Shown here: positions 1 through 64,000 of the stretch, piece by piece
Layout: each line of letters starts with the position of its first letter
Position numbering within the stretch: position 1 is the stretch's first letter
Assembly (NCBI GenBank): GCA_015058955.1
Contig: SVBJ01000007.1
Coordinates: 1-64,000 of the forward strand
Reading direction: 5' to 3'
Source: Erysipelotrichaceae bacterium
GTDB lineage: Bacteria > Bacillota_I > Bacilli_A > Erysipelotrichales > Erysipelotrichaceae
DNA length: 64,000 bases
Program-made: the position numbers and the translations under genes
The notes under the pieces: generated by a model
The model's database searches: none
Seen by the model: the letters and a program-made list of their open reading frames with translations, nothing else
What the model was told of the DNA's origin: nothing

Positions 1-141
1 AAAGCCATGATCGTACCTGGTCACTTTGTTCAGGAAGAAGCCGGCATGCGTCTGGCTGAAGAATGGTTAAGACCGGTAGTCGGTGATGACAGTTTGCCTA
101 TTTCCTTCTTCCCGGCAGGGGACATGTGGAAATACGACTGA
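1..141 (+). CDS. Nif3-like family protein, C-terminal fragment
   Basis: Open from the window edge to a TGA at 139-141, giving the last 46 residues. The stretch with PGHFVQEEAGM followed by LAEEWL resembles the C-terminal part of Nif3/YbgI-type dinuclear-metal proteins, where a GH..E..G motif supplies metal ligands (His and Glu) and precedes a short terminal beta strand. The final residues (SFFPAGDMWKYD) fit a C-terminal tail. Only the end is visible, so the family call is an inference from this single motif. It is followed by a bidirectional terminator. Confidence 0.5.
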   Translation, partial: KAMIVPGHFVQEEAGMRLAEEWLRPVVGDDSLPISFFPAGDMWKYD

Positions 142-167
142 TTATTAGTCAGTAATAATGTTAAGAA

Positions 168-193
168 AATAAGCCGTCTGATGACGGCTTATT
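168..193. terminator. Bidirectional intrinsic terminator
   Basis: An 11-bp perfect inverted repeat (AATAAGCCGTC, loop TGAT, GACGGCTTATT) lies between the convergent ends of the Nif3-like fragment and the reverse-strand unknown gene. Confidence 0.75.
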
Positions 194-207
194 ACTTTAT
201 GAGATGG

Positions 208-603
208 TCAGTCCATCTGGCTTTCCAGGATCCGCAGTTCAATCAGATTTCTGATCGTCCAGTCATGGCTGCAGGCACCGACTTCAGTGATCTTGCCTTT
301 GCCCTTGCGGAAGTTGACAACCATGTAGCGGCTGTGTTTCTTACCGGGTGTCAGGGTAATCAGCTGAACAGGAGTATGGTTCAAAGTGTGATGAAGATAC
401 TTACAGAAAGCCAACAGATCCTGCTGTGAAGTGGTATCACAGCTGCACTGGATGTAGCTTTTCTTCTGATTGAATCTGAAATCAGAGATTAAGATATCCC
501 TGTCTTTTGTCTTTAGAGCGACAGGAATGACGGTACCGAATGTTTCAGACATCCGGGTTTTCCGTGACGGTTTTGGTTTTAGTAAACTGATCTGACAATA
601 CAT
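208..603 (-). CDS. Hypothetical protein, 131 aa
   Basis: I do not recognise this protein. It is soluble-looking, basic, and has no signal peptide or membrane segment. It carries two close cysteines (IQCSC, about residues 53-55) and further single cysteines, so metal or disulfide chemistry is possible. A GTG nine bases upstream of the chosen ATG abuts the GGGAGG ribosome site. The ATG at 603 sits 8 bases after GGGAGG and is the better start. It has its own reverse-strand promoter about 115 bp upstream and an inverted repeat in its leader, so it is a stand-alone unit transcribed divergently from the GNAT gene. Confidence 0.6.
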   Translation of the reverse strand: MYCQISLLKPKPSRKTRMSETFGTVIPVALKTKDRDILISDFRFNQKKSYIQCSCDTTSQQDLLAFCKYLHHTLNHTPVQLITLTPGKKHSRYMVVNFRKGKGKITEVGACSHDWTIRNLIELRILESQMD

Positions 604-626
604 GTTATTCACCTCCCGAACATAAT

Positions 627-685
627 AAAGAGATCAACCTCAGTCATGCACATGAAAATGTTCATAACTTTCGGCCGATCTCTTT
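627..685 (-). promoter_or_regulatory. Leader stem-loop upstream of the small unknown gene
   Basis: The arms AAAGAGATC (627-635) and GATCTCTTT (677-685) are a perfect 9-bp inverted repeat in the 5' leader of the reverse-strand gene, with about 40 bases between them including a near-palindrome (ATGAACATTTTCAT). Only a weak U-run follows the distal arm. It could be a leader structure or an attenuator, and I match it to no known riboswitch. Confidence 0.35.
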
Positions 686-722
686 TATGCTTCATGCATT
701 GTCAGAACTATCTGACGTCTTC

Positions 723-751
723 ATTCTAGCAATAATTAAGATTGGTGTAAA
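723..751 (-). promoter_or_regulatory. Reverse-strand promoter for the small unknown gene
   Basis: On the reverse strand a TTTACA -35 (746-751), a 17-bp spacer and a TAGAAT -10 (723-728) preceded by TGC (extended -10). The predicted start site near 716 gives a leader of about 113 nt. Confidence 0.55.
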
Positions 752-752
752 C

Positions 753-783
753 AATGCCAGCGTGAATTGGCATTTTTGCCAAT
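753..783. promoter_or_regulatory. Candidate shared operator between divergent promoters
   Basis: ATTGGCA (766-772) and TGCCAAT (777-783) form a perfect 7-bp inverted repeat with a 4-base spacer that covers the forward -35 box. A further half-site AATGCCA (753-759) pairs with TGGCATT (768-774). Three TGCCA-type half-sites thus lie between the -35 boxes of the two divergent promoters, a typical position for a repressor or activator. No regulator gene adjoins it. Confidence 0.5.
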
Positions 784-795
784 GATGGGTATAAT
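767..795 (+). promoter_or_regulatory. Promoter of the GNAT-HAD pair, probably leaderless
   Basis: TTGGCA (767-772), 17-bp spacer, TATAAT (790-795). The start codon begins at 802, six bases after the -10, so transcription should begin at or beside the ATG. No ribosome site is present between them. Confidence 0.65.
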
Positions 796-801
796 GAAAT
801 C

Positions 802-1356
802 ATGAGTGAACTAATTAAGGATTTCTATCAGGATAACATAGTGCTTACCGGTGACCTGGTTGTTTTAAGAACGCTTGAGGCAGGTGACAGGGAAGCCGTA
901 TTTAATAACATCTATCACGACAGGAAAGTTCAGAAGTATTACATGGCGCCGTATATTGAAAACATAGAAAACTTTACCATGGATAGAATGATTCAGAGCT
1001 ATCGTGACAATCATTTTGTGGTACTGGCCATCATCGAAAAGAAAAGCGGTCAGGTGATCGGAATGATCAATCAGTATAATCAGTTAAGTACCTTTGTTCA
1101 CTACATCGAAGCAGGATATGCCATTGGCAGTGCTTACTGGAATAAGGGGTATGTCACGGAAGCCCTCAAACTGTTTATGGAATACTGTTTCTCAAAGAAC
1201 GTCCATAAGGTATATGCCGGATGTTTCCCGGAGAATCCTGCCAGCCGCAGGGTAATGGAAAAGGCCGGCATGACCTATGAATTCACCAGACTTAAGGAAC
1301 TGTATTACCATGACAGATACTGGGATGTCATATATTACAGCAAGGAGAGACCATGA
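802..1356 (+). CDS. GNAT family N-acetyltransferase (RimJ/RimL type)
   Basis: A 184-residue protein of the usual size for RimJ/RimL-like acetyltransferases, which move an acetyl group from acetyl-CoA to an amine (ribosomal protein N-termini, antibiotics or small metabolites). Visible landmarks are the N-terminal VVLRTLEAGD strand-turn, the acetyl-CoA-binding region around YAIGSAYWNKGYVTEALK (about residues 108-125) and the C-terminal NPASRRVMEKAGM motif (about 149-161). The substrate cannot be read from sequence. Its start lacks a ribosome site and lies right after a -10 box, suggesting a leaderless message. It overlaps the next HAD gene by 4 bases (ATGA), so the two are translationally coupled. 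Confidence 0.85.
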   Translation: MSELIKDFYQDNIVLTGDLVVLRTLEAGDREAVFNNIYHDRKVQKYYMAPYIENIENFTMDRMIQSYRDNHFVVLAIIEKKSGQVIGMINQYNQLSTFVHYIEAGYAIGSAYWNKGYVTEALKLFMEYCFSKNVHKVYAGCFPENPASRRVMEKAGMTYEFTRLKELYYHDRYWDVIYYSKERP

Positions 1357-1949
1357 TTAAGAATGTTGTTTTTGATATTAACGGAGTACTGACTAACATA
1401 ATCTCCCTGGAGACAGTTGCTGCGTTTGATTATTCACTTAAGGAAGGGGCTGTTTTCATTAAGCTCGCTTCTTCTGAGATCTGGCAGCAATATGACCTGG
1501 GATTCTATAAGACCAGGGAATCAATGATCGAGGACTTCTGCCGCCTTTATCCTGAAGACAGTGAAGTGATAGCGAGAGTACTCAGAAAGCCTTTCAGATA
1601 CACCGTAAATGATAAAATGGTTAAGTTTCTGGTGGCACTTAAGAAAAAGTATAATGTTTATCTTCTTTCCAATGTGGGACAGCAGGATCTTGACAGAATC
1701 AGGGACCGGAAATTCATGACGGTGTCAGACGGAGGCGTTTTCTCCTGTGAAGAAGGCTGTGTGAAGCCTGATAAGAAGATTTATGAAAAACTGATTGAAA
1801 AGTATGGAATAATACCGGAAGAAACAGTATTCATCGATGACGGGGCTGCCAATGTCGCAGCCGCCCGAAAGATGGGTTTCCACGCTGTCAGATACATTAC
1901 GGAAAGACGTACTGAATCAGAAGTCTGCCGTATCATCGCACTGGAGTAA
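1353..1949 (+). CDS. HAD-superfamily (subfamily IA) hydrolase-like protein
   Basis: A 198-residue HAD-IA protein, a family of mostly small-molecule phosphatases and dehalogenases in the cytoplasm. Motif I reads FDINGVLT (residues 8-15), motif II is near LLSNVG (about 108), motif III is the K of CVKPDKK (about 138) and motif IV is FIDDGAANVAAARKMG (about 156-171). The nucleophile Asp is present, but the second residue of the usual DxD is Asn. That Asp is the general acid/base in most HAD phosphatases, so activity may be altered. Substrate unknown. Coupled to the upstream acetyltransferase and followed by a terminator. Confidence 0.85.
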   Translation: MIKNVVFDINGVLTNIISLETVAAFDYSLKEGAVFIKLASSEIWQQYDLGFYKTRESMIEDFCRLYPEDSEVIARVLRKPFRYTVNDKMVKFLVALKKKYNVYLLSNVGQQDLDRIRDRKFMTVSDGGVFSCEEGCVKPDKKIYEKLIEKYGIIPEETVFIDDGAANVAAARKMGFHAVRYITERRTESEVCRIIALE

Positions 1950-1969
1950 AGGCATGAAAGTGCCTTTTT
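1948..1969 (+). terminator. Intrinsic terminator after the GNAT-HAD pair
   Basis: AAAGGCA, 6-base loop, TGCCTTT followed by further T residues, overlapping the HAD stop codon. Confidence 0.7.
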
Positions 1970-1980
1970 ACTGACAAGGG

Positions 1981-1989
1981 TGCTATAAT
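1981..1989 (+). promoter_or_regulatory. Extended -10 promoter of exonuclease III
   Basis: TGCTATAAT is a consensus -10 with the TGn extension. No good -35 is visible 16-18 bp upstream. The gene starts 28 bases downstream with a GGGGTTGGATC ribosome site. Confidence 0.55.
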
Positions 1990-2016
1990 GGAAAAAACAG
2001 AAAAAGGGGTTGGATC

Positions 2017-2769
2017 ATGAAACTTATATCATGGAATGTTGCCGGGTTTCGAGCCTGTCTTAAAAAGGGATTTGGGGACTTTTTTGCCAGGGAAAATGCT
2101 GATGTCTACTGCCTGCAGGAAGTCAAGGCTGAAATGCATCAGATAGATTTCTCACCTGAAGGTTATCAGGCATACATCAATCCTGCGGAGAAGAAGGGCT
2201 ATTCCGGAACTCTGATATATACCAGAAAACAGCCGTTAAGCGTTACCTGTGGCATGGGAATAGAGGAACATGACCATGAGGGTCGCATCATCACTCTTGA
2301 ATTTGAAGATTATTATCTGATAACGGTATATGTGCCTAATGTCAAAAGAGAGCTGACCAGGCTGGATTACCGCATGGTCTGGGAAGATGATTTCCGTCGG
2401 TATCTGAAGAAACTTGAGGAAAACAAGCCGGTAGTGGTATGCGGTGACTTCAATGTTGCCCATACCGAAATGGACATTAAGAATGCCAGAGCCAACATCG
2501 GCAATGCCGGGTTCACTTATGAGGAAAGAGGCAAGTTCACCGAACTGCTTGGTGCCGGTTTCATTGATACCTTCAGATATCAGAATCCTGAGGTATCTGA
2601 CCGCTATACCTGGTGGAGTTTCATGAATAATGCCCGCAGTCGCAACATCGGGTGGCGAATTGACTATTTCATTGTTTCCGACAGTCTTAAGGACAGAATA
2701 AAGGAAACGATGATATATGATGAAGTAATGGGTAGTGACCACTGTCCGATCGGACTGGTCATTGAATGA
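2017..2769 (+). CDS. xth: Exodeoxyribonuclease III / AP endonuclease
   Basis: A 250-residue exonuclease III-type DNA repair enzyme that cleaves DNA at abasic sites and removes 3' blocking groups. The order of motifs is complete: KLISWNVAGFRA at the N-terminus, LQEVKAE with the metal-binding Glu (about residue 35), VYVPN, CGDFNVAHTEMD (about 142-153) with the catalytic Asp-Asn pair, RYTWWSF, RIDYFIVS, and the C-terminal GSDHCPIGL with the catalytic His. The start is supported by the upstream GGGG ribosome site. It precedes the DegV operon by 22 bp and may be read into it, since no terminator lies between. Confidence 0.95.
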   Translation: MKLISWNVAGFRACLKKGFGDFFARENADVYCLQEVKAEMHQIDFSPEGYQAYINPAEKKGYSGTLIYTRKQPLSVTCGMGIEEHDHEGRIITLEFEDYYLITVYVPNVKRELTRLDYRMVWEDDFRRYLKKLEENKPVVVCGDFNVAHTEMDIKNARANIGNAGFTYEERGKFTELLGAGFIDTFRYQNPEVSDRYTWWSFMNNARSRNIGWRIDYFIVSDSLKDRIKETMIYDEVMGSDHCPIGLVIE

Positions 2770-2791
2770 CATGACAGACGGAGGTGTGAAT

Positions 2792-3619
2792 ATGAAGAAA
2801 ATTATTGCAGATTCATCCAGCAATCAGTATTCCTTTCCTGGCATACCGTATGATTATGCCTCACTGCAGATAACGGTTGATGACCGTAACTTTGTCGATG
2901 CAGAAGGCCTTGATCTGGAGAAAATGGTTGATGCTCTGGAACATACAAAGAAAAGATCCTCAACAGCCTGTCCTTCTACCGGTGACTGGCTGAGCAAGTT
3001 TGAAGGTGCCGATGAGATCTACGCCATAACCATTTCATCGAAACTGTCCGGAAGCTATGAAAGTGCCAGAATAGCTGAAAAGGAATATCTGGAAGAACAT
3101 CCTGAGGCGAAGATCTGGGTCATTGACTCCCGGATGACCGGCCCAGGCATGAGAATGATCATGGATAAGATCAATGAACTGAATGATCATGGATGCAGTT
3201 TTGAGGAAATCAAAGCAGGTGTCATCAAATATCTGGAAAAGGTAAAACTGTGCTTCCTGCTGGCTTCCGTCAATAACCTGGCTAATGCCGGGCGTCTGAA
3301 TAAGCTGTTGGCGAAGGCCATTGGGGTATTGGACATCAAGATGCTGGGACGTGCCAAGGAAGGTGTCATTGATGCCTTCGGTAAGTTCAAGGGTCAGAAA
3401 CGCGCCATTAAGGAAACCTTCATTGAAATGATGAATCAGGGCTATGATGGAGGAAAAGTCAGGATCGACCATGTTCTCAATCCGGCTGATGCCGAAACGC
3501 TTAAGGGATATATCGTTGAGAAATTCCCTGACGCCGATGTCATCATTGATACCTGTAAAGGCCTGTGCAGTTACTATGCTGAAAGAAACGGCTATATTGT
3601 CGGATATGAGGTTAAGTAA
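2792..3619 (+). CDS. DegV family fatty-acid-binding protein
   Basis: A 275-residue DegV-family protein. The family (FakB in staphylococci) binds fatty acids and in FakA/FakB systems presents them for phosphorylation. Seen here are the N-terminal IIADSSS (DxxS/T) motif, STACPST (about residues 52-58), the SSKLSGSYESARIA motif (about 79-92) with the lipid-contacting Ser, and a two-domain length. The ATG at 2792 follows GGAGGTGTGAAT, while a longer frame beginning at 2735 would overlap xth and has no ribosome site. No FakA gene is in the window. It directly abuts the thioredoxin-fold gene. Confidence 0.9.
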   Translation: MKKIIADSSSNQYSFPGIPYDYASLQITVDDRNFVDAEGLDLEKMVDALEHTKKRSSTACPSTGDWLSKFEGADEIYAITISSKLSGSYESARIAEKEYLEEHPEAKIWVIDSRMTGPGMRMIMDKINELNDHGCSFEEIKAGVIKYLEKVKLCFLLASVNNLANAGRLNKLLAKAIGVLDIKMLGRAKEGVIDAFGKFKGQKRAIKETFIEMMNQGYDGGKVRIDHVLNPADAETLKGYIVEKFPDADVIIDTCKGLCSYYAERNGYIVGYEVK

Positions 3620-3928
3620 ATGATAAAAGTATATGGAAGTCACATGTGCAGGGAAAGCCGTCAGCTGCAGGAAAATCTGGACGCTAACGATATCCGCTAT
3701 CAGTTCATAGACATCAATGAGAATCTGCGTAATCTCAAGCGTTTTTTGCGCATGAGAGATAATCTGGACATCTTTGACGACTGCCGTGAAACCGGAGACA
3801 TCGGTGTTCCGCTGCTGGTTCCTGATGATGGAGAACCAACTCTGAACTGGCAGCAGTGGCTGCAGGATCAGGGATATCGGGTAGATGGTGAAGCCCAACA
3901 GTGCTGTTTACTGGGAGAAAACGATTAA
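3620..3928 (+). CDS. Glutaredoxin/thioredoxin-fold protein with CxxS motif
   Basis: A 102-residue protein that starts like a glutaredoxin (MIKVYGSHMCRES). The active-site motif is CRES, a monothiol CxxS type, at residues 10-13. A cis-Pro-like GVPLL occurs about residue 62. Two adjacent cysteines near the C-terminus (QQCCLLGEND) could act as resolving thiols or metal ligands. The ATG follows the DegV stop codon with no gap, and the TAA overlaps the next ATG by one base. Its role in the operon is unknown. Confidence 0.75.
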   Translation: MIKVYGSHMCRESRQLQENLDANDIRYQFIDINENLRNLKRFLRMRDNLDIFDDCRETGDIGVPLLVPDDGEPTLNWQQWLQDQGYRVDGEAQQCCLLGEND

Positions 3929-4599
3929 TGGATAATATCAAAGCAGTTATTTTTGACTTTGACAATACTCTGGGAGACCGCTTTGAATACTGTTATCAGA
4001 CATACCGCTGTTTTCTGAAGACATTCCTGCCGGAAGTTGATGACAGCAGTCTTCTTTTTGAGTCAATGCTGCAGGATCTGGTACTCTATGATGAATACGG
4101 TAACGTTTCCGATAAGGGGCAGATTTTAAGAGCGTTTGAGAAAAGATACAATGTCAGAATTGAGATGACCGGAAAGGAATTCGCCAGGTGGTGGATCGAA
4201 CATCAGTATCTTTTCACCGTGCTTTTCCCGGATACGAAGGATACCGTCTTAAAGCTCAGGGAGAAGTATAAACTGGGAATTCTGACAAACGGAGCCCACA
4301 TTGCCCAGTGGGGCAAGGTTGAAAAATCAGGACTGCTTCCTTACATGGATGCCATCATCATTTCCGGTGATGTCGGCGTTACCAAGCCGGATGCCCGCAT
4401 ATTTGAAATGATGGCAGATCAGCTGGGGGTAAAATGTGAGGATTGCGTTTATGTCGGTGATACCTTTTCCTGTGATATTGTCGGAGCATTGAATGCCGGC
4501 ATGAAGCCGATATGGATCTGGCCTTCGGAAAGAGCCAAGCCAAGTGATTATGAAGTAACAAGGATCAGCAAGCTTTCTGATCTTCTGGAGATACTGTAA
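3928..4599 (+). CDS. HAD-IA family hydrolase
   Basis: A 223-residue HAD hydrolase (phosphatase-like). Motif I is intact as FDFDNTLGD (residues 9-17), motif II is ILTNGA (about 111), motif III is the Lys in GVTKPDARIF (about 150-159), and motif IV is YVGDTFSCDIVGALNAGM (about 174-191). The middle cap domain is alpha-helical, as in HAD-IA enzymes such as phosphoglycolate phosphatase or YjjG. Substrate unknown. The ATG at 3928 is preferred over an upstream TTG at 3901 because it overlaps the previous stop in a TAATG and has GGGAGA upstream. Confidence 0.88.
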   Translation: MDNIKAVIFDFDNTLGDRFEYCYQTYRCFLKTFLPEVDDSSLLFESMLQDLVLYDEYGNVSDKGQILRAFEKRYNVRIEMTGKEFARWWIEHQYLFTVLFPDTKDTVLKLREKYKLGILTNGAHIAQWGKVEKSGLLPYMDAIIISGDVGVTKPDARIFEMMADQLGVKCEDCVYVGDTFSCDIVGALNAGMKPIWIWPSERAKPSDYEVTRISKLSDLLEIL

Positions 4600-5408
4600 T
4601 GTACAGGATAATAGCGTGCGATCTTGATGAGACTCTTTTAAACAGTGATCATCAGGTATCGGATAAGGATGTTGAAACAATTGCCCGTATGACAGAAATG
4701 GGAGTAAAGTTTGTACTGGCTACCGGAAGAGGTTACAATACGACTTTCGAACTACGGAAAAGACTGGGGTTATATGATAAGGAAGGGGAATACACGATCT
4801 CCTTTAACGGCGGTTTCATAACCGAAAACAAAGGTAACAGAGCCCTGTATAAACGGGGCATAAGCTTTGAAACAGCCAGTGCTTTATACAGCGAGGCAGT
4901 AAGAAGAAATCAGACAGTGCATGTATATACGGAAGATACGGTATATATTTATAACTATATCGATGCTGAAAGAAAATACGTCGAAGGAAGAATGCCGATA
5001 AAGGAGATATTCAGCTATGACATTGATTTTCTTAAAGATGAACCGATCATAAAGGAACTCTACATGGATACTGATATTTCCCGACTTGAGAAGATCGCTG
5101 CCGAGATAACGGACATTACTGCAGGCCTGGCTGTGTCTTATTCCAGCAACCGTTATCTGGAGTTTAACAGTCCCCTGGCTGATAAGGGAATCGGTTTGAG
5201 AAAGCTGGCTGAGATCCTGAATGTGGATCTGAGTGAGACAATGGCTGTAGGCGATAACATCAACGATCTGCCGATGCTGAAAGCATCCGGGCTGGCCGTT
5301 GGGGTGCATAATTCCAACAATCGGATCACAAATGAACTGGATATTCTGCTTGAATCTTCCAACAATCATGATCCGATAACCGAGATATTTGAACGTTTCT
5401 ATAAATGA
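4599..5408 (+). CDS. Cof-type HAD-IIB phosphatase
   Basis: A 269-residue HAD-IIB (Cof/YbjI/YidA) sugar-phosphate phosphatase homologue. Motif I is CDLDETLLNSD (residues 7-17), motif II is LATGRG (about 40), the cap domain spans about residues 85-190, and motif IV is AVGDNINDLPMLKASGLAVGV (about 216-236). This enzyme family dephosphorylates sugar phosphates, flavin precursors or PLP. It overlaps the upstream HAD gene by one base (TAATG) and is the last gene of the four-gene operon. Confidence 0.9.
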   Translation: MYRIIACDLDETLLNSDHQVSDKDVETIARMTEMGVKFVLATGRGYNTTFELRKRLGLYDKEGEYTISFNGGFITENKGNRALYKRGISFETASALYSEAVRRNQTVHVYTEDTVYIYNYIDAERKYVEGRMPIKEIFSYDIDFLKDEPIIKELYMDTDISRLEKIAAEITDITAGLAVSYSSNRYLEFNSPLADKGIGLRKLAEILNVDLSETMAVGDNINDLPMLKASGLAVGVHNSNNRITNELDILLESSNNHDPITEIFERFYK

Positions 5409-5409
5409 A

Positions 5410-5432
5410 AAAACCGGTTTCCCGGTTTTCTT
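5410..5432. terminator. Bidirectional terminator between Cof-HAD and tRNA-Leu
   Basis: AAAACCGG (5410-5417), loop TTTC, CCGGTTTT (5422-5429), then more T on the forward strand. A T-run also follows on the reverse strand, so it can end both the operon and the tRNA. Confidence 0.8.
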
Positions 5433-5438
5433 TTGTAA

Positions 5439-5521
5439 TGGTGCGCATGAAGGGACTCGAACCCCCACGGTTGCCCGCCAGATCCTAAGTCTGGTGCGTC
5501 TGCCAGTTTCGCCACATGCGC
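5439..5521 (-). tRNA. tRNA-Leu (anticodon TAG)
   Basis: Read on the reverse strand, a 7-bp acceptor stem (GCGCATG with CATGCGC), an anticodon stem CCAGA/TCTGG around the loop CTTAGGA, giving anticodon TAG, a class II-type variable arm, and a T-loop GGTTCGAGTCC. An A discriminator and a genomically encoded CCA end follow. The long variable arm and anticodon identify leucine. Confidence 0.95.
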
Positions 5522-5575
5522 ATGTGCATTCATTATAGCAATCACCATTTCTTTTTTCAAGAATTGATTTTCTGT

Positions 5576-5604
5576 TTGTTTTCGGCAGGGAAAGCAGTTA
5601 TAAT
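5576..5604 (+). promoter_or_regulatory. Promoter of the small lipoprotein gene
   Basis: TTGTTT (5576-5581), 17-bp spacer, consensus TATAAT (5599-5604). The gene follows about 40 bp later with a TTGGAGGATATAG ribosome site. Confidence 0.55.
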
Positions 5605-5646
5605 AGATAATGTCTTATTATGTAAATACTTTTTTGGAGGATATAG

Positions 5647-6129
5647 ATGAAGAAATTAATGGTTTTACTGGCAGTCATGCTGCTGATATTTCCTTTCACC
5701 GGTTGTAAAAGACGGCTTAAAGTGTATACAGACGGCACCATTTCTCTGACTTTACCGGAAGGTTTTGAGGAGAAAACAGATGATGAGAATTACGAATACG
5801 TTCTGACCTCCAATGATGCTTATGTAATGTGCTCACATGCCGATCAGGCTTTCCTGGATGAGCATAACATTTCCGACATCACACTGGATGAATTTACCGG
5901 ATACTTTATCAAGGATGAAGATAAGCTGTTACTTGACCGCAGCTATGGAACATACAATGTCTTCAGTTATGAAGATCAGAGAGAAGAAAAGAGTTTTTAC
6001 AGCATGGTTGGTATTTACCAGACTAACGATGGTTTCTGGCTGGTGAACTTCATCTGTGACAATACCGAAGTCAAGAAGTATGAGTCAATGTTCCTGGAAT
6101 GGGCCGGAAAAGTGACCTTTAAGGATTAA
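5647..6129 (+). CDS. Small lipoprotein, function unknown
   Basis: A 160-residue protein with a lipoprotein signal peptide: positive MKK, hydrophobic core, and lipobox FTGC with the acylated Cys at residue 20. The mature part is acidic and beta-rich, with GTISLTLPEGFEEK early on, the style of secreted domains that test a folded profile such as PsbP-like or DUF-type lipoproteins. I do not recognise a catalytic motif. It is monocistronic, with its own promoter and a terminator, so context gives no function. Confidence 0.75.
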   Translation: MKKLMVLLAVMLLIFPFTGCKRRLKVYTDGTISLTLPEGFEEKTDDENYEYVLTSNDAYVMCSHADQAFLDEHNISDITLDEFTGYFIKDEDKLLLDRSYGTYNVFSYEDQREEKSFYSMVGIYQTNDGFWLVNFICDNTEVKKYESMFLEWAGKVTFKD

Positions 6130-6159
6130 GAAAATACTGTCCGCAAGGACGGTTTTCTT
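6128..6159 (+). terminator. Intrinsic terminator after the lipoprotein gene
   Basis: AAGAAAA..CTGTCC, loop GCAA, GGACGGTTTTCTT immediately downstream of the stop codon. Confidence 0.65.
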
Positions 6160-6168
6160 ATGCAAAGG

Positions 6169-6190
6169 AAAGATCCCCACGGGGATCTTT
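6169..6190 (-). terminator. Intrinsic terminator after the HAD gene on the reverse strand
   Basis: AAAGATCCCC (6169-6178) and GGGGATCTTT (6181-6190) form a near-perfect hairpin that on the reverse strand directly follows the HAD stop codon. Confidence 0.65.
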
Positions 6191-6192
6191 TG

Positions 6193-7017
6193 TCATTCGT
6201 AGAATTCCTTCTGGATATTGCGGAGGTTTTCCTCCTGAACGATCTTGTCAATTATGGCCTTCAGGGTCACGTCAAGCGGACTGTCTTCACGGTAGTCGGC
6301 TTTCTTGGCAAAGTTTACGCGGCCATGGGTCAGCAGATCTTCAGCTATGGTCTTGTCATCGTCATAGACACAGATGGAATAGCCGCCGTTATCCCTGACG
6401 ATCTTCATGCACGGCACATCGGTCATGCCATCTCCCAGATAGACCATGTTGGTGAAAGGAACATCACGCTGGCTGCGGTCAAGGTAAGCATTGACCTTCT
6501 TGTCCTCATACATTTCCAGAGCATTTTTGTTGATGCGGAAGATGAACTGAGTCTTGGAAGTATAATTTATCGCAATTGCCGGCCAGTCAGCGTTTCCCTT
6601 GTCGTCATAATGGAATTCACAGGCATAGACTCTGGTGAATTCATCATAGATGTCGCATCCTTCCAATATCTCCTTGGTTCCGGAGGATATGATGAAGTGC
6701 TGGATCTCAACACCTCTCTGTCTGCCGTATTCGTTAATGCGCCGGAAATACTCCCTGACACCCGGGTAATATTCAATCATTTTTCCCAGAACCTGGAAGT
6801 TTTCTCTTTTGACATAAAAGCCTCTGTCACGGGATTTCTGCAGCAGAAGATACATGTATGCCAGGGTGGACTCCATGTTTTCCCTGCGGCTCATGTCAGC
6901 CACTTCCTTCCAGAATACTTCCGGCTGGACGCCTAATTCCGGTAAAAGGTCGTATTCCTGCATGTTTCTGGTGCACAGGGTCTTGTCAAAGTCATACATC
7001 AGAGCAACTTTTATCAT
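6193..7017 (-). CDS. HAD family phosphatase (PSP-like)
   Basis: A 274-residue HAD protein. Motif I is MYDFDKTLCTR (residues 7-17), motif II is FIISSGTKE (about 108-116), a conserved Lys occurs around 150-175, and motif IV is VYLGDGMTDVPCMK (about 191-204). The architecture resembles phosphoserine-phosphatase-like HAD enzymes. The substrate is unknown. It overlaps the upstream aminotransferase by 4 bases on the same strand, so the two are coupled. An aminotransferase with a PSP-like phosphatase hints at amino-acid metabolism, but this is context only. Confidence 0.85.
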   Translation of the reverse strand: MIKVALMYDFDKTLCTRNMQEYDLLPELGVQPEVFWKEVADMSRRENMESTLAYMYLLLQKSRDRGFYVKRENFQVLGKMIEYYPGVREYFRRINEYGRQRGVEIQHFIISSGTKEILEGCDIYDEFTRVYACEFHYDDKGNADWPAIAINYTSKTQFIFRINKNALEMYEDKKVNAYLDRSQRDVPFTNMVYLGDGMTDVPCMKIVRDNGGYSICVYDDDKTIAEDLLTHGRVNFAKKADYREDSPLDVTLKAIIDKIVQEENLRNIQKEFYE

Positions 7018-8267
7018 GTGATTATCTCCTTGTAGATGTCATGCATCCTTCTGGCCAGACCGCGGCATTTGGCCTGCGGCAGACCGCAGATCGCAATGCG
7101 GATGCCTTTCTGGAACTTGACGGTATAGATGTGATGAGCCATCAGAGCCTTATGGTATTTATCCAGCAGTTGGGCATCATCAATTGGGATGGTGATGAAG
7201 AAGCCTTCATGGTAAGGATACAGCGGCAGTCCGCATTCTGCAGCCTCCCTGACGACGATGTCAGCACGCTTCTGCAGCATCGCTACGGCTGCATCTCTTT
7301 CCTTAAGATACTCTTCCTTATGGTTTTTCAGAACGTCGACGACGCAGTGCATGAAGCCGTTATTGGCATTACTCCAGGTACCTCTTAAAGTACGCTTCAG
7401 AGCATTCTCCACATTGGCGACTCTGGCGGCATTTTTAGCCAGAATGATGTTGGCACCTAATCTGACACCATAGGCGGTAAAGGCCTTGGAACAGCTGTAG
7501 GCCAGGGAGATCAGGACATTGTCATTAATGTCATTGAAGCACTCCATGTAATCGGTGATGTGTTCAGGGTTGTGGGCAAAGTCGAGATAGGCGGTATCAT
7601 TTACGACGATAACCGGTCCTTTTTCGGAGAGTTCATTGAAGAAACTGATGAGTTTCCGCCATTTTTCCTTACCCAGGGAAATGCCGGTAGGGTTGTGGCA
7701 CGGGTCATTGATCACGACCATGACCTTGCCCTGAGCATCCATTATCTCAGCGGCTTTTTTCATTAAGTCATTAATTGAGACCTGGTTGTTTTCGGTGATG
7801 TGGTACTTTTCGCTTTTCAGTCTGTGCTTGCTGACCATCAGGTTATATGAACCCCAGTAGATGTCAGGAATCAGAACGGTCTGCCCGGCTTCCAGACAGC
7901 TGGAGAACATCAGAAACAGAGCGCCTGTTCCTCCCGGGGCAGCCAGTACGGCATGAGGGAGATGGATGTTCTCATTGCGGTTGATCCATTTGAAGATTTC
8001 TTCACGGAAATCCGGATTACCGGCCAGATCACTGGCATAGCTGGCCTTTACAGCATCAGGAACCTTCCGGAAACTGTCATATACGGTATGGAAAACCAGA
8101 ATCTTGCCTTCTTCGGTATAAAGAGAACCGATGGTGGCGTTAACGGTAAGATCACCGTTGACAAGCCGGTCTTTCTTAGCCAGGGCACTTATCTGGAATA
8201 CAACGTCATTGTATTGGGAGAAATCCGCTGTTTCATTCAGAAACAGTTCCTTATTCATTTCTGTCAT
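7014..8267 (-). CDS. PLP-dependent aminotransferase, class I/II
   Basis: A 417-residue fold-type I aminotransferase, cytoplasmic, transferring amino groups between amino acids and 2-oxo acids. Visible are AAPGGTGALFLMF (phosphate-binding region, about residues 108-120), NDPCHNPTGISL with the PLP-ring Asn (about 186-197), and SCSKAFTAYGVRLG with the Schiff-base Lys (about 258-271). The sequence resembles TyrB/AspC-like enzymes, and specificity cannot be read. The only usable ATG is at 8267, because a stop lies five codons upstream in frame. The best ribosome site is 40 nt away beyond a hairpin (separate entry). Confidence 0.88.
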   Translation of the reverse strand: MTEMNKELFLNETADFSQYNDVVFQISALAKKDRLVNGDLTVNATIGSLYTEEGKILVFHTVYDSFRKVPDAVKASYASDLAGNPDFREEIFKWINRNENIHLPHAVLAAPGGTGALFLMFSSCLEAGQTVLIPDIYWGSYNLMVSKHRLKSEKYHITENNQVSINDLMKKAAEIMDAQGKVMVVINDPCHNPTGISLGKEKWRKLISFFNELSEKGPVIVVNDTAYLDFAHNPEHITDYMECFNDINDNVLISLAYSCSKAFTAYGVRLGANIILAKNAARVANVENALKRTLRGTWSNANNGFMHCVVDVLKNHKEEYLKERDAAVAMLQKRADIVVREAAECGLPLYPYHEGFFITIPIDDAQLLDKYHKALMAHHIYTVKFQKGIRIAICGLPQAKCRGLARRMHDIYKEIIT

Positions 8268-8316
8268 ATTGATTACGTATCATATATTTAGGCTAGAAAT
8301 ATATGAACTCTCCTTT
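8265..8316 (-). promoter_or_regulatory. Hairpin between ribosome site and start codon of the aminotransferase
   Basis: On the reverse strand AAAGGAGAG (8316-8308) is followed by a perfect 10-bp inverted repeat (arms 8297-8306 and 8280-8289, loop of 7) and then 12 nt to the ATG at 8267. If the hairpin forms, the ribosome site and ATG are about 13 nt apart; unfolded they are 40 nt apart. Translation could therefore depend on the fold. Confidence 0.5.
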
Positions 8317-8317
8317 C

Positions 8318-8352
8318 TGGCCCAGGATAATATTTAGGCAAACAGTGGGCCA
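8318..8352. repeat. Inverted repeat TGGCCCA/TGGGCCA in the aminotransferase leader
   Basis: Perfect 7-bp arms at 8318-8324 and 8346-8352 separated by 21 bases, within the 200-nt predicted leader of the reverse-strand aminotransferase mRNA. Function unknown. Confidence 0.4.
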
Positions 8353-8415
8353 AACTGTTATGCTTATAATGTACTGTGGATTTGTGTCATATTTATACAG
8401 CTATCCATCAGGATG

Positions 8416-8470
8416 AGACTGTTAAGAGGTAACTCTTACCACAGTCTTTTTCTTTCGAGTGTTACCTCTT
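8416..8470. promoter_or_regulatory. Two mutually exclusive RNA hairpins in the divergent intergenic region
   Basis: On the forward strand AGACTGT/ACAGTCT (8416-8422, 8441-8447) encloses TAAGAG/CTCTTA (8423-8428, 8433-8438) with a GTAA tetraloop, followed by TTTTTCTTTC. This has the form of an intrinsic terminator. AAGAGGTAAC (8424-8433) is also perfectly complementary to GTTACCTCTT (8461-8470), which would disrupt that hairpin. On the reverse strand the same two elements lie at the very start of the aminotransferase leader. I match them to no known riboswitch class. Confidence 0.5.
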
Positions 8471-8475
8471 CTTAT

Positions 8476-8504
8476 ATTATAGGATAGTTGAAAGGTGTTT
8501 GCAC
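8476..8504 (-). promoter_or_regulatory. Reverse-strand promoter for aminotransferase-HAD
   Basis: GTGCAA -35 (8499-8504), 17-bp spacer and consensus TATAAT -10 (8476-8481) on the reverse strand. A start near 8469 gives a leader of about 200 nt. Confidence 0.5.
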
Positions 8505-8534
8505 TCCCATTATCTTTTTACGGTAAATCTCGGG

Positions 8535-8563
8535 GTGTCATATGACTGAAAATTGGATATAAT
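8535..8563 (+). promoter_or_regulatory. Promoter of the pyrophosphatase operon
   Basis: GTGTCA (8535-8540), 17-bp spacer, TATAAT (8558-8563), 20 bp before the start codon. Confidence 0.5.
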
Positions 8564-8582
8564 TAAAACAGGAGAACAGATT

Positions 8583-10208
8583 ATGGCAAAAGATACAATA
8601 TACGTTACAGGACATAAGAATCCTGATTCAGACGCAATCATTTCAGCCATGGCTTATGCCTATCTGAAACAGCAGCTGGGTTATGATGCCATTGCCGTGC
8701 GAGCAGGGGAGATCAACTCGGAAACAGAGTTCATTCTGTCGATGTTCAATGAGTTTGCTCCACCATTAGCCAGCGACATCAAGACCAGAGTCAGAGACAT
8801 TGACTTTGACGACGTGGTTCTGGTTGATAAGGACAAGATGTTCAAGGAAATACTGGACATCATGAGGGAAGAACATAAGAAATCAGTCATCGTGGCTGAT
8901 GAAAAGCGTCAGCTGGTTGGCATGGCAACGCTGGCTGACATCACTTCATTAATAGTGTATGACCTGGATAAGAAAAACGTTCTTTTACATCAGACCCCGC
9001 TGGGTAATATTGCCAATGTGATCAAAGGTGAGATCATTGTTGACTGCGGCAACAGCTCCAATGGTCAGATATACGTTGTTTCCGGTCAGCATTTCAGCTG
9101 TGAAGACCGTCTGTGCATCGTTTCTGATAATGTGGCCAGACAGCGTCAGGCCATTGAGCAGGGGGCCAGAGTCCTGATCATTGCCGGAGATTTCTATGAT
9201 GAATCAATTGCCCAGCTGTGCCGTCAGAATGGCTGTTCACTGCTGCTCTCCAACCGCAGCATTTACCGCATTTCCCGTGACATTGACCTGGCCATACCGA
9301 TCAAGCTGGTCATGACCCCGGCCAGTGAAATCACGACTTTCAACTTTGATGACTATGTGGATGAAGTCAAGGTCAAGATCAACAAGTCCCGTTTCCGTGC
9401 CTACCCGGTCATTGACCGTCATGGGCATGTCATCGGCTTACTGTCCCGCTTCCACGTTCTGAAGCATGCCAACCGTAATCTGATCCTGGTTGACCACAAT
9501 GAATTCAATCAGAGCCTGGATGGGGCAGATCAGGCTAACATTCTGGAAATCGTTGACCATCACCGCATCGGCGGCATCAAGACCTCTTCACCGGTATTCT
9601 TCCGTAATGAGATGACCGGCAGCTGCGCTACCATCATCACCGAGATCTTTGAGGAAAAGGGTGTGGAAATACCTGATGATCTGGCCGGACTGCTATGCTG
9701 TGCCATTCTATCAGATACCGTCAACTTCCGTTCGGTAACCTGTACCCAGAAGGACATTGACCAGTGCAGAAAGATGGCCCGGAAGGCCAAACTGAACATT
9801 GAGGAACTGGGACCGGCTATTTTAAGAGCAGGAGCCAGCCTGAAGAACAAGACCATGGAATCGATCCTGCATCATGACCTCAAGAGATTCAAGATCGGTA
9901 AGAAGAACATTGCCATCGGTCAGAACAACATTGAAAGCTTTGAAGCCATTGTCGGCATCAAGGACAAAATGAACAGACTGCTGGAGGAATTCTCCAGAAA
10001 CAATAACCTTAACATCGCCATCATGGTCTTCTCACTCATTGACGGAACAGGTTCCTACCTGCTGTTTAAGGGGGAGGATGAAGTGGTCGTTGAATATGCC
10101 TTCGAGGACATTGCCGTCAATGTGGACGGATACATGTTCTTGCCGAAGGTCATGTCCAGAAAACTGCAGATCGTACCGCGCATCACTGCCGCGGCGGAGG
10201 ACAGATAA
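8583..10208 (+). CDS. ppaC: Manganese-dependent inorganic pyrophosphatase with CBS/DRTGG insert
   Basis: A 541-residue family II pyrophosphatase that hydrolyses PPi in the cytoplasm with Mn. The catalytic DHH domain is split by a regulatory insert. N-terminal YVTGHKNPDSDAI (residues 5-17) supplies metal ligands, a CBS-like module lies about 65-125, a DRTGG-like module about 130-245 and a second CBS about 245-300. The DHH domain resumes with LVDHNEFNQS and EIVDHHRIG (about 306-335), and the DHHA2 domain forms the C-terminus. Such inserts bind adenine nucleotides and make the enzyme energy-sensing. The ATG at 8583 follows AGGAGAACAGATT. A PPi-type phosphofructokinase in this window makes PPi control relevant. 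Confidence 0.93.
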   Translation: MAKDTIYVTGHKNPDSDAIISAMAYAYLKQQLGYDAIAVRAGEINSETEFILSMFNEFAPPLASDIKTRVRDIDFDDVVLVDKDKMFKEILDIMREEHKKSVIVADEKRQLVGMATLADITSLIVYDLDKKNVLLHQTPLGNIANVIKGEIIVDCGNSSNGQIYVVSGQHFSCEDRLCIVSDNVARQRQAIEQGARVLIIAGDFYDESIAQLCRQNGCSLLLSNRSIYRISRDIDLAIPIKLVMTPASEITTFNFDDYVDEVKVKINKSRFRAYPVIDRHGHVIGLLSRFHVLKHANRNLILVDHNEFNQSLDGADQANILEIVDHHRIGGIKTSSPVFFRNEMTGSCATIITEIFEEKGVEIPDDLAGLLCCAILSDTVNFRSVTCTQKDIDQCRKMARKAKLNIEELGPAILRAGASLKNKTMESILHHDLKRFKIGKKNIAIGQNNIESFEAIVGIKDKMNRLLEEFSRNNNLNIAIMVFSLIDGTGSYLLFKGEDEVVVEYAFEDIAVNVDGYMFLPKVMSRKLQIVPRITAAAEDR

Positions 10209-10209
10209 C

Positions 10210-11706
10210 ATGAAAACTGAAGAATTATGGAAACAGTATGAAGAGCAGAGATTCAAAATCTCTGCTTATCACTTGGTACTTGGTACCACTTTCTATGACA
10301 GTGATACCATTGCCCCGGAAAAAGGGCGGCAGTACCGTAATGAAAGAATGGCTTATCTGGAAGGTGAAGTCTTTGACATGGAGACAGATCCCAAGTTCAT
10401 TGAATTAAGGGAAACGCTCTATAACAGAGAAGACCTCCCTGAGCAGAAGAAACAGATCCTGAAATGGGAATTAAAGGATCTGGAATCATTCCGCTATATT
10501 CCAAAGGATCTCTATGTTGAATACAATGAACTGACCATGAATTCCAATGTAGCCTGGAAGAAGGCCAAGAACGCCAATGACTACAAGATGTTTGAACCGT
10601 ATCTGCTTAAGATCATTGATCTCAGCAAGAAGATGCTGCAGTACCGCAAGGGTGATCTGCAGGGATACGATGTATATCTTTCCGACTATGAACCGGGAAT
10701 GACGGTAGAGAAATATGACCGATTCTTTGATCTGATCAGAGAAAAACTGGTACCGCTGATCAAGAAGATCTCAGCCGCTCCGCAGATCGATACCTCGTTT
10801 ACCAACAGGTTCTATCCGGCTGATCAGCAGCGTAAGATGATGAAGAAGATCATGGACTACATGCAGTTTGACTGGGAAGCCGGAGTGCTGGGCGAAACCG
10901 AGCATCCATTCACTTCCTCACTCTCAAAATACGATGACAGAGTCACAACTCACTATTATGAAAACAATCTGCTCAGTTCCATTTTCTCCGTCATTCATGA
11001 AACGGGACATGCCACCTATAACTATCAGGTCGCTGATGAGCTGGCTGAAACCTATGTGTTTGACAATATGAGTTCCGGCATGCATGAATCACAGTCCCGC
11101 CTGATGGAGAACTATCTGGGACGCAATTCTGCTTTCTGGGATAATCTGTATCCTGAAATGGTAAAGCTGTTCCCACAACAGTTAAGTGACATCAGCCAGC
11201 AGCAGTTCGTTGATGCTGCCAATGCTTCAGTGTGTTCCCTGATCAGAACGGAAGCTGATGAACTGACTTATCCGCTGCACATCTTGATCCGCTATGAAAT
11301 TGAAAAGGGGATCTTCGACGGCAGCATTGATGTCAATGACCTGGAAAACATCTGGAATGATAAGTATGAGGAATATCTGGGAATCAGACCAACCTGTGCC
11401 TCTGAAGGAATTCTCCAGGATGTCCACTGGTCAGGCGGCAGCTTCGGTTATTTCCCGACCTATGCCTTAGGTTCAGGATATGCTGCCCAGTTCATCCATG
11501 CCATGAGAAAGGATCTCGACATTGAAGCCTGCCTGAGCAATAACGAATTCGGTAAGATCAAGGAATGGCTTAAGGAGCACATCCATAAGTATGGCGGCTA
11601 TTATCTGCCGCAGCAGCAGATAAAGATAGCTACAGGTGAGGAATTTGATCCTCAGTATTACATTGACTATCTGACAGAGAAGTATTCAGCCCTGTATAAA
11701 TTATGA
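10210..11706 (+). CDS. M32 family metallocarboxypeptidase
   Basis: A 498-residue thermostable-carboxypeptidase-1 (M32) homologue, which removes C-terminal residues from peptides in the cytoplasm. The zinc motif HETGH (in VIHETGHATYNYQ, about residues 263-275) and the downstream Glu in MHESQSRLMENYLGR (about 293-307) are intact, as is the GSDxx-like GGSFGYFPTYALGSGYAAQ region (about 414-432). Length matches the family. The ATG follows GCGGAGG with 9 bp spacing and lies just after the pyrophosphatase stop. It overlaps the next gene by 4 bases. Confidence 0.93.
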   Translation: MKTEELWKQYEEQRFKISAYHLVLGTTFYDSDTIAPEKGRQYRNERMAYLEGEVFDMETDPKFIELRETLYNREDLPEQKKQILKWELKDLESFRYIPKDLYVEYNELTMNSNVAWKKAKNANDYKMFEPYLLKIIDLSKKMLQYRKGDLQGYDVYLSDYEPGMTVEKYDRFFDLIREKLVPLIKKISAAPQIDTSFTNRFYPADQQRKMMKKIMDYMQFDWEAGVLGETEHPFTSSLSKYDDRVTTHYYENNLLSSIFSVIHETGHATYNYQVADELAETYVFDNMSSGMHESQSRLMENYLGRNSAFWDNLYPEMVKLFPQQLSDISQQQFVDAANASVCSLIRTEADELTYPLHILIRYEIEKGIFDGSIDVNDLENIWNDKYEEYLGIRPTCASEGILQDVHWSGGSFGYFPTYALGSGYAAQFIHAMRKDLDIEACLSNNEFGKIKEWLKEHIHKYGGYYLPQQQIKIATGEEFDPQYYIDYLTEKYSALYKL

Positions 11707-13655
11707 AACTGACGGCAGAGAATTACGGAACATACCTTAATCAGGTTTATTCAGCCTGGCTGGGCAAGATAATCGGCATCAGACTGGGGGCTCCAATCGA
11801 AGGTTGGAGCTACTCTCAGATATTGGAAAAGTATCCTGAAATCACTGATTATGTCTGTGATTACGGTATTTTTGCTGCTGATGATGATTCCAACGGACCG
11901 CTGTTCTTCATTCGTGCTCTATTGGATAAAAATGACATAACCCGGGAGGACATCGGCAACACGTTTCTGAATTACATTCAGGAATATTCCGGGTTTTTCT
12001 GGTGGGGCGGTGTCGGTGTATCAACTGAACATACAGCCTACGAGAATCTTAAGAACGGAATAAAAGCTCCGTTAAGCGGTTCAATTGAAACCAATGGTGT
12101 TGCCACAGCTGAGCAGATCGGCGGTCAGATATTTTCCGACTGCTGGGGCTATGTGGCTGGTTATGATCCTTATCTTGCGGTCGATCTGGCCAGAAAGGCA
12201 GCTTCAGTTACCCATGACGGCAACGGACTGGAAGGGGCAGCCTTTGTTGCAGCAGCCATAGTGTATGCCTATACGGTTAAGGATATACATGAGGTAATTG
12301 AGAGAGCGTTAAGCCATCTTAACCGGGACATGGAATATTACCGTGTCTGCAGAGACATCATCAGATTTCACCATGAGAATCCTGATGACTGGCACAAATG
12401 TCTGCAGTATATCTTTGAAAACTATGGGTATGATAAGTATCCGGGTACCTGTCACATCATTCCCAACAGTGCCCTGATGATCATGGCGATGTGCTATGGA
12501 GAAGGGGATTTCAGTAAGACAATGTGCATGCTGGTACAGTCCGGCTGGGATACTGACTGTACAGCCGGCAACGTCGGTTCAATCATGGGTGCCCTGGTGG
12601 GAATTGAGGGAATTGATCCGAGGTGGATCATTCCAATCAACGATGTGCTCAATGCTTCCAGCTGCGTAGGCTGCCTGAACATTCAGACTGTTTCACAAAG
12701 TGCGGTGATGTTTGCTAAACTCGCCATGAAGCTGCAGGGACTTAAGGCTTCTGATTACCGGCACTTTTCACTGCCATACGCAACGGAAGGATTTTTCAGT
12801 GATGGTCAGGTTACGGTAAATAATGATCAGCTTAGTTCAGACGGAACAAAGTTATATAAATATTCTTATTATCTGGGTGATGATGTTTATGATGCCCGCT
12901 ATGATCCGGTATACAGTCCGACAGTCTATCCGGGAGATGTCATTAGATTCACCGTAGACGGCAGGGCCAGGATCTTTGTTGAAGACTGCGATGGTAAGAT
13001 ATATTATGGTCAGGAAGGTTCGAAAGACATGGAATTCACGGTACCGACCGGTGTAAATCTGACTGTCCATAAGTACGGCTTGATTTATCAGGATGGAATC
13101 ACGGTAACAGATTACCGGATCATTCCGTCTGCCTGCCTTGAGAATGACTTTACCGGTTATGTTTATGATACCTACGGACCGCGCTACCGGGGTGATGATC
13201 TGGTCAATATCAGGGGCTATGTTCCTCACAGCGGCCACTGGCAGCTTGACGAAAAGGGCTTAAGGGGCAAATGTGACGATCACGGCTTTATCACTACAGG
13301 CAGCCTTGATATGCTGGTAAGGGAACTGGATACGGAATTTGAAATAATGAAAGGTGTGTTCTCTGTGGTATTTGATTCTCAGGGATACATGCATTACAGT
13401 GCCCTGGAGATCAGTGATGATGCGGTAAGCCTGATAAGAAAGGATGACACCGTTTCAGTCATTGAAAGAAAAGCCAACAGGCATGAAAAAGGAGTTAATG
13501 AATTAAGCATCAGGTTCGAGGATAATGGAATCATATGTCATCTTAATGACAGGGAATTCAGCTTTGACAATCCTGCCGGCAGACACAGAGGCATTGCAGG
13601 GTTCATTGTTAAACACGGTGATGCTGTGATAAAGAATCTGAAAATCAGAGCATAA
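11703..13655 (+). CDS. ADP-ribosylglycohydrolase-like protein with C-terminal beta-sandwich
   Basis: A 650-residue protein. Residues about 1-350 form an ADP-ribosylglycohydrolase (ARH/DraG) domain: GIRLGAPIEGW near the start, the metal-binding ADDDSNG (about 58-64) and GWDTDCTAGNVGS (about 279-291). The ARH family removes ADP-ribose from proteins or small molecules with Mg or Mn. The acidic metal motifs are retained, so it may be active. Residues about 360-650 look all-beta, the last 150 like a concanavalin/LamG-type jelly roll that could bind sugar. It has no signal peptide. It is coupled to the M32 peptidase by an ATGA overlap. The substrate is unknown. Confidence 0.82.
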   Translation: MKLTAENYGTYLNQVYSAWLGKIIGIRLGAPIEGWSYSQILEKYPEITDYVCDYGIFAADDDSNGPLFFIRALLDKNDITREDIGNTFLNYIQEYSGFFWWGGVGVSTEHTAYENLKNGIKAPLSGSIETNGVATAEQIGGQIFSDCWGYVAGYDPYLAVDLARKAASVTHDGNGLEGAAFVAAAIVYAYTVKDIHEVIERALSHLNRDMEYYRVCRDIIRFHHENPDDWHKCLQYIFENYGYDKYPGTCHIIPNSALMIMAMCYGEGDFSKTMCMLVQSGWDTDCTAGNVGSIMGALVGIEGIDPRWIIPINDVLNASSCVGCLNIQTVSQSAVMFAKLAMKLQGLKASDYRHFSLPYATEGFFSDGQVTVNNDQLSSDGTKLYKYSYYLGDDVYDARYDPVYSPTVYPGDVIRFTVDGRARIFVEDCDGKIYYGQEGSKDMEFTVPTGVNLTVHKYGLIYQDGITVTDYRIIPSACLENDFTGYVYDTYGPRYRGDDLVNIRGYVPHSGHWQLDEKGLRGKCDDHGFITTGSLDMLVRELDTEFEIMKGVFSVVFDSQGYMHYSALEISDDAVSLIRKDDTVSVIERKANRHEKGVNELSIRFEDNGIICHLNDREFSFDNPAGRHRGIAGFIVKHGDAVIKNLKIRA

Positions 13656-13658
13656 TGA

Positions 13659-13678
13659 AAAGAGGGAAAACCCTCTTT
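13659..13678. terminator. Bidirectional intrinsic terminator
   Basis: AAAGAGGG, loop AAAA, CCCTCTTT between two convergent genes, with T-rich sequence on both sides. Confidence 0.7.
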
Positions 13679-13686
13679 CATTTGTT

Positions 13687-14268
13687 TTATTCTTCTTCTT
13701 TCTTTAATTCCTCTTCGTACATCTTGTATAGCTGCTTGAAATACTTGTCATCATAATCATCAGCCAGAGGGAAGACCTTTGATGCTTCATCAAGGAAATA
13801 GAAGACATCTCTTCCTAATTCAAATCTGCCCTTGTTGGTATGCATGTCAATGGCGTAATCAGGAATTTCCGGAATTTCGCCCTTGGCATTTTCCATCATG
13901 ATGATGTTCTTGATCTGGTCTGTTGATCTTTCCTTTTTCTGTCTGCACAGATATCTGATGGCATACAGGAAGAAGATTGGACGGTCACCGTCGTTATACT
14001 GATATTCCTTTCTCATTTCATTCAGGGTCCTGACGACGATCAGAGCATTTGGATCACCGAAGCCGATGTCCTCAATGCTGATGACCTGCAGTCTGCTCCA
14101 GACTTTTTCCTCATGGAACGGTGAAGTAACATACAGTTCGTAGGCAAAACGCATTGCCAGATCTTCCTGTCCTCTTCTGATACACTTCTGAAGAGCAGAA
14201 ATCAGTAAATCGGCACTGATGCCGTGTTTTGAAGTTGTGTAAGCCCATGCATCATAGTATTCTGTCAT
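13687..14268 (-). CDS. Orphan protein resembling the RarA/MgsA C-terminal domain
   Basis: A 193-residue protein that resembles the C-terminal region of the AAA+ recombination factor RarA/MgsA. DLLISALQKCIRRGQEDLAM (about residues 18-37) and VISIEDIGFGDPNAL (about 63-77) match the family pattern ISAL.K..RG...AA and ASEDIG.ADP.AL, and IDMHTNKGRFELG (about 145-157) fits the later conserved loop. There is no Walker A, Walker B or sensor motif, so it lacks the ATPase part. In RarA this region drives tetramer formation and contacts single-strand binding protein. The ATG at 14268 follows AAAGGAGAT and an upstream ATG is less likely. No partner ATPase is adjacent. Confidence 0.65.
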   Translation of the reverse strand: MTEYYDAWAYTTSKHGISADLLISALQKCIRRGQEDLAMRFAYELYVTSPFHEEKVWSRLQVISIEDIGFGDPNALIVVRTLNEMRKEYQYNDGDRPIFFLYAIRYLCRQKKERSTDQIKNIIMMENAKGEIPEIPDYAIDMHTNKGRFELGRDVFYFLDEASKVFPLADDYDDKYFKQLYKMYEEELKKEEE

Positions 14269-14398
14269 TATTAAATCTCCTTTATTAACCTTTCTCATTT
14301 TACACCATTATTTAATCCCATAAAAGCAAAACCACATTGAAAAGAGGCTATATCAATGTTACAATTATTTCGTTAAAAGATTGTTTTATTTTTTCATA

Positions 14399-14431
14399 TT
14401 GACAAAGGGAAACTGTTCCCGGCTATAGAAT
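14399..14431 (+). promoter_or_regulatory. Promoter of the nucleoside importer with a central palindrome
   Basis: A consensus TTGACA (14399-14404) is followed by TATAGA/TAGAAT (14424-14431) at 19-21 bp. The palindrome GGGAAACTGTTCCC (14407-14420) fills the spacer, a common repressor position. A small stem AATGC/GCATT lies just downstream near 14440-14455. Confidence 0.5.
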
Positions 14432-14484
14432 TGGTTATGAATGCTTCAAGGCATTTTAACAGATAAGAGTAAAGAGGAGGAAAA

Positions 14485-15609
14485 ATGAAAAAACTATTAT
14501 CAATCTTGCTTGTAGTGCTGATGGTATTATCTTTAGCAGCATGCAACAAACCAGAACCGGCTCCAGGACCAGAGCCTACTCCAGCTGATGAAGGAACAAA
14601 GATCGCTGTTCTGCTTCCATTCACTGGTGACCAGTCTTATTTCGACACATTAGCTAAGGCCGCTAAGGAAGTTGATGCCGCCGACAACAATATTTCAGTT
14701 AAGGTAATCGAATGCGACCCTAACGGTGCTGCTGATGAATCCAACTGGATGAACTGGTATGACAACGTTTGCGAAAACGGCGAATATGATCTCGTTGTTT
14801 CCGGTAACGGTACTTATGAAGGCTTCTTATACAAGGCTGCTGAAAAGTATCCTAACCAGATGTTCTACAACTTCGACCGTTCTTGGATCCCAGAAGGTGG
14901 AGTACCAAAGAATGTTTACGCAGTTGACTGGGCTCTTGATGACTTAGGATATGTTGTTGGTGCTTTATCTGCAGCAGTTACAAAGACTGGTACAGTCGGC
15001 GTAGTAGTAGGTATGGAATCACAGGATATGAACCAGTTTATCGGTGGTTACTGCCAGGTATTAGCTGCTCAGGGTGTCAAGTATGTCATCTCTTATCCAG
15101 GTTCATTCTCTGATACAGCTTTAGGTAAGGAAGTTACTGAAGATATGATCAGCAAGGGCGCTGACGTAATCTGGCAGGTTGCCGGTGGCTTAGGTAACGG
15201 TGTTATCGATGCTTGCTCAGGACATGATGATGTATGGTGCATTGGCGTTGACCAGGACCAGTATTTACAGTTCAAGGATACAAACCCTGCATGGGCTAAC
15301 ACAATCTTAACTTCTGCTTTAAAGAACACTAACGTTGCTTTCAAGGCAGTATGTGAAATGGTTGCTAACGGCACATACAAGGACAAATTAGGCAAGGCTG
15401 AAACTTGGGGCATCGCTCTGAATGGTGTAGGTCTGGCTGAAAACGAATACTATCTTGCAAATGCCAGTGAAGAAGTAAGAGCAAAGGTTGCTGCTACATT
15501 GGCAGAAGTTGCCAGTGGTGCTGTTGAAGTTGTTGATACCAAGGCTTGGGATGAAGCAACTTATGCTACTGAATGGCCAAAAGTCAGAGATGCAAATCGT
15601 ATTGACTAA
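14485..15609 (+). CDS. bmpA: BMP-family nucleoside-binding lipoprotein
   Basis: A 374-residue lipoprotein with signal peptide and lipobox LAAC (Cys about residue 20), then a Pro/Glu-rich linker. The mature part is a periplasmic-binding-protein fold of the BMP/PnrA family, which captures purine or other nucleosides at the cell surface. The series DKGFNDS-like FTGDQSYFD, NGTYEGFL, VVVGMESQDMNQFIGGYCQVLA and IGVDQDQY is in place. It is first in an operon with an ATPase, two permeases and a nucleoside hydrolase, which supports a nucleoside function. A strong hairpin behind it probably keeps its expression higher than that of the rest. Confidence 0.9.
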   Translation: MKKLLSILLVVLMVLSLAACNKPEPAPGPEPTPADEGTKIAVLLPFTGDQSYFDTLAKAAKEVDAADNNISVKVIECDPNGAADESNWMNWYDNVCENGEYDLVVSGNGTYEGFLYKAAEKYPNQMFYNFDRSWIPEGGVPKNVYAVDWALDDLGYVVGALSAAVTKTGTVGVVVGMESQDMNQFIGGYCQVLAAQGVKYVISYPGSFSDTALGKEVTEDMISKGADVIWQVAGGLGNGVIDACSGHDDVWCIGVDQDQYLQFKDTNPAWANTILTSALKNTNVAFKAVCEMVANGTYKDKLGKAETWGIALNGVGLAENEYYLANASEEVRAKVAATLAEVASGAVEVVDTKAWDEATYATEWPKVRDANRID

Positions 15610-15633
15610 TCTATAATCTGATTTTTATGCATT

Positions 15634-15668
15634 AAGTCATGCGCTGTTTTTTACGGCGCATGACTTTT
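15634..15668 (+). terminator. Hairpin attenuating read-through from binding protein to transporter
   Basis: AAGTCATGCGC (15634-15644) and GCGCATGACTT (15656-15666) form an 11-bp stem followed by TTTTAAAAA, between bmpA and the ATPase gene. It may be a partial terminator or an mRNA-stabilising stem. Confidence 0.65.
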
Positions 15669-15689
15669 AAAAATTTGTAAGGGGGTCTT

Positions 15690-17252
15690 ATGAAAGAGAC
15701 TATATTGAAACTTGAAAAAGTTACCAAGGTTTATCCTAACGGTACTGTTGCTAACCGTGACATTAACATGGAGTTTGAAAAAGGAGAGATCCACTCCGTC
15801 GTGGGTGAAAACGGTGCGGGCAAATCCACACTGATGAAGATGATCTTCGGTATCGAAAAACCGTCAAGCGGAACGATCACATACAAGGGTGAGGAAACAC
15901 ATTTCAACAGTTCAATGGATGCCATTCATGCCGGAATAGGAATGGTGCACCAGCACTTCATGCTTATTCCATCATTCAGCATCGTTGATAATATCATCCT
16001 TGGTGAAGAACCGACCAAGAGCATCTTCATTGACAAGAAAGAAGCAGCCAAGAGATGTCAGGAATTATCTGACAAATATGATTTCGAACTCGATGTTACT
16101 GCCAAGGTTTCCACCCTGTCAGTAGCAAAAAGGCAGAAAGTTGAAATCCTGAAGACACTTTACCGTAATGCTGAACTGATCATTCTTGACGAACCAACAT
16201 CTGTCCTTACCCCTCAGGAAACTGAGAAGCTGTTTGACCAGCTGCGTTTCTTCAAGGAACAGGGTCATACGATCATCTTCATTTCTCATAAACTTGAAGA
16301 GGTCAAGCAGATTTCCGACAAGATCTCAGTAATCAGAAACGGTGTCAGCAAGGGTACATATCTGAACTCGGAATTAACCATGGAACAGCTGACAAACTTA
16401 ATTATCGGCCGTGACCTGGATAACGATATGGATGAGTACAAGACTCATGAGGATTTCCATAACGAAAAAGCTCTGGAAATCCACGATCTGTACATGGAAA
16501 GAAACGGCAAGCCTGTTCTGAATAATGTATCATTCGCAGTCAAGCGCGGTGAGATTCTCGGTGTTGCCGGTGTAGAAGGTAACGGCCAGCAGGAACTGGT
16601 CAAGTGCATTACCGGTCTGGAAGAAACCCGGTATACCGGAGACATCAATATCTGCGACAAGACCGTAAATGACTTAAAGATCCGGGGCAGAAGAGAGATC
16701 GGCATGGCATACATTCCGGAAGACAGAATGGTTGACGGTGTTGCCGGTGAACTTCCTATCAGCGACAACCTGATTTCCACTTACTATACAAGAGAAGACA
16801 TTAACGGCAAGCTCTTCATGGATGCCAAGGCCATCGCCAAGATGTCTGACGAACTGATCAAGACATTCGCTGTCAAGACCAAGAATGCCCGGGCAGCCGT
16901 AAACAGCCTGTCCGGCGGTAACGTTCAGAAAGTTGTCGTTGCCAGAGAATACAACACTAATTCAACATTCATGATTGCCGAACAGCCGACACACGGTATC
17001 GATATCGGTTCTGCTGAATTCGTCCATCATAAACTGATCGAAATGCGTAATAAGGGAGCAGGAATCTTGCTGGTATCAGCCGACCTCAATGAGGTCATGG
17101 ATCTCTCTGACCGTATCATCGTAATGTTCAACGGCAAGATTGCCGGATATTTCCCTAATGCAAACAAGGTTGATGAAAATGAACTCGGCATGTACATGCT
17201 GGGTGCCAAGCATCAGTCAGCCGAAGAGATTGGAGGTGCATTAAATGACTGA
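15690..17252 (+). CDS. Nucleoside ABC transporter ATP-binding protein (two NBDs)
   Basis: A 520-residue duplicated ATPase of the RbsA/NupA type that powers nucleoside import. NBD1 has Walker A GENGAGKSTLMK (about residues 38-49), signature LSVAK (about 143, less canonical than LSGGQ) and Walker B LIILDEPTSVLTP. NBD2 has GVEGNGQQELVK in place of a normal Walker A (about 294-305) and signature LSGGNVQKV with a Walker B reading FMIAEQPTHGID, where the usual Asp is replaced. This asymmetry is normal for this family. It overlaps the first permease by 8 bases. The operon has the order binding protein, ATPase, permease, permease as in nupABC/bmpA systems. Confidence 0.93.
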   Translation: MKETILKLEKVTKVYPNGTVANRDINMEFEKGEIHSVVGENGAGKSTLMKMIFGIEKPSSGTITYKGEETHFNSSMDAIHAGIGMVHQHFMLIPSFSIVDNIILGEEPTKSIFIDKKEAAKRCQELSDKYDFELDVTAKVSTLSVAKRQKVEILKTLYRNAELIILDEPTSVLTPQETEKLFDQLRFFKEQGHTIIFISHKLEEVKQISDKISVIRNGVSKGTYLNSELTMEQLTNLIIGRDLDNDMDEYKTHEDFHNEKALEIHDLYMERNGKPVLNNVSFAVKRGEILGVAGVEGNGQQELVKCITGLEETRYTGDINICDKTVNDLKIRGRREIGMAYIPEDRMVDGVAGELPISDNLISTYYTREDINGKLFMDAKAIAKMSDELIKTFAVKTKNARAAVNSLSGGNVQKVVVAREYNTNSTFMIAEQPTHGIDIGSAEFVHHKLIEMRNKGAGILLVSADLNEVMDLSDRIIVMFNGKIAGYFPNANKVDENELGMYMLGAKHQSAEEIGGALND

Positions 17253-18357
17253 GAACAAGTTCAGCAAGCTGTCAAAAAACTATAAGCTGTCAATTTCCAA
17301 TCCAAAGTTCTTTGACGCAGTTAAAATGTTCATTTCCATTCTGATTGCCTTAGCCATCACATTTGTCATTCTGTGTCTGGTTTCCAGTGACCCGGTCAAT
17401 GCCATCATCACGATCCTGACAGGTCCGTTAACAAAGACAAGATATATCGGCGCTGTTATTGAAAGCTTCATTCCATATGCCTTTGCCGGTCTGGCAGCAG
17501 GCGTACTGTTCAGTGCCGGTGCCTTCAACCTGGGTGCTGAAGGTATCTACATCCTTTCAGGTGCAGTTGTTACAGCCATCGCCATCAATCCTGTAAGCAC
17601 CAGTCCAGTATTGCATCCGGTCCTGTGCTTCCTGGGTGCTATGGCATTCGGCGGAATCATGATGATTCTGCCAAGCTTCCTGAAGGCAAAGTTCGGGACC
17701 AATGAAATGGTTGTTTCCCTGATGCTTAACTCAATCTATGCCGGTATTGCCGCATATGTTGTCAGAACATTCTTGGGAACGCTGAAGAGAGGCGGAAACA
17801 GCTCAAAAGACTATCTGGCTACTGCCAGGATCGGCTATCTGTATGAGCCATTAAGAATTTCAGCCTGCTTCATCGTCCTGATCGCCGTAACGATCATCCT
17901 GTATCTGGTCATGAAGAAGAGCAGACTTGGATATCAGATCAGACTGGCCGGAACCAACCCTAGATTTGCCGAATATTCCGGAATCAGTGCCTTCAAGCTG
18001 GCCATTTCCACAGCCGCAATCGCCGGTGTTCTCTCCGGCATGGGAGCTGCCACAGCCCTGCTGACGCAGACCTCATTCTACACACCTTCACAGTCCCTGG
18101 TTGGCATAGGCTTCTCCGGAATGCTGCTGTCAATGTTAGGACGTAACAATCCGATAGGAATCATTATTGCCGCATTCATGATCAAGTATCTTGAACAGGG
18201 TACTGCGATCCTGTACTTCGTTGACAAGTCAGTTCCTTCCGAAATCGTTGCCGTTGTTGAAGGTATTGTTATCATGCTTATTTCTTCTCAGCACTTCTTA
18301 AGGAAGTTCAGAGAAAAACAGTTATTAAAGGAGGGCTTAGAGGAACATGTGGAGTAG
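17245..18357 (+). CDS. Nucleoside ABC transporter permease 1
   Basis: A 370-residue inner-membrane permease of the BPD_transp_2 (branched-chain/ribose/BMP) family, with about eight to ten hydrophobic segments starting near residue 30. The family motif GLAAGVLFSAGAFNLGAEG (about 73-91) is conserved, as is EYSGISAFKLAISTAAIAG (about 243-261), the probable coupling helix to the ATPase. It overlaps the ATPase by 8 bases and permease 2 by 11. Confidence 0.92.
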   Translation: MTENKFSKLSKNYKLSISNPKFFDAVKMFISILIALAITFVILCLVSSDPVNAIITILTGPLTKTRYIGAVIESFIPYAFAGLAAGVLFSAGAFNLGAEGIYILSGAVVTAIAINPVSTSPVLHPVLCFLGAMAFGGIMMILPSFLKAKFGTNEMVVSLMLNSIYAGIAAYVVRTFLGTLKRGGNSSKDYLATARIGYLYEPLRISACFIVLIAVTIILYLVMKKSRLGYQIRLAGTNPRFAEYSGISAFKLAISTAAIAGVLSGMGAATALLTQTSFYTPSQSLVGIGFSGMLLSMLGRNNPIGIIIAAFMIKYLEQGTAILYFVDKSVPSEIVAVVEGIVIMLISSQHFLRKFREKQLLKEGLEEHVE

Positions 18358-19285
18358 TGTATTTTCAACCCTGTTTACAATGAGATTCCTGCAGGCGATC
18401 ATCCGTCTTGCCACACCTATCGTATTTGCTGCCTTAGGTGCCTTTACAGCCGCAAGTACCGGTATCGGAAACATCGCTATTGAATCCATCATGACATTCT
18501 CGGCACTGGCCGGTGTTCTGGGCAGCTATCTGTTCAACAATGCCTGGCTCGGTGTTATCTGCGGTCTTGCCATTGGTATTCTGACTGCATTGCTGATCAC
18601 CTTCTTCTCCATGAAGCTGGGTGCTGATGCCTTCCTGATCATGATCGCGCTGAATACGTTTGCTGATTCAGTTGCCATCTTCATTCTTTATCAGCTTACT
18701 GGTGATAAGGGAACAACTGCTTCTCTTGCCACACCGATCCTGTATACTCTGGACATACCGATAATTAAGGACATACCTATCCTCGGTGAGATCCTTTCCG
18801 GTCAGTACATCCTGACATACATCTGCTGGCTGCTGGTAATCATCATGTTCATTGTTATCTACAAGACCCCGTTGGGAATGAGAATGAGAGCATGCGGCCT
18901 GAACGCTGATGCTGCCAAGACTGCCGGTATCAATGTTGAAAGACTGCAGGTACTGTCACTGGTATTATCAGGTGTCTTCGCTGCCTTAGGCGGTGTATAT
19001 CTGTCACTGAACTATCTGAAGATCTTCTCCAAGGGAATGGTCTCCGGTCAGGGGTGGATGGGCGTTGCTGCCAACGGTATCTCCAACGGAAATTACTGGA
19101 CACTGATTCTCTCAGGTGTGATCTTCGCTGTCTTCAGAGCTGTATCCATTATCTTCAGCTCCAACAGTGCATTCCCGACAGACCTGGTAGGTGCAATTCC
19201 ATACTTCTCAGTCTTCGTCATCCTGACTGCAGCATCAATCATCAATTACTACCGCATCAAGCGTGGTAAGATTGAGGAACATTAA
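18347..19285 (+). CDS. Nucleoside ABC transporter permease 2
   Basis: A 312-residue companion permease, with about eight membrane helices and the conserved GAFTAASTGIGNIAIES (about residues 31-47) and the coupling region AKTAGINVERLQVLSLVLSG (about 196-215). Paired BMP-type permeases of unequal length are typical of the family. It overlaps its neighbours on both sides, by 11 bases with permease 1 and one base with the hydrolase (TAATG). Confidence 0.92.
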   Translation: MWSSVFSTLFTMRFLQAIIRLATPIVFAALGAFTAASTGIGNIAIESIMTFSALAGVLGSYLFNNAWLGVICGLAIGILTALLITFFSMKLGADAFLIMIALNTFADSVAIFILYQLTGDKGTTASLATPILYTLDIPIIKDIPILGEILSGQYILTYICWLLVIIMFIVIYKTPLGMRMRACGLNADAAKTAGINVERLQVLSLVLSGVFAALGGVYLSLNYLKIFSKGMVSGQGWMGVAANGISNGNYWTLILSGVIFAVFRAVSIIFSSNSAFPTDLVGAIPYFSVFVILTAASIINYYRIKRGKIEEH

Positions 19286-20223
19286 TGCGTAACATCATTA
19301 TTGACTGCGATCCGGGACACGATGACGTCATAGCATTCCTGGTAGCTTTGGCCAATCAGGAAGAGCTGAATATTCTGGGTATTACGACTGTTGCCGGCAA
19401 TCAGACACTGACAAAGGTCACAAATAACATTCTGAAAGTCCAGGATTATCTGGGTGTTCATATCCCGGTATCAATGGGTTATTCAACACCGCTGGTAAAG
19501 GAACTGGATGTCCAGCCGCAGGCACACGGTGCTACCGGCATGGATGGTCCGCAGATCCCGGAACCTCATTCAAAGCCAACAGGCATGCATGCCATTGAGT
19601 TCATGAAGAAGACTCTTATGGAAGCAGAAGATAAGGTTACGATGGTCTGCATCGGACCTCTGACCAACATGGGCCTGTTCTTAAAGACCTATCCTGAATT
19701 ACGGGAAAAGATCGACTGCATTGCCATCATGGGCGGGGGTATAAACAGAGGCAACACTCTGATAAAGGCTGAGTTTAACATCTATCATGATCCGGACGCT
19801 GCCAAGATCGTCTTTGACTCAGGTATCAAGGTCGTCATGGCTCCATTGGAAGTCTGCTACGCTGCCAGCATTCTGTTAACTGAAACAGAGAAGTTCGCTG
19901 AAGGTGGCAAGGTATCACGTTTCGTTTATGACCTGATGAAGTTCTATCAGGGTTATGCCATCAGAAACGGCTGGGACAGAACAGCAATCTTCGACGCTGT
20001 TCCGGTCACCTGGCTTATTCATCCGGAATTCTTCACTGCTGAAGAATACGAGGTGTACATTGAAACCGATGGCAGATACTGCCGCGGGATGACCGTAGTT
20101 GATACCAGAGGCTACAAGGGTGAACTGAAGAACCCTAAGACCGTACTGGTTGATGCTGACAGAGAGAAGTTCATTGAATTTCTGTTCAAATGCATTAACA
20201 AGCTGGACAGAATTTACGCTTAG
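19285..20223 (+). CDS. Ribonucleoside hydrolase (IUNH family)
   Basis: A 312-residue inosine/uridine-preferring nucleoside hydrolase, cleaving imported nucleosides to base and ribose. The calcium-binding DCDPGHDD (residues 6-13) is perfect, NFNIYHDP-like AEFNIYHDPDAAKI (about 166-179) carries the ribose-binding Asn and Asp, and DAVPVTWLIHPEFF (about 236-249) supplies the last Asp ligand. It is cotranscribed with the importer, which indicates nucleoside salvage. The base specificity is not readable. Confidence 0.95.
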   Translation: MRNIIIDCDPGHDDVIAFLVALANQEELNILGITTVAGNQTLTKVTNNILKVQDYLGVHIPVSMGYSTPLVKELDVQPQAHGATGMDGPQIPEPHSKPTGMHAIEFMKKTLMEAEDKVTMVCIGPLTNMGLFLKTYPELREKIDCIAIMGGGINRGNTLIKAEFNIYHDPDAAKIVFDSGIKVVMAPLEVCYAASILLTETEKFAEGGKVSRFVYDLMKFYQGYAIRNGWDRTAIFDAVPVTWLIHPEFFTAEEYEVYIETDGRYCRGMTVVDTRGYKGELKNPKTVLVDADREKFIEFLFKCINKLDRIYA

Positions 20224-20228
20224 AAAAT

Positions 20229-20258
20229 ACAGACAGGTTCATTCCTGTCTGTTTTTCT
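20229..20258 (+). terminator. Strong intrinsic terminator of the nucleoside operon
   Basis: ACAGACAGG (20229-20237), 6-base loop, CCTGTCTGT (20244-20252), followed by a T-run. Confidence 0.9.
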
Positions 20259-20296
20259 TTGTCACTGTAGTATACTGAAGACAGGAGAACAGAAAT

Positions 20297-21160
20297 ATGA
20301 GAGTAATGGTTACCGGTGCATCCGGTCTCCTTGGTGAGGAGATTGCGGATCATTTTGAAGCGAAAGGTCATGAAGTCATCAGACTGAAGGGCAGAAAGCA
20401 GCTGGATCTCAGAGATCTGGAAGCTGTAATGCATTTTGTTGAAGACACTCATCCAGATGCAATTGTACATGCAGCGGCAATAAAGAACGTTGATGAAGCG
20501 GAAAAAGATCCTGAGGGAACATATCTTACAAATACAGTGGCAACCAGAAACGTTGCCATGGCAGCCGGAAAATGTGGGGCAAAAATGGTCTACATCAGTA
20601 CTGATGCGGTTTTTGATGGTGAAAAGGAGAACGTGTATCACGAATTCGATCCGGTCGGACCGATCAATGTGTACGGTGCCAGCAAGCTTGCGGGTGAACA
20701 GGCAGTAAAGGAACTGTGTGAGCGTCATTTCATTGTCAGAACAGGCCTGCTGTTTGGACTGAAAGGAAGACGGGAAACCAACATGGTCCGTGGCCTGTTT
20801 GCCAGATGGGCGAAAGGGGAAGTGATTCCGGCTGCCGTAAATCAGAGATGCTCCAATACCTATACGCGGGATCTGTCCAGAGCCATTGAGATAATGGCCA
20901 ATACCGAATACTATGGCACTTACCATATCTGCAATAATGGCCGGGCTTCCCGATATGAGTTCTATTTAAAACTGTGTACCATGGCCGGATATTCACCTGA
21001 TCAGGTGCAGCCTGCCCAGGCTTCTGCCATCAGATATGCCCGCAGGCATAAGAATACAGCGATGATCTCACTTTTGTATAAAGATACATTTAAAGATGAA
21101 ATGAGTGACTGGGAAGATGCCGTCAGCCGTTTCATGGAAGAATATAAGAAGGAGAATTAA
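20297..21160 (+). CDS. RmlD-like NAD(P)-dependent sugar-nucleotide reductase (SDR)
   Basis: A 287-residue extended short-chain dehydrogenase of the dTDP-4-dehydrorhamnose reductase type. The Rossmann motif is VTGASGLLGEE (residues 5-15), DAIVHAAAIKNVDEAEKDP (about 54-72) contains the AAxxxVDxxE family pattern, and the catalytic Tyr-x-x-x-Lys is YGASK (about 128-132). The rest of a rhamnose pathway is not here, so the substrate could be another sugar nucleotide or another aldehyde. It has an AGGAGAACAG ribosome site and is followed by an epimerase whose ribosome site lies inside its final codons. Confidence 0.8.
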   Translation: MRVMVTGASGLLGEEIADHFEAKGHEVIRLKGRKQLDLRDLEAVMHFVEDTHPDAIVHAAAIKNVDEAEKDPEGTYLTNTVATRNVAMAAGKCGAKMVYISTDAVFDGEKENVYHEFDPVGPINVYGASKLAGEQAVKELCERHFIVRTGLLFGLKGRRETNMVRGLFARWAKGEVIPAAVNQRCSNTYTRDLSRAIEIMANTEYYGTYHICNNGRASRYEFYLKLCTMAGYSPDQVQPAQASAIRYARRHKNTAMISLLYKDTFKDEMSDWEDAVSRFMEEYKKEN

Positions 21161-21161
21161 C

Positions 21162-21839
21162 ATGAAGAAAATCAAGTTTTATGCTTCGATCTGGGCGCTG
21201 GACCCAAGAGAAATTATGGACTATGTCAGAGCCTTTGAAGAGACAAAGACCGATGGTCTGCACTTTGACATCATGGACGGTCATTACGTTCCTAATCTGG
21301 CGATGGGGACTGATGAAGCCAAGCTGTGGCACTCTCTGACCGACATTCCGCTGGATGTGCACTGCATGGCTTATAATCCGGAAAGAATACTTGAATACTA
21401 TGAATTAAGAGAAGGGGACCGCGTCAGTTTTCATCCGGAAACCTGTGCCCAGCCTTACCGTCTGCTGCAGAATCTGAAAAAGAAGGGGCTGAAGGCCGGA
21501 TACGCCTTAAGTCCGAGCATTTCCCTGGAGTATGTCCGTGAAGCTCTGCCGGTTCTGGATTTTGTTAACTTCCTTTCCATCAACCCGGGATTCTTCGGAC
21601 AGCCAATGGTACCTAATGCCATTGAAAAACTGGAAAGGCTGGTGGAGATCTGCTCTCATGCTGATCACAAGATTGAGATAACGGTAGACGGAAGCATCAT
21701 TCCGGAACATGGAAAACTGTATGTCCGGGCTGGGGCTGATTCAATGGTTGCCGGTCCTTCAACCTTGGAAAAGGGTGGCCCGTCAAAGTATGCCGAGAAC
21801 ATGATCAATTACTGCCGTGAAGTGGGAATTGAGCATTAA
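21162..21839 (+). CDS. Ribulose-phosphate 3-epimerase family protein
   Basis: A 225-residue TIM-barrel epimerase. YASIWALDP (usually PSILxAD, residues 7-15), LHFDIMDGHYVPNLAMG (about 33-49) with metal-binding His and Asp, and DVHCMAYNPER (about 64-74) follow the family plan. INPGFFGQPMVPNAI (about 139-153) and EITVDGSI (about 167-174) complete the metal and phosphate sites. The N-terminal motif departs from housekeeping Rpe, so D-allulose- or another ketohexose-6-phosphate 3-epimerase is possible. The ATG at 21162 follows AAGGAGAATTAAC. It ends just before the starch locus. Confidence 0.85.
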   Translation: MKKIKFYASIWALDPREIMDYVRAFEETKTDGLHFDIMDGHYVPNLAMGTDEAKLWHSLTDIPLDVHCMAYNPERILEYYELREGDRVSFHPETCAQPYRLLQNLKKKGLKAGYALSPSISLEYVREALPVLDFVNFLSINPGFFGQPMVPNAIEKLERLVEICSHADHKIEITVDGSIIPEHGKLYVRAGADSMVAGPSTLEKGGPSKYAENMINYCREVGIEH

Positions 21840-21893
21840 GACAGCGTAAAACCCGGTCGGAAAGGTATTTTATAAAAATAATTTTACTTTAGG

Positions 21894-21934
21894 AAAACGT
21901 TTTTTCTTAACATGTGAAATATTTGTGATATTAT
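21894..21934 (+). promoter_or_regulatory. Promoter and AACGTT operator of the starch-binding lipoprotein gene
   Basis: The palindrome AAAACGTTTT (21894-21903) is next to a promoter TTAACA (21907-21912), 16-bp spacer, TATTAT (21929-21934) with a TGA extension. The palindrome fits a LacI-family operator such as MalR, and also matches most of the CcpA catabolite (cre) consensus. Confidence 0.6.
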
Positions 21935-21983
21935 AAAGTTGAAACAAAGTTTTCTAAAACAAATTAAGAAGGAGAGATAGGAA

Positions 21984-22946
21984 ATGAAAAAATTTTTAGT
22001 TGCTTTATTATCAGTAATGATGGTACTGTCAATGGCCGCTTGCGGTAAGCCAGCACCAAAGCCTTTAGCTGATGATACTCATGCAGCATGGGTTGCTCAT
22101 GGTCAGTATTTATTAGCTGATGGAACTCAGAATGGATGGAACGGTAAGGATACCGCATTATATGAAGCATCAGCCTTAAAGGCAATTGCTCTTGAAGATG
22201 TCAAGACAATCAACGAAGCTTTATATAACACTCTTTCCAGCAAGGAAATCAAATATCTGTATACTATCGATATAGTATTAGGTGTAAACGATGCCGGTTG
22301 GACTACAAACGCTCTGATCGACGGCAAGCTGTACAGAGTAAACGGCTCTAATGCCTTCAAGGTTGCTCAGTGCTCAGTAGACGTTGATGGCGATACCAAG
22401 GTATATGCAGAAGACCAGTGGATCTCTGACCCTAAGACAGCTCATGCTGAATCATTAACACCTGATACATTATTCATGCCTGTATGGCAGGAAGAAAACG
22501 ATGAATACGGTTTCTCATGGGCCAGCAACCCTGCATGCATCGGTGTTCCGGGTCTGTATACTCTGGTCATCGCTCAGTATACTTCAGTTTCATCTGCTTC
22601 AACTCCAGGCTATGGCATCGGCTTAGTTCTGAAGGAAGCAAGAGATGGACAGGCTCAGGAACTGATCGTTGAATTTGTTCCATCTGAACATCAGTTCGGT
22701 GTTGTCGGCTCAATGACTGAATGGGGCGGCAAGGAAGACTTCCCAATGACAGCTGGCGAAAACAACAGCTGGAGTGCTGAAGTTGAATTAAAGGCCGGCG
22801 ATGAATTCAAGGTACGTGCTGACAGCGCATGGGACAACAACTGGGGTGCTGCAGATGGCTCTAACTTAGTAGCTGCTGAAGATGGCACTTATGTTGTAAC
22901 AATTACCTTTGGTGATGAAGTAGTCGTTTCTGCTGAAAAGAAATAA
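21984..22946 (+). CDS. Starch-binding-type surface lipoprotein
   Basis: A 320-residue lipoprotein, lipobox MAAC with Cys at residue 20. Two regions look like SusE/SusF-type or CBM-like beta modules. Near the N-terminus AAWVAHGQYLLADGTQNGWN resembles the opening of such a module. The last 90 residues run from VVGSMTEWG through SWSAEVELKAGDEFKVRADSAWDNNWGA to VVTITF. In the family, aromatic residues there bind starch helices. A cell-surface capture role fits its place in front of amylase and pullulanase lipoproteins. It is followed by a terminator, so it is probably expressed at its own level. The function is an inference from domain look and context. Confidence 0.7.
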   Translation: MKKFLVALLSVMMVLSMAACGKPAPKPLADDTHAAWVAHGQYLLADGTQNGWNGKDTALYEASALKAIALEDVKTINEALYNTLSSKEIKYLYTIDIVLGVNDAGWTTNALIDGKLYRVNGSNAFKVAQCSVDVDGDTKVYAEDQWISDPKTAHAESLTPDTLFMPVWQEENDEYGFSWASNPACIGVPGLYTLVIAQYTSVSSASTPGYGIGLVLKEARDGQAQELIVEFVPSEHQFGVVGSMTEWGGKEDFPMTAGENNSWSAEVELKAGDEFKVRADSAWDNNWGAADGSNLVAAEDGTYVVTITFGDEVVVSAEKK

Positions 22947-22970
22947 TTCAAATACCTAACCTTAAATGAC

Positions 22971-22997
22971 AGGGCTTCTCATTATGTGAAGCCCTTT
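22971..22997 (+). terminator. Intrinsic terminator after the starch-binding lipoprotein
   Basis: AGGGCTTC (22971-22978), loop of nine, GAAGCCCT (22988-22995), then TTCTTG. Confidence 0.75.
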
Positions 22998-23044
22998 CTT
23001 GTAATTGTCCCCCGGAAATAATGATCCGGAAGGAGGAAAGAACC

Positions 23045-25033
23045 ATGAAAAAACTATTGTGTTTAATGATGGCAGTACTGTTAGCCTGCAGTTTTACCGC
23101 CTGCAGGGATAACAAGCCATCACAATATCAGGATTTTGCGGATAACTATACCGACAGACTGCCGGATAATGCCGAGGATGGCCTGACTCTTCATGCCTTT
23201 AACTGGACTTATAATCAGATCCGTGAAAACCTGGAGAACATAGCCAATGCCGGTTTCAAGAATGTTCTGACCATGCCGGTACAGCAGCCTAAAAGCGGCG
23301 GTTCAGCCTGGTGGGCTTTCTATCAGCCGTTAAGCTTCTCCATAGGTGACAAGTCATCATTGGGCAGCAAGGATGATCTGGTAGCTCTCTGCCGGGAAGC
23401 AGAAAAGTATAATATATGCATTCTGGCTGACATTGTCGCCAACCACATGGCTACTACCGATGATGAAGGAAAGGAAGAAGACGGTACGCCAACCGTCATG
23501 GCAGCGGTAGCTGATTATGAGCCGGTTCTCTATGCCAACCGCAATGAGGATACCGACGGCAACGGCGTGACCTTCCACCATAATAAGAACGCGAAGGGCA
23601 GCGGAGCCGAAACGCAGTATTATCCTTACGGAAACCTGCCTGACCTGAATACCGCCAATCCATATGTCCAGGGCAGAATTCTTTCGCTGCTGGAAGAATG
23701 CATTGATGCCGGAATCGACGGATTCCGTTTTGATGCCGCCAAGCATATCGAAACTTCCCAGGACCCTGACTATGCCAGTGATTTCTGGGAAAATACGGTC
23801 GGCAAGGCAAAGGAATATTATAAGAAGAAAACCGGGAAAAACCTGTATGTATACGGAGAGATCCTGAATTCTCCGGCAAACAGACCGCTGTCATACTATA
23901 CTTCAATGATGCTGGTAACTGATGATGGCTTTGCTTCTCAATATAAGAGTGCCGTATCCAAAAAGGATCCCAATATGATACTTAATGCCACTCTTAAGGT
24001 CGATGATGCTACCAAACTGATTGCCTGGGTGGAAAGCCATGACGAATATGTCAGTTCCAATACCCATTACACTCCGATCAGAATAGCCAAGTACTGGGCA
24101 GTCATCGCTGCCAAGAAAGGGTTAGGCGGACTGTATCTGGCCCGTCCGACTGACGGTCTGGAAGTCGGCAAGATCGGCTCCTACGCTTATGAAAGTGAGC
24201 GGGTAGCGGTATCCAACCGATTCCATAACCGTTTTTATGATGCTGAAAGTTATGAATCAGTCGATGGAACATGCTACGTTGTTGAAAAGATAGGTAATAA
24301 TGATCAGGGAGTTCTGATCATAAATCTCGGAGATATTACACCTCAGAAAACAGTTGAGGTTGCAGTACCACATATGGAAAGCGGTAACTATTATGATGCT
24401 CTGACCGGCAACAAGGTCGTTGTTGACAAAGGCGTTGCCAAAGTCATGTTTGATTCCAATGGTGTAGCAGTCATTACCAGAAGCAGGGACATTCATCCGC
24501 AGCTGACCATCTCAGAACGTGACTGTTCATTTACCGATGATCTGGAAGTTACGATGAATGCCAAAAACTATGATGAGGGCTACTACTGGTTCAACAATGA
24601 CAAGGCCGGCAAGACTGACATCAGCGCTGAGACCACGCTCCACATGAAGGATCATGTGTCTGACAGCAAGGTTGATCTGCATGTCTATCTGCGCAAGGGT
24701 ATCAATGTCTTTGAACAGACCTTCACTTATAAGAAGATGGAAACCGTTGAAGGAAGATTCAATGTTCTCAATCTTGACCCGTCATATCTCAATGGCGACT
24801 ATGAGCTCTACATCTGGAGCTGGCTGCCGGGTAAATGGAGCAAGGACTATGAAATCAGAGACGGCGTAATGCTGGTTGATACTACCGGCATGACAGGTTT
24901 CCTGATCGCCATTTTCCCGAAGGGTTATGAAATAACGAATTTAAACGAATGGGATTCCAATGTCATCAAGCAGTCAGCGGACATCAAGGATGATGTATTG
25001 CGCAGCGGTTTTGTCGACATGAGCGGATTCTAA
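23045..25033 (+). CDS. Lipoprotein alpha-amylase (GH13)
   Basis: A 662-residue surface lipoprotein, lipobox FTAC (Cys about residue 19). The GH13 barrel begins with LHAFNWTYNQIRENL (about 45-59). Region I is DIVANHM (about 129-135), region II GFRFDAAKHIE with the nucleophile Asp (about 228-238), region III VYGEIL with the acid/base Glu (about 268-273), and region IV VESHDEY with the transition-state Asp (about 329-335). Residues about 445-662 are beta-rich and probably include the barrel C-domain and a carbohydrate-binding or Ig-like module. It should hydrolyse alpha-1,4 bonds of starch outside the cell. The ATG at 23045 follows AGGAGGAAAGAACC and precedes the pullulanase by 13 bp. Confidence 0.9.
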   Translation: MKKLLCLMMAVLLACSFTACRDNKPSQYQDFADNYTDRLPDNAEDGLTLHAFNWTYNQIRENLENIANAGFKNVLTMPVQQPKSGGSAWWAFYQPLSFSIGDKSSLGSKDDLVALCREAEKYNICILADIVANHMATTDDEGKEEDGTPTVMAAVADYEPVLYANRNEDTDGNGVTFHHNKNAKGSGAETQYYPYGNLPDLNTANPYVQGRILSLLEECIDAGIDGFRFDAAKHIETSQDPDYASDFWENTVGKAKEYYKKKTGKNLYVYGEILNSPANRPLSYYTSMMLVTDDGFASQYKSAVSKKDPNMILNATLKVDDATKLIAWVESHDEYVSSNTHYTPIRIAKYWAVIAAKKGLGGLYLARPTDGLEVGKIGSYAYESERVAVSNRFHNRFYDAESYESVDGTCYVVEKIGNNDQGVLIINLGDITPQKTVEVAVPHMESGNYYDALTGNKVVVDKGVAKVMFDSNGVAVITRSRDIHPQLTISERDCSFTDDLEVTMNAKNYDEGYYWFNNDKAGKTDISAETTLHMKDHVSDSKVDLHVYLRKGINVFEQTFTYKKMETVEGRFNVLNLDPSYLNGDYELYIWSWLPGKWSKDYEIRDGVMLVDTTGMTGFLIAIFPKGYEITNLNEWDSNVIKQSADIKDDVLRSGFVDMSGF

Positions 25034-25046
25034 AAAGGAGGAGAAG

Positions 25047-27815
25047 ATGATGAGAAAAAGAAAATCTCTGACACTGTTAATGGCAGTAATGATGCTTCTT
25101 ACTCTGATATTGGGTGGCTGTAAGAAGGAGGATGAGGGACCTGATGATGTTCCGATCTCTCTGGAGCCGGCTGGGGATGTCATTTCCCGGTACAGTAAGG
25201 ATGATACCGACTACGCTTCCAAACCATTGGAAGATACTAAGATCGTCCGTCTGCATTACCGCAGAAACGATGATACCGGCAATAACCGTGAGGTTTACCA
25301 GCCTTGGAACGTCTGGGCCTGGGACATGGCCAATGGCGGCAATGGAGCAGCCTATCAGTTTACCGGTTATGATGATTACGGTGTCTATGCCGATCTGAAT
25401 CTTAACGTGATTTCCGAAGGAAAGGGAACTGATCTGGTAGGTTTCATCGTAAGAACCGATAACTGGTCCAAGGACCCGGATGGCGACAGATCGATCGAGG
25501 TAGAACCGCAGAGTAACGGCGGTGTCCAGAATGTCTATGTCCGTACTCAGGAAGCTACGGTATTTGATACTGAAGAGAACGCCTGCAAGTCGATCATCAG
25601 CTATGCCATGTTAAGAAACAGCAATACGATAAGCGCTTATTTCAAGCCAATCAGGGCTGATTTCAAGTCCTACAGACCGCGCTTTGGGATCAAGATCAAC
25701 GGTGAGGAATACAAGGACTTCACCATGGAGGAATTTGACGATTCTCTCAAGATGGCAAATCTGACGCTCAAGCGTGAACTGAACATAAACGATGTGGTAA
25801 CCGTCAGTTACCGCTTTGACAACAGCTGGATTAATGAGGTTGACCTGATGCTGACTAATTATTTTGATACAGAAGAATTTAATGAAAAGTACACATATAC
25901 AGGGGATGACCTGGGTGTTACTTTTGATAATGAAAACAATCCGACCGCCACGACCTTCAAGGTATGGGCACCAACCAGCACGGCCATGGTATTGAATATC
26001 TACGATACCGGTGACTACATGACGGATAAGACTCCTCTCGCTACCTATGATATGAGCATGGGGGAAAAGGGTGTCTACAGCTATACCGTAAATGAAGATC
26101 TTGACGGGAAATACTATACATATACCGTGACCAATTCAAAGGGAACCAATGAAGTAGTTGACCCATATGCCAGAAGTGCCGGCATCAACGGCCGCAGGGG
26201 CATGGTCGTCAATTTCACCAGACTCAACGGATCCATTGACGGCTGGAGCAGTGATGTAAGGCCGTTTGAAGGAAACGCTGTTGATGCTTCGATCTATGAA
26301 ATCCATATCAGAGACATGACCATTTCACCGACCAGCGGTGTTGAGGAAAAGTACCGCGGCAGATTCCTGGGTCTGGCTCAGACAGGAACCACCTATACGG
26401 AAAACGGTGTGACGGTTACGACCGGTCTGGATCACATGAAGGAACTGGGCATTACCCATGTTCAGATCCAGCCGTTCTATGACTACAGTTCAGTGGATGA
26501 AACCAGAGTTTCCTCATTCATGAGTGACGACAATTATAACTGGGGTTATGACCCGCTCAACTACAATGTTCTGGAAGGAAGCTATTCAACTGATCCGTAT
26601 GACGGATATAACAGGATCAGGGAATTCAAGGAAATGGTAATGGCCATGCATAAGGCCGGCCTGTCCATCAACATGGATGTTGTCTACAATCACACCAGCG
26701 CTTCCGAGAACTCCAATTTCAACCTGCTGGTGCCATATTACTACTACCGCACAAAAGCCAACGGAACCTTCTATAACGGCTCAGGATGCGGCAACGAAAT
26801 GGCTTCTGACCGTTTCATGGTCAACAAGTTCTTCCGTGAATCCTGTCAGTTCTGGATCGATGAATATCATCTCTCCGGTTTCCGTTTTGATTTAATGGGT
26901 CTGATCGACAACCAGACAATGATTGACATCTACAATGACTGCAGATACATCTATCCGCAGATCATGATCTATGGCGAACCTTGGACCGGCGGAGCCACCA
27001 AGCTGAAAGCTGGAACCAGTGCTTCCAACCTGAAAGGTCAGACAACTGTTCAGCGGTCACTGGGGCAGGATTTCTTCTGCGGTGACAATGTTCTGGTAGG
27101 TGCGTTCAACGATGTCATCCGCAATGCCGTAAGAGGCGAGAACAACCCGGCCAAGGGTTATGTTCAGGGTGACAACTCCAATACCTCAGTAATAACACTG
27201 GGCATTCAGGGGCAGTTCTCCCGGGATACCATCCAGGGGGCTAACATCAACCCTAACCAGGTACTCAACTATGTAGCCTGCCATGACAACTACACGCTGT
27301 ATGACCAGCTGGTTCAGACAATGAAGCCTGAACGACTGCCAATGGCTTATACTCAGGCTGATTCGATCATATTCCTGGCTGAAGGCGTGCCTTTCATTCA
27401 GGAAGGTGAGGACTTCATGAGAAGCAAGCGCTACAGCGATACCGGCAAATATGAAGGCAACTCCTACAATGTCGGTGACTTCATCAACGTTATGGATTAC
27501 TCTCTGAAAGTTCAGCATAACGACATCTTCAAGAAGACCAGAGAACTGATCCGGTTCCGTAAGAATACTCCTGAATTCCGTCTGGCCAGCCGTGATGAGA
27601 TCAGAAATCAGGTTAAGATCATTACCGCTGCCAACGGCAACATTGAATATGACATCAATGATTACAAGATCATTCATTCAATCATCGGCCACAAGGTCGA
27701 ACTGGATGGCACATACGAAATCGTCTATTCCAATGTCAGAAGCAGCTACGGTACGGTATCAGGTACGGTTTCAGCCGGAACCAATGAATCACTGGTACTG
27801 AAGAAAGTGAATTAA
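25047..27815 (+). CDS. pulA: Lipoprotein type I pullulanase
   Basis: A 922-residue surface lipoprotein, signal peptide ending in LGGC (Cys about residue 27). Residues about 60-180 look like a CBM41-type starch-binding module, with a domain around 185-285 and a CBM48-like module beginning at TTFKVWAPTSTAMVLNIYD (about 300-318). The catalytic GH13 domain carries the type I pullulanase signature YNWGYDP (about 499-505), MDVVYNHT (about 551), GFRFDLMGLID (nucleophile Asp, about 612), YGEPWTGG (acid/base Glu, about 646) and VACHDNYTLYD (about 744). It should debranch alpha-1,6 bonds of pullulan, amylopectin and glycogen. The start has two adjacent ATG codons after AAAGGAGGAGAAG. Confidence 0.94.
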   Translation: MMRKRKSLTLLMAVMMLLTLILGGCKKEDEGPDDVPISLEPAGDVISRYSKDDTDYASKPLEDTKIVRLHYRRNDDTGNNREVYQPWNVWAWDMANGGNGAAYQFTGYDDYGVYADLNLNVISEGKGTDLVGFIVRTDNWSKDPDGDRSIEVEPQSNGGVQNVYVRTQEATVFDTEENACKSIISYAMLRNSNTISAYFKPIRADFKSYRPRFGIKINGEEYKDFTMEEFDDSLKMANLTLKRELNINDVVTVSYRFDNSWINEVDLMLTNYFDTEEFNEKYTYTGDDLGVTFDNENNPTATTFKVWAPTSTAMVLNIYDTGDYMTDKTPLATYDMSMGEKGVYSYTVNEDLDGKYYTYTVTNSKGTNEVVDPYARSAGINGRRGMVVNFTRLNGSIDGWSSDVRPFEGNAVDASIYEIHIRDMTISPTSGVEEKYRGRFLGLAQTGTTYTENGVTVTTGLDHMKELGITHVQIQPFYDYSSVDETRVSSFMSDDNYNWGYDPLNYNVLEGSYSTDPYDGYNRIREFKEMVMAMHKAGLSINMDVVYNHTSASENSNFNLLVPYYYYRTKANGTFYNGSGCGNEMASDRFMVNKFFRESCQFWIDEYHLSGFRFDLMGLIDNQTMIDIYNDCRYIYPQIMIYGEPWTGGATKLKAGTSASNLKGQTTVQRSLGQDFFCGDNVLVGAFNDVIRNAVRGENNPAKGYVQGDNSNTSVITLGIQGQFSRDTIQGANINPNQVLNYVACHDNYTLYDQLVQTMKPERLPMAYTQADSIIFLAEGVPFIQEGEDFMRSKRYSDTGKYEGNSYNVGDFINVMDYSLKVQHNDIFKKTRELIRFRKNTPEFRLASRDEIRNQVKIITAANGNIEYDINDYKIIHSIIGHKVELDGTYEIVYSNVRSSYGTVSGTVSAGTNESLVLKKVN

Positions 27816-27816
27816 C

Positions 27817-28230
27817 ATGCTGAAACATGGGGAGATCTCAACTGAAACTGATAAGGGTCCGTTCCTGTTTACCCTGGCGGCACTGTGTACAAGCGTAATA
27901 CTTGCCGTCGTGATCCTGACTGTTTCCGGCCTGACTGCCGTTAACATTACGATCCGGGCTTTTCTGGGATTAATGGCTCTGGCTTCCGGAAGCGTTCTGT
28001 TTGCGATGCTGACGGATTATGCCTGCGTGCAGGATGGAATACTGACCATGAGCTATCTGTTTAAGAAAAGACAGATCGCGATTAAGGACATCGGATCCGT
28101 CAGATTCAAGGATGATGTATATACTGTCTATGACCGTAAAAAGGGGAAAGCGGGGACCATAAATGCCCTGGCAACCGGCATTGACAGGGTCATCGGCGAA
28201 CTGAACAGAAATCATGTGAATTTCGAGTAA
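27817..28230 (+). CDS. Small membrane protein with PH-like C-terminal domain
   Basis: A 137-residue protein with two predicted membrane helices (about residues 17-40 and 46-68), followed by a soluble tail with VQDGILTMSYLFKKRQIAIKDIGSVRF (about 71-97), in which strands alternate as in bacterial PH (bPH2) domains. I cannot assign a function. It sits at the end of the amylase-pullulanase unit and its ATG follows the pullulanase stop by one base with only a weak ribosome site. It may be a scaffold or envelope factor for the starch complex, but that is only context. Confidence 0.6.
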   Translation: MLKHGEISTETDKGPFLFTLAALCTSVILAVVILTVSGLTAVNITIRAFLGLMALASGSVLFAMLTDYACVQDGILTMSYLFKKRQIAIKDIGSVRFKDDVYTVYDRKKGKAGTINALATGIDRVIGELNRNHVNFE

Positions 28231-28258
28231 TTTATGTCACAATTTCCCGGAATGGGAA

Positions 28259-28283
28259 TATAATAAAAGTATGAAAACGTTTT
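28259..28283 (+). promoter_or_regulatory. Promoter and AACGTT operator of the MsmK-like gene
   Basis: A consensus TATAAT (28259-28264) is followed by ATGAAAACGTTTTAC. The palindrome AAAACGTTTT (28274-28283) lies across the predicted start site, where a bound repressor would block transcription. It is near-identical to the element before the starch-binding lipoprotein. TTCCC and GGGAA half-sites flank the -10 upstream. Confidence 0.65.
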
Positions 28284-28308
28284 ACTAAAATAAGATAGGA
28301 GGAGAAAT

Positions 28309-30192
28309 ATGGCAAATTTAAAGCTTTCCCATATTTACAAGGTCTATGAGAATGGTCACAAGGCAGTCAATGACTTCTGCATTGACATTGCTGACCAGGA
28401 GTTCATTGTCTTCGTAGGTCCTTCCGGATGCGGCAAGTCAACCACTCTGCGTATGATTGCCGGTCTTGAGACCATTACGGCAGGCGACCTGTTTATCGGT
28501 GACACGCTGGTAAACGACATGGAACCAAAGGACCGTGACATCGCAATGGTTTTCCAGAGCTATGCACTGTACCCTCACATGACCGTTTATGAAAATATGG
28601 CGTTTGGTTTAAGAAATCGCAAGATGCCTGAAGAGGAAATCAAAAAACGTGTTCTTAAAGCGGCTAAGATGCTGGATATTGAAGAATATCTGGACCGTCA
28701 GCCGAAGGCAATGTCCGGCGGACAGAGACAGCGTGTTGCCCTGGGACGTGCTCTGGTGCGTGATCCTAAGGTCTTCCTGCTCGACGAACCTCTGTCAAAC
28801 CTGGACGCCAAGCTGCGTGCCGCAATGCGTACTGAAATCACAGCTCTGCATAAAAGCCTGAAAACCACATTCATCTACGTAACTCATGACCAGGTCGAGG
28901 CCATGACCATGGGTACCCGTATCGTTGTAATGAAATTAGGCTATGTCCAGCAGATCGATACCCCAATGAATCTCTACAATGAACCTTATAACAAATTCGT
29001 TGCCGGATTCATCGGTTCACCGCAGATGAACTTCTTTGATGTTACTCTGAAAAGAGAAGGCGATACGGTTACGGTAAGATTCGTCAACGGTGACGAAGTA
29101 AAGCTTCCATACGAAAAAGTATGCAAGATCCACGAAGAATATCTCCGTGGCGACAGGACCGTTACTTTCGGTATCCGTCCTGAGCATGTCTCACTGAATA
29201 AGGAAGGCAACGGACTCAAGCTCATTGTTACCAACGTTGAACGTCTCGGCAATGAGACTATCGTTTACGGCAAACTGGGCGATGCCTTAGGAGAATTCAC
29301 ACTCAAGGACGAAGGAAAGAACATCGTCATCAAGGTCGTCGACAGAGATGACATCAATCCGGATGACATTGTCTATGCAGTACCTAATCCGGAAAAGGTT
29401 CACTTCTTCGATGCCGTAACCGAAATTACATTAATGAACAAGATCCCTCTGTTCAATACCATCCATGCCAAGGTGGCTGGCGACAAGATGGAATTACAGG
29501 GTCACAGCGTTGCTCTGCCGGAAGCTTACAAGAAGGTTATTACCGGTAAGGAAATCACTCTGGAGATCCCGCCATTTGCCATCGTTGAAGGTAAGGACTT
29601 TGAACTGAAGGTATCACGTATTGAAAAAGTCGATGATAAGAACCTTGCCTATCTGGAAAACGGCGACAGCTATCTGTTCGCTCTGGTTTCCGATGAAGTT
29701 AAGGCCGGTGACATCTATCATTTCGCTCTGGCAAATGAAAAGATCAACCTGTATGAAAACGGCAAGGAGATCCTGCCAGCTGTTAATGATGAAGAAACGA
29801 TGCTGGGAACCTTCTCCAAGACAGAAGTCAAGGAAAATGGCGACCGTGTTCTGCACTTCTTCTATAACATTGGTGATTACACAATTGAAACAGCTCCGGA
29901 AAACGGCTATAAGATCAACTCGATCGATGGCAACAACTGTTACAAGTATGACTACAAGTATGCAGTCAACCGTGACAACATCCGCATCGTCGGGGAAGGC
30001 GAACCTGGTCTGGCCGGTGAAGTTGTCGGATATGTCAACTATGGCAACATCCGCTTCGCTCAGGTCAAGGCTGCCGGTGAACAGCTGCTGATCCGCGTTT
30101 CCGATGATTTCAAGGCTGACAAGGTCAGACTGGCCTTTGATGCCAAGGACGTTTCAGTTTACTCAACAAGAATCGACATGAAGCTGTGCTAG
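28309..30192 (+). CDS. msmK: MsmK/UgpC-type sugar ABC transporter ATPase with long C-terminal extension
   Basis: A 627-residue protein, when MsmK/UgpC proteins are usually near 370. Residues about 1-235 are a complete NBD: Walker [11 protein letters not shown] (about 37-46), Q-loop [12 protein letters not shown], signature [11 protein letters not shown] (about 134-144), Walker [17 protein letters not shown], and the switch His in VTHDQ. A TOBE/OB region follows at about 240-370 and ends [10 protein letters not shown]. The extra 250 residues contain two further segments that end with similar strands ([11 protein letters not shown] about 480, and [11 protein letters not shown] at the end), suggesting extra TOBE-like modules. 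It should power MalF-MalG and possibly other sugar permeases. Expressed from its own operator-controlled promoter. Confidence 0.9.
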
Positions 30193-30193
30193 T

Positions 30194-30841
30194 ATGACTG
30201 ACAAAAATGGCAGCCATACTTACCAGCTCCGGCCCAATTCCAAGCCGATATTTCTGAAAAGGCTTATCTGTACTGGATTTGACGTTGTATCACTGTTTCT
30301 GGTGTTCATGGCTCTGACTTACGTCATTACCCGGACACCTCTGGCAGCTGAGTATAACCGTCATGTGGATAGCTACAAGGAAATAGAAAAAACGGTTCTG
30401 GAACAGGTGGGAAACGATCTGGTGAAAGCCAGAGAGAGGTTAAGCACAGATCAGGCGTACAGAGATGAAATGTTCGCCGCCAATCTTCATGGATATCTGC
30501 TGAAAGCCCTGGCCGCAGCAATTGCGGAAGCAGTTCTGTTTCTGATCATACCTCTGAGTGATCCGGCAAGAGGAACGATCGGAAGGAGGCTGACCGGCAT
30601 AGCGCTGTTTGATGAATCACGACAGAGTTATGCCAGATGGTATCAGGTTCTGGGCAGATTCGTATTCATATTCGTATTTGAAAGCATGACCCTGTATCTG
30701 TGGACCGGAATACTGACATTCCTGTTGGTACCGGTGTTAAGACTGATCATGGTTATGCTTAACCGAAAGGACAAGACATTGTGTGATTATCGGACATTCA
30801 CAATGTTAATAGAAAAAACATCGTACAGTTCAATTCATTAA
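30194..30841 (+). CDS. RDD family membrane protein
   Basis: A 215-residue integral membrane protein. The first hydrophobic helix is around residues 25-48, preceded by KRLICTGFDVVSLF (the Arg and Asp of the RDD name), a charged loop lies about 55-95, and DPARGTIGRRLTGIALFDE (about 122-140) carries the second half of the motif, followed by two more helices. Some RDD proteins act in Na+/H+ antiport or osmoprotection, but most are uncharacterised. It sits between the ATPase and MalE genes of the starch operon with a one-base gap, so a role in that locus is possible and unproven. Confidence 0.7.
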   Translation: MTDKNGSHTYQLRPNSKPIFLKRLICTGFDVVSLFLVFMALTYVITRTPLAAEYNRHVDSYKEIEKTVLEQVGNDLVKARERLSTDQAYRDEMFAANLHGYLLKALAAAIAEAVLFLIIPLSDPARGTIGRRLTGIALFDESRQSYARWYQVLGRFVFIFVFESMTLYLWTGILTFLLVPVLRLIMVMLNRKDKTLCDYRTFTMLIEKTSYSSIH

Positions 30842-30859
30842 CTTATGGAGGAGAATAAT

Positions 30860-32296
30860 ATGAAAAAGTTAATAAGTGTGTTACTGGTAGCCTGCATGCT
30901 TCTGACCGGCTGTTCCGGCGGCGGAGACGGCGGTGGAAACAAGCCAAAACCTGAAGACAGCAAGATCGTTGTCTGGGTTGGTGAAGAATCAGCTGAATTC
31001 TACCAGAAAGTATGTGATGAGTATGTAGCTGCTCATCCTGACTTCGGTTACACCGTAACCGTAAAGGGCATGGATACCGGTGCTGTTGCCGGTACCGTTA
31101 CAAACGACCCATCAGCTGCCGCTGACATTTTCACGGTAGCTCATGATAACATCGGCAAGCTGGCTTCAACTCAGTGTGCCAAGCCGTTTGCGGATGAATC
31201 TCTGATCCGGCAGGTCAAGGCTGATAATCCGGCTTCCTTCCAGAATGTCATCTATTCAACATTAAACGGCAAGGAATATCTCTATGGCGTGCCTTACATT
31301 TCACAGGCTCTGTTCATGTACTATAACAAGGCCAAGGTTTCTGACCGGCAGGCTGAAACATTTGAAGGCTTAAGAGATGCTGCCAAGGCAGCAGGCTGCA
31401 AGGCCATTACCGTAACCGGTGATGACGGCTTCAATAACAGCTGGCCTTTACTGGCATCCAGAGTTCCTGATCATAACACAAGCGTTAAAATCTATGCTGG
31501 TGCTGAAGCTGTATCCGGCGGTTCAAAGGGTACTTCAAACTGCCAGGGTGATGATACTGTCGCAATCGTAAGATGGCTGCAGGAATACGCTGCTGATCCT
31601 AACGGATTCAAGTGGGCTTCATCAGACGGCTGGGAAGCAGACCTGAAGAACGGCGGTGCCTTAGCCGTAATCGGCGGTGCATGGCATTACAATTCAGCCA
31701 AGGCTGCCTTATCTGAAACCAACCTGGGTATCGCTCTGATCCCGACCTTCACATTGACTGATGCTGCCTGCGCAGGCTTAAGCGGTGTCAAGGCCGGTGA
31801 TGTATACCGTGGCGGTACATTCGCTGACTGCAAGGTATTCATGCTCAACGCAACATCTTCTGCTGACAAGTATGCTGCCTTACAGACTCTGGTCAAGTAC
31901 ATGTCCAGCAAGGAAGTTCAGAATGAATCATATGTCAACTGCCTCAACGTTCCGGCTTATGTCGGTGCCAGCGACTACATCAAGAGCTGCTTCGATAACG
32001 GCAAGGTAACTGAAAGCCAGTACATGCTGGCCTGCAAGCAGGTTGAAATGGCCGAATGGGGCATCCCTCAGCCATTCCTGACCGGTACTCTGAATACCTA
32101 CTACTATTCAAAGAATGCTCCGGCTGTCTTACGTGCCATCATTGACAAGACTCCATATCCTACTACCGGTGACGTTATCTTATCTGAGACTGAATCACTG
32201 GAAGGCATCAGAAAAGGCTTATACATGATGGAATATCTGTGGATGCATGGACAGAATCCAAAGGAATTCCCGGCAACATTACCGGTACAGGCATAA
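30860..32296 (+). CDS. malE: Maltodextrin-type substrate-binding lipoprotein
   Basis: A 478-residue lipoprotein, lipobox LTGC (Cys about residue 19) and a Gly-rich linker. The mature part is a family 1 extracellular solute-binding fold: IVVWVGEESAEFYQKVCDEY near the start, YGVPYISQALFMYYNKAKV (about 138-156), a repeated GGAWHYNSA (about 269-277) and WMHGQNPKEFP at the end. Together with MalF-MalG this would capture maltodextrins. The ATG at 30860 is chosen because the upstream ATG at 30845 lies within the ribosome site (GGAGGAG). Confidence 0.88.
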   Translation: MKKLISVLLVACMLLTGCSGGGDGGGNKPKPEDSKIVVWVGEESAEFYQKVCDEYVAAHPDFGYTVTVKGMDTGAVAGTVTNDPSAAADIFTVAHDNIGKLASTQCAKPFADESLIRQVKADNPASFQNVIYSTLNGKEYLYGVPYISQALFMYYNKAKVSDRQAETFEGLRDAAKAAGCKAITVTGDDGFNNSWPLLASRVPDHNTSVKIYAGAEAVSGGSKGTSNCQGDDTVAIVRWLQEYAADPNGFKWASSDGWEADLKNGGALAVIGGAWHYNSAKAALSETNLGIALIPTFTLTDAACAGLSGVKAGDVYRGGTFADCKVFMLNATSSADKYAALQTLVKYMSSKEVQNESYVNCLNVPAYVGASDYIKSCFDNGKVTESQYMLACKQVEMAEWGIPQPFLTGTLNTYYYSKNAPAVLRAIIDKTPYPTTGDVILSETESLEGIRKGLYMMEYLWMHGQNPKEFPATLPVQA

Positions 32297-32328
32297 AACG
32301 GATAAACAGTAAACTTAATCTGATTAAT

Positions 32329-32344
32329 TAAGCGAACGTTATTT
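32329..32344 (+). promoter_or_regulatory. Weaker AACGTT operator upstream of malF
   Basis: AGCGAACGTTATT has the same AACGTT core as the two stronger sites at 21894 and 28274 but an imperfect palindrome. It lies between malE and malF, 14 bp before the start codon and overlapping the ribosome-binding zone. It may be a chance match. Confidence 0.35.
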
Positions 32345-32357
32345 ATGGAGGGATAAT

Positions 32358-33812
32358 ATGACAACTACATTAAATAAAGTTCCGAAAAAAAAGAATATAG
32401 ATCTGCTGGAACCACTGAAGGAGAGAATTTCCAACTTCAGGAAACGCTTCGAGGACGGTTCCATCGGAACTAAGCTTTCCCACTTTATTTTCGGTGCAGG
32501 AAACTTTTATCATAAACAGTACGTCAAGGGTGCAATATTCCTGTTATTGCAGATTGCGATTATCCGGTTCATGGTATTCTGTCCGTCAATCAACGACACG
32601 CCATATGGCTGGAAAGCTCTGTACAACCTGTCACTGACTCATCTTTCAGAAGGCGGAGACTTTGACCCGGTAACGGGTGCCTTCACAATCGGTTCTGACT
32701 GCAAGCTGATCATTCTGTTCGGCTTTGTCACCATCGCCGTTATCATCATGTACTTCATGATCTGGGAAATGAACATTGCTTCATCATTCAAGGCAGACAT
32801 GGACGAGAAGATCGGCAAGAAACCGACAAGCTTCCGTGATGACTTAAGAGAACTGCTTGACAGCCGTTTCCACATCACCATGCTGACACCAACCTGCATT
32901 GCAGCTCTGGTATTCACCATTCTGCCGACCATCTTCATGATCGCCCTGGCCTTTACCACATATAACAGCCAGGACATGAATGATATCGGTACCAACCTGT
33001 TCCACTGGAACGGGATCCAGAACTTCAGAGCTGTCTTCACCGGGGAAGGTTCACTGGGCGTTGAAATCAAGAACAGATTCCTGCCGGTATTGGGCTGGAC
33101 ATTCATCTGGGCTATATTCGCAACATTGACCTGCTACTTCGGAGGCATCATACTCGCCCTGCTTATCAACAAGAAGGGACTGAAGGGGAAGAAGTTCTTC
33201 CGTACTGTCTTCATCTTCACGATTGCCGTGCCGCAGTTTATTTCTCTGCTGGCTGTCCGTAACCTGTTAGGTGAATACGGACCAATCAACAGCATGCTGG
33301 TAAATCTGGGCTGGATCGCCAAGCCAATCGGCTTCTTAGGCTTACATCCAAGTGACAGTGAAAAAATCGCCAAGATCATGGTCATCATTGTCAACATGTG
33401 GGTCGGTGTTCCATACACCATGTTAATGACATCAGGCATTCTGATGAACATTCCGGCTGACCTTTACGAGGCAGCCAGAGTTGACGGCGCTTCTACCGTT
33501 AAGATGTTCACTAAGATTACGCTGCCTTATGTCATCTTCGTTACCACACCGTATCTGATCTCCAGCTTTGTCGGTAATATCAACTCATTCAATACGATCT
33601 TCTTACTGACAGGAGGCGGTCCTGCCTATACCGGCTATCAGGCCGGCGGTACCGACCTGCTGGTTACCTGGCTGTACAAGGTCACCATTGACCAGGGTTC
33701 ATATAACACCGGTGCCGTAATCGGTATCTTCACATTCCTGATCACCGCTACGATCACGCTGGTTACCTACAGACGTTCTAAGGCATACAATGAGGAGGAT
33801 ACTTTCCAATGA
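32358..33812 (+). CDS. malF: Maltodextrin ABC transporter permease MalF
   Basis: A 484-residue inner-membrane permease. An N-terminal cytoplasmic and membrane extension (about residues 1-175, with one helix near 55-75 and another near 120-140) precedes the core permease domain, as is common in Gram-positive MalF/MalC. The coupling EAA loop is EAARVDGASTVKMFTKITLPY (about 371-391). The last helix ends around 475. It overlaps malG by 4 bases. With MalE and MalG it forms the importer. The ATG follows ATGGAGGGATAAT. Confidence 0.92.
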   Translation: MTTTLNKVPKKKNIDLLEPLKERISNFRKRFEDGSIGTKLSHFIFGAGNFYHKQYVKGAIFLLLQIAIIRFMVFCPSINDTPYGWKALYNLSLTHLSEGGDFDPVTGAFTIGSDCKLIILFGFVTIAVIIMYFMIWEMNIASSFKADMDEKIGKKPTSFRDDLRELLDSRFHITMLTPTCIAALVFTILPTIFMIALAFTTYNSQDMNDIGTNLFHWNGIQNFRAVFTGEGSLGVEIKNRFLPVLGWTFIWAIFATLTCYFGGIILALLINKKGLKGKKFFRTVFIFTIAVPQFISLLAVRNLLGEYGPINSMLVNLGWIAKPIGFLGLHPSDSEKIAKIMVIIVNMWVGVPYTMLMTSGILMNIPADLYEAARVDGASTVKMFTKITLPYVIFVTTPYLISSFVGNINSFNTIFLLTGGGPAYTGYQAGGTDLLVTWLYKVTIDQGSYNTGAVIGIFTFLITATITLVTYRRSKAYNEEDTFQ

Positions 33813-34741
33813 GTGAAATGGTTGTTAAGAAAACTAGAAGCCGGTCCAGAGCCCGGAAGACCTCTCTGGGTATCACCTATGTTCTGCTGATCGTGTTAGG
33901 CATAATCTGGCTGGTTCCGCTGATCTGGATCGTACTTTCCGCCTTCAGATGTGAATATCAGCCGGACGGAACCTTCATCGGTACCGTTACCAGCAACTTC
34001 TTCCCGAAGGCCTACGGTCTGAAGAACTTCCAGGATCTGTTTACGGCTACCTACTACGGTGTGCCTAAGGCTTTCCCTAGATGGATGCTCAATACTCTGA
34101 TTATTGCCATCATCGACTGCGTCATTTCAACATTCCTGGTACTCTCGGTAGCCTACTGCATGTCCAAGCTGAAATTCAAGATGCGTAAACCGTTCATGAA
34201 CATTTCAATGATCATCGGTCTGTTCCCGGGGTTCATGTCAATGATCGCCATTTACTTCTTGTTGAAGTCAATCGGTCTGACCGGTAACCCGAACCATCCT
34301 GGCTATTCCGTAATCGGTCTGGTACTGGCTTACAGTGCCGGTGCCGGTCTGGGTTTCCAGGTTGCCAAGGGCTTCTTCGATGTCATTCCAAATGCTCTGG
34401 TTGAATCAGCCAAGCTGGACGGCTGTACAAACTTCAAAATCTTCATGAAGATAATACTGCCGTTAGCCAAGCCGATCATCATTTATCAGGCTTTAATGAG
34501 CTTTACCGGACCATGGATGGACTTCATCTTTGCCAAGGTAATCATCGGTGCTGATAACGCTGCTTACTGGACGGTATCAGTCGGACTGTATTCACTGCTG
34601 TTCGGTACTCACCCGGACACCAACCTGTTTACGCAGTTCGCCGCCGGATGTGTCATTGTCGCGGTTCCTATCGTTACACTGTTCATGTTCCTGCAGCAGT
34701 ACTATGTAGAAGGTGTTACGGCCGGCGCTGTCAAGGGCTAA
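33809..34741 (+). CDS. malG: Maltodextrin ABC transporter permease MalG
   Basis: A 310-residue permease with six predicted membrane helices and the EAA coupling loop ESAKLDGCTNFKIFMKIILPLAKP (about residues 197-220), partner of MalF. SMIAIYFLLKSIGLTGN and the final YVEGVTAGAVKG are usual landmarks of the family. Ends the locus at a strong terminator. Confidence 0.92.
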   Translation: MSEMVVKKTRSRSRARKTSLGITYVLLIVLGIIWLVPLIWIVLSAFRCEYQPDGTFIGTVTSNFFPKAYGLKNFQDLFTATYYGVPKAFPRWMLNTLIIAIIDCVISTFLVLSVAYCMSKLKFKMRKPFMNISMIIGLFPGFMSMIAIYFLLKSIGLTGNPNHPGYSVIGLVLAYSAGAGLGFQVAKGFFDVIPNALVESAKLDGCTNFKIFMKIILPLAKPIIIYQALMSFTGPWMDFIFAKVIIGADNAAYWTVSVGLYSLLFGTHPDTNLFTQFAAGCVIVAVPIVTLFMFLQQYYVEGVTAGAVKG

Positions 34742-34748
34742 ACAATTC

Positions 34749-34775
34749 AAAAGCATCTGCCTGGCAGATGCTTTT
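34749..34775 (+). terminator. Intrinsic terminator of the starch/maltodextrin locus
   Basis: AAAAGCATCTGC (34749-34760), 3-base loop, GCAGATGCTTTT (34764-34775). Confidence 0.85.
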
Positions 34776-34853
34776 AGTATGCCCTGAAGTAACATCTTTG
34801 AAAAGAAGGGGAAAAAATGCGAAAATAGAATCGTGGGAAAGGACATTTTTACA

Positions 34854-35573
34854 ATGGGGGACATTAGGAAGGAAGCCAGGATCAGTGTATTCAACAGATG
34901 GTGGTGGTTTTACGTCATTCTGACGGCTGCCGTGCTTTTGCTGGTTACCGTTTCAGGGAAAAATCTGAATGAAGATTCAAGGTACCGTCTGGTTCTGATA
35001 TTGAGCATCATTGAACTGGTGATCCTGCGCATTTACAAGTTTTCCCTTAAGAACATCCGTGCTGACTACAACTACTTCAATGAACTGCCATGTTATCTGT
35101 GCAATCAGGCAACCCTGTTATGCATCATCGCAGCTATTACCCGCAATGTCTCGATAATGGCCTACTGTGTTTCCATTGGAACGCGGGGTGCCATTCTGGC
35201 CTTTGTGATGCCTGACAGCTATAACCGCAATCAGCTGGTCTTCTCCCGGCAGGCCTACGGTTTCTATGGGTATCACGGTCTGTTAATAGTTACATGCTTA
35301 AGTTTCTATACCCTGAATCTTTATGTACCGGCTCTGAAGGACTGCATCTGGGCCGGGATATATACCATAGTGCTGGCGGTAATTGCCCACATCATCAACA
35401 TCATAATGGTAAAAACGGGACTGAATCCAAAGTCAAATTACGTGTTCACCATGTATCCGGACAACATCGTCATGCAGACGCTCTATGACCGTTTCCCGGT
35501 CAGACTGCTGTACATGCTGCCGATACCGGTGGTCTTTACGGTTTATGCCCGGTTATTGTTCCGGATATTGTGA
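34854..35573 (+). CDS. YwaF/TMEM164-like integral membrane protein
   Basis: A 239-residue membrane protein with about seven hydrophobic segments. The YFNELPCYLCNQATLL motif (about residues 67-82) and the spacing of helices recall the TIGR02206/YwaF family of unknown function. I choose the ATG at 34854, which follows AAAGGA with 10 bp spacing, over the upstream GTG at 34833. It is a single gene closed by a terminator. Confidence 0.65.
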   Translation: MGDIRKEARISVFNRWWWFYVILTAAVLLLVTVSGKNLNEDSRYRLVLILSIIELVILRIYKFSLKNIRADYNYFNELPCYLCNQATLLCIIAAITRNVSIMAYCVSIGTRGAILAFVMPDSYNRNQLVFSRQAYGFYGYHGLLIVTCLSFYTLNLYVPALKDCIWAGIYTIVLAVIAHIINIIMVKTGLNPKSNYVFTMYPDNIVMQTLYDRFPVRLLYMLPIPVVFTVYARLLFRIL

Positions 35574-35576
35574 GTC

Positions 35577-35599
35577 AAAAGGAGAATCCTCCTTTTTCT
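35577..35599 (+). terminator. Intrinsic terminator
   Basis: AAAAGGAG (35577-35584), loop AATC, CTCCTTTT (35589-35596), then TTCTTT. Confidence 0.8.
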
Positions 35600-35632
35600 T
35601 TGGCATTTTTTAGGAAAATCGCCTTAAGATTA

Positions 35633-35641
35633 TGAGATAAT
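35633..35641 (+). promoter_or_regulatory. Extended -10 promoter close to the start codon
   Basis: TGAGATAAT is an extended -10 (GATAAT at 35636-35641), and the ATG begins only seven bases later at 35649. The message should be leaderless or nearly so; AGAAGAG directly abuts the ATG and is too close to serve as a ribosome site. Confidence 0.45.
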
Positions 35642-35648
35642 AGAAGAG

Positions 35649-36341
35649 ATGAAACGCACTCTGACCAACAGACAGAAAAAGGCAATTTACATAGGCGGAA
35701 TAATTATTTTCGCCGTTTTGCTGGTGGTGTTGGGCTCTGTTATTGGAAAACCGTTACTGAAATATGTCAGTGATCCAAAGAAATTTGCCGAGTGGATCGA
35801 CGGATTCGGCATCTGGGGACGACTGATCTACATTCTGCTCTGTACTCTGCAGGTCATCATTGCCGTTATACCGGGTGAGCCTTTTGAAGTGGCAGGGGGT
35901 TATTCCTTCGGATTATGGGAGGGAACTCTGCTGTGTCTGACCGGTATTACGATTGGCTGCATGGTGATCTTCATGACGGTAAGATATTTCGGACAGGACA
36001 TGGTGGAAGTCTTCTTCAAGAAGGAAGACATTGAGAGGCTTAGCTTCCTTCACAACCCGCGTAAGCTTAATACCCTGGCTTTCTTTGTCTTCATGATCCC
36101 GGGAACTCCTAAGGATCTGCTAAGCTATTTCATGGGTCTGACCAGGATGAAGTTCACACACTGGATCGGGCTGACTTTCTTTGCCCGCATTCCTTCGGTA
36201 TTGTCTTCGACTTTCCGGGGTGCTGCCCTGGGTGAGGGTGATGTCAGGAAATCAGTTATCATTTTTGCCGTAACTGCTCTGGTAAGCACAGCAGGAATGC
36301 TGGGATATAACTATTATGTAAAAAAGAAGAATGGAGAATGA
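35649..36341 (+). CDS. TVP38/TMEM64 (VTT-domain) membrane protein
   Basis: A 230-residue membrane protein of the VTT/SNARE-associated (DedA-related) family, which in other organisms acts in lipid scrambling or membrane homeostasis. The core motif is GEPFEVAGGYSFGLWEGTLLCLTGITIGC (about residues 77-105) with the re-entrant loop, followed by FFVFMIPGTPKDLLSYFMGLTRM (about 139-161) which contains the family PGTPKD. The first and last membrane helices are also visible. It overlaps the downstream hydrolase by a few bases. Confidence 0.88.
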   Translation: MKRTLTNRQKKAIYIGGIIIFAVLLVVLGSVIGKPLLKYVSDPKKFAEWIDGFGIWGRLIYILLCTLQVIIAVIPGEPFEVAGGYSFGLWEGTLLCLTGITIGCMVIFMTVRYFGQDMVEVFFKKEDIERLSFLHNPRKLNTLAFFVFMIPGTPKDLLSYFMGLTRMKFTHWIGLTFFARIPSVLSSTFRGAALGEGDVRKSVIIFAVTALVSTAGMLGYNYYVKKKNGE

Positions 36342-36343
36342 AT

Positions 36344-37150
36344 ATGGAACCAATCTGTGAAACTGTAAGATCATACCGCAATACTCTGATACCTGTTACC
36401 AGAGTACCGGCTGACGGTGAAGCTGATGCCCTGGCAGTCTTTGTCCACGGCTTCAAGGCAGAAAGGACGGAAGGGGGACGTTTTCTTACCGTTGCATTGC
36501 AGCTGGCCAAGCATGGCTTTGACTCGATCATGATGGACCAGTGCGGCTGCGGGGAAAGCAGTGAACCTTTTGATCTGTACTGTCTGGACACCAGCATGGA
36601 TGATGTGGAAGCTTGCATCAGAACTGTTTTAAAGCCTTCTCACAAAAGATTGGTACTTGTTGGATACAGTATGGGCGGAAGAGTTGTTTCAGCTTATGCG
36701 GCCTTAAGAAAGCCTGTGGCTGATACTGTCGTACTGTGGACGGCAGCTACCCATCCGGTCGAGGAAATGAAGCTGTTTGGAACCGATGATAACGGCCAGC
36801 CTTTATATAATGAAGCAATGAAGAACGGTTATGCCGTATATCATAATCTGTTTGATGACACCTATATCCATCTGTCAAAGAAGTTCTATGACGGACTGGT
36901 TGTCTATGACGTAACAGAATATCTCAGGGAATATCAGGGCAATGTCCTGCTGTGTCATGGGGAAAAGGATGATACGGTCCTTCCGAAGTTCTCCATCAAT
37001 GCCTACAATTCCCTGACCACCGGAAAGGCCAAGGAACTGGTGATGATCTGGGATGCCAACCATGGGTTCGGCTTATGGGATGACAAGATGTATCAGAGTG
37101 ACATTCTGACTGGCAAGACCACCGAATTCATTCTCAAGAACAAAAACTAA
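36344..37150 (+). CDS. Alpha/beta hydrolase
   Basis: A 268-residue soluble hydrolase of the alpha/beta fold. The oxyanion motif is VFVHGFKAER (about residues 31-40), the nucleophile elbow is GYSMGG (about 107-112), the acid is in HGEKDDTV (about 208-215) and the catalytic His in DANHGFG (about 242-248). It resembles esterases and feruloyl-esterase-like enzymes without a signal peptide. Two in-frame ATGs overlap the VTT gene; the one at 36344 is 7 bases from GGAG and is favoured. Substrate unknown. Confidence 0.85.
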   Translation: MEPICETVRSYRNTLIPVTRVPADGEADALAVFVHGFKAERTEGGRFLTVALQLAKHGFDSIMMDQCGCGESSEPFDLYCLDTSMDDVEACIRTVLKPSHKRLVLVGYSMGGRVVSAYAALRKPVADTVVLWTAATHPVEEMKLFGTDDNGQPLYNEAMKNGYAVYHNLFDDTYIHLSKKFYDGLVVYDVTEYLREYQGNVLLCHGEKDDTVLPKFSINAYNSLTTGKAKELVMIWDANHGFGLWDDKMYQSDILTGKTTEFILKNKN

Positions 37151-37162
37151 AGGAGAAAGACC

Positions 37163-38083
37163 ATGGCTTTCAATTTCAAATACAGTTATGCGGAATTCCC
37201 TAAATGGACTGACAGGGCTGAGGGAATGGAAGTGATTGAAGGGGATTATGACTACCTCAGAGTCAACTGTCCCGATGCGGTTACTTACCGGAAAAAGAAC
37301 GGTAAAAGTCTGCACATCCGCTTTCTGTTTCCGGAAAACGCCGATGCCTTAAGATATCCTCTGATCATCCACGTCAAGGGCAGTGCCTGGATGGAGCAGA
37401 ATCTGATGGGCAACTTCGGTGACTATTATTCAATTGTCAGATCCGGCTTTGCGGTAGCCGTTATCGAATACCGTGATGCCTTTACGGCCAAGTTCCCTGC
37501 TCAGATCCTTGACCTCAAGACGGCAGCCCGCTACATCAGGCAGCATGCCCGGGAATATCCGATCGACATGAACAATGTTTACCTCGCCGGTGATTCCAGC
37601 GGCGGCCACACAGCTGTTCTGGGCTTTCTGACGTGGAATATGCCGGTACTTGACAATCAGGACGAGACAGAGGAATTGCCTGCCCTGAGAGGCTTTTTGG
37701 ACTTCTATGGGGTCACTGACATCAGGGATCTCAGTTCCCGTGAGACCGGAATGTCGCTTGAGGATAACCGGTATATCAGTACCCGGCTCTTTGAAAAGCC
37801 GGCTGATGAAAATCCGGAAGAATATGAGCGTTCCAGTGCTTTCACTTATATCAATCTGCGCGATACACTGGAACCGGTACTGATCGTTCACGGCAACAAG
37901 GACCGTCTGGTACCGCTGTCACACAGTGTTGACCTTTATAAAGCTCTTAAGGGCAGAAATGCTGAAGCTTATCTGGTAATGGTAAACAACGCTGATCACG
38001 GCCACAGTTTCTTCTGGAATGAGGCAGTCAAGAAGAGGGTCATAAGTTTCCTGAAACAGAATCTGCACGTAGAAAACAGGTAA
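37163..38083 (+). CDS. Alpha/beta hydrolase, BD-FAE/HSL-like esterase
   Basis: A 306-residue hydrolase with an HVKGSAWM oxyanion hole (about residues 74-81), nucleophile elbow GDSSGGH (about 145-151), acid in HGNKDRLVP (about 247-255), and catalytic His in NADHGHSFF (about 277-285). It looks like a cytoplasmic acylester hydrolase of the BD-FAE or hormone-sensitive-lipase type. Good AAAGGAGAAAGACC ribosome site. It follows the previous hydrolase by 12 bp and ends at a terminator, so three genes (VTT, hydrolase, hydrolase) form an operon. Substrate unknown. Confidence 0.88.
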   Translation: MAFNFKYSYAEFPKWTDRAEGMEVIEGDYDYLRVNCPDAVTYRKKNGKSLHIRFLFPENADALRYPLIIHVKGSAWMEQNLMGNFGDYYSIVRSGFAVAVIEYRDAFTAKFPAQILDLKTAARYIRQHAREYPIDMNNVYLAGDSSGGHTAVLGFLTWNMPVLDNQDETEELPALRGFLDFYGVTDIRDLSSRETGMSLEDNRYISTRLFEKPADENPEEYERSSAFTYINLRDTLEPVLIVHGNKDRLVPLSHSVDLYKALKGRNAEAYLVMVNNADHGHSFFWNEAVKKRVISFLKQNLHVENR

Positions 38084-38105
38084 AGCTCCCAAAGGAGCTT
38101 TTTTT
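38083..38105 (+). terminator. Intrinsic terminator
   Basis: AAGCTCC (38083-38089), loop CAAA, GGAGCTT (38094-38100) and seven T residues. Confidence 0.88.
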
Positions 38106-38143
38106 CTGATATTGCGGGCCTTTCATTCATTAAACCGGTAATA

Positions 38144-38159
38144 TTGTGTATAATGAAAT
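38144..38159 (+). promoter_or_regulatory. Promoter of the cell-wall-binding protein gene
   Basis: TATAAT (38149-38154) within TTGTGTATAATGAAAT, a 16-base stretch also found before the phosphofructokinase gene (56544-56559). The -35 region is weak. Confidence 0.5.
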
Positions 38160-38194
38160 AAACAGATATACAACAATTAATGGGAGGAATAAAA

Positions 38195-39463
38195 ATGAAA
38201 AGAGTAATGTCTTTGTTATTTTGCGTATTTATGATGCTGATGTGCGTAAGCCCTGTCAGCATCAGGGCAGAAGGAAAAACCAGCCCGCCGAAATCCGCTT
38301 GGTGGACCAAGTGCTGGGCGGAATGGGAACCGTCAGATGACAGTAATGTCACATACAGCATCACCATTTACCAGAACGGTGAGGCAGTGGAATGGGCTTC
38401 AACTATAGAAACTAAATATGATTGTCATGCAGCTTTGAATGACAGTGGCAACGGTGACAAAAATACTTACTACTTTACGGTCACTGCCACACGGCCAAAC
38501 AAGCGGGAAAGTGAAGCGGCAGTTTCACCGGAACAGCCTGGACAATCCATTTACAGAATTGCCGGTGATAACAGATATAAAACAGCCATGAGCATCGCTG
38601 ATGATGTGATAAATATCTATTATGGAGATCAGCCATCCGAAGTAATCATTCTGGCTTCCGGCAATAACTTCCCGGATGCTTTAAGCGGATCATTCCTGGC
38701 CATCAAGAATTATGCACCGATCCTGCTTATCAACCGGAATAATGCTGCAGATATAAGAAGCTATGTCAGACATCATCTGACTGATGACGGTAAGATCTAT
38801 GTTCTGGGCGGTCAGCGGGCTGTTGCGGATGAATGGGTCGGTTCACTGGCTTCAAAGTATAACGTTGTCAGACTGGCCGGTAACAACCGTTATGAAACCA
38901 ATATCAAGATTCTGGAAGAAGCGGGATTTGCCTGGGGCGGCAACGGTGCCATGCTGGTATGTACCGGCAAGGGCTATGCCGACTCCCTGTCAGCTTCACC
39001 AATTGCTTTGCCAATGTTACTGGTGGGAGATGAGCTGACTGACCGGCAGATAGCTTACCTGAAGGAAAGACAGGGGTCAGAGTTCCACATCATTGGCGGT
39101 GAAGGAGCCGTCAGTGAGAAAGTCGCAAAACAGCTGGAAAAGTACGGCAGCATGATCGGTAGATTAAAGGGGGAAAACCGCTATGCCACCTCAAGAAAGA
39201 TAGCTGAATATTATTTCCCTGAACCGTATTTTGCCTTCCTGGCTACCGGAACAAATTATCCTGACGGATTATGCGGCGGACCGCTGGCAAGCATAGTAAC
39301 GGCACCGATCCTGCTGGTACAGAATGATAACGTTACAGCCAATACCTTGATTTCTGATTTCATATATGATCGGAATGTTTTTGACGGCATCGTCCTGGGT
39401 GGGGAGAATGCCGTAAGTGAGTCTACGGTTGCCAGAGCATTCAGCTTTGATATCTACTGGTAA
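38195..39463 (+). CDS. Secreted protein with three cell-wall-binding repeats (CWB2)
   Basis: A 422-residue exported protein with signal peptide (about residues 1-25, ending near IRAEG). Residues about 35-105 look like a small Fn3-like beta domain. Three CWB2 (PF04122) repeats follow, each opening R.(A/K)G.(N/E)NRY.T (about 120, 228 and 325) and each containing an ASG.NFPDALSGSFLA-like block. CWB2 repeats bind anionic polymers of the cell wall. No catalytic domain is seen. The ATG at 38195 is chosen because the ATG at 38180 lies in front of the GGGAGG site. Confidence 0.88.
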   Translation: MKRVMSLLFCVFMMLMCVSPVSIRAEGKTSPPKSAWWTKCWAEWEPSDDSNVTYSITIYQNGEAVEWASTIETKYDCHAALNDSGNGDKNTYYFTVTATRPNKRESEAAVSPEQPGQSIYRIAGDNRYKTAMSIADDVINIYYGDQPSEVIILASGNNFPDALSGSFLAIKNYAPILLINRNNAADIRSYVRHHLTDDGKIYVLGGQRAVADEWVGSLASKYNVVRLAGNNRYETNIKILEEAGFAWGGNGAMLVCTGKGYADSLSASPIALPMLLVGDELTDRQIAYLKERQGSEFHIIGGEGAVSEKVAKQLEKYGSMIGRLKGENRYATSRKIAEYYFPEPYFAFLATGTNYPDGLCGGPLASIVTAPILLVQNDNVTANTLISDFIYDRNVFDGIVLGGENAVSESTVARAFSFDIYW

Positions 39464-39483
39464 AAACGCTTAAAGAGCACAAT

Positions 39484-39515
39484 AAAAGGGTGGTTTCCTG
39501 AGAAATCACCCTTTT
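39484..39515. terminator. Bidirectional intrinsic terminator
   Basis: AAAAGGGTGGTTTC, loop CTGA, GAAATCACCCTTTT with one mismatch, between the CWB2 gene and the convergent P-type ATPase gene. Confidence 0.85.
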
Positions 39516-39523
39516 AGCTTGCA

Positions 39524-42220
39524 TTAATTATTCTTCTTTTCGATCCGTCTGAAGATCCGCTTGAAGATCTCGAGTACCGGAATTACGGAGAAGGCGAGGC
39601 CGAAGGCTATCGCAAACTCCTTGAATGATACAGCTGTGAAGCTGAACAGATCTCTGAAGAACGGAATGTAAATGACGCCTACCGTTAACAGGATGGTCAG
39701 AGCCAAAGCTCCCAACAGCCACCAGTTAACATGCTTCATCGTAAACAGATTGCCTCTCTGAGTTCTCATGCTTACGGCATGGAACATTTCCACGAAGTTA
39801 CATGTCAGGAAGGCCATTGTCATGCCATGGGCTGAACCTTCAGCAGTCAGTCTGGCAAAATCAATTTTACCAAATTCAATGAGATCACCAATGAAGAAAC
39901 TTCCAATGACCAGGCAGGCCATGAAGATACCCTGTAAGATCATGTCCACACCGGCACCGTGTGCGAATACTGATTCATCTGAACTTCTTGGCTTACGCAG
40001 CATCAGTCCTTCTTCAGCCTTTTCCATTCCCAGGGCTAAACCCGGAGCACTGTCGGTTACCATGTTGACCCACAGCAGGTGAGCAGGGGTCAGGATCTCA
40101 AATCCCATGGCGCTGGCTGCAAAGACAGTCAGTACTTCAGACATGTTGGTAGACAGCTGGAACTGTAATACCTTACGGACGTTGTCGTAGATCTTACGGC
40201 CTTCTTCAACGGCGTTGACGATGGTTGCAAAGTTGTCGTCGGCCAGTACCATGTCGCTGACGCCCTTGGTGACGTCAGTACCGGTAATGCCCATGCCCAT
40301 GCCGATGTCGGCAGCCTTGATGCTTGGAGCATCGTTGACACCGTCACCGGTCATGGCTACGACATAGCCCATGCTCTTGAAAGCCTTGACGATTCTGGTC
40401 TTGTGTTCAGGCTGAACTCTGGCCCAGACGGAAATTTTCTTAACTGTTTCAACAAGTTCCTGGTCACTCATTGTTTCCATTTCAGCACCGACCTTGGCCT
40501 GGGAAGCATCAGTGATGATGCCCAGATCCTTACCGATGGCTACGGCAGTATCGATGTGGTCACCTGTGATCATGACAGGTCTGATACCGGCGGACCTGCA
40601 TTCCTTAATGGCATTGTAGACTTCCGGACGGCAAGGGTCGATCATGCCGACGAAGCCGATATAAGTCAGATCGTTTTCCAGAACTTCTGCGTCGAAGCTT
40701 TCCGGCAGCTTATCGTATTCTCTGTAGGCACAGCTCAATACTCTTAAGGCACGGTCAGCATACAGCTTGACGTTGCGGAGAATTTCCTTTTTGATTTCAG
40801 CCGTCATCGGGACGACTTCATGCTTTTCATTTAAGTACTTTGTGCAGTGTTCCAGCAGCATTTCGCTGGCACCCTTGGTGTACTGGATAAAGCCTTTATC
40901 AAGCTGGTGAACAGTTGACATCATCTTACGCATGGAGTCAAACGGTGCTTCACCGACTCTAGGCTGCTGCTTTACTAATTCATAGCGCGGCAGGTTGTTT
41001 TTGAAAGCGTAATTGACAAGTGCGGCTTCAGTAGGTTCACCGGTAGATTCGGTTTCACCTTCTTCAATGTAGGCATCGCTGCATAAGGCCATGCCTGTTG
41101 CCAGCAGATCTTTGTCAGAAGTGTATTCATCAACGACAGTCATCTTGTTCTGAGTCAGAGTACCGGTCTTATCGGAACAGATTATCTGGGTACAGCCCAG
41201 TGTTTCAACAGCGGTAAGCTTTCTGATCAGAGCATTTCTCTTGGCCATGGCAGTAACGCCAATGGAAAGAATGATGGTGACTACAGCCGGAAGACCTTCA
41301 GGAATGGCAGCTACCGCCAGGGCAACAGCCATGATAAATGTTTCCAGAATGACACCGAGAATGTCCTGATGATTGCCGGAGATCAGAGCTCTGATGACAC
41401 CGAAGGCAAAGACGAATACACAGATGCCGACTACCAGTTTGGTTAATACGGCAGATAATTCAGCCATCTTCTTCTGAAGAGGGGTCTTCTCATCTTCTGT
41501 TTCATTCAGGGCATTGGCGATCTTGCCCATTTCAGTATCCATGCCGGTAGCTACAACCACAGCAGCACCACGTCCGTAAACGATGGTTGAACCGCTGTAG
41601 AGCATGTTGGTTCTGTCACCTAATGGAATGTCCAGTGAGTTTTCCTTCAGCATCAGGATATCCATGATCTTGTTGACAGGAACGCTTTCACCGGTCAGGG
41701 CTGCTTCTTCAACCTTCAGGGAATGGTTATCGATGATACGGCAGTCAGCCGGAACAGCATCTCCTGCTTCCAGGACTACGACGTCGCCGACGACCATGTC
41801 TTCGGATTTCAGAACGACCTGGGCACCGTCACGGAGAACCTTGCTGGTGGCAGCGGTCATTTCCTTGAGGGCGTCGATGGCCTGTTCAGCCTTGCTTTCC
41901 TGTAAGATGCCTAACAGAGTATTTACTGTTACGACAAACAGAATGATGAACAGGTCAGCATATGATTCATTGGCTCCCTGAGCAACGTTCTGATAAACGG
42001 TGGTAATCGCTGATAAACCGGCAGCAGCCAGCAGCATCAGGATCATCGGGTCTTTCAGGGAATCCACGAATTTCTGAATAAATGTTTTCTTAGGCGGTTC
42101 GGCAAGCTTGTTCTTGCCGTTGGCAGCCAGTCTGTTTTCCGCCTCTTGGCTGCTGAGACCTTCAGGAGAGGATTTGACTTCCTGCAGTGTCTCTTCAATT
42201 GACTTAAGATAATAATTCAT
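39524..42220 (-). CDS. Calcium/manganese-transporting P-type ATPase (type IIA)
   Basis: An 898-residue P2A ATPase. An N-terminal cation-ATPase domain is followed by the actuator TGES (TGESVP), the M4 site AAIPEGLPAVVTIIL, the phosphorylation site ICSDKTGTLTQNKMT, the nucleotide-binding region with KGASE, MTGDGVNDAPSIKAADIG, and the M6 site NMVTDSAPGLALG. The NxxxD in M6 and the Glu in M4 fit a SERCA-type Ca site; such pumps in Bacillota can move Ca or Mn out of the cell. The ATG at 42220 is used because it has GGAGGTTCT ahead, whereas the frame extends 48 codons upstream into the riboswitch. A manganese riboswitch controls it, suggesting Mn export. Confidence 0.92.
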   Translation of the reverse strand: MNYYLKSIEETLQEVKSSPEGLSSQEAENRLAANGKNKLAEPPKKTFIQKFVDSLKDPMILMLLAAAGLSAITTVYQNVAQGANESYADLFIILFVVTVNTLLGILQESKAEQAIDALKEMTAATSKVLRDGAQVVLKSEDMVVGDVVVLEAGDAVPADCRIIDNHSLKVEEAALTGESVPVNKIMDILMLKENSLDIPLGDRTNMLYSGSTIVYGRGAAVVVATGMDTEMGKIANALNETEDEKTPLQKKMAELSAVLTKLVVGICVFVFAFGVIRALISGNHQDILGVILETFIMAVALAVAAIPEGLPAVVTIILSIGVTAMAKRNALIRKLTAVETLGCTQIICSDKTGTLTQNKMTVVDEYTSDKDLLATGMALCSDAYIEEGETESTGEPTEAALVNYAFKNNLPRYELVKQQPRVGEAPFDSMRKMMSTVHQLDKGFIQYTKGASEMLLEHCTKYLNEKHEVVPMTAEIKKEILRNVKLYADRALRVLSCAYREYDKLPESFDAEVLENDLTYIGFVGMIDPCRPEVYNAIKECRSAGIRPVMITGDHIDTAVAIGKDLGIITDASQAKVGAEMETMSDQELVETVKKISVWARVQPEHKTRIVKAFKSMGYVVAMTGDGVNDAPSIKAADIGMGMGITGTDVTKGVSDMVLADDNFATIVNAVEEGRKIYDNVRKVLQFQLSTNMSEVLTVFAASAMGFEILTPAHLLWVNMVTDSAPGLALGMEKAEEGLMLRKPRSSDESVFAHGAGVDMILQGIFMACLVIGSFFIGDLIEFGKIDFARLTAEGSAHGMTMAFLTCNFVEMFHAVSMRTQRGNLFTMKHVNWWLLGALALTILLTVGVIYIPFFRDLFSFTAVSFKEFAIAFGLAFSVIPVLEIFKRIFRRIEKKNN

Positions 42221-42239
42221 AGAACCTCCAACTGGGATT

Positions 42240-42395
42240 AAAAAATCCCTTTCACAATCTCTGTGCAGGGAACTTTTCATTTCACACGCACAGCTAAACA
42301 AACTGTGCTGAGTCTCGTCTATTAAGATATGCCAGGTTATTAACCAGTGCTGTTGACATATCACACCAGGAAGCGTAAACTACTCCCTCAGCCGC
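42240..42395 (-). promoter_or_regulatory. yybP-ykoY manganese riboswitch with terminator
   Basis: On the reverse strand the leader holds GCTGAGGGAGTAG and, at the other end of the aptamer, CGAGACTCAGC. The outer stem is GCTGAG (42392-42387) with CTCAGC (42312-42307), and the GGGAGTA and GAGAC elements fit the yybP-ykoY class. A hairpin AGCACAG/CTGTGC follows, then a terminator, TCCCT (42271-42267) pairing with AGGGA (42250-42246) and a U-run at 42245-42240. Metal binding is expected to prevent termination and let the pump gene be read, as for Mn export genes in other Bacillota. Confidence 0.8.
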
Positions 42396-42400
42396 GATTT

Positions 42401-42429
42401 ATATTATCATAAGAATTATCTTTTTGCAA
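42401..42429 (-). promoter_or_regulatory. Promoter of the Mn/Ca ATPase gene
   Basis: On the reverse strand TTGCAA (42424-42429), 17-bp spacer, TAATAT (42401-42406), with a start site near 42394 where the riboswitch begins. Confidence 0.6.
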
Positions 42430-42434
42430 TAATT

Positions 42435-42462
42435 TTCACATAAATATAAAAAGCACTATAAT
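42435..42462 (+). promoter_or_regulatory. Promoter of the ogt/t6A operon
   Basis: TTCACA (42435-42440), 16-bp spacer, TATAAT (42457-42462). The predicted leader of about 135 nt contains CTGTCAG and CTGACAG (about 42507-42539) as an inverted repeat. Confidence 0.55.
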
Positions 42463-42605
42463 ATACATATATAAATATTCTGTTATTGAAAATCTGAGAG
42501 TAACTGTCAGGTTTGGATAATTACGTATTTTTCTGACAGGATCGATGTAAAATCTGTCTGAAAAGAAGTGAAAGGAACGCTGAACAGGCGGGTGAGTGTG
42601 GAAGC

Positions 42606-43082
42606 ATGACATATACCGGATATTATGAAAGCCCGGTAGGAATACTGGAAATAACTGCTGATGATGAGGCCCTGACCGGATTATCCCTTACGGAAGAAAA
42701 GGGGGATTCCAGGGAGAATGAGATAATAAGAAAAACTGTCAGTCAGCTGAAGGAATACTTCTCGGGAAAAAGAGAATCCTTTGAGCTGCCGCTTAAGTTT
42801 ACTACCACGGCTTTCCGTAAAAGAGTGTATGAGGCGCTGATGACGGTGCCGTACGGTTCAACTGTCAGCTACAAGGATCTTACCATCATGGCCGGCAACC
42901 GCCGTGGGTATCAGGCAACCGGTCAGGCCATGCACTTCAATCCGATAATGATCGTGGTGCCATGTCACCGCGTCATCAACAATGACGGATCAATAGGAGG
43001 CTATGGATCTCACATTGAGGTAAAAAAATATCTTTTAAGGATGGAAGGCGGCTGGAAGATGGACTATAATAAGCAGGTATGA
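42606..43082 (+). CDS. ogt: Methylated-DNA--protein-cysteine methyltransferase
   Basis: A 158-residue O6-alkylguanine-DNA alkyltransferase, a suicide repair enzyme that takes the alkyl group onto a Cys. The PCHRV motif (about residues 118-122) contains the acceptor Cys, followed by GSIGGYG, and the helix-turn-helix RKRVYEALMTVPYGSTVSYKDLTIMAG (about 75-101) holds the arginine-finger helix. The ribosome site (GGAAG) is weak. It overlaps tsaE by 4 bases. Confidence 0.93.
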   Translation: MTYTGYYESPVGILEITADDEALTGLSLTEEKGDSRENEIIRKTVSQLKEYFSGKRESFELPLKFTTTAFRKRVYEALMTVPYGSTVSYKDLTIMAGNRRGYQATGQAMHFNPIMIVVPCHRVINNDGSIGGYGSHIEVKKYLLRMEGGWKMDYNKQV

Positions 43083-43549
43083 AAATGAAGGAATGGAAAG
43101 TTGTTACTGATTCACCGCAGAAAACAAAGGCTCTGGCTGAAATGATCGGCAGAGCTGTTTCGGCAGGCACACTGATAACCTTAAGCGGTGATCTGGGAGC
43201 CGGCAAGACGACCTTTACTCAGGGCCTGGCCAAAGGACTGGACATTGAGAGAAAGGTCACTTCACCGACCTTTACGATCATGAAGGAATATAAGGGCAGA
43301 CTGCCGCTTTATCACATTGATGCCTACCGTCTGGAAAACATCACCCAGGATCTGGGGTTTGAAGACTACATTGACGGTGATGGGGTCTGTGTCATTGAAT
43401 GGGCCAACTTCATCGAATATGTTCTGCCTGAACAGCTGCTTAACATTGAATTCACTATTAATGACGATGACAGCCGTACCCTGACACTGCAGGGATATGG
43501 CGAGAAATATGAGGAGGTAATCAGTAAGATATGTACACAGTGGGAATAG
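43079..43549 (+). CDS. tsaE: tRNA t6A-modification ATPase TsaE
   Basis: A 156-residue P-loop ATPase needed with TsaB and TsaD to make N6-threonylcarbamoyl-adenosine at position 37 of ANN-decoding tRNAs. Walker A GDLGAGKTTF (about residues 39-48), TSPTFTIMKEY (switch region, about 62-72), and the Walker B-like IDAYRL (about 80) plus VIEWA (about 104) are conserved. It overlaps tsaB by 19 bases, and tsaB's AGGAGG ribosome site lies inside it. Confidence 0.95.
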   Translation: MKMKEWKVVTDSPQKTKALAEMIGRAVSAGTLITLSGDLGAGKTTFTQGLAKGLDIERKVTSPTFTIMKEYKGRLPLYHIDAYRLENITQDLGFEDYIDGDGVCVIEWANFIEYVLPEQLLNIEFTINDDDSRTLTLQGYGEKYEEVISKICTQWE

Positions 43550-44124
43550 ATACATCACACAGATTTCTGCTGGTTGCCCTGATCAGGGATGATCAGCTGA
43601 TTGACCATGTTCAGCTGGAATGCTTCAAGCATCAGTCTGAATATCTGATACCTCAGGTCAGCGAACTGCTGGAGCGCCATCAGCTGGAAGTCAATGACAT
43701 TGACAGCTGGGTGGTAACCAGAGGACCAGGCAGCTATACCGGCGTCAGGATCGGCATGACCATGGTAAAAGTCATCGGATCCATCATGAACAAGGATGTT
43801 TATACCTTAAGCACACTGCAGCTTTATGCCGGTCTGAAGGATACCTATGTCATCATGGATGCCAGAGCCAGAAGAGTGTATGCGGGACGTTATAACAACG
43901 GTCAGCCGCTGTTTGAGGATACGGTAATGACTAACGAGGAAATGGCCAGGATCATTGAAGCAGGTGATCCGGTCATCGGCGATCTGCACCTGTTTGACAG
44001 GGAAGACAGCTATGATGATCTGGCTGAGCATTTCCTGCAGCTTAAGCCGTTCTGGCAGAAGGTGGAAAACGTTGATCTGATGGCTCCGGTCTATCTCAAG
44101 GACAGCGAGGAGTATCTGAAGTGA
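43531..44124 (+). CDS. tsaB: tRNA t6A-modification protein TsaB
   Basis: A 197-residue ASKHA-fold protein, the dimerisation partner of TsaD in t6A synthesis. It opens with YTVGIDTSHRFLLVALI (residues 2-18) and contains VTRGPGSYTGVRIG (about 62-75), which is the family hallmark. It is shorter than TsaD and lacks the metal-binding His motif, as expected. Its ribosome site GAGGAGGTAATC lies in the tsaE reading frame. Overlaps rimI by 4 bases. Confidence 0.95.
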   Translation: MYTVGIDTSHRFLLVALIRDDQLIDHVQLECFKHQSEYLIPQVSELLERHQLEVNDIDSWVVTRGPGSYTGVRIGMTMVKVIGSIMNKDVYTLSTLQLYAGLKDTYVIMDARARRVYAGRYNNGQPLFEDTVMTNEEMARIIEAGDPVIGDLHLFDREDSYDDLAEHFLQLKPFWQKVENVDLMAPVYLKDSEEYLK

Positions 44125-44549
44125 TCAGAAAGATGAAAAGAACGGACCTTAATGAGGTCCTGGAAATAGAAAACAGGAGTTTCAAGACTCCCTGGACCAG
44201 ACAGCAGTATGAGTATGAGATGTATGACAATCCATATGCTCATCTGTGGGTCCTGGAAGAAGACGGAAAGGTGATCGGCTACTATGATCTGTGGATCATG
44301 TTTGAAAATGCAGACATTGCCAGCATTGCCGTGGATGTGCCTTACCGTCATAAGGGCTATGGTGAACAGCTGATGAATCATCTGGAACTGCAGGCTCTTA
44401 AGGCCGGATGTGAAAACATCGGCCTGGAAGTGAGGGTATCCAACCGGGATGCCATCAGATTATATGAAAGACATGACTTCTTCATCATTGCGACCCGTAA
44501 GGATTATTACAAGGATGAAGACGGATACAGAATGATGAAAGGAATCTGA
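44121..44549 (+). CDS. rimI: Ribosomal-protein-alanine N-acetyltransferase RimI
   Basis: A 142-residue GNAT protein that acetylates the N-terminal Ala of ribosomal protein S18 and related targets. NRSFKTPWTRQQYEYEM (about residues 17-33), ASIAVDVPYRHKGYGEQLMNHLE with the acetyl-CoA R/Q-x-x-G-x-G (about 63-85) and EVRVSNRDAIRLYERHDF (about 101-118) are typical. It starts at a GTG (44121) after GAGGAG. It is placed between tsaB and tsaD, a frequent bacterial arrangement. Confidence 0.93.
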   Translation: MIRKMKRTDLNEVLEIENRSFKTPWTRQQYEYEMYDNPYAHLWVLEEDGKVIGYYDLWIMFENADIASIAVDVPYRHKGYGEQLMNHLELQALKAGCENIGLEVRVSNRDAIRLYERHDFFIIATRKDYYKDEDGYRMMKGI

Positions 44550-44550
44550 A

Positions 44551-45555
44551 ATGAAGGATACGGTAATACTGGCACTGGAAAGCAGCTGTGACGAGACAGC
44601 CTGTGCCCTGGTAAGAAACGGCAATGAAATACTGTCATCAAAGGTGGCAAGTCAGATCGACGTGCACACTCTTTACGGTGGCGTTGTCCCGGAAGTAGCC
44701 AGCCGCATTCACATTGAGAACATTTCCATCATTATCAAAGAAGCTCTGGAAGAGGCAAAGATGGGTGTGGAAGACGTTGATGCCATTGCGGTTACCGTGG
44801 GCCCGGGACTGATCGGATCCCTGCATGTCGGGGTTCTGGCCGCCAAGACTCTGGCTCTGGCTTATCATAAGCCGCTGGTTCCGGTTCAGCATCTGACCGG
44901 CCACATCTATGCCAATGCCTTTGTGGATAAGCTGCAGTTCCCGTTACTGGCTCTGGTTGTCTCCGGAGGCCATACCGAACTGGTTCTGATGAAGGAAGAC
45001 TATGACTTTAAAGTAATTGGAACGACTCAGGATGATGCCGTGGGCGAAGCCTATGACAAAGTAGCCCGCGTACTGGGTCTGGGATATCCGGGCGGTCCGA
45101 TCATTGATAAGATGGCTAAGGAAGGAACACCGCGTTATCCGTTACCGCGTATTCATACTGATGAACCTCTTGATTTTTCCTTCTCGGGATTAAAGAGCGC
45201 GGTCATGCAGAGCATCAGGAGACTGGAAAGAAACGGTGAGGAATTAAATGTTGCCGACATGTGTGCCAGCTTCCAGGAAACAGCCCTGAAAGTATTATGG
45301 TCCAGAGTGTCGCTGGCCTTACAGCAGTATGATGTCAGACAGCTCATTCTGGCAGGGGGCGTGGCAGCCAATTCCCGTTTAAGAGAGATCACTGAACAGG
45401 AAATGAAGAAATATCCTGACAAGACCTGTATCATCCCGCCGATCAAATACTGTACCGACAATGCCGCCATGATCGGTGCCAGCGGATATATTGCTTATAA
45501 AAAAGGCATCTTTGCCGAGCTTGACATCGAAGCAAATTCATCATTAGAAATGTAA
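44551..45555 (+). CDS. tsaD: tRNA N6-threonylcarbamoyladenosine transferase TsaD
   Basis: A 334-residue ASKHA protein, the catalytic subunit of the t6A complex. It opens with LALESSCDETACALV (residues 6-20). The metal site is in SRIHIENI (about 51-58) and QHLTGHIYAN (about 112-121), and the nucleotide-binding regions are VVSGGHTEL (about 134-142), GEAYDKVARVLGLGYPGGP (about 165-183) and LAGGVAANSRLRE (about 268-280). Ends the t6A operon, after which rex has its own promoter. Confidence 0.96.
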   Translation: MKDTVILALESSCDETACALVRNGNEILSSKVASQIDVHTLYGGVVPEVASRIHIENISIIIKEALEEAKMGVEDVDAIAVTVGPGLIGSLHVGVLAAKTLALAYHKPLVPVQHLTGHIYANAFVDKLQFPLLALVVSGGHTELVLMKEDYDFKVIGTTQDDAVGEAYDKVARVLGLGYPGGPIIDKMAKEGTPRYPLPRIHTDEPLDFSFSGLKSAVMQSIRRLERNGEELNVADMCASFQETALKVLWSRVSLALQQYDVRQLILAGGVAANSRLREITEQEMKKYPDKTCIIPPIKYCTDNAAMIGASGYIAYKKGIFAELDIEANSSLEM

Positions 45556-45582
45556 AAAAAGCCCTTAAATACTGCGAAAAAG

Positions 45583-45591
45583 TGATATAAT
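45583..45591 (+). promoter_or_regulatory. Extended -10 promoter of rex
   Basis: TGATATAAT (TATAAT at 45586-45591 with TGA extension). Rex starts 20 bp downstream behind a GGGGGG ribosome site. The -35 is not recognisable. Confidence 0.5.
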
Positions 45592-45611
45592 GACAGTTAA
45601 GGGGGGTTTGT

Positions 45612-46262
45612 ATGCAACCGTATAAAGTAGTTCCAAAAGCTACAACCCAAAGATATCCTATATATCTTAAAGCCTTAAGAAAATTGCAGTCACAAGGGGT
45701 AAAAAAAGTTCTATCGTCTGAACTCTCTGAGCTAGTCGACATAGCTTCAACAACAATAAGAAGAGATATGTCGTTCATTGGCTGTCTGGGCAAGCAGGGT
45801 TATGGCTACGATGTTGACAGACTGATTAAGGTTTTCAATGAAAAGTTGGGAACCGGTTTTGATGAAAAGATTATCCTTATTGGGGTGGGTAATCTGGGTC
45901 ATGCACTACTCAATTACAACAGATGGGATTATGTTGTCGGAGAAATCGTAATGGCTTTCGACAAGAATCCTAATTTAGTTGGTGAAATCATGAACGTTCC
46001 AGTGTATCATATAGATGAACTAGAAGAAAAGATTCCGAAGGACTGCAGAATTGCGATCCTTACCGCATCAAGCGATGTCCAGAACATCGCCGACAGACTC
46101 TATAAATGCGGAGTGGTAGGTCTGATTGACTTTACTCACACGCACTTCAAGGTTCCTAAGGGAATGATCCTGAAGGAAATCGACATTGTTTCAAATATCC
46201 AGGAACTGGTATTTGAAACCAACACCATCAGCAAGCTTAAAAAGGCTGAGAACGGAAACTGA
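45612..46262 (+). CDS. rex: Redox-sensing transcriptional repressor Rex
   Basis: A 216-residue Rex repressor that senses the NADH/NAD+ ratio and controls fermentation and respiration genes. The N-terminal winged-helix contains LRKLQSQGVKKVLSSELSELVDIASTTIRRDMSFIG (about residues 20-55, DNA-recognition helix near the end). The Rossmann domain has IGVGNLGHAL (about 95-104) and AIVAFDKN-like MAFDKNPNLVGE. The C-terminal helix is the swapped dimer helix. Rex operators elsewhere were not found by eye. Confidence 0.95.
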   Translation: MQPYKVVPKATTQRYPIYLKALRKLQSQGVKKVLSSELSELVDIASTTIRRDMSFIGCLGKQGYGYDVDRLIKVFNEKLGTGFDEKIILIGVGNLGHALLNYNRWDYVVGEIVMAFDKNPNLVGEIMNVPVYHIDELEEKIPKDCRIAILTASSDVQNIADRLYKCGVVGLIDFTHTHFKVPKGMILKEIDIVSNIQELVFETNTISKLKKAENGN

Positions 46263-46274
46263 TTTATCAGAACA

Positions 46275-46452
46275 ACCGTACAGAGAGGAATCGAGGGTGA
46301 GAAGATTCCGGGTTGAGATAAGTCGGAACGCTCCGTGAGCCGGACCGGAGAAATCAAGTAGACGGTCCCGTACGCAGGCGTTAACTGTCAGAGACCAAAA
46401 GAGGATGGTACCGCGTTAACTGAACGCTCCTTTGCGGAGCGTTTTATTATTT
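46275..46452 (+). promoter_or_regulatory. T-box riboswitch controlling asnS
   Basis: Downstream of a Stem I-like region, AGAGGATGGTACCGCG (46400-46415) matches the T-box, followed by a terminator AACGCTCC/GGAGCGTT (46423-46430 and 46436-46443) plus TTTATTATTTT. Uncharged tRNA pairs with the specifier codon and stabilises the antiterminator, raising expression. AAC at 46327-46329 is a candidate specifier for Asn, which I could not confirm by folding. Confidence 0.88.
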
Positions 46453-46468
46453 TATAGGAGGAAAGAAC

Positions 46469-47851
46469 ATGTTTGAATTTATGACGATCAGAGAGCTTTA
46501 CGAAATGGTAAATGCCAAAGACTCCATGCATCTGGATGGCATGGATTATGTTCAGCTGCAGGGCTGGGTCAGGACTAACCGCAATAACGGGTCAGTCGGT
46601 TTCATTGCCCTCAATGACGGAACATATTTCAGAAACTGCCAGCTGGTATACACTCCGGCATTAGCTAATTTTGATGAAATATCCAAGTGCCTTACCGGAG
46701 CAGCTCTGACTGTCACCGGTAAGTTCAAGCTGACTCCGGAAATGCAGCAGCCTTTTGAACTGGAGCTGACTGAAGCAGTAGTTGAAGGCATCTGCACTCC
46801 TGATTATCCTTTACAGAAGAAGAGACACTCATTTGAGTACTTAAGAGACATTGCTCACTTAAGACCTCGTACCAATACCTTCTCAGCAGTATTCAGAGTA
46901 AGAAGCGTACTGGCCATGGCTCTGCATGAATTCTTCCAGGATCAGGGCTTTGTCTATGTCCATACACCTATCATTACCGGAAACGATGCGGAAGGAGCAG
47001 GTGAGGTATTCACCGTTACCACCAGAAATGACGGCAAGTATGATGAGGACTTCTTCGGCAAGCATGCTTGCCTGACCGTATCAGGCCAGCTGCATGTTGA
47101 GGCTTATGCCCTGGCCTTCAGAGATGTCTATACCTTCGGACCTACCTTCAGAGCTGAGAACTCAAATACCAAGAAGCATGCTAACGAATTCTGGATGTGC
47201 GAACCGGAAATTGCCTTTGCCGATCTGGAAGATGACATGAACCTGATGGAAGACATGGTCAAATACTGCATCAACTACGTCTTTGAGAACTGTCCGGAAG
47301 AAATGAAGTTCTTCAATCAGATGATCGATAAGACTCTGATAGAAAGACTGCAGCATGTTCTGGCCACACCGTTTGTCAGAATGGAATACAGCGAAGCCGT
47401 TGAAAGACTGAAGGCAGTGGAAGACAGATTTGAGAACAAGGCCTTCTGGGGCATGGATATCCAGACCGAACATGAAAAGTATCTGACTGAAGAAGTTTGC
47501 CACGGTCCGGTATTCGTCATGAACTATCCTAAGGAAGCCAAGGTTTTCTACATGAGACTCAATGACGACAATAAGACAGTTGCCGCTACTGACCTGTTGA
47601 TGCCGGTAGTTGGTGAACTGTGCGGCGGCTCTCAGAGAGAGGAAAGATACGATGTACTGCTTGAAAGAATGCACGAAATGCATGTTCCGGTAGAATCATT
47701 GCAGTGGTATCTTGACTTAAGAAAGTACGGCTGCTGCAAGCATGCCGGTTTCGGTGTCGGATTTGAAAGACTGTTAATGTATCTGACAGGCATGGAAAAC
47801 ATCAGGGACGTTCTCTCTTATCCAAGAACTCCGAGAAACCTGGATTTCTAA
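46469..47851 (+). CDS. asnS: Asparaginyl-tRNA synthetase
   Basis: A 460-residue class IIb synthetase that charges tRNA-Asn. An N-terminal OB-fold anticodon domain ([24 protein letters not shown], about residues 29-52) is followed by the catalytic core. Motif 2 includes [30 protein letters not shown] (about 215-244) and motif 3 is [21 protein letters not shown] (about 421-441). The absence of an aspartyl-type insertion and the family's FRAENS motif fit AsnRS. The upstream T-box also points to a tRNA synthetase. Strong AGGAGGAAAGAAC site. Confidence 0.96.
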
Positions 47852-47880
47852 AATACAACACATATTACGGAGAATTAAAA

Positions 47881-47912
47881 AGCTCAGTACTTCTCAGTAC
47901 TGAGCTATTTTT
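47881..47912. terminator. Bidirectional intrinsic terminator
   Basis: AGCTCAGTACT (47881-47891), loop TCTC, AGTACTGAGCT (47896-47906), flanked by A-runs and T-runs. It separates asnS from the convergent regulator. Confidence 0.92.
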
Positions 47913-47924
47913 CTATGGCTTGCT

Positions 47925-48638
47925 TTATGGGTAACCCCTGGTCAGGATTTTCCAGTTACCCCAGTAATCCTCCATGATGATCCATTGCCAACCGTATAAG
48001 GTGTGCCTGCTCCATGCTCCGCCTCCGTTAAGAGGTGATATGAATCTGGAATTCACCACAATGCAGTCCCTGTAAGGTACCCCTGACTGGTAAGCGTTTC
48101 TGGTAAGAAGTTCATTGTAAGATACTTCATCACCAGCATATTCAAGCTCAAGCATTTTGCAGCCATCTGCCTTCATGGCAGTAAAATCCTCAAGCACTAG
48201 ATTGAAGGCTGTTTCTATTTCTTCGCGGCTGTGATTTTCTGAATAACCGTAATGTATTTTCAATGGTCTTAGATTATACTGATAACCGATAATCCGGGCA
48301 TATAGTATCGCTAACACAGCCCGGAAACCCAGAATGCCGGCAATTACGGCTTTTGTTTTCTGCGCAGATGACACCGTTATGGCCGTTTCAATGGTTTTGC
48401 TGGCCTGCTCTGGGGTATATGTATCAACGTTTTTCCTGCATTCGATCAGTTCGACCAGAGACAGATCAAGAACCTCAGCCAGATCTCTGAGCTTTGAGAT
48501 TTCAGGAAGACATAATCCTCGTTCCCACTTGCTGATGGCTGAAGTAGTGACATGTATCTTTCCGGCGAGTTCACCCTGAGTCATGTTTTTGTATTTGCGC
48601 TGCCGTTGAAGAAACTGACCGAACTTTACAGGATCCAT
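47925..48638 (-). CDS. XRE-family regulator with membrane helix and C-terminal sensor-like domain
   Basis: A 237-residue protein. Residues about 8-62 form an XRE/HTH_3 domain (MTQGELAGKIHVTTSAISKWERGLCLPEISKLRDLAEVL). A hydrophobic segment about residues 95-117 (VIAGILGFRAVLAILYARIIG) is a probable membrane anchor. The C-terminal 110 residues (with FNLVLEDFTAMKADGC and WSRHTLYGWQWIIMEDYWGNWKI) would lie outside the membrane or in the cytoplasm. I do not recognise them. The ATG follows GGAGGTCAGTCT. A one-component regulator reacting to an envelope signal is plausible. It has its own promoter. Confidence 0.75.
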   Translation of the reverse strand: MDPVKFGQFLQRQRKYKNMTQGELAGKIHVTTSAISKWERGLCLPEISKLRDLAEVLDLSLVELIECRKNVDTYTPEQASKTIETAITVSSAQKTKAVIAGILGFRAVLAILYARIIGYQYNLRPLKIHYGYSENHSREEIETAFNLVLEDFTAMKADGCKMLELEYAGDEVSYNELLTRNAYQSGVPYRDCIVVNSRFISPLNGGGAWSRHTLYGWQWIIMEDYWGNWKILTRGYP

Positions 48639-48656
48639 AGACTGACCTCCATTCTA

Positions 48657-48686
48657 ATTATAGGGCGAAGGACCGCGGTTTATCAA
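48657..48686 (-). promoter_or_regulatory. Promoter of the XRE-family regulator
   Basis: On the reverse strand TTGATA (48681-48686), 18-bp spacer, TATAAT (48657-48662). Confidence 0.55.
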
Positions 48687-48810
48687 ACGACCTGTGGTTG
48701 AACAGGCAGATGGTGTTTCTTTTTGCATAAATGAGAGGTTAAAAAGTTCACTAATAGAGTTTATTCTGTTGTATAATTAAATATAAAGAAAAATCTGGAG
48801 GTGTTTTGTC

Positions 48811-50109
48811 ATGGCAAAAAAGAGAAAAATCAGATATGACAGACTGATACCGCTGGCAATTCTGGCTTTGCTGGTAGTTTATCTGATCTTATCACTGCTG
48901 ATACATCTGCTGTTTGGCGGCGGTAAGGACAACAAGAAGGATGAAAAGATTTATACTTTATGTAATCTGAGCGCAAAGAAGACACTGGCTCTGGTAAACA
49001 AGGAAGACAGACAGAATGTCGCCATGCTGAAGGACTATAACTTCTATGGTGAATCCATGAATCTTTACTATGATGTCTATAACCGTGAAATGAGCAGTGA
49101 GAAGACTCTTGACGGACAGACCCTCGCTCTGATTGACATGTGTTCCGGTGAGGAAACCAAGTTGACCATGTCCAGAGAAGTAGACAGAGGAATTGACATC
49201 GGATCTCTGAAGCCTGGCTTCTATGCTGTATATACGGTATCTGAAGACGGATTTCATACCAGACTGTATTTTGAAAAGTCCATCTATTCCGACAACATCG
49301 TTCATTCAGTAACCAGAAACGGCAAGCGTACGACAGTTGAACTGATCGCCAATAAGAAACTGTTCGATGCCGAAGGTGCTGAAGAGTCAGTTCTGGATCA
49401 GGCTTATCTGTATCTTAAGGTCACCTCCGAAGATGTAGATCTGGCCAATGAGACCGAATATGACGTTGCCATTGTCACAGCCCCAGCCCTGACAACGGAA
49501 GGCGTTTCTCTGGTAGGTGAGGAATACAATGGCTATGTTGAAGCCAAGGAACTCTGGGATGTTGCCGAAAAGCTGAAACAGAATCTGGAAGCCTATGACC
49601 TCAAGGTCATCATGCTCAAGGATGAATTTGATCAGAACATTATGTACTATGGTACCGGCGGTGTTGCTTATAAAGCTTATAAATCAGGTGTCAAGAATCT
49701 GATTTATCTGGATATGACAACAGATGACAATTACATTGAAACAGTTTACTCTTCATACTGCTCTGAGCGGCTGGCCAGAAGTATCTATGAGGAACTGGTC
49801 GAAATCGGTTTATATGAAGGCGGAGAACTGGCCCAGTCATATCAGGAAACTGACGGAGACGGCGGTCCGGTCGATGAAGCCTATGAAATCAGAGAGACCG
49901 GCGGCAAGGTCATAGGTGCCGCTACCTATTCTGAGTATTCAAGGCAGAACTCTTCCTTTGCCTTAAACAACATTCATGGCATCAACACTGTCAAGATCGT
50001 TACCTCCAATATCTGGAGCAGTGCATCCATGGAAAAGTGGACTCAGTGCAAGGACAGAGTTGCTGAAGCCATTACGAAAGGATACATCAATTTCCTTAAC
50101 CATCAATAG
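48811..50109 (+). CDS. Membrane-anchored envelope protein of unknown function
   Basis: A 432-residue protein with one membrane anchor (about residues 12-34, after a basic N-terminus) and a large extracellular part. The middle looks beta-rich. Residues about 240-430 carry AEKLKQNLEAYDLKVIMLKDE and later SSYCSERLARSIYEELVEIGL, which recall the helix-strand plan of the N-acetylmuramoyl-L-alanine amidase (Amidase_3) fold. However, I find no clear HGG zinc motif or catalytic Glu, so a degenerate amidase or another fold is possible. It lies just upstream of the ABC-F gene with an 8-bp gap. Confidence 0.6.
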   Translation: MAKKRKIRYDRLIPLAILALLVVYLILSLLIHLLFGGGKDNKKDEKIYTLCNLSAKKTLALVNKEDRQNVAMLKDYNFYGESMNLYYDVYNREMSSEKTLDGQTLALIDMCSGEETKLTMSREVDRGIDIGSLKPGFYAVYTVSEDGFHTRLYFEKSIYSDNIVHSVTRNGKRTTVELIANKKLFDAEGAEESVLDQAYLYLKVTSEDVDLANETEYDVAIVTAPALTTEGVSLVGEEYNGYVEAKELWDVAEKLKQNLEAYDLKVIMLKDEFDQNIMYYGTGGVAYKAYKSGVKNLIYLDMTTDDNYIETVYSSYCSERLARSIYEELVEIGLYEGGELAQSYQETDGDGGPVDEAYEIRETGGKVIGAATYSEYSRQNSSFALNNIHGINTVKIVTSNIWSSASMEKWTQCKDRVAEAITKGYINFLNHQ

Positions 50110-50117
50110 GAGTTAAT

Positions 50118-51968
50118 ATGTTATTACAGGTCAATAACGGTACCAAGGACTTTCGGGGTGAGGTACTGTTTGAAGACATCAATTTTGAAATAAAGGAAGG
50201 CCGTAAAATCGCGGTTATCGGCCGCAACGGCTGTGGAAAGACTACTTTGCTGAAGGTCATAAGTGGTCTTTTAATGTTGGATAAGGGTACTGTTACCAGA
50301 AGCTCCGGTATTTCCATCGGTTATCTTTCCCAGACGGCTTTTGAAGATGAAAGCCTGACGGTGGAACAGGAATTCAACAAGACTTACAGCCATGTGCTGG
50401 AAGCGAGAAAAAGGATGGAAGAGCTGGCCAGAAAACTGGAACAGGAATACGATGAAGACATCTTTGAGCAGTATTCCCATTACCAGCAGATCTTTGAATC
50501 TGGTAATGGCTACAACTACAATCAGGAACAGGTGACTCTTTTCAGCAAGTTCGGTTTTGACATCGAAGACCTGCAGCGTCCTCTGAACACCTTTTCCGGT
50601 GGGCAGAAGACCAAGATCGCCTTTGTCAGACTGTTACTGCAGAAGCCTGATCTATTGTTACTGGACGAACCGACCAACCACCTTGACGTTACCACGATAG
50701 AATGGCTGGAAGGTTATCTGCAGAAATATCCAAGCGCCATCGTCATCGTGTCACATGACCGTATGTTCATCGATCATGTGGCCTCTGAAATATATGAGTT
50801 TGAGTTTGGAAAGCTTAATCATTTCGTTGGAAACTATTCTTCCTACATGGAGGAAAAGAAGAAGTCATTTGCGATCCAGCAGTCAGCATACCGCCGTCAG
50901 CAGCGGGAAATAGAAAGGCTGAGTGCTCAAATCGAAAAGTTCCGCTACAAGAAGGAAAAGGCTGCCTTTGCCCAGAGCAAGATCAAGTATCTGGAAAGAA
51001 TGGAACGCATAGAAAAGCCGCGTGAGGACAAGAAGAACTTCAAGCTGCGCTTTGAACCTAAATTAAGAGGCGGCGCCAGTGTGCTGACCGTTGATAACCT
51101 GACCATCGGCTACGATACCCCACTATGCACGGTTGACTTTCAGGTCAGAAACGGTCAGAGACTTGGCATTATCGGACCTAACGGATTAGGGAAAAGTACA
51201 TTGTTAAAGACTCTGATAGGACAGGTAGAACCGCTGGGCGGGGAATACATGTACGGTCATCAGATCGAAATTGGATACTTTGACCAGCAGCTGGCGGAAT
51301 TCACGACAGATAATACTGTTCTGGAAGAACTGTGGAATGAATTCCCGGAATATGATCATACTGCCATCAGAAAGATCTTGGGTCAGTTCATGTTCACGGC
51401 TGATGACGTCTATAAGGCCTGCAACATCCTGTCAGGGGGAGAAAAGGTCAGACTGTCCCTGGCCAAGCTGATGCTTTCCGGCAGCAATCTTCTGATCCTA
51501 GACGAACCGACCAATCATCTGGATATCCCGGGAAAGGAAGCTCTGGAAGATGCTCTGCTGGAGTATACGGGAACCGTAATATTCGTTTCCCATGACCGTT
51601 ATTTTGTCCGCAAACTGGCTACGGCCATCCTGCGAATTGAGGCGGAAAATACCCGGTATTATCCTCTGAACTATGATGAATATCAAGATAAGCTGAACGG
51701 AAGATATGTTGAAGTGACCTCAGAAAAGGAAGTGGAAGCAGAACCCGTTTCTCAGGCCAAGCTGCAGCGTCAGAATGCCAAGAAAACCGTATTACTGGAA
51801 AAAAAGATTGCCAGATGTGAAGAAGAACTGGAAAAACTGCGTGAACTGCGCTGGGATCCTGAGTATTATCAGGACAGCCGCAAGATGGCCCGGCTGGAAG
51901 ATCAGATAGATGAAAAGCACAATGAAATAGACAGACTGATGAAGGAGTGGGAAGAGTGTGCCGGATAA
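50118..51968 (+). CDS. ABC-F family ATPase
   Basis: A 616-residue soluble protein with two NBDs. NBD1 has Walker A GRNGCGKTTLLK (about residues 34-45) and signature FSGGQKTKIAF with LLLDEPTNHLD. NBD2 has GPNGLGKSTLLK (about 353-364), LSGGEKVRLSL and LILDEPTNHLD. The linker between (about 230-310) is the alpha-helical P-site tRNA interaction motif, and the C-terminal 70 residues form a coiled coil. ABC-F proteins act on ribosomes, some giving resistance to antibiotics. It has no membrane segments. The downstream peptidase gene starts inside its end. Confidence 0.94.
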   Translation: MLLQVNNGTKDFRGEVLFEDINFEIKEGRKIAVIGRNGCGKTTLLKVISGLLMLDKGTVTRSSGISIGYLSQTAFEDESLTVEQEFNKTYSHVLEARKRMEELARKLEQEYDEDIFEQYSHYQQIFESGNGYNYNQEQVTLFSKFGFDIEDLQRPLNTFSGGQKTKIAFVRLLLQKPDLLLLDEPTNHLDVTTIEWLEGYLQKYPSAIVIVSHDRMFIDHVASEIYEFEFGKLNHFVGNYSSYMEEKKKSFAIQQSAYRRQQREIERLSAQIEKFRYKKEKAAFAQSKIKYLERMERIEKPREDKKNFKLRFEPKLRGGASVLTVDNLTIGYDTPLCTVDFQVRNGQRLGIIGPNGLGKSTLLKTLIGQVEPLGGEYMYGHQIEIGYFDQQLAEFTTDNTVLEELWNEFPEYDHTAIRKILGQFMFTADDVYKACNILSGGEKVRLSLAKLMLSGSNLLILDEPTNHLDIPGKEALEDALLEYTGTVIFVSHDRYFVRKLATAILRIEAENTRYYPLNYDEYQDKLNGRYVEVTSEKEVEAEPVSQAKLQRQNAKKTVLLEKKIARCEEELEKLRELRWDPEYYQDSRKMARLEDQIDEKHNEIDRLMKEWEECAG

Positions 51969-52656
51969 TAAGGATTACATACAGTACGGTGACTACCGCA
52001 TCAAGATAAACCGCAGATTAGGCGCCAGAAGAACGACTCTGAAGGTGTCGGCTTCAGGTATAACCATTACTACTTCTCTTTTTGAACCGCGTTACCGTCT
52101 GGAGCGGTTTGTTGAGGATAATGAGGAATTTTTGCACAGGGCTACCCGGAAACTGGAAGCCAGAAAGAAGAAATCAGCCCTCATCGATTTTACTCAGAGT
52201 TCGAAAGGTTATCTGCTGGGAAATCCCGTTGACATCGTCATCACTGAAAAACCGCAGTCCAAGTGCTACCTGGAAGGGGATGTCCTTTACATCGAAGGCC
52301 CTTCCGTAAACGCCAGACAGACGGTTTTCAAGAGATTTGCTCAGAGAATACTGGATAACTTTATTGACCAGTTCCGTTATGAACTGCTTTATCCGGTTCC
52401 CGACTATACTCTGAAATACCGCTTCTACAAGTCCAGATGGGGCTGCTGCATCAAAAATGATAAGGAGCAGCGCAGAGAGATCGTCATGAACTACTGGTGC
52501 GTTGCCATGCCCCGTGAAGCAATAAGATACATCTTCCATCATGAACTGGCTCATTTATGGGTCAGCAATCATCAGAAGGAATTCTACCGGCATCTGGCTG
52601 TTCTGCTGCCTGACTATAAGAAAGGGCAGAAGATCAGCAAGGAATACATGATATAG
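51958..52656 (+). CDS. YgjP-like metallopeptidase
   Basis: A 232-residue protein of the DUF45/YgjP family, with zinc motif HHELAHLWVSNHQKEFY (about residues 195-211), HExxH plus a third ligand downstream. The N-terminal YGDYRIKINRRLGARRTTLKVS is typical. YgjP-type proteins are related to WLM/SprT peptidases and their physiological targets are mostly unknown. It begins at GTG (51958), 10 bp after AAGGAG, overlapping the ABC-F gene by 11 bases, so translational coupling is likely. Confidence 0.85.
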   Translation: MPDNKDYIQYGDYRIKINRRLGARRTTLKVSASGITITTSLFEPRYRLERFVEDNEEFLHRATRKLEARKKKSALIDFTQSSKGYLLGNPVDIVITEKPQSKCYLEGDVLYIEGPSVNARQTVFKRFAQRILDNFIDQFRYELLYPVPDYTLKYRFYKSRWGCCIKNDKEQRREIVMNYWCVAMPREAIRYIFHHELAHLWVSNHQKEFYRHLAVLLPDYKKGQKISKEYMI

Positions 52657-52694
52657 AAACCTGATATAAAAAGAATTATTATGATGTAAAACTG

Positions 52695-52722
52695 TTGAAA
52701 TCGGTTTTTTATATGGTATACT
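52695..52722 (+). promoter_or_regulatory. Promoter of the beta-glucoside PTS operon
   Basis: TTGAAA (52695-52700), 16-bp spacer, TATACT (52717-52722) with the TGG extension. Confidence 0.65.
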
Positions 52723-52732
52723 TTCCTTGTAA

Positions 52733-52798
52733 AAGGCTTGTTATCGAAAGAGCAATACCTGTCAAAACATATTATTGTTTTTGGCAGGTTTTATTTTT
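52733..52798 (+). promoter_or_regulatory. Ribonucleic antiterminator (RAT) and overlapping terminator
   Basis: AAGGCTTGTTATCGAAAGAG followed by CAATACCT (52733-52760) resembles a LicT/BglG RAT, a short stem with asymmetric internal loops. Its 3' end CCT overlaps the 5' arm of an intrinsic terminator, CCTGTC (52758-52763) with GGCAGG (about 52783-52788) and a T-rich run to 52798. Binding of the antiterminator stabilises the RAT and lets polymerase read through. A second copy of GAGCAATACCT follows at 52799. Confidence 0.78.
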
Positions 52799-52829
52799 GA
52801 GCAATACCTTTTCGAAATGAGGAGGCTTT

Positions 52830-53654
52830 ATGAAGATTGTACAGGTTATCAATAACAATACCGTCATTTCACAGGATTTTCAGGGAAAGGAAATCGTCGT
52901 TTTCGGTAAAGGCATAGGCTTTAACAGTAAAAAAGGGGAAACCGTTGATGAAAGCAGGATTGAAAAAGTCTTTACTCTGTCAAAGGACATCGAATCAGAA
53001 GAGTTCTTTCAGTTGATGGATGAGATCCCGTATGATGTAGTGGCCTTTGGTCTGAAAGCTTACGAATACATTCTGACCTGTACCAGCAAGACTGTGAATA
53101 AACGCATTCTCATTCCGCTTACCGACCACATTTATACTACTCTGGAAAGACGGAAGAAAAACATAAGATTTGAAAACGAACTTTATTGGAATATCCGTTA
53201 CATATATGCTGATGAATATCACACCGCCGTTGACATTGTTGACATGATGAGCAGTGATTTCAACATTGAAATCGATCCTAAGGAAGCTGCTTTCATAGCC
53301 CTGCACATTGTCAATGCCGAGATGGACATTGATCTCAAGGACACCTACAAGGCTACTGACATCATCGACATCAGCATCAAGACTGTTGAGGAGATGTTCA
53401 ATGTCACTCTGAAAGAAGACATCAATCTTGCCAGATTCATGACCCATCTGCAGTTCTTCGCCAAACGCATGATCCGGGATGTGGTTACAGAAGAAGACAA
53501 TGATGACATCAATAAGTTCATTAATCTGAAATATGCCAATGAATACAGATGCGCTGAGGAAATTGCGCGGCGTATCAAGGCTAAATACAACTATTCAGTT
53601 GACCGTAATGAACTGACTTATCTTACAATCCATATAGCCAGGTTATTCAGATAA
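52830..53654 (+). CDS. licT: LicT/BglG-type transcriptional antiterminator
   Basis: A 274-residue RNA-binding antiterminator. Residues about 1-55 are the co-antiterminator domain (MKIVQVINNNTVISQDFQGKEIVVFGKGIGF), followed by two PTS regulation domains with conserved His residues (DEYHTAVDI about residue 130, FIALHIVNAEM about 150, FMTHLQFFAKRM about 210 and LTIHIARLF at the end). Phosphorylation of these by the PTS sets activity. It controls its own RNA target upstream and the PTS and glucosidase genes downstream. Confidence 0.93.
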   Translation: MKIVQVINNNTVISQDFQGKEIVVFGKGIGFNSKKGETVDESRIEKVFTLSKDIESEEFFQLMDEIPYDVVAFGLKAYEYILTCTSKTVNKRILIPLTDHIYTTLERRKKNIRFENELYWNIRYIYADEYHTAVDIVDMMSSDFNIEIDPKEAAFIALHIVNAEMDIDLKDTYKATDIIDISIKTVEEMFNVTLKEDINLARFMTHLQFFAKRMIRDVVTEEDNDDINKFINLKYANEYRCAEEIARRIKAKYNYSVDRNELTYLTIHIARLFR

Positions 53655-53685
53655 CAGGCTATTAGAATAAATGAAAGGAGAAAAT

Positions 53686-55029
53686 ATGGATTACAAAACA
53701 ACCGCTGCCAAAATCGTTGAATTAGTAGGCGGCAAAGAAAACATTACTGCTCATACACATTGTATGACCCGTCTGCGTCTTGGTTTAACTGACAAATCAA
53801 AAGCTAATGAAGAAGCACTGAAGAAACTTGAAGGTATTCAGGGAGTAGTCTACAAGGGTGGACAGTATCAGATCGTCATCGGACCGGATGTAGAACAGCT
53901 CTACAATGAACTGGCCGTACTGGTGCCTAATGCTGAAGCTCAGAAAGTTGTTGAAGAAAACCTCGATGAGCAGAAGGAAAGCATCTGGAACAGAGTTCTC
54001 TCATACATTTCCGGTTCCGTAACACCAGCTCTGCCAGTGCTGATTGGCTCAGGCATGATATCAGCCATTCTGGCATTATGTTCCAACGTATTCAAGGTTG
54101 ACACTGCCGGCATGACTTATCAGCTGTTCAACACTCTGGCCAATGCGGCTTACACATATCTGCCGGTACTGGTTGCCTTTGCAGCTGCCAGAAGATTAAA
54201 GACCAACGAATATGTTGCAGCTTTCATCATCTTGGCCTTATGTACTGGTGCCATTTCAGGCGTTGCTGATCTCAAGATCTTCGGACTGCCTTTAACAACA
54301 GTTAAGTACACTTCCAACATCGTTCCGGCATTACTGATGGTTCCGGTAATGGCTTTAATTGACAGATACATCGTCAAGTATTCACCTAAGTCAATCGTTT
54401 CCATCATCCGTCCTACCATCCTGTCAGTTGTCATGTTCCCGCTGACTCTGCTGGTATTAGGCCCTATCGGAACCTGGATCGGTTCTGCTCTGGCTAACTT
54501 CTGCGTACGGATCACCAGCCTGGGCGGTGTTTCAATGGTAATCTTAAGTGCTCTGCACCCATTACTGGTAATGGTTGGCATGCACACTGTCATTACTCCG
54601 CTTATCGTCAACGAAATCACTACATACGGTTCATCATTACTGTTCTCCAAGGCCTTAGCCGGCAACCTGGCTATCGCAGGTGCTGCTCTGGCAGTTGGTG
54701 TCAAGGCAAAGAAAGCCGAAAACAAGAGCGCCGGCCTTTCAACAGGCGTCACCGCTTTACTGTCAGTTACTGAACCAGCTTTATACGGTGTTCTGATCCG
54801 CTTAAAGAAACCTTTGATCGGAGCTTTGATCGGTGCAGCCATCACTGGTCTGTTCATCGGTATCTTTGATATCCGTGCTTATGCCACAGCATCATGCTCA
54901 TTCCTGACTCTGCCTATCTTCATGGCACCGGACAGCATGACAAACTTCTACATGGCAGTTGCCGCCGCCATCATTGCTACAGTCTTGGGCTTCCTGGCAA
55001 CCTGGCTCATCGGATTTGACGAGGACTAA
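53686..55029 (+). CDS. bglP: Beta-glucoside-type PTS EIIBC component
   Basis: A 447-residue PTS permease with a fused EIIB and EIIC. EIIB (about residues 1-85) has the phospho-Cys in ITAHTHCMTRLRLGL. EIIC (about 100-447) has about ten membrane helices and conserved SVTEPALYGVLIRLKKPLIG (about 365-384). No EIIA domain follows, so EIIA must come from another gene. The ATG at 53686 follows AAAGGAGAAAAT, and the upstream ATG at 53671 precedes that site. Confidence 0.92.
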   Translation: MDYKTTAAKIVELVGGKENITAHTHCMTRLRLGLTDKSKANEEALKKLEGIQGVVYKGGQYQIVIGPDVEQLYNELAVLVPNAEAQKVVEENLDEQKESIWNRVLSYISGSVTPALPVLIGSGMISAILALCSNVFKVDTAGMTYQLFNTLANAAYTYLPVLVAFAAARRLKTNEYVAAFIILALCTGAISGVADLKIFGLPLTTVKYTSNIVPALLMVPVMALIDRYIVKYSPKSIVSIIRPTILSVVMFPLTLLVLGPIGTWIGSALANFCVRITSLGGVSMVILSALHPLLVMVGMHTVITPLIVNEITTYGSSLLFSKALAGNLAIAGAALAVGVKAKKAENKSAGLSTGVTALLSVTEPALYGVLIRLKKPLIGALIGAAITGLFIGIFDIRAYATASCSFLTLPIFMAPDSMTNFYMAVAAAIIATVLGFLATWLIGFDED

Positions 55030-55046
55030 TTAAAAGTAATCTGTTT

Positions 55047-55071
55047 AAGGTGGACTAAGGTCCGCCTTTTT
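55047..55071 (+). terminator. Hairpin between PTS and glucosidase genes
   Basis: AAGGTGGAC (55047-55055), loop TAAG, GTCCGCCTT (55060-55068) and T-run. As it lies within the operon it may be an attenuator that lowers glucosidase expression. Confidence 0.7.
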
Positions 55072-55092
55072 CGCTGAAAAAGGAGACAAAAA

Positions 55093-56508
55093 ATGCAGAC
55101 AAAGAGAATTAATGATTTCCCTGAAAACTTCCTGTGGGGCAGCTCTTCCGCCTCATTCCAGATCGAAGGTGCAGCTTATGAGGATGGCAAGGGATTATCG
55201 GTAATGGATGTCCGCAAAATCAAACCGGAAATATGCGACTATTCCGTTGCCTCTGACCATTATCATCGCTATAAGGAAGACGTTGCTCTGATGAAGGAAT
55301 GCGGACTTAAGGCTTACCGTTTTTCCATTGCCTGGACCAGGATATTTCCAAATGGAAACGGTGAAGTCAACCAGAAAGGTGTGGACTTCTACAATGATCT
55401 GATAGATGAGCTGGTCAGAAATGACATCACACCGATCGTAACGATCTATCACTTTGATTATCCTCAGGGCTTGATCGAGCAGTATGGCGGCTGGATCAGC
55501 CGTAAGAGCATCGATGACTATGTCAGCTATGCTGAATTCCTGTTCAGAACCTATGGTGACCGCGTCAAATACTGGCTGACTATCAATGAACAGGATCACA
55601 TCGTCCACATGCCATTCAGACTGGGGCTGACTGATGATGACCGCAAGTATAAGGAAAAACTGGGTTATCTGGCTAACCACCACATGTGTGTGGCTGCAGC
55701 CAAAGCCATTGAAAAGTGCCATGAGATCGTGGAAGGCGGAAAAATCGGACCGGCTACCTGCTTTGAAATGATGTATCCGACAACCAACTCTCCGGCTGAT
55801 TCACTGGCAACCATGGATGCCATGGAGATTAGAAACTATTATCTTCTCGACCTTAACTGCAAGGGCGAATATAACGGCACCTTCAGAAGATATCTGGAGG
55901 ACAGAGATATGTTCCCGGCAGTTGAAGAAGGGGACATGGAATGCATGAAGAATAACAGACCGGATTTCCTGGCATTTAACTACTACTATTCCCAGTCAAT
56001 CAGTGCCTTCCCGCTGGATGATGAACACCAGATCGGTGACATCGAATTCAAGCTGCTTCCAAGTAAGGAAGCCGGCATTTATCAGGTTGTCAAAAATGAG
56101 AACCTCAAGGCTACTCTGTGGGGCTGGGAAATTGATGAAACCGGCCTTCAGCTGACTGCCAGACTTCTCTGGGAAAGATACAGATTGCCACTGCTGATAA
56201 CTGAATGCGGTTTCGGCAATAAGGAAGAATGGCCGGAAGAAGGCATTCTGGAAGATGATGACAGAATAGACTATCTCAGCAGACACATGCATGCTGTTAA
56301 AGAAGCCATGAATCTGGGCGTGGAATTCATCGGATTCTGCACCTGGTCATTCATTGACCTTATTTCAGGCCATTCAGGCTTCTCCAAGAGATATGGTTTT
56401 GTCTTTGTCAACCGTGGCGAACACGATCTCAGAGACATGACCAGAAGAAAGAAAAAGAGTTTCTACTGGTATAAGAAACTGATTGAAGAAAACGGCAGAA
56501 ATCTTTAG
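55093..56508 (+). CDS. bglA: 6-phospho-beta-glucosidase (GH1)
   Basis: A 471-residue GH1 barrel. It opens NFPENFLWGSSSASFQIEGAAYEDGKG (about residues 7-33). The acid/base Glu sits in TINEQD (about 163-168), where the usual NEP reads NEQ. The nucleophile Glu is in LLITECGFGNKEEWPE (about 361-376), where ITENG reads ITECG. Both catalytic Glu are present. Cytoplasmic hydrolysis of phosphorylated beta-glucosides imported by the upstream PTS is the natural role. Good AAAGGAGACAAAA site. Confidence 0.92.
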   Translation: MQTKRINDFPENFLWGSSSASFQIEGAAYEDGKGLSVMDVRKIKPEICDYSVASDHYHRYKEDVALMKECGLKAYRFSIAWTRIFPNGNGEVNQKGVDFYNDLIDELVRNDITPIVTIYHFDYPQGLIEQYGGWISRKSIDDYVSYAEFLFRTYGDRVKYWLTINEQDHIVHMPFRLGLTDDDRKYKEKLGYLANHHMCVAAAKAIEKCHEIVEGGKIGPATCFEMMYPTTNSPADSLATMDAMEIRNYYLLDLNCKGEYNGTFRRYLEDRDMFPAVEEGDMECMKNNRPDFLAFNYYYSQSISAFPLDDEHQIGDIEFKLLPSKEAGIYQVVKNENLKATLWGWEIDETGLQLTARLLWERYRLPLLITECGFGNKEEWPEEGILEDDDRIDYLSRHMHAVKEAMNLGVEFIGFCTWSFIDLISGHSGFSKRYGFVFVNRGEHDLRDMTRRKKKSFYWYKKLIEENGRNL

Positions 56509-56515
56509 AAAATGA

Positions 56516-56545
56516 CTCCTTCACTGACAGTGAGGGAGTTTTTTT
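56516..56545 (+). terminator. Intrinsic terminator of the PTS operon
   Basis: A hairpin with ACTCC..CAC and GTGAGGGAGT arms ending in a run of seven T residues. Confidence 0.75.
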
Positions 56546-56559
56546 GTGTATAATGAAAT
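56544..56559 (+). promoter_or_regulatory. Promoter of the PPi-phosphofructokinase gene
   Basis: TTGTGTATAATGAAAT with TATAAT at 56549-56554, identical over 16 bases to the element before the cell-wall-binding protein gene. It overlaps the end of the preceding terminator. Confidence 0.5.
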
Positions 56560-56592
56560 TAAGAAAAAAGCATTACAGATAAGGAGATAAAA

Positions 56593-57804
56593 ATGGGAAA
56601 TTGTTTAGTTGCACAATCCGGCGGACCAACCTCCGTCATTAACGCTACCGTAGCCGGTATCGTTGAATCCAACCGTCTCAATCCGATATATGATCATGTC
56701 TATGGCGGCCTTAACGGCATTGAAGGCATTCTGGCCGGACGCATTGTTGATCTGACCCGTCTGACCGATTATCAGATCCGTGTTCTGAAGCAGACCTGCG
56801 CCAGTGCCCTGGGCAGCTGCCGCTATAAACTCAAAAGAGAAAACACTGAAGATTTCAGAAAACTGTTTTTGATCCTGGACAAGCTGAATGTCGATACTAT
56901 GTTCTACGTCGGTGGCAATGATTCCATGGATACCGTAGCAGCTCTCAGCCAGTATGCTGAGGAAAACGGAATCACCGGTCATCGCTTTGTCGGCTGTCCA
57001 AAGACTGTAGACAATGACCTGGTGATCATTGACCATACTCCTGGTTTCGGCAGTGCCGCCAAGTTCATGAACGTCGTTGCCAAGACCACCTGGCTTGACT
57101 ACAATGTCTATACCCGTCAGGAAGTATTCATTCTGGAAACCATGGGCAGGGATGCCGGATGGCTGGCTGCCTCTACCGTGCTTTCCGGTGTGGTAGATCT
57201 GCTTGTCTTACCGGAAGTCCCTTTTGACAAGGAAAGGTTCTTTGAACTGGTCAGGGAAAAACTGTCTGCCAAGAACAAGTGCTACATCGTCATTTCCGAA
57301 GGAGCCAGATTCGCTGACGGTACCTATGTGGCCGCAGCTGAAGCCAAAAATGACGGATTCGGTCACGCAATACTGGGTGGAGCCGGTGTTGCTTTGAAGA
57401 ACATGCTGCTGGAAGAAGGTGTATGCGAAAGAGCCAAGGTTCAGGACATGAGTACCCTGCAGAGATGCAACATCAGCTGTCAGTCCAGAACGGATGTGGA
57501 AGAATCCTTCAAACTGGGCATGAGCGCGCACATGCGCTCCATGGATCCTGCCTTTACAGGAAAGATGGTTGCCCTCAAGAGAATTGAAGGCAGGCCATAT
57601 GATCCGGTATTCTTTGCGGTAAATGCCTCTCAGGTTGCCAACTATGTCAAGCGTGTTCCGAAAGAATGGATCCTGCCTGACTATCAGGGCATGACCAAAG
57701 AATTCCATGACTATGTTCAGCCGCTGATTCTGGGTGAACCGGAACTGATCATGGACAACGGCATTCCTGCCCAGATGCCTCCGTTCTACATGAAAAGAGG
57801 GTAA
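56593..57804 (+). CDS. pfp: PPi-dependent 6-phosphofructokinase
   Basis: A 403-residue phosphofructokinase converting fructose-6-phosphate to fructose-1,6-bisphosphate. The N-terminal QSGGPTSVINATVAG (about residues 8-22), GGNDSMDT (about 104-111) with Asp in place of the ATP-type Gly, and PKTVDND (about 133-139) with the Lys of PPi-type enzymes indicate PPi as phosphoryl donor. ETMGRDAGWLAA (about 181-192) is conserved. The reaction is reversible and saves ATP. A pyrophosphatase elsewhere in the window would compete for PPi. AAGGAGATAAAA ribosome site. Confidence 0.93.
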   Translation: MGNCLVAQSGGPTSVINATVAGIVESNRLNPIYDHVYGGLNGIEGILAGRIVDLTRLTDYQIRVLKQTCASALGSCRYKLKRENTEDFRKLFLILDKLNVDTMFYVGGNDSMDTVAALSQYAEENGITGHRFVGCPKTVDNDLVIIDHTPGFGSAAKFMNVVAKTTWLDYNVYTRQEVFILETMGRDAGWLAASTVLSGVVDLLVLPEVPFDKERFFELVREKLSAKNKCYIVISEGARFADGTYVAAAEAKNDGFGHAILGGAGVALKNMLLEEGVCERAKVQDMSTLQRCNISCQSRTDVEESFKLGMSAHMRSMDPAFTGKMVALKRIEGRPYDPVFFAVNASQVANYVKRVPKEWILPDYQGMTKEFHDYVQPLILGEPELIMDNGIPAQMPPFYMKRG

Positions 57805-57822
57805 ACGATAATCAATAAAATG

Positions 57823-57846
57823 AAGACGGTGTCACCACCGTCTTTT
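57823..57846. terminator. Bidirectional intrinsic terminator
   Basis: AAGACGGTG (57823-57831), loop TCAC, CACCGTCTT (57836-57844) plus T-run, between convergent genes. Confidence 0.9.
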
Positions 57847-59312
57847 TACTGTATTATTGTGATCCTGCCTTCAACCTGAGCATCGGTATTGTTGGCTGAG
57901 GAGAGCAGCTCCTCAAAGATGCTGAAGTCATTGGTGATGACCATGCGGGCTTTCTTGTGCTCTTCCACTTCCTTAATATCTACATCGAAGAATTCGGTGA
58001 AGTTGAGATAATGGAAGCTCTGAACGGCTATCTTGATCCACTGGTCATATTCAATTTCCTTCCCGTTAAGTGAGCATTCATCCAGTGAGTCCGTCAGGTA
58101 GTTGTAGACTACCTTCATGCCGGCTGACAGCTGGTAGAACTCCGATTCACCCTTGGTAAGGATGCTTTGTTTCAGGTAATGATAGCACATGTGCCTGAAC
58201 TGCTTGCCGTTGACTTCCAGCATGTAGACCCGGTTCTGGAAAGGCACAACTTCCAGCAGGTCCTGGTAACGTACAATCGGTCCCAGCACTTTCTTTCTGA
58301 TCGATCCGGAACCGTAGAACATGACGTCAAAGCTGGAATCGACCTGCAGCAGATCAGCAAACAGGTTGCCCAGTTCAGTTTCCTGCGCACGGGAAGGGTG
58401 GGTCAGTTCTCTCTTGAACACCGTCAGCAGTCGGCCGTACTTGCGGTCTGTCTGCTGCTTATAGCTCTGCAGCACTTCCTCCAGCACAGGGTCAACCGGA
58501 CAGGTCTTTGAGGTGATTGGGACGACTTCCCAGCTGTAATCAGTCATCCTGTGTTCATCGGTATCGATGTTTATTTCAAAGCGGCCGATCTGATCAGTTC
58601 CGACCCCGACCTGAACAATCGGAACGCCGTTGATGACCTTTGGCTTTTTTAACAGGGTATGGGAATGACCGCCGATGATCATGTCCACGCGCCATTCCGG
58701 ATTCAGGATCTTAGCCAGCTCGATGTCGTTTTCATAGCCGATGTGAGTCAGCAGAATGGTCAGGTCGGTTCTGGTAGTCTTATAGTTATCGATGATGACA
58801 CCGACCTGCTTGGCAGCATCCCAGACATCGACAAAGGTGCCGATGATGGCTTCCCCTCGGGTCGAGGCCAGCACTTCTTCGGTGATGATGCCGATGAACA
58901 TGACGTTCAGCCCGTTGACATTCAGGGTTACATAAGGAGTAAAAAGCCTGGTGTGGTTGGTCTTGATGTACATGTTGGCATTGACGATCGGGAACTTGGC
59001 ACACTTTTCCAGAAACAAAAGGTGGGTCAGACCGTAGTCAACCTCATGGTTGCCTAATGTGACAACATCGGGGTTGAGGAAGTTCATCAGATCAATCGTG
59101 GAAAAGCCGCGGTATTCGCTGTCAATGACCGACCCGCGGAACATGTCGCCGGCAATGGCGTATATTACATTGGGATTTTCTTCTCGCTGCTGCTTGATGT
59201 AACCCGATAACAGGGATACACCGCCGACTTCGCTGCCGTCTCTGGCTTCAGCCAGAAAGTCACCGTGCATGTCATTGGAATGCAGAAGCACCAGTTTTTC
59301 GGTATTATTCAT
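57846..59312 (-). CDS. 5'-nucleotidase/UshA-like metallophosphoesterase without signal peptide
   Basis: A 488-residue protein with an N-terminal calcineurin-like metallophosphoesterase domain and a C-terminal 5'-nucleotidase domain. Metal motifs are LLHSNDMHGD (about residues 8-17), IAGDMFRGSV (about 50-59), TLGNHEVDYG (about 85-94), and GGHSHT (about 205-210). UshA-like enzymes are usually exported, but no signal peptide is seen here from ATG 59312 (behind AAGGAGAACAATC), so it may act in the cytoplasm on nucleotides or another phosphoester. The longer frame to 59408 adds a hydrophobic start but lacks a ribosome site. Confidence 0.85.
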   Translation of the reverse strand: MNNTEKLVLLHSNDMHGDFLAEARDGSEVGGVSLLSGYIKQQREENPNVIYAIAGDMFRGSVIDSEYRGFSTIDLMNFLNPDVVTLGNHEVDYGLTHLLFLEKCAKFPIVNANMYIKTNHTRLFTPYVTLNVNGLNVMFIGIITEEVLASTRGEAIIGTFVDVWDAAKQVGVIIDNYKTTRTDLTILLTHIGYENDIELAKILNPEWRVDMIIGGHSHTLLKKPKVINGVPIVQVGVGTDQIGRFEINIDTDEHRMTDYSWEVVPITSKTCPVDPVLEEVLQSYKQQTDRKYGRLLTVFKRELTHPSRAQETELGNLFADLLQVDSSFDVMFYGSGSIRKKVLGPIVRYQDLLEVVPFQNRVYMLEVNGKQFRHMCYHYLKQSILTKGESEFYQLSAGMKVVYNYLTDSLDECSLNGKEIEYDQWIKIAVQSFHYLNFTEFFDVDIKEVEEHKKARMVITNDFSIFEELLSSANNTDAQVEGRITIIQ

Positions 59313-59419
59313 GATTGTTCTCCTTGATGTCAAGATATTAATAATATAACATAAAATAAGCGTTTGCGATATATGGAGGCAGTGAGAAAAAGTTAACAAG
59401 TTAATCAACAGTCTTGATA

Positions 59420-59448
59420 TTGAACAGGCGTTACAAGTAAAATATAAG
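59420..59448 (+). promoter_or_regulatory. Promoter of the ABC exporter operon
   Basis: TTGAAC (59420-59425), 17-bp spacer, TATAAG (59443-59448). Confidence 0.55.
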
Positions 59449-59479
59449 ATGTATTTGATTTTGGAAAGGGGGAATAGCT

Positions 59480-61219
59480 TTGTTCAGACTAGTCAGAAAA
59501 TATACCAAACAGTTTACTGTGGCAGCCTTACTGGCACCTTGTCTGGTAATAATGGAGGTCATCCTTGAACAGTCTATTCCAAAAGTAATGACTGAAATAA
59601 TCGACAGGGGAATCAATGGTCCCAACGGATCGGATCTTGTCCTGATTTCGGCTTTGGGAAAGAAAATGGTCATCCTGTCCGTTGCCGCAATGATAGTAGG
59701 CGCCGCTTCCGGCATACTGTCAGCCTTCGCTTCCAGCGGATTCATTCACAACATCAGAGAAGCCATGTACAGAAAAACTCAGAAGTTCAGCTTCAAGAAC
59801 ATGGATAAGTTTGAGGTTCCTTCTCTGGTGACCCGTATGACCAAGGACATGAGAGAATTCCGCATGGCATATCTTTCAATCGTAAGAATGCTGGTAAGAT
59901 CACCGATGCAGCTGATAACGGCTACCTTCATGGTCTTCAGCATCAACAGCGATCTGGGAAAGGTTTTCCTGGTAGCTTTGCCGGTCTTGGGAATTGGCCT
60001 GTATCTGATTTCGCATTACGCTCATCCGCGCTTCAGAGTACTGATGAGAAAATTCGATAAGATGAATGGAGCACTGGAAGAGAACTTTGTTGCCATCAGA
60101 GTAGTGAAGACCTTCGTCAGGGAACAGTTCGAGAAAATCAAGTTTGACCGTACCTCGCAGGATGTTCTCAAGCAACAGAGATTTGCGGAATCACTGGTTC
60201 TGCTTAACTCACCGCTGTTTAACCTGGTAATGTATGCCTGCATGATCGCTGTTGCCTGGTTTGGGGGCAATCACATTATTGCCGGAAACATGACTACCGG
60301 TGAATTCATGAGCTTTTTATCTTATCTGAGATCCATTCTGTTCGGATTGATGATGCTGTCAATGGCTCTGATGCAGATCATCTTTGCTCAGGCAGCAGTT
60401 GACAGAGCCAATGAGATCCTGGATGAGCCTATCGATATTACTGATGACGGCAATGATCCTGATCTGGTTCCGGAAGACGGCTCGGTTGTCTTCAGCAATG
60501 TCAGCTTCAAATATACTGAAGAAGCCCGCAAGAATGCTCTTACCGATATTGATCTGACGATCAGATCCGGTGAGACCGTCGGCATCATCGGTTCGACCGG
60601 TTCCGGCAAGACCACGCTGGTTCAGTTACTGCCGAGACTCTATGATGTCACGGAAGGTGAGGTTCTGGTTGGCGGACATGACGTCAGGGAATACAAGCTG
60701 GAAAATCTCAGAAAAGATGTAGCCATGGTTCTGCAGAAGAACGTTCTGTTCTCCGGAACCATTGAAGAAAACCTGAAATGGGGCAACCTCAATGCCACGC
60801 ACGAAGAAGTGGAAGAGGCAGCCAGATGTGCCCAGGCCCACGATTTCATATCTTCCTTCCCGAAGGGATATCAGACTGAACTGGGACAGGGCGGTGTCAA
60901 CGTTTCCGGCGGCCAGAAGCAGAGATTGTGCATTGCCAGAGCCCTGCTCAAGAAACCTAAGATCATCATCCTTGATGACTCCACCAGTGCGGTAGATACC
61001 GACACTGACAAGAGAATAAGAAAAGCACTGAAGGAAAGACTGGCTGGCATGACGACCATCATCATTGCTCAGCGTGTCGCTTCCGTCATGGATGCCGACA
61101 AGATCATCGTCATGAAGGACGGCATGATCCAGAACATCGGCACTCATGAACAGCTGCTTAAGACCAATGAAGAATACCATGACTTATATGTCACACAAAT
61201 GCAGGGGGTGAGTGAATAA
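59480..61219 (+). CDS. ABC exporter half-transporter A (TMD-NBD)
   Basis: A 579-residue half-transporter: six membrane helices over about residues 15-310, then an NBD with Walker A GSTGSGKTTLVQ (about 374-385), signature VSGGQKQRL and Walker B IIILDDSTSAVDT, where the Glu after the Walker B Asp is Asp. That substitution marks a site that hydrolyses poorly, as in heterodimeric exporters like BmrCD, LmrCD and TM287/288. The start is TTG (59480) after GGAAAGGGGG. It overlaps the next gene by one base (TAATG). Confidence 0.92.
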   Translation: MFRLVRKYTKQFTVAALLAPCLVIMEVILEQSIPKVMTEIIDRGINGPNGSDLVLISALGKKMVILSVAAMIVGAASGILSAFASSGFIHNIREAMYRKTQKFSFKNMDKFEVPSLVTRMTKDMREFRMAYLSIVRMLVRSPMQLITATFMVFSINSDLGKVFLVALPVLGIGLYLISHYAHPRFRVLMRKFDKMNGALEENFVAIRVVKTFVREQFEKIKFDRTSQDVLKQQRFAESLVLLNSPLFNLVMYACMIAVAWFGGNHIIAGNMTTGEFMSFLSYLRSILFGLMMLSMALMQIIFAQAAVDRANEILDEPIDITDDGNDPDLVPEDGSVVFSNVSFKYTEEARKNALTDIDLTIRSGETVGIIGSTGSGKTTLVQLLPRLYDVTEGEVLVGGHDVREYKLENLRKDVAMVLQKNVLFSGTIEENLKWGNLNATHEEVEEAARCAQAHDFISSFPKGYQTELGQGGVNVSGGQKQRLCIARALLKKPKIIILDDSTSAVDTDTDKRIRKALKERLAGMTTIIIAQRVASVMDADKIIVMKDGMIQNIGTHEQLLKTNEEYHDLYVTQMQGVSE

Positions 61220-63096
61220 TGAGCGAACCTAAATACCGTCAGCTCAGACGTTCCAGAGCTGATAACATTCCTGCAACTGTTGCCAGAATATTCAGCTATC
61301 TGAGTCAGTTCAGATGGCAGCTGATCCTGGTATTTGTCTGCATTATCATTGAAGCACTGACAAACGTGGCTTCAAGTGCCTTCTTTGCTCCGCTGATCGA
61401 CGATTACATTCTGCCATTGGTTGGCAAGAGCAATCCTGATCTGAGCCGTTTCATCGGCCGACTGATCTTCATGGGCTGTGTCTATGTGCTGGGCATCACT
61501 GCCGGATACGTATACCGCAAGATGATGAGCATCATTTCAACCGGTACGCTGTATAACATCAGAAAGCAGCTGTTTGAGCACATGCAGGAAATGTCCGTAC
61601 AATTCTATGACACCAATACCCATGGCGAACTGATGAACTTCTACACCAATGACGTAGACATCATCAGACCGCTGATTGCGGATTCCTTCCCGCAGGCCAT
61701 CAACACCCTGATATCACTGTCAGGATCAATGTTCATGATGCTGAAGCTTTCACCGAAGCTTACCCTGGTAGCGGTGGCTCTGCTGGTACTGGTAGTGGGA
61801 ATGTCGGTATTCATCGGCAAGAAGTCCAGAAGCTACTTCGTCAAGGTTCAGAAGTCCGTTTCCAACATCAATGGTTACGTTGAGGAAATGTTCTTGGGCT
61901 CCAAGGAAGTCAAGGCCTTCTGCTATGAAGATGAAAGTGTCAGAAAATTCCAGAAATACAATGATGAGTGCATGCACGCATCAATAATGTCCAACGTCTT
62001 TGCCCAGTCTCTGATGCCTATCAACGTCAACCTGTCATACATCAGCTATGCTGCCGTTGCCGTTCTGGGTGCCAGAATGTGCATTGCCGGTGAGATCTCC
62101 TTAGGTTCAATTGCCAGCTTCCTGCTGTACACCAGACAGATTGCCGGACCTATCTCCGGACTGTCACAGCAGTTCAACGGCATGATGATGTCAATTGCCG
62201 GTGCCGAGAGAGTATTCGGCATAATTGATTCCGAACCGGAAGTCGATGAAGGAAGGATCACACTGGTAAATGTTGAAGAAGGAAAGGACGAACTGGTTGA
62301 AACCTCTGAAAAGACGGAAAGATATGCCTGGAAGAACCCGGATGACGGCTCACTAGTCGAACTGAAGGGTGACATCAGACTTAACCACGTAACCTTTGCC
62401 TACGAGGAAGGCAAGACCGTACTCCATGACGTGTCGCTGTATGCCAAGCCGGGTCAGAAGATCGCCCTGGTAGGTTCTACCGGTGCCGGCAAGACCACCA
62501 TCACCAACCTGATCAACAGATTCTATGATGTTCAGGAAGGATCGATCACCTATGACGGCATTGACATCAGAAACATTGCCAAGAGTTCACTGAGAAAGTC
62601 TCTGGGTGTTGTTCTGCAGGATACCAACCTGTTCTCCGGAACGGTAATGGAAAACATCAGATACGGTAACCTGGAGGCAACTGACCAGCAGTGCATTGAG
62701 GCAGCCAAGCTGGCCAATGCCGACGGTTTCATCAACAGACTGCCTGACGGTTATAACACCATGCTCACCAGCAACGGCACCAACCTGTCCCAGGGACAGA
62801 GGCAGCTGCTCAACATTGCCAGAGCCACGGTCGCTGACCCTCCGGTACTGATCCTTGATGAAGCTACTTCATCAATCGATACCCATACCGAGAAGATCAT
62901 TGAAAAGGGCATGGACAAGCTGATGCAGGGCAGAACGGTCTTCGTCATTGCCCACCGACTCTCAACGGTCAGAAATGCCAATGCCATCATCGTTCTGGAG
63001 CACGGCAACATCATTGAACGCGGTGACCACGAAGAACTGCTGGCGCAGAAAGGTCGCTACTACCGGTTATACAAGGGTACAGCTGAACTGGACTAA
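61219..63096 (+). CDS. ABC exporter half-transporter B (TMD-NBD)
   Basis: A 625-residue partner half-transporter with six membrane helices (about residues 30-330), a longer linker with acidic and Lys-rich stretches (about 350-385), and an NBD with Walker A GSTGAGKTTIT (about 418-428), signature NLSQGQRQLLN and Walker B VLILDEATSSIDT with the catalytic Glu present. With the neighbour that lacks that Glu, this predicts a heterodimer with one competent ATP site. The cargo is unknown: multidrug, lipid or peptide. Followed by a terminator. Confidence 0.92.
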   Translation: MSEPKYRQLRRSRADNIPATVARIFSYLSQFRWQLILVFVCIIIEALTNVASSAFFAPLIDDYILPLVGKSNPDLSRFIGRLIFMGCVYVLGITAGYVYRKMMSIISTGTLYNIRKQLFEHMQEMSVQFYDTNTHGELMNFYTNDVDIIRPLIADSFPQAINTLISLSGSMFMMLKLSPKLTLVAVALLVLVVGMSVFIGKKSRSYFVKVQKSVSNINGYVEEMFLGSKEVKAFCYEDESVRKFQKYNDECMHASIMSNVFAQSLMPINVNLSYISYAAVAVLGARMCIAGEISLGSIASFLLYTRQIAGPISGLSQQFNGMMMSIAGAERVFGIIDSEPEVDEGRITLVNVEEGKDELVETSEKTERYAWKNPDDGSLVELKGDIRLNHVTFAYEEGKTVLHDVSLYAKPGQKIALVGSTGAGKTTITNLINRFYDVQEGSITYDGIDIRNIAKSSLRKSLGVVLQDTNLFSGTVMENIRYGNLEATDQQCIEAAKLANADGFINRLPDGYNTMLTSNGTNLSQGQRQLLNIARATVADPPVLILDEATSSIDTHTEKIIEKGMDKLMQGRTVFVIAHRLSTVRNANAIIVLEHGNIIERGDHEELLAQKGRYYRLYKGTAELD

Positions 63097-63104
63097 CGCA
63101 TATT

Positions 63105-63137
63105 AAAACGCCATTTCCAACGGGAAATGACGTTTTT
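63105..63137. terminator. Bidirectional intrinsic terminator
   Basis: AAAACG..CATTTCC, loop AACG, GGAAATG..CGTTTTT with one interruption, between the exporter and the convergent VanY-like gene. Confidence 0.8.
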
Positions 63138-63150
63138 GTTTTGCGTCTGA

Positions 63151-64000
63151 TTAGTGTTCAATGAACAGATAATAGTATTCTTCGTAACACCAGTTGAACT
63201 TCTTTATTATCCTGGCAGCATCGGTACCGACATATCTGTACTGATAATCGTTGGCAGCGTATCCGGTCAGGTAATCCTTATCCTTTGGATAGCGGAGAAT
63301 GAAGCCGTAATCCTGACAGTTCTCCTTAACCCATTTACAGGCAGCAGTCTCATCAAAGTCATAGGCTATGGTGCCTTTTTCCGTGATGCTGACAGCCAAT
63401 CCGGTCTGATGTTCGTCACAGCCTTCCTTGCCCATGATGCGGTCAAGTTCGGCAGCATTGCCATCCAGCTGAGCCAGGCGGTTCTCATAGAGTACTTTCT
63501 GGTCGTCATAGCTGATGTAGCCGCTGTAACTGATGATAGGTGTTGAATGATCCTTGGAGTAGGCCTTGGCCATTTCCTCAAAGGCTTCCCTGGCTTCCTT
63601 TATCAGAGGTTCATTGGAGTCACGGTATTCACCGGCTATTTCCTCCAGATTTTCCGGAACATAGTCAGCCGGAAGTCTTCTTTCCTTGTTGACCAGTACG
63701 GTCAGCGGATCCGTTACGGTGATGGTCTTGCTGCTGTCATAGAAGTCTGAGTAATCGACACTGTCCGGAACATCGTAGTCATCGTTGATGTTGGCAATGG
63801 CAATGGCAGCTGAAGTCTGGTAACGGTTCATATGCCAGATGTAACGGGCCAGTCTTTCAAAGCGGAATCCTTCTTCCTGCAGCAACCCTTCAAAGGCCGG
63901 GAAGTAGGAGATGGTGCGGAAGGCGATGAAGTCTTCCGGTTCATAGTTGTTATAGAAGTATGCGAGAAACTGCGGTGAATAGCCTTTGGCAGCATAATCC
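63151..64000 (-). CDS. VanY-like D-alanyl-D-alanine carboxypeptidase homologue, degenerate, 5' end outside window
   Basis: A reading frame open to the window edge; 282 residues are visible and the true start lies beyond 64000. The last 160 residues follow the VanY (peptidase M15B) plan: DHSTPIISYSGYISYDDQKVLYENRL, the EHQTGLA motif (SxHxxGxA, here HQTGLAVS), WVKENCQDYGFILRYPKDKDYLTGY, and YQYRYVG. In active enzymes the motif is HxxGxAxD with a final E-x-x-H. Here the Asp is Ser, the Glu is Asn and the His is Gln, so two zinc ligands and the base are missing. It is unlikely to be an active peptidase and may bind peptidoglycan instead. Whether it has a signal peptide cannot be seen. Confidence 0.8.
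   Translation of the reverse strand, partial: DYAAKGYSPQFLAYFYNNYEPEDFIAFRTISYFPAFEGLLQEEGFRFERLARYIWHMNRYQTSAAIAIANINDDYDVPDSVDYSDFYDSSKTITVTDPLTVLVNKERRLPADYVPENLEEIAGEYRDSNEPLIKEAREAFEEMAKAYSKDHSTPIISYSGYISYDDQKVLYENRLAQLDGNAAELDRIMGKEGCDEHQTGLAVSITEKGTIAYDFDETAACKWVKENCQDYGFILRYPKDKDYLTGYAANDYQYRYVGTDAARIIKKFNWCYEEYYYLFIEH

Follow-up and report, generated by a model that had tools for sequence, protein, structure and literature searches.

Degenerate wall peptidases with regulatory roles are already known in the LytM/M23 family: EnvC, NlpD and SpoIIQ are mentioned among such proteins (PMC5053510), and the inactive LytM domain of DipM binds and stimulates autolysins (PMC10336132). The protein described here resembles Csd2 and DipM in that a LAS-type wall peptidase domain whose zinc site no longer works appears to be kept for binding or regulation; Csd2 in addition has a helical domain. 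Unlike them, it belongs to M15B/VanY and not to M23, and the site has been lost repeatedly at a single conserved gene position for which sister genera still have intact counterparts; partners are known for the LytM proteins, whereas none was found for the focal protein. The same domain occurs in the LD-carboxypeptidases LdcB/YodJ (structures 4ox3 and 4ox5; PMC4087270), and among characterised proteins LdcB is the nearest relative. According to the structural account of the Streptococcus pneumoniae enzyme (SpLdcB), the zinc ligands are His153, Asp160 and His207, Arg120 makes a salt bridge with the carboxylate of the substrate, the S1' site is formed in part by Ser151 and Gln125, Glu204 touches the substrate and acts indirectly in catalysis, and Trp206 takes part in an induced fit, moving up to 9 Å on binding (PMC4087270). 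Compared with LdcB/YodJ, the focal protein keeps the fold residues, the Gln and the first His, but has the Asp, the second His, the Glu, the Arg, the Ser and the Trp replaced and carries a long N-terminal region. Folds related to LAS/M15 also serve outside the wall: the N-terminal domain of Sonic Hedgehog, an animal protein, functions in signalling and not as a wall peptidase, although it keeps its zinc-coordination centre, unlike the focal protein.

The window, that is, the whole stretch of 64,000 nucleotides that was analysed (G000:C28:1-64000), is part of a contig of 81,206 bases, and the VanY-like gene extends beyond its end. The full gene occupies G000:C28:63154-64524 on the minus strand and encodes 457 amino acids; the C-terminal 282 residues and the stop codon fall in the window, and the first 175 residues lie outside it. 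The N-terminal part that the preliminary description lacked could thus be recovered from the contig, and its assignment of the region to the M15B peptidases proved sound: the Pfam VanY profile PF02557 matches with 83 bits (cut-off 25; E 2.1e-23), and the nearest solved structure by sequence is LdcB/YodJ 4ox3 (E 1.9e-27, aligned over residues 263-451). The NCBIfam LdcB, VanY and VanXY models also match, far below their cut-offs, and the protein does not qualify as a vancomycin-resistance protein, the best score being 89.8 of the 250 needed (vanXY), followed by 78.9 of 425 and 65.2 of 400. At the N-terminus a hydrophobic stretch reads as a signal anchor, and the approximately 250 residues between this anchor and the VanY domain gave no Pfam match at E up to 1. 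AlphaFold2 returned poor models both for the full-length orthologue of genome G008 (7 alignment rows, mean pLDDT 43.5) and for the window's own fragment (6 alignment rows, mean pLDDT 47.8).

The gene is the third of a conserved methyltransferase-RluA-VanY cluster, found in the same gene order elsewhere. We take the two upstream genes on the same strand, named by similarity, to be an RluA-type pseudouridine synthase and a SAM-methyltransferase. The VanY start shares one base with the RluA stop and is preceded by GGAG. Ahead of the methyltransferase gene lies a promoter-like site, although it is weak (7 such sites found against 4.2 expected in the region). The downstream side of the locus reads as follows:

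61219..63096, plus strand: ABC transporter subunit, the convergent neighbour and one border of the syntenic locus (open reading frame and synteny)
63112..63129, no strand assigned: terminator-like hairpin between the convergent ends of the VanY-like and ABC transporter genes (consensus match only; 5 found against 3.2 expected in the region)
63151..64000, minus strand: last 282 codons, with the stop, of the VanY-like, putative pseudopeptidase gene, which runs on to contig position 64524
63226..63606, minus strand: VanY (PF02557) domain, residues 307-433 (Pfam profile match)

Active-site positions were assigned by alignment with intact paralogues, with relatives and with the solved LdcB/YodJ structure 4ox3, together with the shared motifs:

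63514..63516, minus strand: I337, in place of the conserved Arg of Y-R-S (SpLdcB Arg120; alignment)
63415..63417, minus strand: D370, in place of the conserved Ser of S-E-H-Q (SpLdcB Ser151; alignment)
63409..63411, minus strand: H372, the first zinc-ligand His, kept (alignment including 4ox3)
63388..63390, minus strand: S379, in place of the zinc-ligand Asp, which is Asn in two congeneric orthologues (alignment including 4ox3)
63250..63252, minus strand: N425, in place of the catalytic Glu (SpLdcB Glu204; alignment including 4ox3)
63244..63246, minus strand: Y427, in place of the conserved Trp of E-P-W-H (SpLdcB Trp206; alignment)
63241..63243, minus strand: Q428, in place of the second zinc-ligand His, which is His in two congeneric orthologues (alignment including 4ox3)

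Six of the eight LdcB active-site positions are therefore changed, including three of the four zinc or catalytic residues, and only Gln342 and the first His remain. Where active M15B enzymes of the VanY-LdcB type have His, Asp and His as zinc ligands, the focal protein has His, Ser and Gln and its two congeners have His, Asn and His; the catalytic Glu is Asn, and the Arg (or Lys) next to the zinc, which binds the substrate carboxylate, is Ile, in all three proteins of the genus (g1). The preliminary description had read the Asp ligand as Ser, the His ligand as Gln and the base as Asn, with the His of HQTGLA kept: the alignment confirms all three substitutions and identifies that His as H372, the first zinc ligand, and it adds Arg to Ile (I337), Ser to Asp (D370) and Trp to Tyr (Y427).

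Two orthologues of the same genus occupy the same gene place. One is from G008 (JAFQZR010000024.1, Erysipelotrichaceae bacterium RGIG2297, goat duodenum; 80% identity to the focal protein) and the other from G003 (CAMOMM01, an uncultured Firmicutes; about 90% identity, the gene being split over two contigs). Both have H-N-N-H at the zinc and catalytic positions and share the Arg to Ile, Ser to Asp and Trp to Tyr changes, whereas the Gln for His and the Ser for Asp are particular to the window's genome (G000): the orthologues keep the second His and have Asn for the Asp. Because the degenerate state is common to both congeners, the loss of the site must predate the three species. A sequencing error or frameshift was considered as a source of the substitutions and rejected, since the reading frame is uninterrupted and the degenerate site is found in all three species. 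Further out, the zinc triad is present in 5 of the 7 members of the sister genus (g26), and the Glu is absent from all seven. The preliminary description had held that orthologues retaining the motif would speak against a pseudoenzyme, and this turns out to apply in part, as the nearest orthologues are without the motif and the counterparts in more distant genera, at the same place in the gene order, have the complete tetrad. Within the window's GTDB genus, the locus VanY is either degenerate (G000, G003 and G008) or cleanly absent (G001, G004, G005 and G007): in these last four, an ABC transporter gene similar to the window's comes directly after RluA, with no VanY between, and the VanY-like gene of this locus is thus dispensable in the genus.

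The locus can be followed through the family. Among 244 genomes of the family, the methyltransferase search found the gene in 222 at E up to 1e-60; it was found in 71 of 118 sampled genomes of the order, and a second family (f2) is entirely without it among the genomes listed. In the 126 genomes in which the locus was read, a VanY follows in 80 and none in 46 (a few of these being contig ends). H-D-E-H is kept in 37 of the 80 locus VanYs and not in the other 43, all of which have open frames; 43 of 80 is not a frequency, because the second sampling batch was aimed largely at genera in which degeneracy had been seen (in the first batch, for which genus g26 was taken whole, 20 of 45 were degenerate). 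Degenerate proteins make up 3/3 in g1, 7/7 in g26, 4/4 in g19, 7/7 in g60, 2/2 in g71, one each in g3 and g62, and 18/31 in g46; the intact ones come from g6, g18, g20, g21, g45, g48, g50, g52, g59, g63 and g68, plus the 13 others of g46. A zinc ligand is changed in 38 of the 43, while the other five, all from g26, change only the Glu of the tetrad; in 11 proteins Asp to Asn is the sole tetrad change, and this alone need not abolish metal binding. These 16 proteins, with a single change that may leave metal binding or activity, are best called degenerate and not proved dead.

The changes arose more than once. For the distribution of intact and degenerate sites, a tree built from methyltransferase and RluA (80 rows, 559 columns, IQ-TREE mixture model) requires 4 state changes (4-5 over bootstraps), 3 of them forced by branches with good support; a first, quicker tree likewise gave 4. 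For the zinc triad by itself, 6 changes are needed. A quick VanY-domain tree from which the active-site columns were removed (117 rows, 170 columns) needs 3 changes for the locus rows, with 2 forced by well-supported branches for the degenerate group. Both trees unite the focal trio and g26 in one group, with support of 100/100 (methyltransferase plus RluA) and 95 (VanY domain). We read these changes as losses, a direction inferred from the intact site being common to LdcB and nearly all other VanYs. As a control, the non-locus VanYs of relatives found with the focal protein have H-D-E-H in 35 of 37, with Glu to Lys in the other two (locus against non-locus, Fisher p 1e-7, a descriptive value only, since sampling and kinship are uneven). 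On the VanY-domain tree (117 rows, 170 columns), the division into locus and non-locus proteins itself needs 5 changes, with only 34 of 114 branches well supported.

Two observations concern VanYs away from the locus. In other genera, the non-locus VanYs L016:214-1545 (G016) and L032:1348-2580 (G009) have Lys at the catalytic Glu and no Trp, with the zinc triad kept, which makes them further candidate pseudopeptidases by their residues. In addition, G001, G005, G006 and G007 have a tandem VanY pair elsewhere in the genome (L045, L050, L049 and L046): the first copy has all active-site residues, and the second has H-D-E-H but Val or Ile for the Arg and Lys or Asn for the Trp, perhaps an early stage of such a loss.

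Erosion falls mainly on the active site. At columns conserved in 90% or more of the 37 intact proteins, degenerate proteins keep on average 37% at the eight active-site columns and 85% at 35 other domain columns (Mann-Whitney p 4e-5, columns and rows being non-independent). Among the 43 degenerate proteins the Trp is kept in none, the Asp in 6, the Glu in 12, the Arg in 18, each His in 20, and the Ser of S-E-H-Q and the Gln in 26 each, while G375, G407, R411, T420, G433, A437 and E449 are kept in all 43. Some non-catalytic columns are eroded too: S334 (15/43) and Y349, both numbered as in the focal protein, and K280 are each kept in under half of the degenerate proteins. In the N-terminal region common to the locus VanYs, G38, Y39, Y80, Y182 and Y228 are conserved in both the intact and the degenerate group. 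With the intact one included, the locus VanYs show 26 different tetrads, and such scattered residues do not resemble the one new constrained site that would be expected if the degenerate proteins were still enzymes, either with an altered metal site (made of H372, the new D370 and others) or hydrolysing a different bond. We find this quite improbable for the focal protein, which is without two of three zinc ligands and has lost the Arg, Ser, Glu and Trp together, even though H372 and Gln342 remain in it, G003 and G008 keep both His, and the Ser to Asp change, at the second position ahead of the first His, is found repeatedly, both in the focal trio and in G167/G179. A further ground for it lies in the five g26 members with an intact zinc triad, in which only the Glu of the tetrad is replaced and which may still be active, because SpLdcB E204A is described as keeping residual activity (PMC4087270).

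The sequences have nevertheless been held under constraint. The dN/dS ratio of the VanY domain, calculated by the Nei-Gojobori method with our own script for within-genus pairs with dS <1.6, is 0.100 (G000/G008), 0.096 (G000/G003) and 0.120 (G003/G008), indicating purifying selection. Degenerate pairs have a median of 0.154 (23 pairs, 0.036-0.469) and intact pairs one of 0.133 (22 pairs, 0.015-0.368), the pairs being non-independent and dS often near saturation; mixed pairs of one intact and one degenerate protein (n=8) have a higher median, 0.45, the pattern that a shift in constraint would give. The focal gene thus combines an open frame with purifying selection after the loss of catalytic residues, as a pseudoenzyme maintained by selection should. 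The earlier proposal of a pseudoenzyme that has lost its active site therefore gains support at the level of sequence, with six of eight positions changed, the changes largely common to the nearest orthologues, and purifying selection; for activity itself it stays a prediction.

The same data bear on relaxed selection after redundancy, by which other VanY genes would suffice and the protein would be a slowly decaying relic. PF02557 matches occur in every one of the 43 degenerate genomes, at least two in 41 of them, and the E-H-Q-x-G-x3-D motif in 37 of the 43 (in at least 35 of these it lies within one of the PF02557 matches outside the locus), as redundancy would require, but intact-locus genomes carry paralogues too (at least two PF02557 genes in 37 of 37). 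The clean gene loss in four congeners and the fast divergence of some degenerate pairs, with domain dN/dS up to 0.47, would also suit a relic. Yet the frames are open in 43 of 43, the closest degenerate pairs (dS <1) have dN/dS of 0.04-0.15, like intact pairs, and the fold residues are kept while it is mainly the active site that is lost, so that we consider decay unlikely.

The role suggested in the preliminary description, binding of peptidoglycan or regulation of a true peptidase, is plausible, given the further PF02557 gene in 41 of the 43 degenerate genomes. Paralogues could matter in another way, if the focal protein were the regulatory subunit of a specific active VanY of the same cell. 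G000 and G008 do each encode a further, long VanY protein whose H-D-E-H is intact and which in the window's genome carries three CWB2 domains (Pfam). It is encoded on a different contig from the locus gene in both genomes. In G171 (96% complete), the degenerate locus VanY (Y-E-Q-V; L161, G171:C27) is the only PF02557 match; with no other VanY match in that genome, regulation of another VanY cannot be a general rule. As paralogues are equally universal in intact and degenerate genomes, a paralogue as partner also finds no specific support there, and we judge such a subunit very unlikely. The intact CWB2-VanY paralogue is one of three adjacent genes of the window's genome for long, secreted-type proteins with similar repeats (L004:172-6947); the other two proteins look CWB2-like by eye only.

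We favour, with a probability of about 60% and judging from sequence, that the focal protein is a pseudopeptidase, anchored in the membrane and facing the wall, which works by binding or as a scaffold. The locus VanY probably does a job without need for catalysis, because its site is lost while selection keeps the protein, and because counterparts at the same position have lost their sites several times. The focal protein would be without carboxypeptidase activity, and either the old catalytic cleft or the N-terminal region could now bind something: a peptidoglycan stem peptide perhaps, or a protein partner, for instance an active hydrolase or synthase. Its role might then be that of a scaffold or regulator, in the manner of the degenerate LytM proteins; by analogy with Csd2 and DipM, it is most likely a binding or scaffold protein that descends from an LdcB-like enzyme. 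The neighbouring genes, apparently for RNA-modification enzymes, do not point to a wall function. Degeneracy arose at this locus on more than one occasion but seldom at others, so the protein probably had its non-catalytic job already while it was still an enzyme. A more tentative extension, which we hold at somewhat less than even odds, is that the locus VanY has an old non-catalytic function in the family, wall-peptide binding or partner docking, with peptidase activity an optional extra that was shed repeatedly.

The finding matters for annotation, in that a domain match alone says nothing on activity while tools report such genes as vanY-like resistance genes; the genome report of Bulleidia extructa, for example, gives four vanY-like resistance calls and no van clusters (PMC12786226). 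In searches of an open-access library we found no report of a VanY/M15B pseudopeptidase; the precedents for degenerate wall peptidases are those of the LytM/M23 family. With intact and degenerate orthologues at one locus, the family would allow binding to be separated from catalysis in a natural experiment and offers a clean test of a non-catalytic role.
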